A stretch of 9,353 nucleotides of DNA. Origin: Candidatus Firestoneibacteriota bacterium (GTDB lineage: Bacteria; JACRDZ01). Under the pieces are notes generated by a model. That model worked only from the letters and a program-made list of their open reading frames with translations, was not told the origin of the DNA and made no database searches. Location: contig JACRDZ010000116.1 of NCBI GenBank assembly GCA_016212735.1, positions 1 to 9,353 of the forward strand, read 5' to 3'. A program made the translations under genes and the position numbers. This document shows positions 1-9,353 of this stretch, one piece after another (within the stretch, counting starts at the first letter, position 1; each line of letters starts with the position of its first letter).

Positions 1-705
1 AAGTTGTTCTCTATCCTGGATAGCTTCATTTACTTCATTAAATGCAGGTCTGACAGGTTCAGGCGGGTTTACATCCTGAAGCTTAATAGTAATAATTTTT
101 ATCCCTGTTTCATAAGAATCCAATATTTTCTGCAGTTCCTCTTGAGCCTCATTTGCAACTTCAACTCTGTTAGCTAATATATCATCAAAAGTCTTGTTGC
201 CGGTAATTTTACGAATTACTGCTTCAGATATATCTCTTATAGCTTCCTCAACAAGAGCTACTTTGAAGAGATAGGTTAAAGGATCTTTTATCCGATATTG
301 TACAATAAATTCAAGGTCTATTACATTTAAATCTCCTGTAAGCATTAATGATTCTTCGTTGTAACCTTTTCTTTCATATTCAGTACGTACACCAGCTTCT
401 ATTGTCCTGAATCCAAATTCCTGCTTATAAGCCATTTCTGTTTTTACTTTATAGACTCTATCAATACCGAAAGGTATTTTAAAATGCAGTCCGGGAGAAG
501 AAGTTTGAACATATTTTCCCCATCTAAGAATCACACCTACTTCTTCTGGAGCAATAGTATAATATGATGAATATAAAAAAAATATTCCAAGTATAATAAA
601 AATAATTGAAAAATATTTACTTTGAAAGTTTTTTATGAATTCTTTCATTCTATAGCTTAAACTATGAATATCAATAACATTATCTTTTGAAAAATTTCCG
701 TTCAT
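1..705 (-). CDS. hflK: HflK-like SPFH/Band 7 membrane protein, C-terminus beyond window
   Basis: Seen: 235 codons run open from the ATG at 705-703 to the left edge, so the C-terminal part is missing. A short polar N-terminus (1-30) is followed by one hydrophobic segment (about 31-51), then an SPFH/Band 7 domain with the usual landmarks: PGLHFKIPFG (71-80), the strand around LTGDLNVIDLEFIVQYRIKDP (122-142), AVIRKITGN (162-170), and a GIKIITIKLQDVNPPEPV stretch (201-218) followed by AFNEVNEAIQDRE. These match HflK better than HflC. Known: HflK and HflC form a large inner-membrane cage, with the SPFH domain on the periplasmic side, that encloses and modulates the FtsH protease. Inferred: hflC probably follows off the left edge. 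The start is supported by an AAGGA-type ribosome site and a good promoter just upstream. The gene is divergent from the kinase gene. Confidence 0.93.
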   Translation of the reverse strand, partial: MNGNFSKDNVIDIHSLSYRMKEFIKNFQSKYFSIIFIILGIFFLYSSYYTIAPEEVGVILRWGKYVQTSSPGLHFKIPFGIDRVYKVKTEMAYKQEFGFRTIEAGVRTEYERKGYNEESLMLTGDLNVIDLEFIVQYRIKDPLTYLFKVALVEEAIRDISEAVIRKITGNKTFDDILANRVEVANEAQEELQKILDSYETGIKIITIKLQDVNPPEPVRPAFNEVNEAIQDREQL

Positions 706-737
706 TTTATCTCTGTCCTTATTATTCTAATTTATTC

Positions 738-765
738 ATTTTATGTAATAATATGATTATGTCAA
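738..765 (-). promoter_or_regulatory. hflK: Sigma70-like promoter for hflK
   Basis: Read on the minus strand, a perfect -35 box TTGACA (765-760) is followed after 16 nt by TAAAAT (743-738), a 5/6 match to the -10 consensus. Transcription would begin near 730, giving a short leader of about 25 nt with an AAGGA ribosome site before the ATG at 705. The surrounding DNA is so AT-rich that chance -10 boxes are common, but the exact -35 box with correct spacing and position makes this the best promoter candidate in the window. Confidence 0.7.
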
Positions 766-790
766 GAAATAAATTAAATAGTTATAAAAA

Positions 791-824
791 TATCTTGCAA
801 AAAAGTAAAAAAAATTGTAAGATA
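791..824. repeat. Inverted repeat overlapping the rightward promoter (operator candidate)
   Basis: The arm TATCTTGCAA (791-800) is matched by TTGTAAGATA (815-824), complementary at 9 of 10 positions, around a 14-nt A-rich centre. The left arm contains the -35 box and the right arm contains the -10 box, so a dimeric regulator bound here would cover the promoter. It is not a convincing terminator: the stem is AU-rich, the loop is long and no U-tract follows. Confidence 0.5.
795..823 (+). promoter_or_regulatory. Sigma70-like promoter for the signalling operon
   Basis: TTGCAA (795-800) and TAAGAT (818-823) are separated by exactly 17 nt and lie about 33 nt upstream of the kinase ATG. Each box matches the sigma70 consensus at 4 of 6 positions. 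Transcription would start near 830 and could cover the kinase, the AAA/polyferredoxin frame and the response regulator, since there are no sizeable gaps or terminator-like hairpins between them. The promoter sits inside an inverted repeat. No sigma54-type -24/-12 pair is visible here. Confidence 0.55.
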
Positions 825-843
825 TGAAGAGATTAAGTTCTAA

Positions 844-850
844 AAGGAGG
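844..850 (+). promoter_or_regulatory. Strong ribosome binding site of the hybrid kinase
   Basis: AAGGAGG lies 5 nt before the ATG at 856. It is a near-perfect anti-Shine-Dalgarno match and fixes the kinase start; it contrasts with the absence of such a site before the next long frame at 3563. Confidence 0.8.
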
Positions 851-855
851 ACACT

Positions 856-3591
856 ATGATAAAACTTGTTTTTATTTGTTCTCGAAAGGAAAATTTAGGG
901 ATCATAAACATTTTAAGTGAGTTAAAGGAAATACAAATATTTTGTTTTATAAAAGAAGAATGGTTAGATTATATTGAAACCCTGCCAAAATATAATAATA
1001 TAGTATACGATAAATCCCTTCAAAATATTAATAAAATTAAAGACCTATCAATTATACTAAGTGATGAAGCAAAGTATAAGCTGGATATTGAATTAGAAAA
1101 CGAAATCCCTTTTCTGAATGCTTTGAGTTTTAAATTCTTCCAGAATGTTCTTGAAGAAATGTATGACCGCGGAAAAGAGTTTAAAAACAATATTGAAGCA
1201 CAAAAAATAATTTCAGATCTTGGACTTAAGCTGACTTCATCAAAAACATTACAGGAGATTTCTGATAACATAGTCAGTTGCGCTCTAGGCTTAACCAAAA
1301 CTCCTGCTGGAAGTCTGGTACTTTATGATGATAAAGAAAATACGCTGAATTTATTAGCCACAAAAGGATTTAGCGAAGAATTTTCTAAAACAAAAACTTA
1401 TCATGTTCGAAAAGGTGGAATGACTGAATATATTCTTCAACAGAATAAACCAATAGTCATTAATGATTTATCCATGCAGCCGTCATTCAATAATCCCTTA
1501 ATGTTAAAGGAAAAAGTTAGCTCACTGATTGCTACTACATTAAAATGTGAAGGCAAAACAATAGGGATTCTTTATGTTGATGATTTTGTTGTAAGAGAAT
1601 ATATGCCGGAACAGATTGCATCTCTTTCTCTTTTAGCTATGGAAGCTGCATTTGGAATAGAAAAAATTCGTCTTCTTACACAGCTTGAAAATAAAAATAT
1701 AGAACTTAAAAAAACAACAGATTATATGAAAGCTATTCTTGATAATTCTGCTGATATGATTGTTACAACTGACTCTACAACAAAAATTGTGGAATTTAAT
1801 AAAGGCGGAGAACATATTCTTGGATATAAATATGAAGATGTTGTTGGCACAACTGCTGAAAGATTTTATCGCCATGCCAAAGAAAGACAAAAAATCATCG
1901 AAAAAATTCAAAAAGAAGGGGAAATTGCAAATTATGAAACAAAACTTCGGCATAAAGATGGACGATTGGTTGATATCAGTCTGAGCATCTCTCAGTTGAA
2001 AGATAAAAATGGGGAAGTAATAGGAACAGTTGGAATGAGCAAGGATATTACAAAACAGAAACATCTTGAAAAAAAACTGCGTGAGTCTAATAAAGAACTG
2101 GCCAAAAAAATAACGGAAGTCCAAAAAATAGATAAAATGAAATCTGATTTTTTATCTGTTGTTTCGCATGAACTTCGAACTCCTCTGACTTCAATTCTGG
2201 GTTTTGCCAAGATGATTCATAAGAAATTCGAGAGAGATATTGTCCCTAATCTAAACATGGAAGATTCTAAAATTTCTAACACTACAGGGAAGATTACAGA
2301 TAATCTTAAGATAATTACATCAGAAGGCGAAAGACTGGCAAGACTTATAAATAATGTTCTTGATCTGGCAAAAATCGAAGCAGGAAAACTTGAATGGAAA
2401 ATGGAACCGGTAAAAGTAGAGGATATTTGTCAGACAGCTATTTATGCTACCTCATCTCTGGCTGAAGAAAGGAAATTGGAATTAAAATTTATCCCTGAAC
2501 AGCATTTACCAATGATAAATGTAGATAAAGACAGATTAATACAGGTTGTTACAAATATTATAAGTAATGCCATTAAATTCACAAATAGCGGTTCAGTAAC
2601 CTGCACAGCTAAAAAAATAAAAGATCATATTGAGATTCGTATTCAAGATACAGGTATAGGGATTAAACCAGAACATATAAGTAAAGTTTTTGAAAAGTTC
2701 AAACAGGTTGGGGAAGGAGATACCATAAGTGACAGACCAAAAGGAACAGGGCTTGGATTAACTATATGTAAAGAGATTGTTGAAGCTCATGGAGGAAAAA
2801 TCTGGGTTGAAAGTGAATATGGGAAAGGCAGTACTTTTATATTTTATTTACCAGCCATAATGGAAGCATCAAATGTAGAAGAAAAACTGGAATATATCCC
2901 GCTTGCTAGAAATATATTTATTGATAGAATCAGCAATTCACAAAAAGTACATCTTATTCTGGTTTTTGATGACGAAGCGCACATCAGGTCTCTTCTTAGA
3001 CAACAGCTTGAAGATGAAGGATACAGAGTTATTGAAGCTGGTGATGGAAACGAAGCTATATTAAAAGCAAGAGAAGAAAAACCAGATTTGATCATTTGTG
3101 ATATATTAATGCCCGGACTCAGTGGTTTTGATATTTTAACTGTTTTAAAAACAAATAAAGAGACGTCCAATATACCTATACTTATTCATTCTGTTTTTGA
3201 AGATAAAGAAAAAGGGTTCAGGCTTGGAGCAGATGATTATATTACTAAATCAGTAAATGCAGCAGAGAAATTAATAAAATCTGTTTCAGAACTTCTATCC
3301 GGCAAAAAATCTGCGCATAAAAAAGTCCTTCTTATTGAAGAAAATAAATCAGTATCAAAATCTGTTCAGGAAGCTTTGATTTTAAAGGGGTATGAGGTAG
3401 TTTCAGCTTATACTGGCAAAGAAGGATTAGAAAAAGCTAAAATTGAAAATCCGGATTTGATTATAATAGATGATATTATCTCCAAATCAAATAATTATGA
3501 ACTTATCAAAACTCTTAAATATGTTAAAGGTTCTGAAAAATCAAGCATAATTGTTCTAACTCGTGACAAGCAAACAACGACATCTTCTTAA
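856..3591 (+). CDS. Soluble hybrid sensor histidine kinase, GAF-PAS-HisKA-HATPase-REC-truncated REC
   Basis: Seen (911 residues): an unassigned N-terminal region (1-110); GAF domain (about 120-285); PAS/PAC (about 290-405); coiled linker; HisKA with SHELRTPL, phospho-histidine H438; HATPase with N571, G1 DTGIGI (598-603), F box FEKF and G2 GTGLGL (630-635). Receiver 1 (about 697-815) has DDE 705-707, Asp749 acceptor, Ser779 and Lys798. Receiver 2 starts at 822, with a Glu828-Glu829 pair in place of the usual acidic Asp pair, candidate acceptor Asp872 and Thr902, then stops at 911 before the conserved Lys strand. There are no membrane segments. Known: such kinases autophosphorylate on His and pass phosphate to receiver Asp residues. 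The missing end of receiver 2 appears in the next, overlapping frame, so a frameshift is likely. The start is set by a strong AAGGAGG site. The ligand is unknown. Confidence 0.92.
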   Translation: MIKLVFICSRKENLGIINILSELKEIQIFCFIKEEWLDYIETLPKYNNIVYDKSLQNINKIKDLSIILSDEAKYKLDIELENEIPFLNALSFKFFQNVLEEMYDRGKEFKNNIEAQKIISDLGLKLTSSKTLQEISDNIVSCALGLTKTPAGSLVLYDDKENTLNLLATKGFSEEFSKTKTYHVRKGGMTEYILQQNKPIVINDLSMQPSFNNPLMLKEKVSSLIATTLKCEGKTIGILYVDDFVVREYMPEQIASLSLLAMEAAFGIEKIRLLTQLENKNIELKKTTDYMKAILDNSADMIVTTDSTTKIVEFNKGGEHILGYKYEDVVGTTAERFYRHAKERQKIIEKIQKEGEIANYETKLRHKDGRLVDISLSISQLKDKNGEVIGTVGMSKDITKQKHLEKKLRESNKELAKKITEVQKIDKMKSDFLSVVSHELRTPLTSILGFAKMIHKKFERDIVPNLNMEDSKISNTTGKITDNLKIITSEGERLARLINNVLDLAKIEAGKLEWKMEPVKVEDICQTAIYATSSLAEERKLELKFIPEQHLPMINVDKDRLIQVVTNIISNAIKFTNSGSVTCTAKKIKDHIEIRIQDTGIGIKPEHISKVFEKFKQVGEGDTISDRPKGTGLGLTICKEIVEAHGGKIWVESEYGKGSTFIFYLPAIMEASNVEEKLEYIPLARNIFIDRISNSQKVHLILVFDDEAHIRSLLRQQLEDEGYRVIEAGDGNEAILKAREEKPDLIICDILMPGLSGFDILTVLKTNKETSNIPILIHSVFEDKEKGFRLGADDYITKSVNAAEKLIKSVSELLSGKKSAHKKVLLIEENKSVSKSVQEALILKGYEVVSAYTGKEGLEKAKIENPDLIIIDDIISKSNNYELIKTLKYVKGSEKSSIIVLTRDKQTTTSS

Positions 3592-3613
3592 TCTTAGTGC
3601 CTTTGTAGCAAAG
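3557..3613 (+). other. Probable frameshift junction inside receiver domain 2
   Basis: The upstream frame reaches the receiver beta4 strand SIIVLT (897-902) and ends at TAA 3589-3591, with a second stop TAG in the same frame at 3595-3597. The frame one base ahead, open from 3560, encodes LNLSAFVAKFVTES, which resembles the beta5/Lys/alpha5 end of a receiver. Joining the frames puts 17 residues between Thr902 and that Lys, against 19 in receiver 1 and 22 in the stand-alone regulator at 6690. The downstream frame's GTG (3563) has no Shine-Dalgarno sequence. One extra base, a genuine gene split, or recoding could all explain this; I favour an indel (natural or assembly). Confidence 0.65.
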
Positions 3614-6600
3614 TTTGTTACAGAAAGTGTTTCTAACTTGATGGAAAATATTGAAATAAAAACAAATTGTAAATCAAAAGAAGATAAAAAGATAAATTTA
3701 TCACGATTACTCCATGATGAAATAGATAACATCTCCATGTTTTTAAAAAACATTTCAAACTTAACTTCATTTAATGAAGAATTATCCCTCTTTGATACTG
3801 AAAAACATCTTATAGCTTCTTCTCTTGATAAATCCACATATCAAATTGATTTAACAAAAGATTCAACTGTAAAATTTAATAATGATTGTTATGAAATTCC
3901 AAATGGTCTTATATTTAATTTATTTTTTGAAAAAGATCTTCTTGGCTATATATATTTTCAGAATGAAAAAACAGAAAAAGAGAAAATACTTATTTTGTTT
4001 CATCTGGTAAAAAATCTTTTAGATGAAATTGTAAGATTAAAAATTGAAAAAAAACAATTACTAAATGAAACTCTAAATAGCTATAGAGAAATAAATTTGT
4101 TATATAAATTCGGCGGCAATATAAGTTCTCAACTTGACCTTAATCATGTCTTAAAATCAGTAATAATCGAAAGTAAAAATATTATTAAAGCGGATACTTA
4201 TGCTATATATCTTGTGGATTTAAAAGACGGGAGTATGCAGTTAAAAGCTTCATTCGGCAATATATGTAATTCCACTGAACCGACTCATCCGGATAAAGTA
4301 CTTGCACATTTAATTGTTAAAACAGAAAGCAGTGAGATTGTTAATGATATAAAACAAAAACAAAAAATGAAACATTGTTCATGTAATATAAATTCATTGA
4401 TGGGTATTCCATTAAAAATCAAAGATGAACTTTTTGGAGTAATAATAATTACATCTCATAGTGAAAATCAATTTCATGCACGAGATGAAAAACTGGTTTT
4501 AAGTCTTGCTACTCAAGCAGCAATTGCTATAAAGAATGCATATCTTGAGAAAACAAACTGGGAAAACAAACGGCAATTAGCTCTTACAAAATTAATAAAT
4601 GAAGAAAAAGAAAAAGCATATAAAGACCTTGTTGGCAGATCATCACACATTATTAATATAAATGAAAAAATTCCAAAGGATCCAATCCCTTATATTATTA
4701 ATGGTGAATATGGAGTAGGAAAAAATCTTTTGGCACGTAAAGTTCATAAAGAAAGCAGAAGAAAAGATAGTCCATTCATAACAATTGACTGCGCAGAATT
4801 TTCATCAGGGGCACCTCCATCAAGGTCTATTTTTAGTATTAAAGACATATACGATACAAAAAAATCAGAAAAAGATTTTAGCTATCTGGAGCTTGCTCAA
4901 GGGGGGACACTTTTTCTTCAAAATATTGATAGACTTCCAAAAAATTTGTGTGAAAAACTTCTGGAAATTATTTCTCCTAAAGAAGAAAGCAGTGAATTGG
5001 TTCAAATGGAAAATTTTGATGTTAGAATTGTAGCCTCAAGTTCAACTTCTTTAGATAAAAAAGTAGAGAAAGGAGAATTTGATCCAAAACTCTATGAGAT
5101 ATTTAATAAATATAATATTACTATTCTGCCTCTCAGAGAGAGGAAAAAAGATATTACCATATTAATAGAATATTTCATAAAAAAATTCTCTGTATCCTTA
5201 GGGAAGGATATTAAAGGTATAGATAACAAGGGATATGAGAAACTTTTATCTTATAACTATCGTATTGGAAATGTCAAAGAATTAAAGGATGTTATTGAGA
5301 GAGCCTGTATTTTAACAGAATCGGAAATAATTACCAGTGAATATATTTTTCTTGATATGCCCACGTATGCAAGTAAATTCAGTTATAATTTGTTAAATAT
5401 TAAACCTTTCTATAATTTAATTAAAAAAGGTATTTTTCCAAGACCTTTGATTATAGTAAGTTCCATATTTGTATCTTTGATATTTTATTTTGCTTTTTTA
5501 TCCAGAACTGCATCTGGTATAAATCTGGGAACTGTTCTGGCATGGAGTGTCTGGTGGCCGCTTTTTACTTTATCTTTCTTTTTTGTAGCACGATTATGGT
5601 GCAGTATCTGCCCTATAAACGAAACTGGAATTAAATTAAGAAAAATTAAATTTTTTAATCTTAAAGTTCCTGCTTTTATACAGAATAATACTCATTACTT
5701 TGCCACATCTGGATTTTTAATGATAATATGGGCTGAAGAATATTTCAATATGCATTTATCCGGATTCAGAACCGGAATTATTTTAGGAATTATAGTTTTG
5801 CTTGCAACAATAACGAATATTCTTTTTCCCAAAAATACATGGTGCAGATATATTTGTCCTTTAGGCTATTTTGCAGGCACAATGTCTTTAACTTCTATTT
5901 TAGAATTACGTTCAAATCCTGATATTTGCGCAAATAAATGCAAAACTCATGATTGCTTTAAAGGAAATGATAAAATTGAAGGGTGTCCAATGCTTCTGCA
6001 TCTTCAATTTATTAAAAGCAATTTACTCTGTAAACTCTGCATGCGTTGTGTTCGTTTATGTCCGAATAATTCTCCTCAGCTTAATTTAAGGCTGCCTGGA
6101 TGGGATATTTCCGGAAATGAACATCTGGGGCAAAATATATCTTTGCTTGTAATTTGTTTGCTGAGTGCTCCTTTTGCAATTATAATATACAATTCTAAAA
6201 GCCTATTATCAAATCATTTATCGTTTAATCAAATATACTGGATATCACCATTTATAATAGGATTAGTAATATGGATGGTAAATTATATATTTTATTGGAA
6301 AGATAAAGAAAATAATTGGGAGCATTTTGTAGATGTATTGAATTTTTATATTCCGCTTGCTCTGGCAGTTAATATGGCTCTTCAGTTGAAATTTATCCCG
6401 GTTTTTTCAAAAATAAATATATCAGGTACTATATTAAAAAAAGCTATTCAAAGTAATTTATTTTCATTGTCGCTAATTAGTCTTTCACAGGTAGCACTTC
6501 TTATTGGGGGACTTATTTTCAGTGTTTTTCTTATGACAGTACATTTTTATACAATAAAACATAAAAACAAATTATTTTCATTCTATTATTATTTTAGTCA

Positions 6601-6655
6601 TCAGATTGTAATGTTTATTTATTGCCTTTTGTTATCAAAAAGTCTAATAAGTTAG
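3563..6655 (+). CDS. GAF - degenerate sigma54-type AAA+ - membrane 4Fe-4S polyferredoxin fusion
   Basis: Seen (1030 residues from a weak GTG): 1-30 resemble a receiver end (Lys17); 55-160 may be a degenerate GAF-like domain; GAF about 190-330; coiled linker; AAA+ about 360-600. The AAA+ keeps Walker A GEYGVGKN (381-388), LPLRERKKDI and GNVKELKDVIERA (569-581). It lacks the GAFTGA loop, has LFLQNID (450-456) where Walker B normally reads DE, and FDPKLYEIF (506-514) where arginine fingers are expected. No C-terminal HTH follows. Residues 629-1030 have about nine hydrophobic segments and cysteine motifs WCSICP (679-684), WCRYICP (760-766), C789/C793/C798/C808-P and CxxCxxCxxxCP (823-834), as in NapH/YccM/CcoG-type polyferredoxins. 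Inferred: two [4Fe-4S] clusters at the cytoplasmic membrane, with the AAA module acting as a scaffold rather than a sigma54 activator. The true start is uncertain, since this may be the 3' part of the preceding kinase gene. Confidence 0.85.
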   Translation: MTSKQRHLLNLSAFVAKFVTESVSNLMENIEIKTNCKSKEDKKINLSRLLHDEIDNISMFLKNISNLTSFNEELSLFDTEKHLIASSLDKSTYQIDLTKDSTVKFNNDCYEIPNGLIFNLFFEKDLLGYIYFQNEKTEKEKILILFHLVKNLLDEIVRLKIEKKQLLNETLNSYREINLLYKFGGNISSQLDLNHVLKSVIIESKNIIKADTYAIYLVDLKDGSMQLKASFGNICNSTEPTHPDKVLAHLIVKTESSEIVNDIKQKQKMKHCSCNINSLMGIPLKIKDELFGVIIITSHSENQFHARDEKLVLSLATQAAIAIKNAYLEKTNWENKRQLALTKLINEEKEKAYKDLVGRSSHIININEKIPKDPIPYIINGEYGVGKNLLARKVHKESRRKDSPFITIDCAEFSSGAPPSRSIFSIKDIYDTKKSEKDFSYLELAQGGTLFLQNIDRLPKNLCEKLLEIISPKEESSELVQMENFDVRIVASSSTSLDKKVEKGEFDPKLYEIFNKYNITILPLRERKKDITILIEYFIKKFSVSLGKDIKGIDNKGYEKLLSYNYRIGNVKELKDVIERACILTESEIITSEYIFLDMPTYASKFSYNLLNIKPFYNLIKKGIFPRPLIIVSSIFVSLIFYFAFLSRTASGINLGTVLAWSVWWPLFTLSFFFVARLWCSICPINETGIKLRKIKFFNLKVPAFIQNNTHYFATSGFLMIIWAEEYFNMHLSGFRTGIILGIIVLLATITNILFPKNTWCRYICPLGYFAGTMSLTSILELRSNPDICANKCKTHDCFKGNDKIEGCPMLLHLQFIKSNLLCKLCMRCVRLCPNNSPQLNLRLPGWDISGNEHLGQNISLLVICLLSAPFAIIIYNSKSLLSNHLSFNQIYWISPFIIGLVIWMVNYIFYWKDKENNWEHFVDVLNFYIPLALAVNMALQLKFIPVFSKINISGTILKKAIQSNLFSLSLISLSQVALLIGGLIFSVFLMTVHFYTIKHKNKLFSFYYYFSHQIVMFIYCLLLSKSLIS

Positions 6656-6689
6656 TATTATAAAAATTAAAGAAAGGAGCAAAGAAAAC

Positions 6690-7079
6690 ATGGAAGCAAA
6701 TAAAAAAATATTAATTGTTGATGATGAGCCTTATATCAGGTCTCTCCTGGAAGAGGCGCTGGAAGATTTTATTGATAAAGGAGTTAACATTCTTATTGCA
6801 CCAAATGGAGAGATAGGATTAGAGCTTGCTTTGCAACATAAACCTAATTTAATTTTTCTTGATTGCATGATGCCTAAAATGAATGGGTATGATATGTGTG
6901 AAGCAATAAAGAAAACGCATAAACTGGATGATATTCATATTATTATGCTTACTGCAAAAGGACAGGAAATCGACAAACAAAAAGGATTGGAAGTTGGTGC
7001 AGATGAATATTTAACTAAACCTTTTGATCCGGACGAAGTAGTTAATAAAGCAGCAAAAATATTTGGAATTGTTTTTTAA
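6690..7079 (+). CDS. Single-domain CheY-like response regulator
   Basis: The 129-residue protein is one receiver domain with every key residue: acidic pair Asp11-Asp12 in ILIVDDEP, phosphoacceptor Asp58 in LIFLDCMMP, Thr88 in IIMLTA, and Lys110-Pro111 in YLTKPF. There is no output domain. It starts 34 nt after the polyferredoxin frame with AAAGGAG (6673-6679) ten nt before the ATG, so it is very likely in the same operon. Known: single-domain receivers act by binding protein partners or as phosphate shuttles. Inferred: it accepts phosphate from the upstream hybrid kinase, and its complete catalytic set contrasts with the degenerate receivers inside that kinase. Its stop codon overlaps that of the convergent barrel gene. 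Confidence 0.93.
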   Translation: MEANKKILIVDDEPYIRSLLEEALEDFIDKGVNILIAPNGEIGLELALQHKPNLIFLDCMMPKMNGYDMCEAIKKTHKLDDIHIIMLTAKGQEIDKQKGLEVGADEYLTKPFDPDEVVNKAAKIFGIVF

Positions 7080-8416
7080 AACACAACCCCGACATAAAGC
7101 CGAGTAGCTATTAAATTATTTGAAAATGTATATTCGCGGTCAGTTTTTCCAATATAGGAATACACATTAAATCCAAGGCTAAAGTCATTAATATCTTTAT
7201 AATTAACTCCTGTTGTAGCAATATAAGAACTATCATTAAGATTACTTATAAGGTTAAATGTTAAAATCATATCGCTTATTATAAATTTATTAAAACTTGT
7301 AAATAGAGCCGCATAGTATCTTGAAAGGTTATTAGCTTCATATAAATCATTATTTAATAAATAATCCTTTTTAGTCCCTGTTTTTTGTTTTCCTGTTGAA
7401 TCAAATTCACCAATGAATGTGTATATGTTTTTATCCTTAAAAATATTTTCCGTTAAACCGGTATGATTATAATAAAATTCCATATTTACTGAAATTCTGT
7501 CATTTACTTCCATAAAATCAAATTGTTTGCCGAAGTTCATGCTTGCTCTTGGTATCCATTTATCTTTTTCTTTATATTTTGATAATTCTCCATTTTCTGT
7601 TTTTATATGATTATAATTATCTCCATAGGAAAAAGCCGCTTCTCCTTTTGTATCAATTCCAAAAAATCTGCTGGAAAAATCGTATGAATATACCGGTGCA
7701 AATCCTTTTTTATTCCATCCAGAAAACGACATTTCTGTTTTCCCTAATATAAATTCATATTTCCCAGCGAAACCCAGCTCATTAGTATCAGTTGCATTTT
7801 TGGTATCAATAAAACCATAAATATTATATTTCGTACCATATGGTTTATGAAATTTAATTCCGTAAGTCCCTTCACGTAACCCTAACTTTTGAATAAAAGT
7901 CTTTTTTTCAACATTAATAACATCTGACGGATTCCACAAATAACATCTACCCCATTGGAGTACCTGTTTGCCTGTCCTGAAATAAACTGAATCTTTAATA
8001 TTAAAATCAATAAATGATTCCTTAATTGAAAATAAAAAATCTGAGTCTTTATTTTTAATTTGTGAATTATTCAATATTTCCAGATTAGCAAAATATTTTG
8101 TACCTTTTTTAAGCCGTACATCAAGAAAAAAATCAGCCAGAACAGAAGATGACAGAGAATTGTCTTTTTTATCCTTATCCCGTGAGAGGGTATAGTCCGA
8201 TGCTCCAATTATTTCACCTGAAAAATCAACTGTTTTTTTTTCTTCCTCTTCTTTTATTTTATTATCACTTGCAACTTTATCTTCGTTTTTATCTGTTGTG
8301 ATAATTAAATCAGGATTTGAAAAAAGATCATCTTCATTAATTGGGTCTTCAGCAAAAATATAAGAATTAAAGCATATAAAAATAAAAAATATAAAAACCA
8401 ATTTTTTCATTATCAT
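7076..8416 (-). CDS. Outer-membrane beta-barrel protein, DUF1302/porin-like
   Basis: Seen (446 residues): a signal peptide with KK at 4-5, a Phe/Ile-rich core and a likely cut after YIFA (residue 22); a polar, acidic and Lys-rich low-complexity spacer (about 23-62); then alternating beta-strand-like sequence to a C-terminal aromatic end, YVGVVF, typical of the outer-membrane insertion signal. The stretch RTGKQVLQWGRCYLWNPSD (147-165), followed by INVEKKTF and REGTYGIKF, is the best landmark and resembles the motif of DUF1302-like barrel proteins. Known: that family is poorly characterised and often sits beside export systems. The first ATG (8416) is chosen because AAAGGA (8429-8424) is 7 nt upstream; the ATG two codons later would be 13 nt away. 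It lies 16 nt downstream of the helical protein gene, so the two are probably co-transcribed. Substrate unknown. Confidence 0.85.
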   Translation of the reverse strand: MIMKKLVFIFFIFICFNSYIFAEDPINEDDLFSNPDLIITTDKNEDKVASDNKIKEEEEKKTVDFSGEIIGASDYTLSRDKDKKDNSLSSSVLADFFLDVRLKKGTKYFANLEILNNSQIKNKDSDFLFSIKESFIDFNIKDSVYFRTGKQVLQWGRCYLWNPSDVINVEKKTFIQKLGLREGTYGIKFHKPYGTKYNIYGFIDTKNATDTNELGFAGKYEFILGKTEMSFSGWNKKGFAPVYSYDFSSRFFGIDTKGEAAFSYGDNYNHIKTENGELSKYKEKDKWIPRASMNFGKQFDFMEVNDRISVNMEFYYNHTGLTENIFKDKNIYTFIGEFDSTGKQKTGTKKDYLLNNDLYEANNLSRYYAALFTSFNKFIISDMILTFNLISNLNDSSYIATTGVNYKDINDFSLGFNVYSYIGKTDREYTFSNNLIATRLYVGVVF

Positions 8417-8432
8417 AATCCAGTCCTTTATA

Positions 8433-9353
8433 TTATTTTTTAAACATCGTATTTATTAATATTTTTAAATTATCTTTTATCTTTGGTAAATCTTTAAATT
8501 TATCATCAATTTTTTTATCCAGAAGTGTTAATTCATCAATATTGCTTCTTTGAATAGCAATTGCCCAAACTTGTATAAAATTAGAGAAATATTTAATATC
8601 TGTATCCGTTGGTTGTTCATCAAAAAAATTTAAATACTTAAAAAAACTATATGTTAAAAATTCTAACCATTTAACTTTATCTTCTGGCAGTAATCCGCTT
8701 TTCCATAAAAAATCAATAAACTCAATAAAAACCTTAATAAAACTTTCTGGAATTGAACCTGGTAAAAATAACTGATTTATAAGATGTTGTGAACGCAATG
8801 TAATTTTCGCATTATCTTCCATAACTATTTGATACAAATTATAACCATTAAATGGCAAAAAAGTATAAAACCGCTCTGCAAGGTCGCCTAAAGAAGTAGA
8901 ATAAATTTTATCATCAATCCATTCTTTCGATAGGAAACTATTTAAAATAATTAAACTATTGCAGACTTTGATGTTTTCTTTTCGTTCAAAAAAATTCAAA
9001 GTATTCAAATCATCAATAATAAAAACAGCATCTTTATTTTTAGCAAGTTTTGCAGAATCTACAAGCCATTTATCCAGCATTTCATTAATATCTTTTTCAT
9101 TCAATTCAGCTTTTATTTCTTCTATAATTTGAATCCCTTTTGATTTTCTTAAAAAATTCCAGAGTCTTCTTAAATCTTCCTGTTCAAATCTCAATAGTTC
9201 ATTTTGTATTTTAATAAAAAGCTCTTCACTTATAAAAATATTTTTATTCAATTTCTCTAAATGACTTAGTAAGTTCATTTTGGCCAGATTAAGCAAAGAC
9301 GCATAATCAAAAACAAGATTACGTGCTTTTTCCAGATTATCTGTGAGTTTATT
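8433..9353 (-). CDS. Unrecognised helical protein, N-terminus beyond window
   Basis: Seen: 306 codons open to the right edge in this frame, so the gene starts outside the window. The TTG at 9296-9294 is only the first start-like codon inside it: 19 further in-frame sense codons precede it and no ribosome site is visible. The protein is rich in Leu, Phe, Ile, Lys and Asn and appears mostly helical, with no signal peptide or clear membrane segment in the visible part. A hydrophobic strand ending in two acidic residues (AVFIIDDLN, followed by a long helix-like stretch) superficially resembles a Walker B motif, but no Walker A is present. It is 16 nt upstream of the outer-membrane barrel gene, on the same strand, so it probably belongs to the same envelope-related operon. 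I do not recognise the family and assign no function. Confidence 0.8.
   Translation of the reverse strand, partial: NKLTDNLEKARNLVFDYASLLNLAKMNLLSHLEKLNKNIFISEELFIKIQNELLRFEQEDLRRLWNFLRKSKGIQIIEEIKAELNEKDINEMLDKWLVDSAKLAKNKDAVFIIDDLNTLNFFERKENIKVCNSLIILNSFLSKEWIDDKIYSTSLGDLAERFYTFLPFNGYNLYQIVMEDNAKITLRSQHLINQLFLPGSIPESFIKVFIEFIDFLWKSGLLPEDKVKWLEFLTYSFFKYLNFFDEQPTDTDIKYFSNFIQVWAIAIQRSNIDELTLLDKKIDDKFKDLPKIKDNLKILINTMFKK

Follow-up and report, generated by a model that had tools for sequence, protein, structure and literature searches.

A degenerate sigma54-type AAA+ domain fused to a membrane Fe-S module recurs in distant bacteria

Two groups of described proteins come closest to the one examined here. 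Enhancer-binding proteins of the sigma54 type (bEBPs) include NtrC1, NorR, NifA and PspF, and their relatives TyrR, DhaR and VpsR are sigma54-independent, soluble DNA-binding regulators. The second group consists of membrane Fe-S proteins. According to PMC5928378, both CxnCP motifs of NapH, NosR and RdhC are of the CX3CP form, NapH and NosR have two 4Fe-4S motifs, and quinol oxidation has been proposed for the membrane segments of NapH. The window, by which we mean the whole 9,353-nucleotide stretch analysed, from a Candidatus Firestoneibacteriota bacterium, encodes a protein in which features of both groups meet. This fusion was undescribed in the literature that we searched, a set poor in subscription papers. 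The relevant features of the window are as follows.

856..3591, + strand: hybrid histidine kinase (GAF-PAS-HisKA-HATPase plus two receiver stretches), directly 5' of the fusion gene
3563, + strand: alternative GTG start of the fusion gene, giving 1030 aa; the overlap with the kinase gene would then be 29 nt
3641..6655, + strand: fusion gene, 1004 aa with the ATG start at 3641
4142..4537, + strand: GAF domain of the fusion, residues 168-299 (Pfam GAF_3, 4.3e-10)
4625..5134, + strand: degenerate sigma54-type AAA+ alpha/beta domain, residues 329-498
4703..4726, + strand: Walker A, GEYGVGKN, with its Lys kept
4847..4867, + strand: position of the GAFTGA loop, which reads IYDTKKS
4904..4927, + strand: Walker B position, GTLFLQNI, with Gln427-Asn428 (4919-4924) in place of Asp-Glu
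5078..5104, + strand: arginine-finger region, FDPKLYEIF, without both Arg
5135..5347, + strand: AAA+ lid, residues 499-569 (PF25601), with GNxxEL present as GNVKEL and the sensor II Arg replaced by Lys
5387..6652, + strand: membrane Fe-S module, residues 583-1004, about nine long helices (model pLDDT 87.2, pTM 0.88)
5600..5614, + strand: first cysteine motif, CX2CP (Cys654, Cys657)
5843..5860, + strand: second cysteine motif, CX3CP (Cys735, Cys739)
5927..5989, + strand: putative 4Fe-4S motif, CX3CX4CX9CP (Cys763, 767, 772, 782)
6029..6064, + strand: putative 4Fe-4S motif, CX2CX2CX3CP (Cys797, 800, 803, 807)
6690..7079, + strand: single-domain receiver, 34 nt 3' of the fusion gene

A sequence-only reading of this DNA had described a catalytically dead sigma54-type AAA+ module joined to a membrane Fe-S module, and our analysis confirms that observation. 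The predicted fold of the AAA+ part is AAA+, of the NtrC type, and a non-AAA+ fold was rejected for this domain; the domain scan of the window protein returned no HTH match. Three further frames lie on the minus strand of the window. A 446-aa secreted-looking protein (7076-8416), whose frame shares 4 nt with the end of the receiver gene, has no Pfam match and is possibly an outer-membrane barrel; an open-ended frame (8433-9353) has a just-over-threshold match to a PIN domain of a TPR-GreABC system; and a Band 7/SPFH family membrane protein (1-705) is cut by the window edge.

Relatives were collected along two routes. A protein search started from the window protein and could thus favour similar AAA+ domains, whereas a genome scan seeded with membrane-module patterns only, and hence leaving the state of the AAA+ domain unselected, gave 44 loci. 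Among these, 43 have a readable AAA+ domain, and all 43 are without GAFTGA and without the Walker B Asp-Glu pair. In Pfam scans of the 44 loci plus the window, the lid and Fer4_5 were found in 45 of 45 proteins and Sigma54_activat in 44; no HTH appeared among the 25 of 32 families listed. Record titles of the scan loci include Desulfomonile, Thermincola, Peptococcaceae, Acidobacteria, Armatimonadota, Planctomycetota and Rokuibacteriota. The fusion architecture recurs in distant bacteria, cyanobacteria included; in the latter, database entries often name it as a gene activator. Fusions from a Chloroflexota genome (L036) and from Hebobacteria (L039, a MAG titled Hebobacterum) are near sisters in the tree and were counted as one lineage. 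Among 400 genomes of the phylum of genome G029, with at most two candidates scored per genome, the only full-length match was in the query's own genome; for these two reasons L036 may be mis-binned. Viral contigs gave nine pattern matches and no relative. A search with profile A3 was swamped by ordinary bEBPs: apart from the window and nine GAF-type relatives, the 120 matches listed are other proteins, and known fusions such as P0012 are absent from them.

The motif state of the AAA+ domain was read from an alignment of 91 fused relatives, namely 48 protein-search members including the window and the 43 readable scan loci; a filter at <90% identity leaves 85 of them. All counts for this set hold among the matches listed. 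Neither GAFTGA nor the Asp-Glu pair occurs in any of the 91. The Walker A residue is Lys in 72, Arg in 16, Thr in two and Gln in one, and the catalytic place holds Asn (47), Asp (15), Gly (14), Glu (6) or others (9); the Walker B Asp is present in three and never together with the catalytic Glu. Arg stands in the two finger columns in four and four members and at sensor II in 15. What has been retained is the scaffold: the LRER arginines are present in 87 and 88 members, and the lid GNxxEL residues N, E and L in 91 of 91 each. In the same alignment, 49 ordinary bEBPs (of 72 listed from the protein search) have GAFTGA in 42, Asp-Glu in 48, the fingers in 49 and 48, and sensor II in 49. The 11 GAF-type members (the window and P0002-P0011) agree throughout: Walker A has its Lys, the catalytic place is occupied by Asn, neither finger column holds Arg and sensor II is Lys. 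In a tree with the 49 bEBPs as references, 88 fused AAA+ domains group together as a single clade with support 0.998, a value that may gain from long branches. The decay of a single copy is thereby ruled out: the loss is family-wide, and the reading frame and the 12 cysteines are retained. The sequence-only reading is supported in that the catalytic and sigma54-contact residues are missing across homologues, and an intact-motif homologue of the same architecture was not found among the listed fused relatives or among the 119 members of the cyanobacterial clade described below. Nucleotide sensing in every member is ruled out, as 19 of the 91 lack the Walker A Lys. Because that Lys is confined to 72 of the 91, nucleotide binding cannot be universal; it is plausible in cyanobacteria and in the clade of the window.

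The membrane module is conserved. Among the matches listed, all 12 module cysteines, including the eight of the two putative 4Fe-4S motifs, are present in 91 of 92 members, and the remaining one, L042, is truncated by a stop. In all 92 the first motif has the form CX2C, and in 91 of them the second has the form CX3C. The window protein scores 31.8 bits against TIGR02163 (NapH/MauN ferredoxin-type protein), for which the cut-off is 213.05, and the module is not a member of the family modelled there. Pfam matches up to E 0.1 include no FMN-binding domain in the window protein. Among solved structures, a sequence search with the module gave nothing below E 0.47 and a fold search nothing convincing, and a structural family could still exist. 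By analogy, the module may work like NapH. Relatives of the module also occur alone, in 13 of the 400 genomes of G029's phylum. These stand-alone proteins of about 450-600 aa (L076-L086; L110:3962-5320) sit in genomes of that phylum and on a Deinococcus plasmid; of three neighbours scanned, one, beside L081, is YtkA-like and over the cut-off, one was below it and one was matchless.

The cyanobacterial members allow a closer look at what is conserved. Searching with P0048's membrane half as query gave at least 120 proteins, or 121 with P0047. Of these, 119 have a length of 680 aa or more; among the matches listed, all 119 share at least 73% identity with P0048 over that half. Names of cyanobacteria (Nostoc, Tolypothrix, Calothrix, Pseudanabaena, Leptolyngbya and others) stand on 28 of them, one is an Actinomycetota MAG, and members without a name were placed by similarity. 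Within this listed set, GAFTGA and the Asp-Glu pair are both found in 0 of 119, no Arg is listed for either finger column (Pro predominates in the first, with 92, and 114 members have a gap in the second), and the sensor II Arg never occurs. The catalytic place is Asn in 113, His in three, Gln in two, Ser in one and Glu in none; the Walker B Asp place is Asp in 54, Asn in 45, Ser in 10, Glu in seven and Thr in three. The P-loop residues Gly229, Gly231 and Lys232 are present in 119 of 119 and Thr233 in 118, and eleven of the 12 module cysteines are invariant, with the twelfth in 115. The P-loop is not singular in this respect, since 38 of 243 AAA+/lid positions, the P-loop included, are invariant among these close relatives. 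Some cyanobacterial members carry database names such as 'sigma 54-interacting transcriptional regulator' and 'nitrogen assimilation regulatory protein', and two fusions are named 'RNA polymerase subunit sigma-54'. A 104-aa frame on a Pseudanabaena plasmid (L109:6109-6423), also annotated as a sigma 54-interacting transcriptional regulator, looks like a remnant because its match is confined to P0048 residues 149-288, the linker and the first half of the AAA+ domain.

Surveys describe sigma54 as absent or rare in cyanobacteria. As reported in PMC3162934, sigma54 and its activators, the latter filtered by GAFTGA, are absent from 29 cyanobacteria; a 2025 survey (PMC12316311) describes rpoN as rare in the phyla concerned, with two cyanobacterial exceptions. 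A role of the fusion as a sigma54 activator is therefore very unlikely, and the proposal of a repurposing away from sigma54 gains weight from the occurrence of the fusion where sigma54 is absent or rare. Because two fusions bear the name of the sigma factor, we suspect that the two exceptions may be mislabelled family members. The 44 scan loci lie in 37 genomes, 32 of which match the sigma54 DNA-binding domain; the core-binding domain was matched in two of eight genomes searched. Three genomes (G029, G031 and G032) have no match to either domain. Their best PF00158 match is the fusion; one weaker match each in G031 and G032 resembles ClpC by eye, and the remaining matches (one, one and two) are below listing strength. 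Such weak matches mean little, since all 14 control genomes have PF00158 matches; in one control, Synechococcus elongatus, neither sigma54 domain was matched. Two other genomes, G025 and G028, have no sigma54 match and are likely incomplete, because they have 24 and 23 PF00158 matches. Sigma54-controlled expression of the fusions was considered and rejected: -24/-12 sites were found in three of 42 upstream regions (40 loci and the two window starts), against 2.7 expected from mononucleotide shuffles.

The domains N-terminal of the AAA+ part are diverse. In the 45 proteins scanned with Pfam they are cNMP (36), receiver (2), HisKA (2), PAS (1) and GAF (1); P0038 combines cNMP and GAF. cAMP-binding domains carry a phosphate-contacting Arg motif. 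Since a pattern match to this motif finds the Arg in only some cNMP members, for instance P0042-P0046, the cNMP domain may not bind cAMP. Signalling genes were found in the fetched stretch of 18 of 45 loci and in none of the other 27, a raw count without a baseline; the neighbour search relied on eight query domains and on simple ORF calling, by which genes were misplaced in some GC-rich loci (L007 and L008, for example), and several loci have little flank. In nine loci the order is kinase, intact bEBP, fusion, and the bEBP directly 5' of the fusion has GAFTGA or GSFTGA, Asp-Glu and the arginine fingers. SpoIIE-RsbW-STAS follows the fusion in L016, and a receiver gene overlaps the L044 fusion by 4 nt. 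The sequence-only reading had also suggested a link between phosphorelay and membrane redox chemistry; this part of the claim agrees with the window and 11 other close gene arrangements and not with most loci. The overall interpretation, a fair inference, is partly supported.

What might a dead AAA+ domain do for a membrane redox protein? We propose that the fusion derives from a sigma54 activator and now works as a membrane electron-transfer protein under the control of signals, a reading to which we give an even chance. As judged from the alignments and the predicted structure, a sensor is followed by an AAA+ fold stripped of the ATPase and sigma54-contact residues and by a 12-Cys membrane module that replaces the DNA-binding domain. 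The N-terminal domain would determine, as in bEBPs, which conformation or oligomeric state the AAA+ part adopts; the AAA+ part would no longer turn over ATP and would serve as a switch or scaffold, nucleotide-loaded where the P-loop is retained; and the output would be the activity of the attached NapH-like redox module, not transcription. For the window protein the input might come from a ligand of the GAF domain, from the hybrid kinase and receivers encoded next to it, or from both. Nucleotide binding without turnover, the switch role and the control of electron transfer are thus the interpretive steps of this model. Several observations weigh against it: the loss of the Walker A Lys in 19 of the 91 listed fused relatives, together with Glu at the catalytic place in six and the Walker B Asp in three; the Asp kept in 54 of the 119 listed clade members; the membrane module scoring far below the NapH cut-off without a convincing fold relative; the close relationship of the 119, among which the P-loop is not singular; and the lack of a detected signalling gene in the fetched stretch of 27 of 45 loci. 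If the model is right, the AAA+ domain of an enhancer-binding protein ceased to drive transcription and came to control a membrane redox module without hydrolysing ATP, a change that apparently happened once and then spread widely, and the database labels of some cyanobacterial members as sigma54 regulators need correcting. It also raises a testable question, namely whether an AAA+ pseudo-ATPase gates a redox protein. A bolder version, which we hold only tentatively and would not expect to prevail, is a widespread and so far undescribed class of energy-charge-gated redox valves: an AAA+ ring in which ATP is bound and not burnt, and in which occupancy and a swappable sensor gate the flow of electrons through the Fe-S module. 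If true, this would link the ATP level to quinone-pool or sulfur redox chemistry in cyanobacteria, and many cyanobacterial genes labelled as sigma54 regulators would be such valves.

The flow of information could also run from the membrane to the cytoplasm. The module would then act as a sensor of quinone or electron flux, and its signal would be relayed by the dead AAA+ domain to a kinase, a receiver or an RsbW-type switch. Same-strand kinase, receiver or SpoIIE-RsbW-STAS genes adjoin the fusion in the window and 11 other loci, and NosR/NirI-type proteins were initially taken for transcriptional regulators (PMC5928378). However, many loci have no such neighbour, and in two members (L008 and L044) the AAA+ domain is immediately preceded by a receiver within the same protein, which is the bEBP input position. 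By analogy with bEBPs, the order of sensor, AAA+ and output, in which the redox module stands where the DNA-binding domain would be, speaks, though not decisively, for a module that is controlled rather than one that senses; we consider a sensory module possible but doubtful.

A third reading regards the fusion as a redox enzyme with a housekeeping task, such as the handling of sulfide, cysteine or metals, and the AAA+ domain as no more than a folded remnant that keeps the module together. It draws on two cyanobacterial plasmids, from Aulosira and Pseudanabaena, which belong to different orders: on both, the fusion is followed by a cysteine synthase gene, 17 and 5 nt away, and petC, psbA and YgaP-like genes lie near. 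The stand-alone modules of G029's phylum point the same way. An inert remnant would be unlikely to retain the P-loop Lys in all 119 listed clade members or the lid motif in all 91 listed fused relatives, and we deem the reading improbable. The plasmid regions (L107:8926-12617 and L107:12906-13337; L108:9001-12638), with an Rrf2-type regulator in L107 and rhodanese and DsrE genes in L108, look like a sulfur or photosynthetic-stress cluster. In L019 a cysteine synthase gene lies 1.7 kb off on the opposite strand, and the window has none.

Could the dead domain instead join intact bEBP hexamers and poison them, tethering sigma54 control to the membrane? The intact bEBP directly 5' of the fusion in nine loci invites the idea. 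Against it stand the cyanobacterial members, the three genomes without a sigma54 match whose best PF00158 match is the fusion itself, and the lack of sigma54 promoter enrichment upstream of the fusions; we judge it quite improbable. An active sigma54-dependent activator, as the database names would have it, is strongly disfavoured, and almost certainly wrong, given a contact loop and Asp-Glu pair missing from every listed fused relative and clade member, the lack of an HTH match in the window protein and the survey of 29 cyanobacteria.

The signal-regulated electron-transfer protein that we prefer amalgamates elements of the known systems. With the bEBPs NtrC1, NorR, NifA and PspF the fusion has in common the AAA+ fold, the lid, the sensor-then-AAA+ order and the Walker A, LRER and GNxxEL motifs; unlike them, it is without GAFTGA, the Walker B Asp-Glu, the arginine fingers and the HTH, and has a membrane Fe-S module instead. 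With NapH, NosR and RdhC (PMC5928378) it shares a multi-helix membrane module with paired CxnCP motifs, and with NapH and NosR two 4Fe-4S motifs, putative in the fusion. It differs from all three in its first motif, CX2CP in every listed member rather than CX3CP, and in five more long helices that the model places past the Fe-S motifs, and from NosR and RdhC in lacking a match to the FMN-binding domain. Two CRP-like cNMP-AAA-HTH bEBPs (P0122 and P0135) have, like many fusions, a cNMP domain before the sigma54 AAA+ domain, but they possess GAFTGA and Asp-Glu, end in an HTH and have no membrane module. An ordinary bEBP of this type is a plausible ancestor of the fusion.
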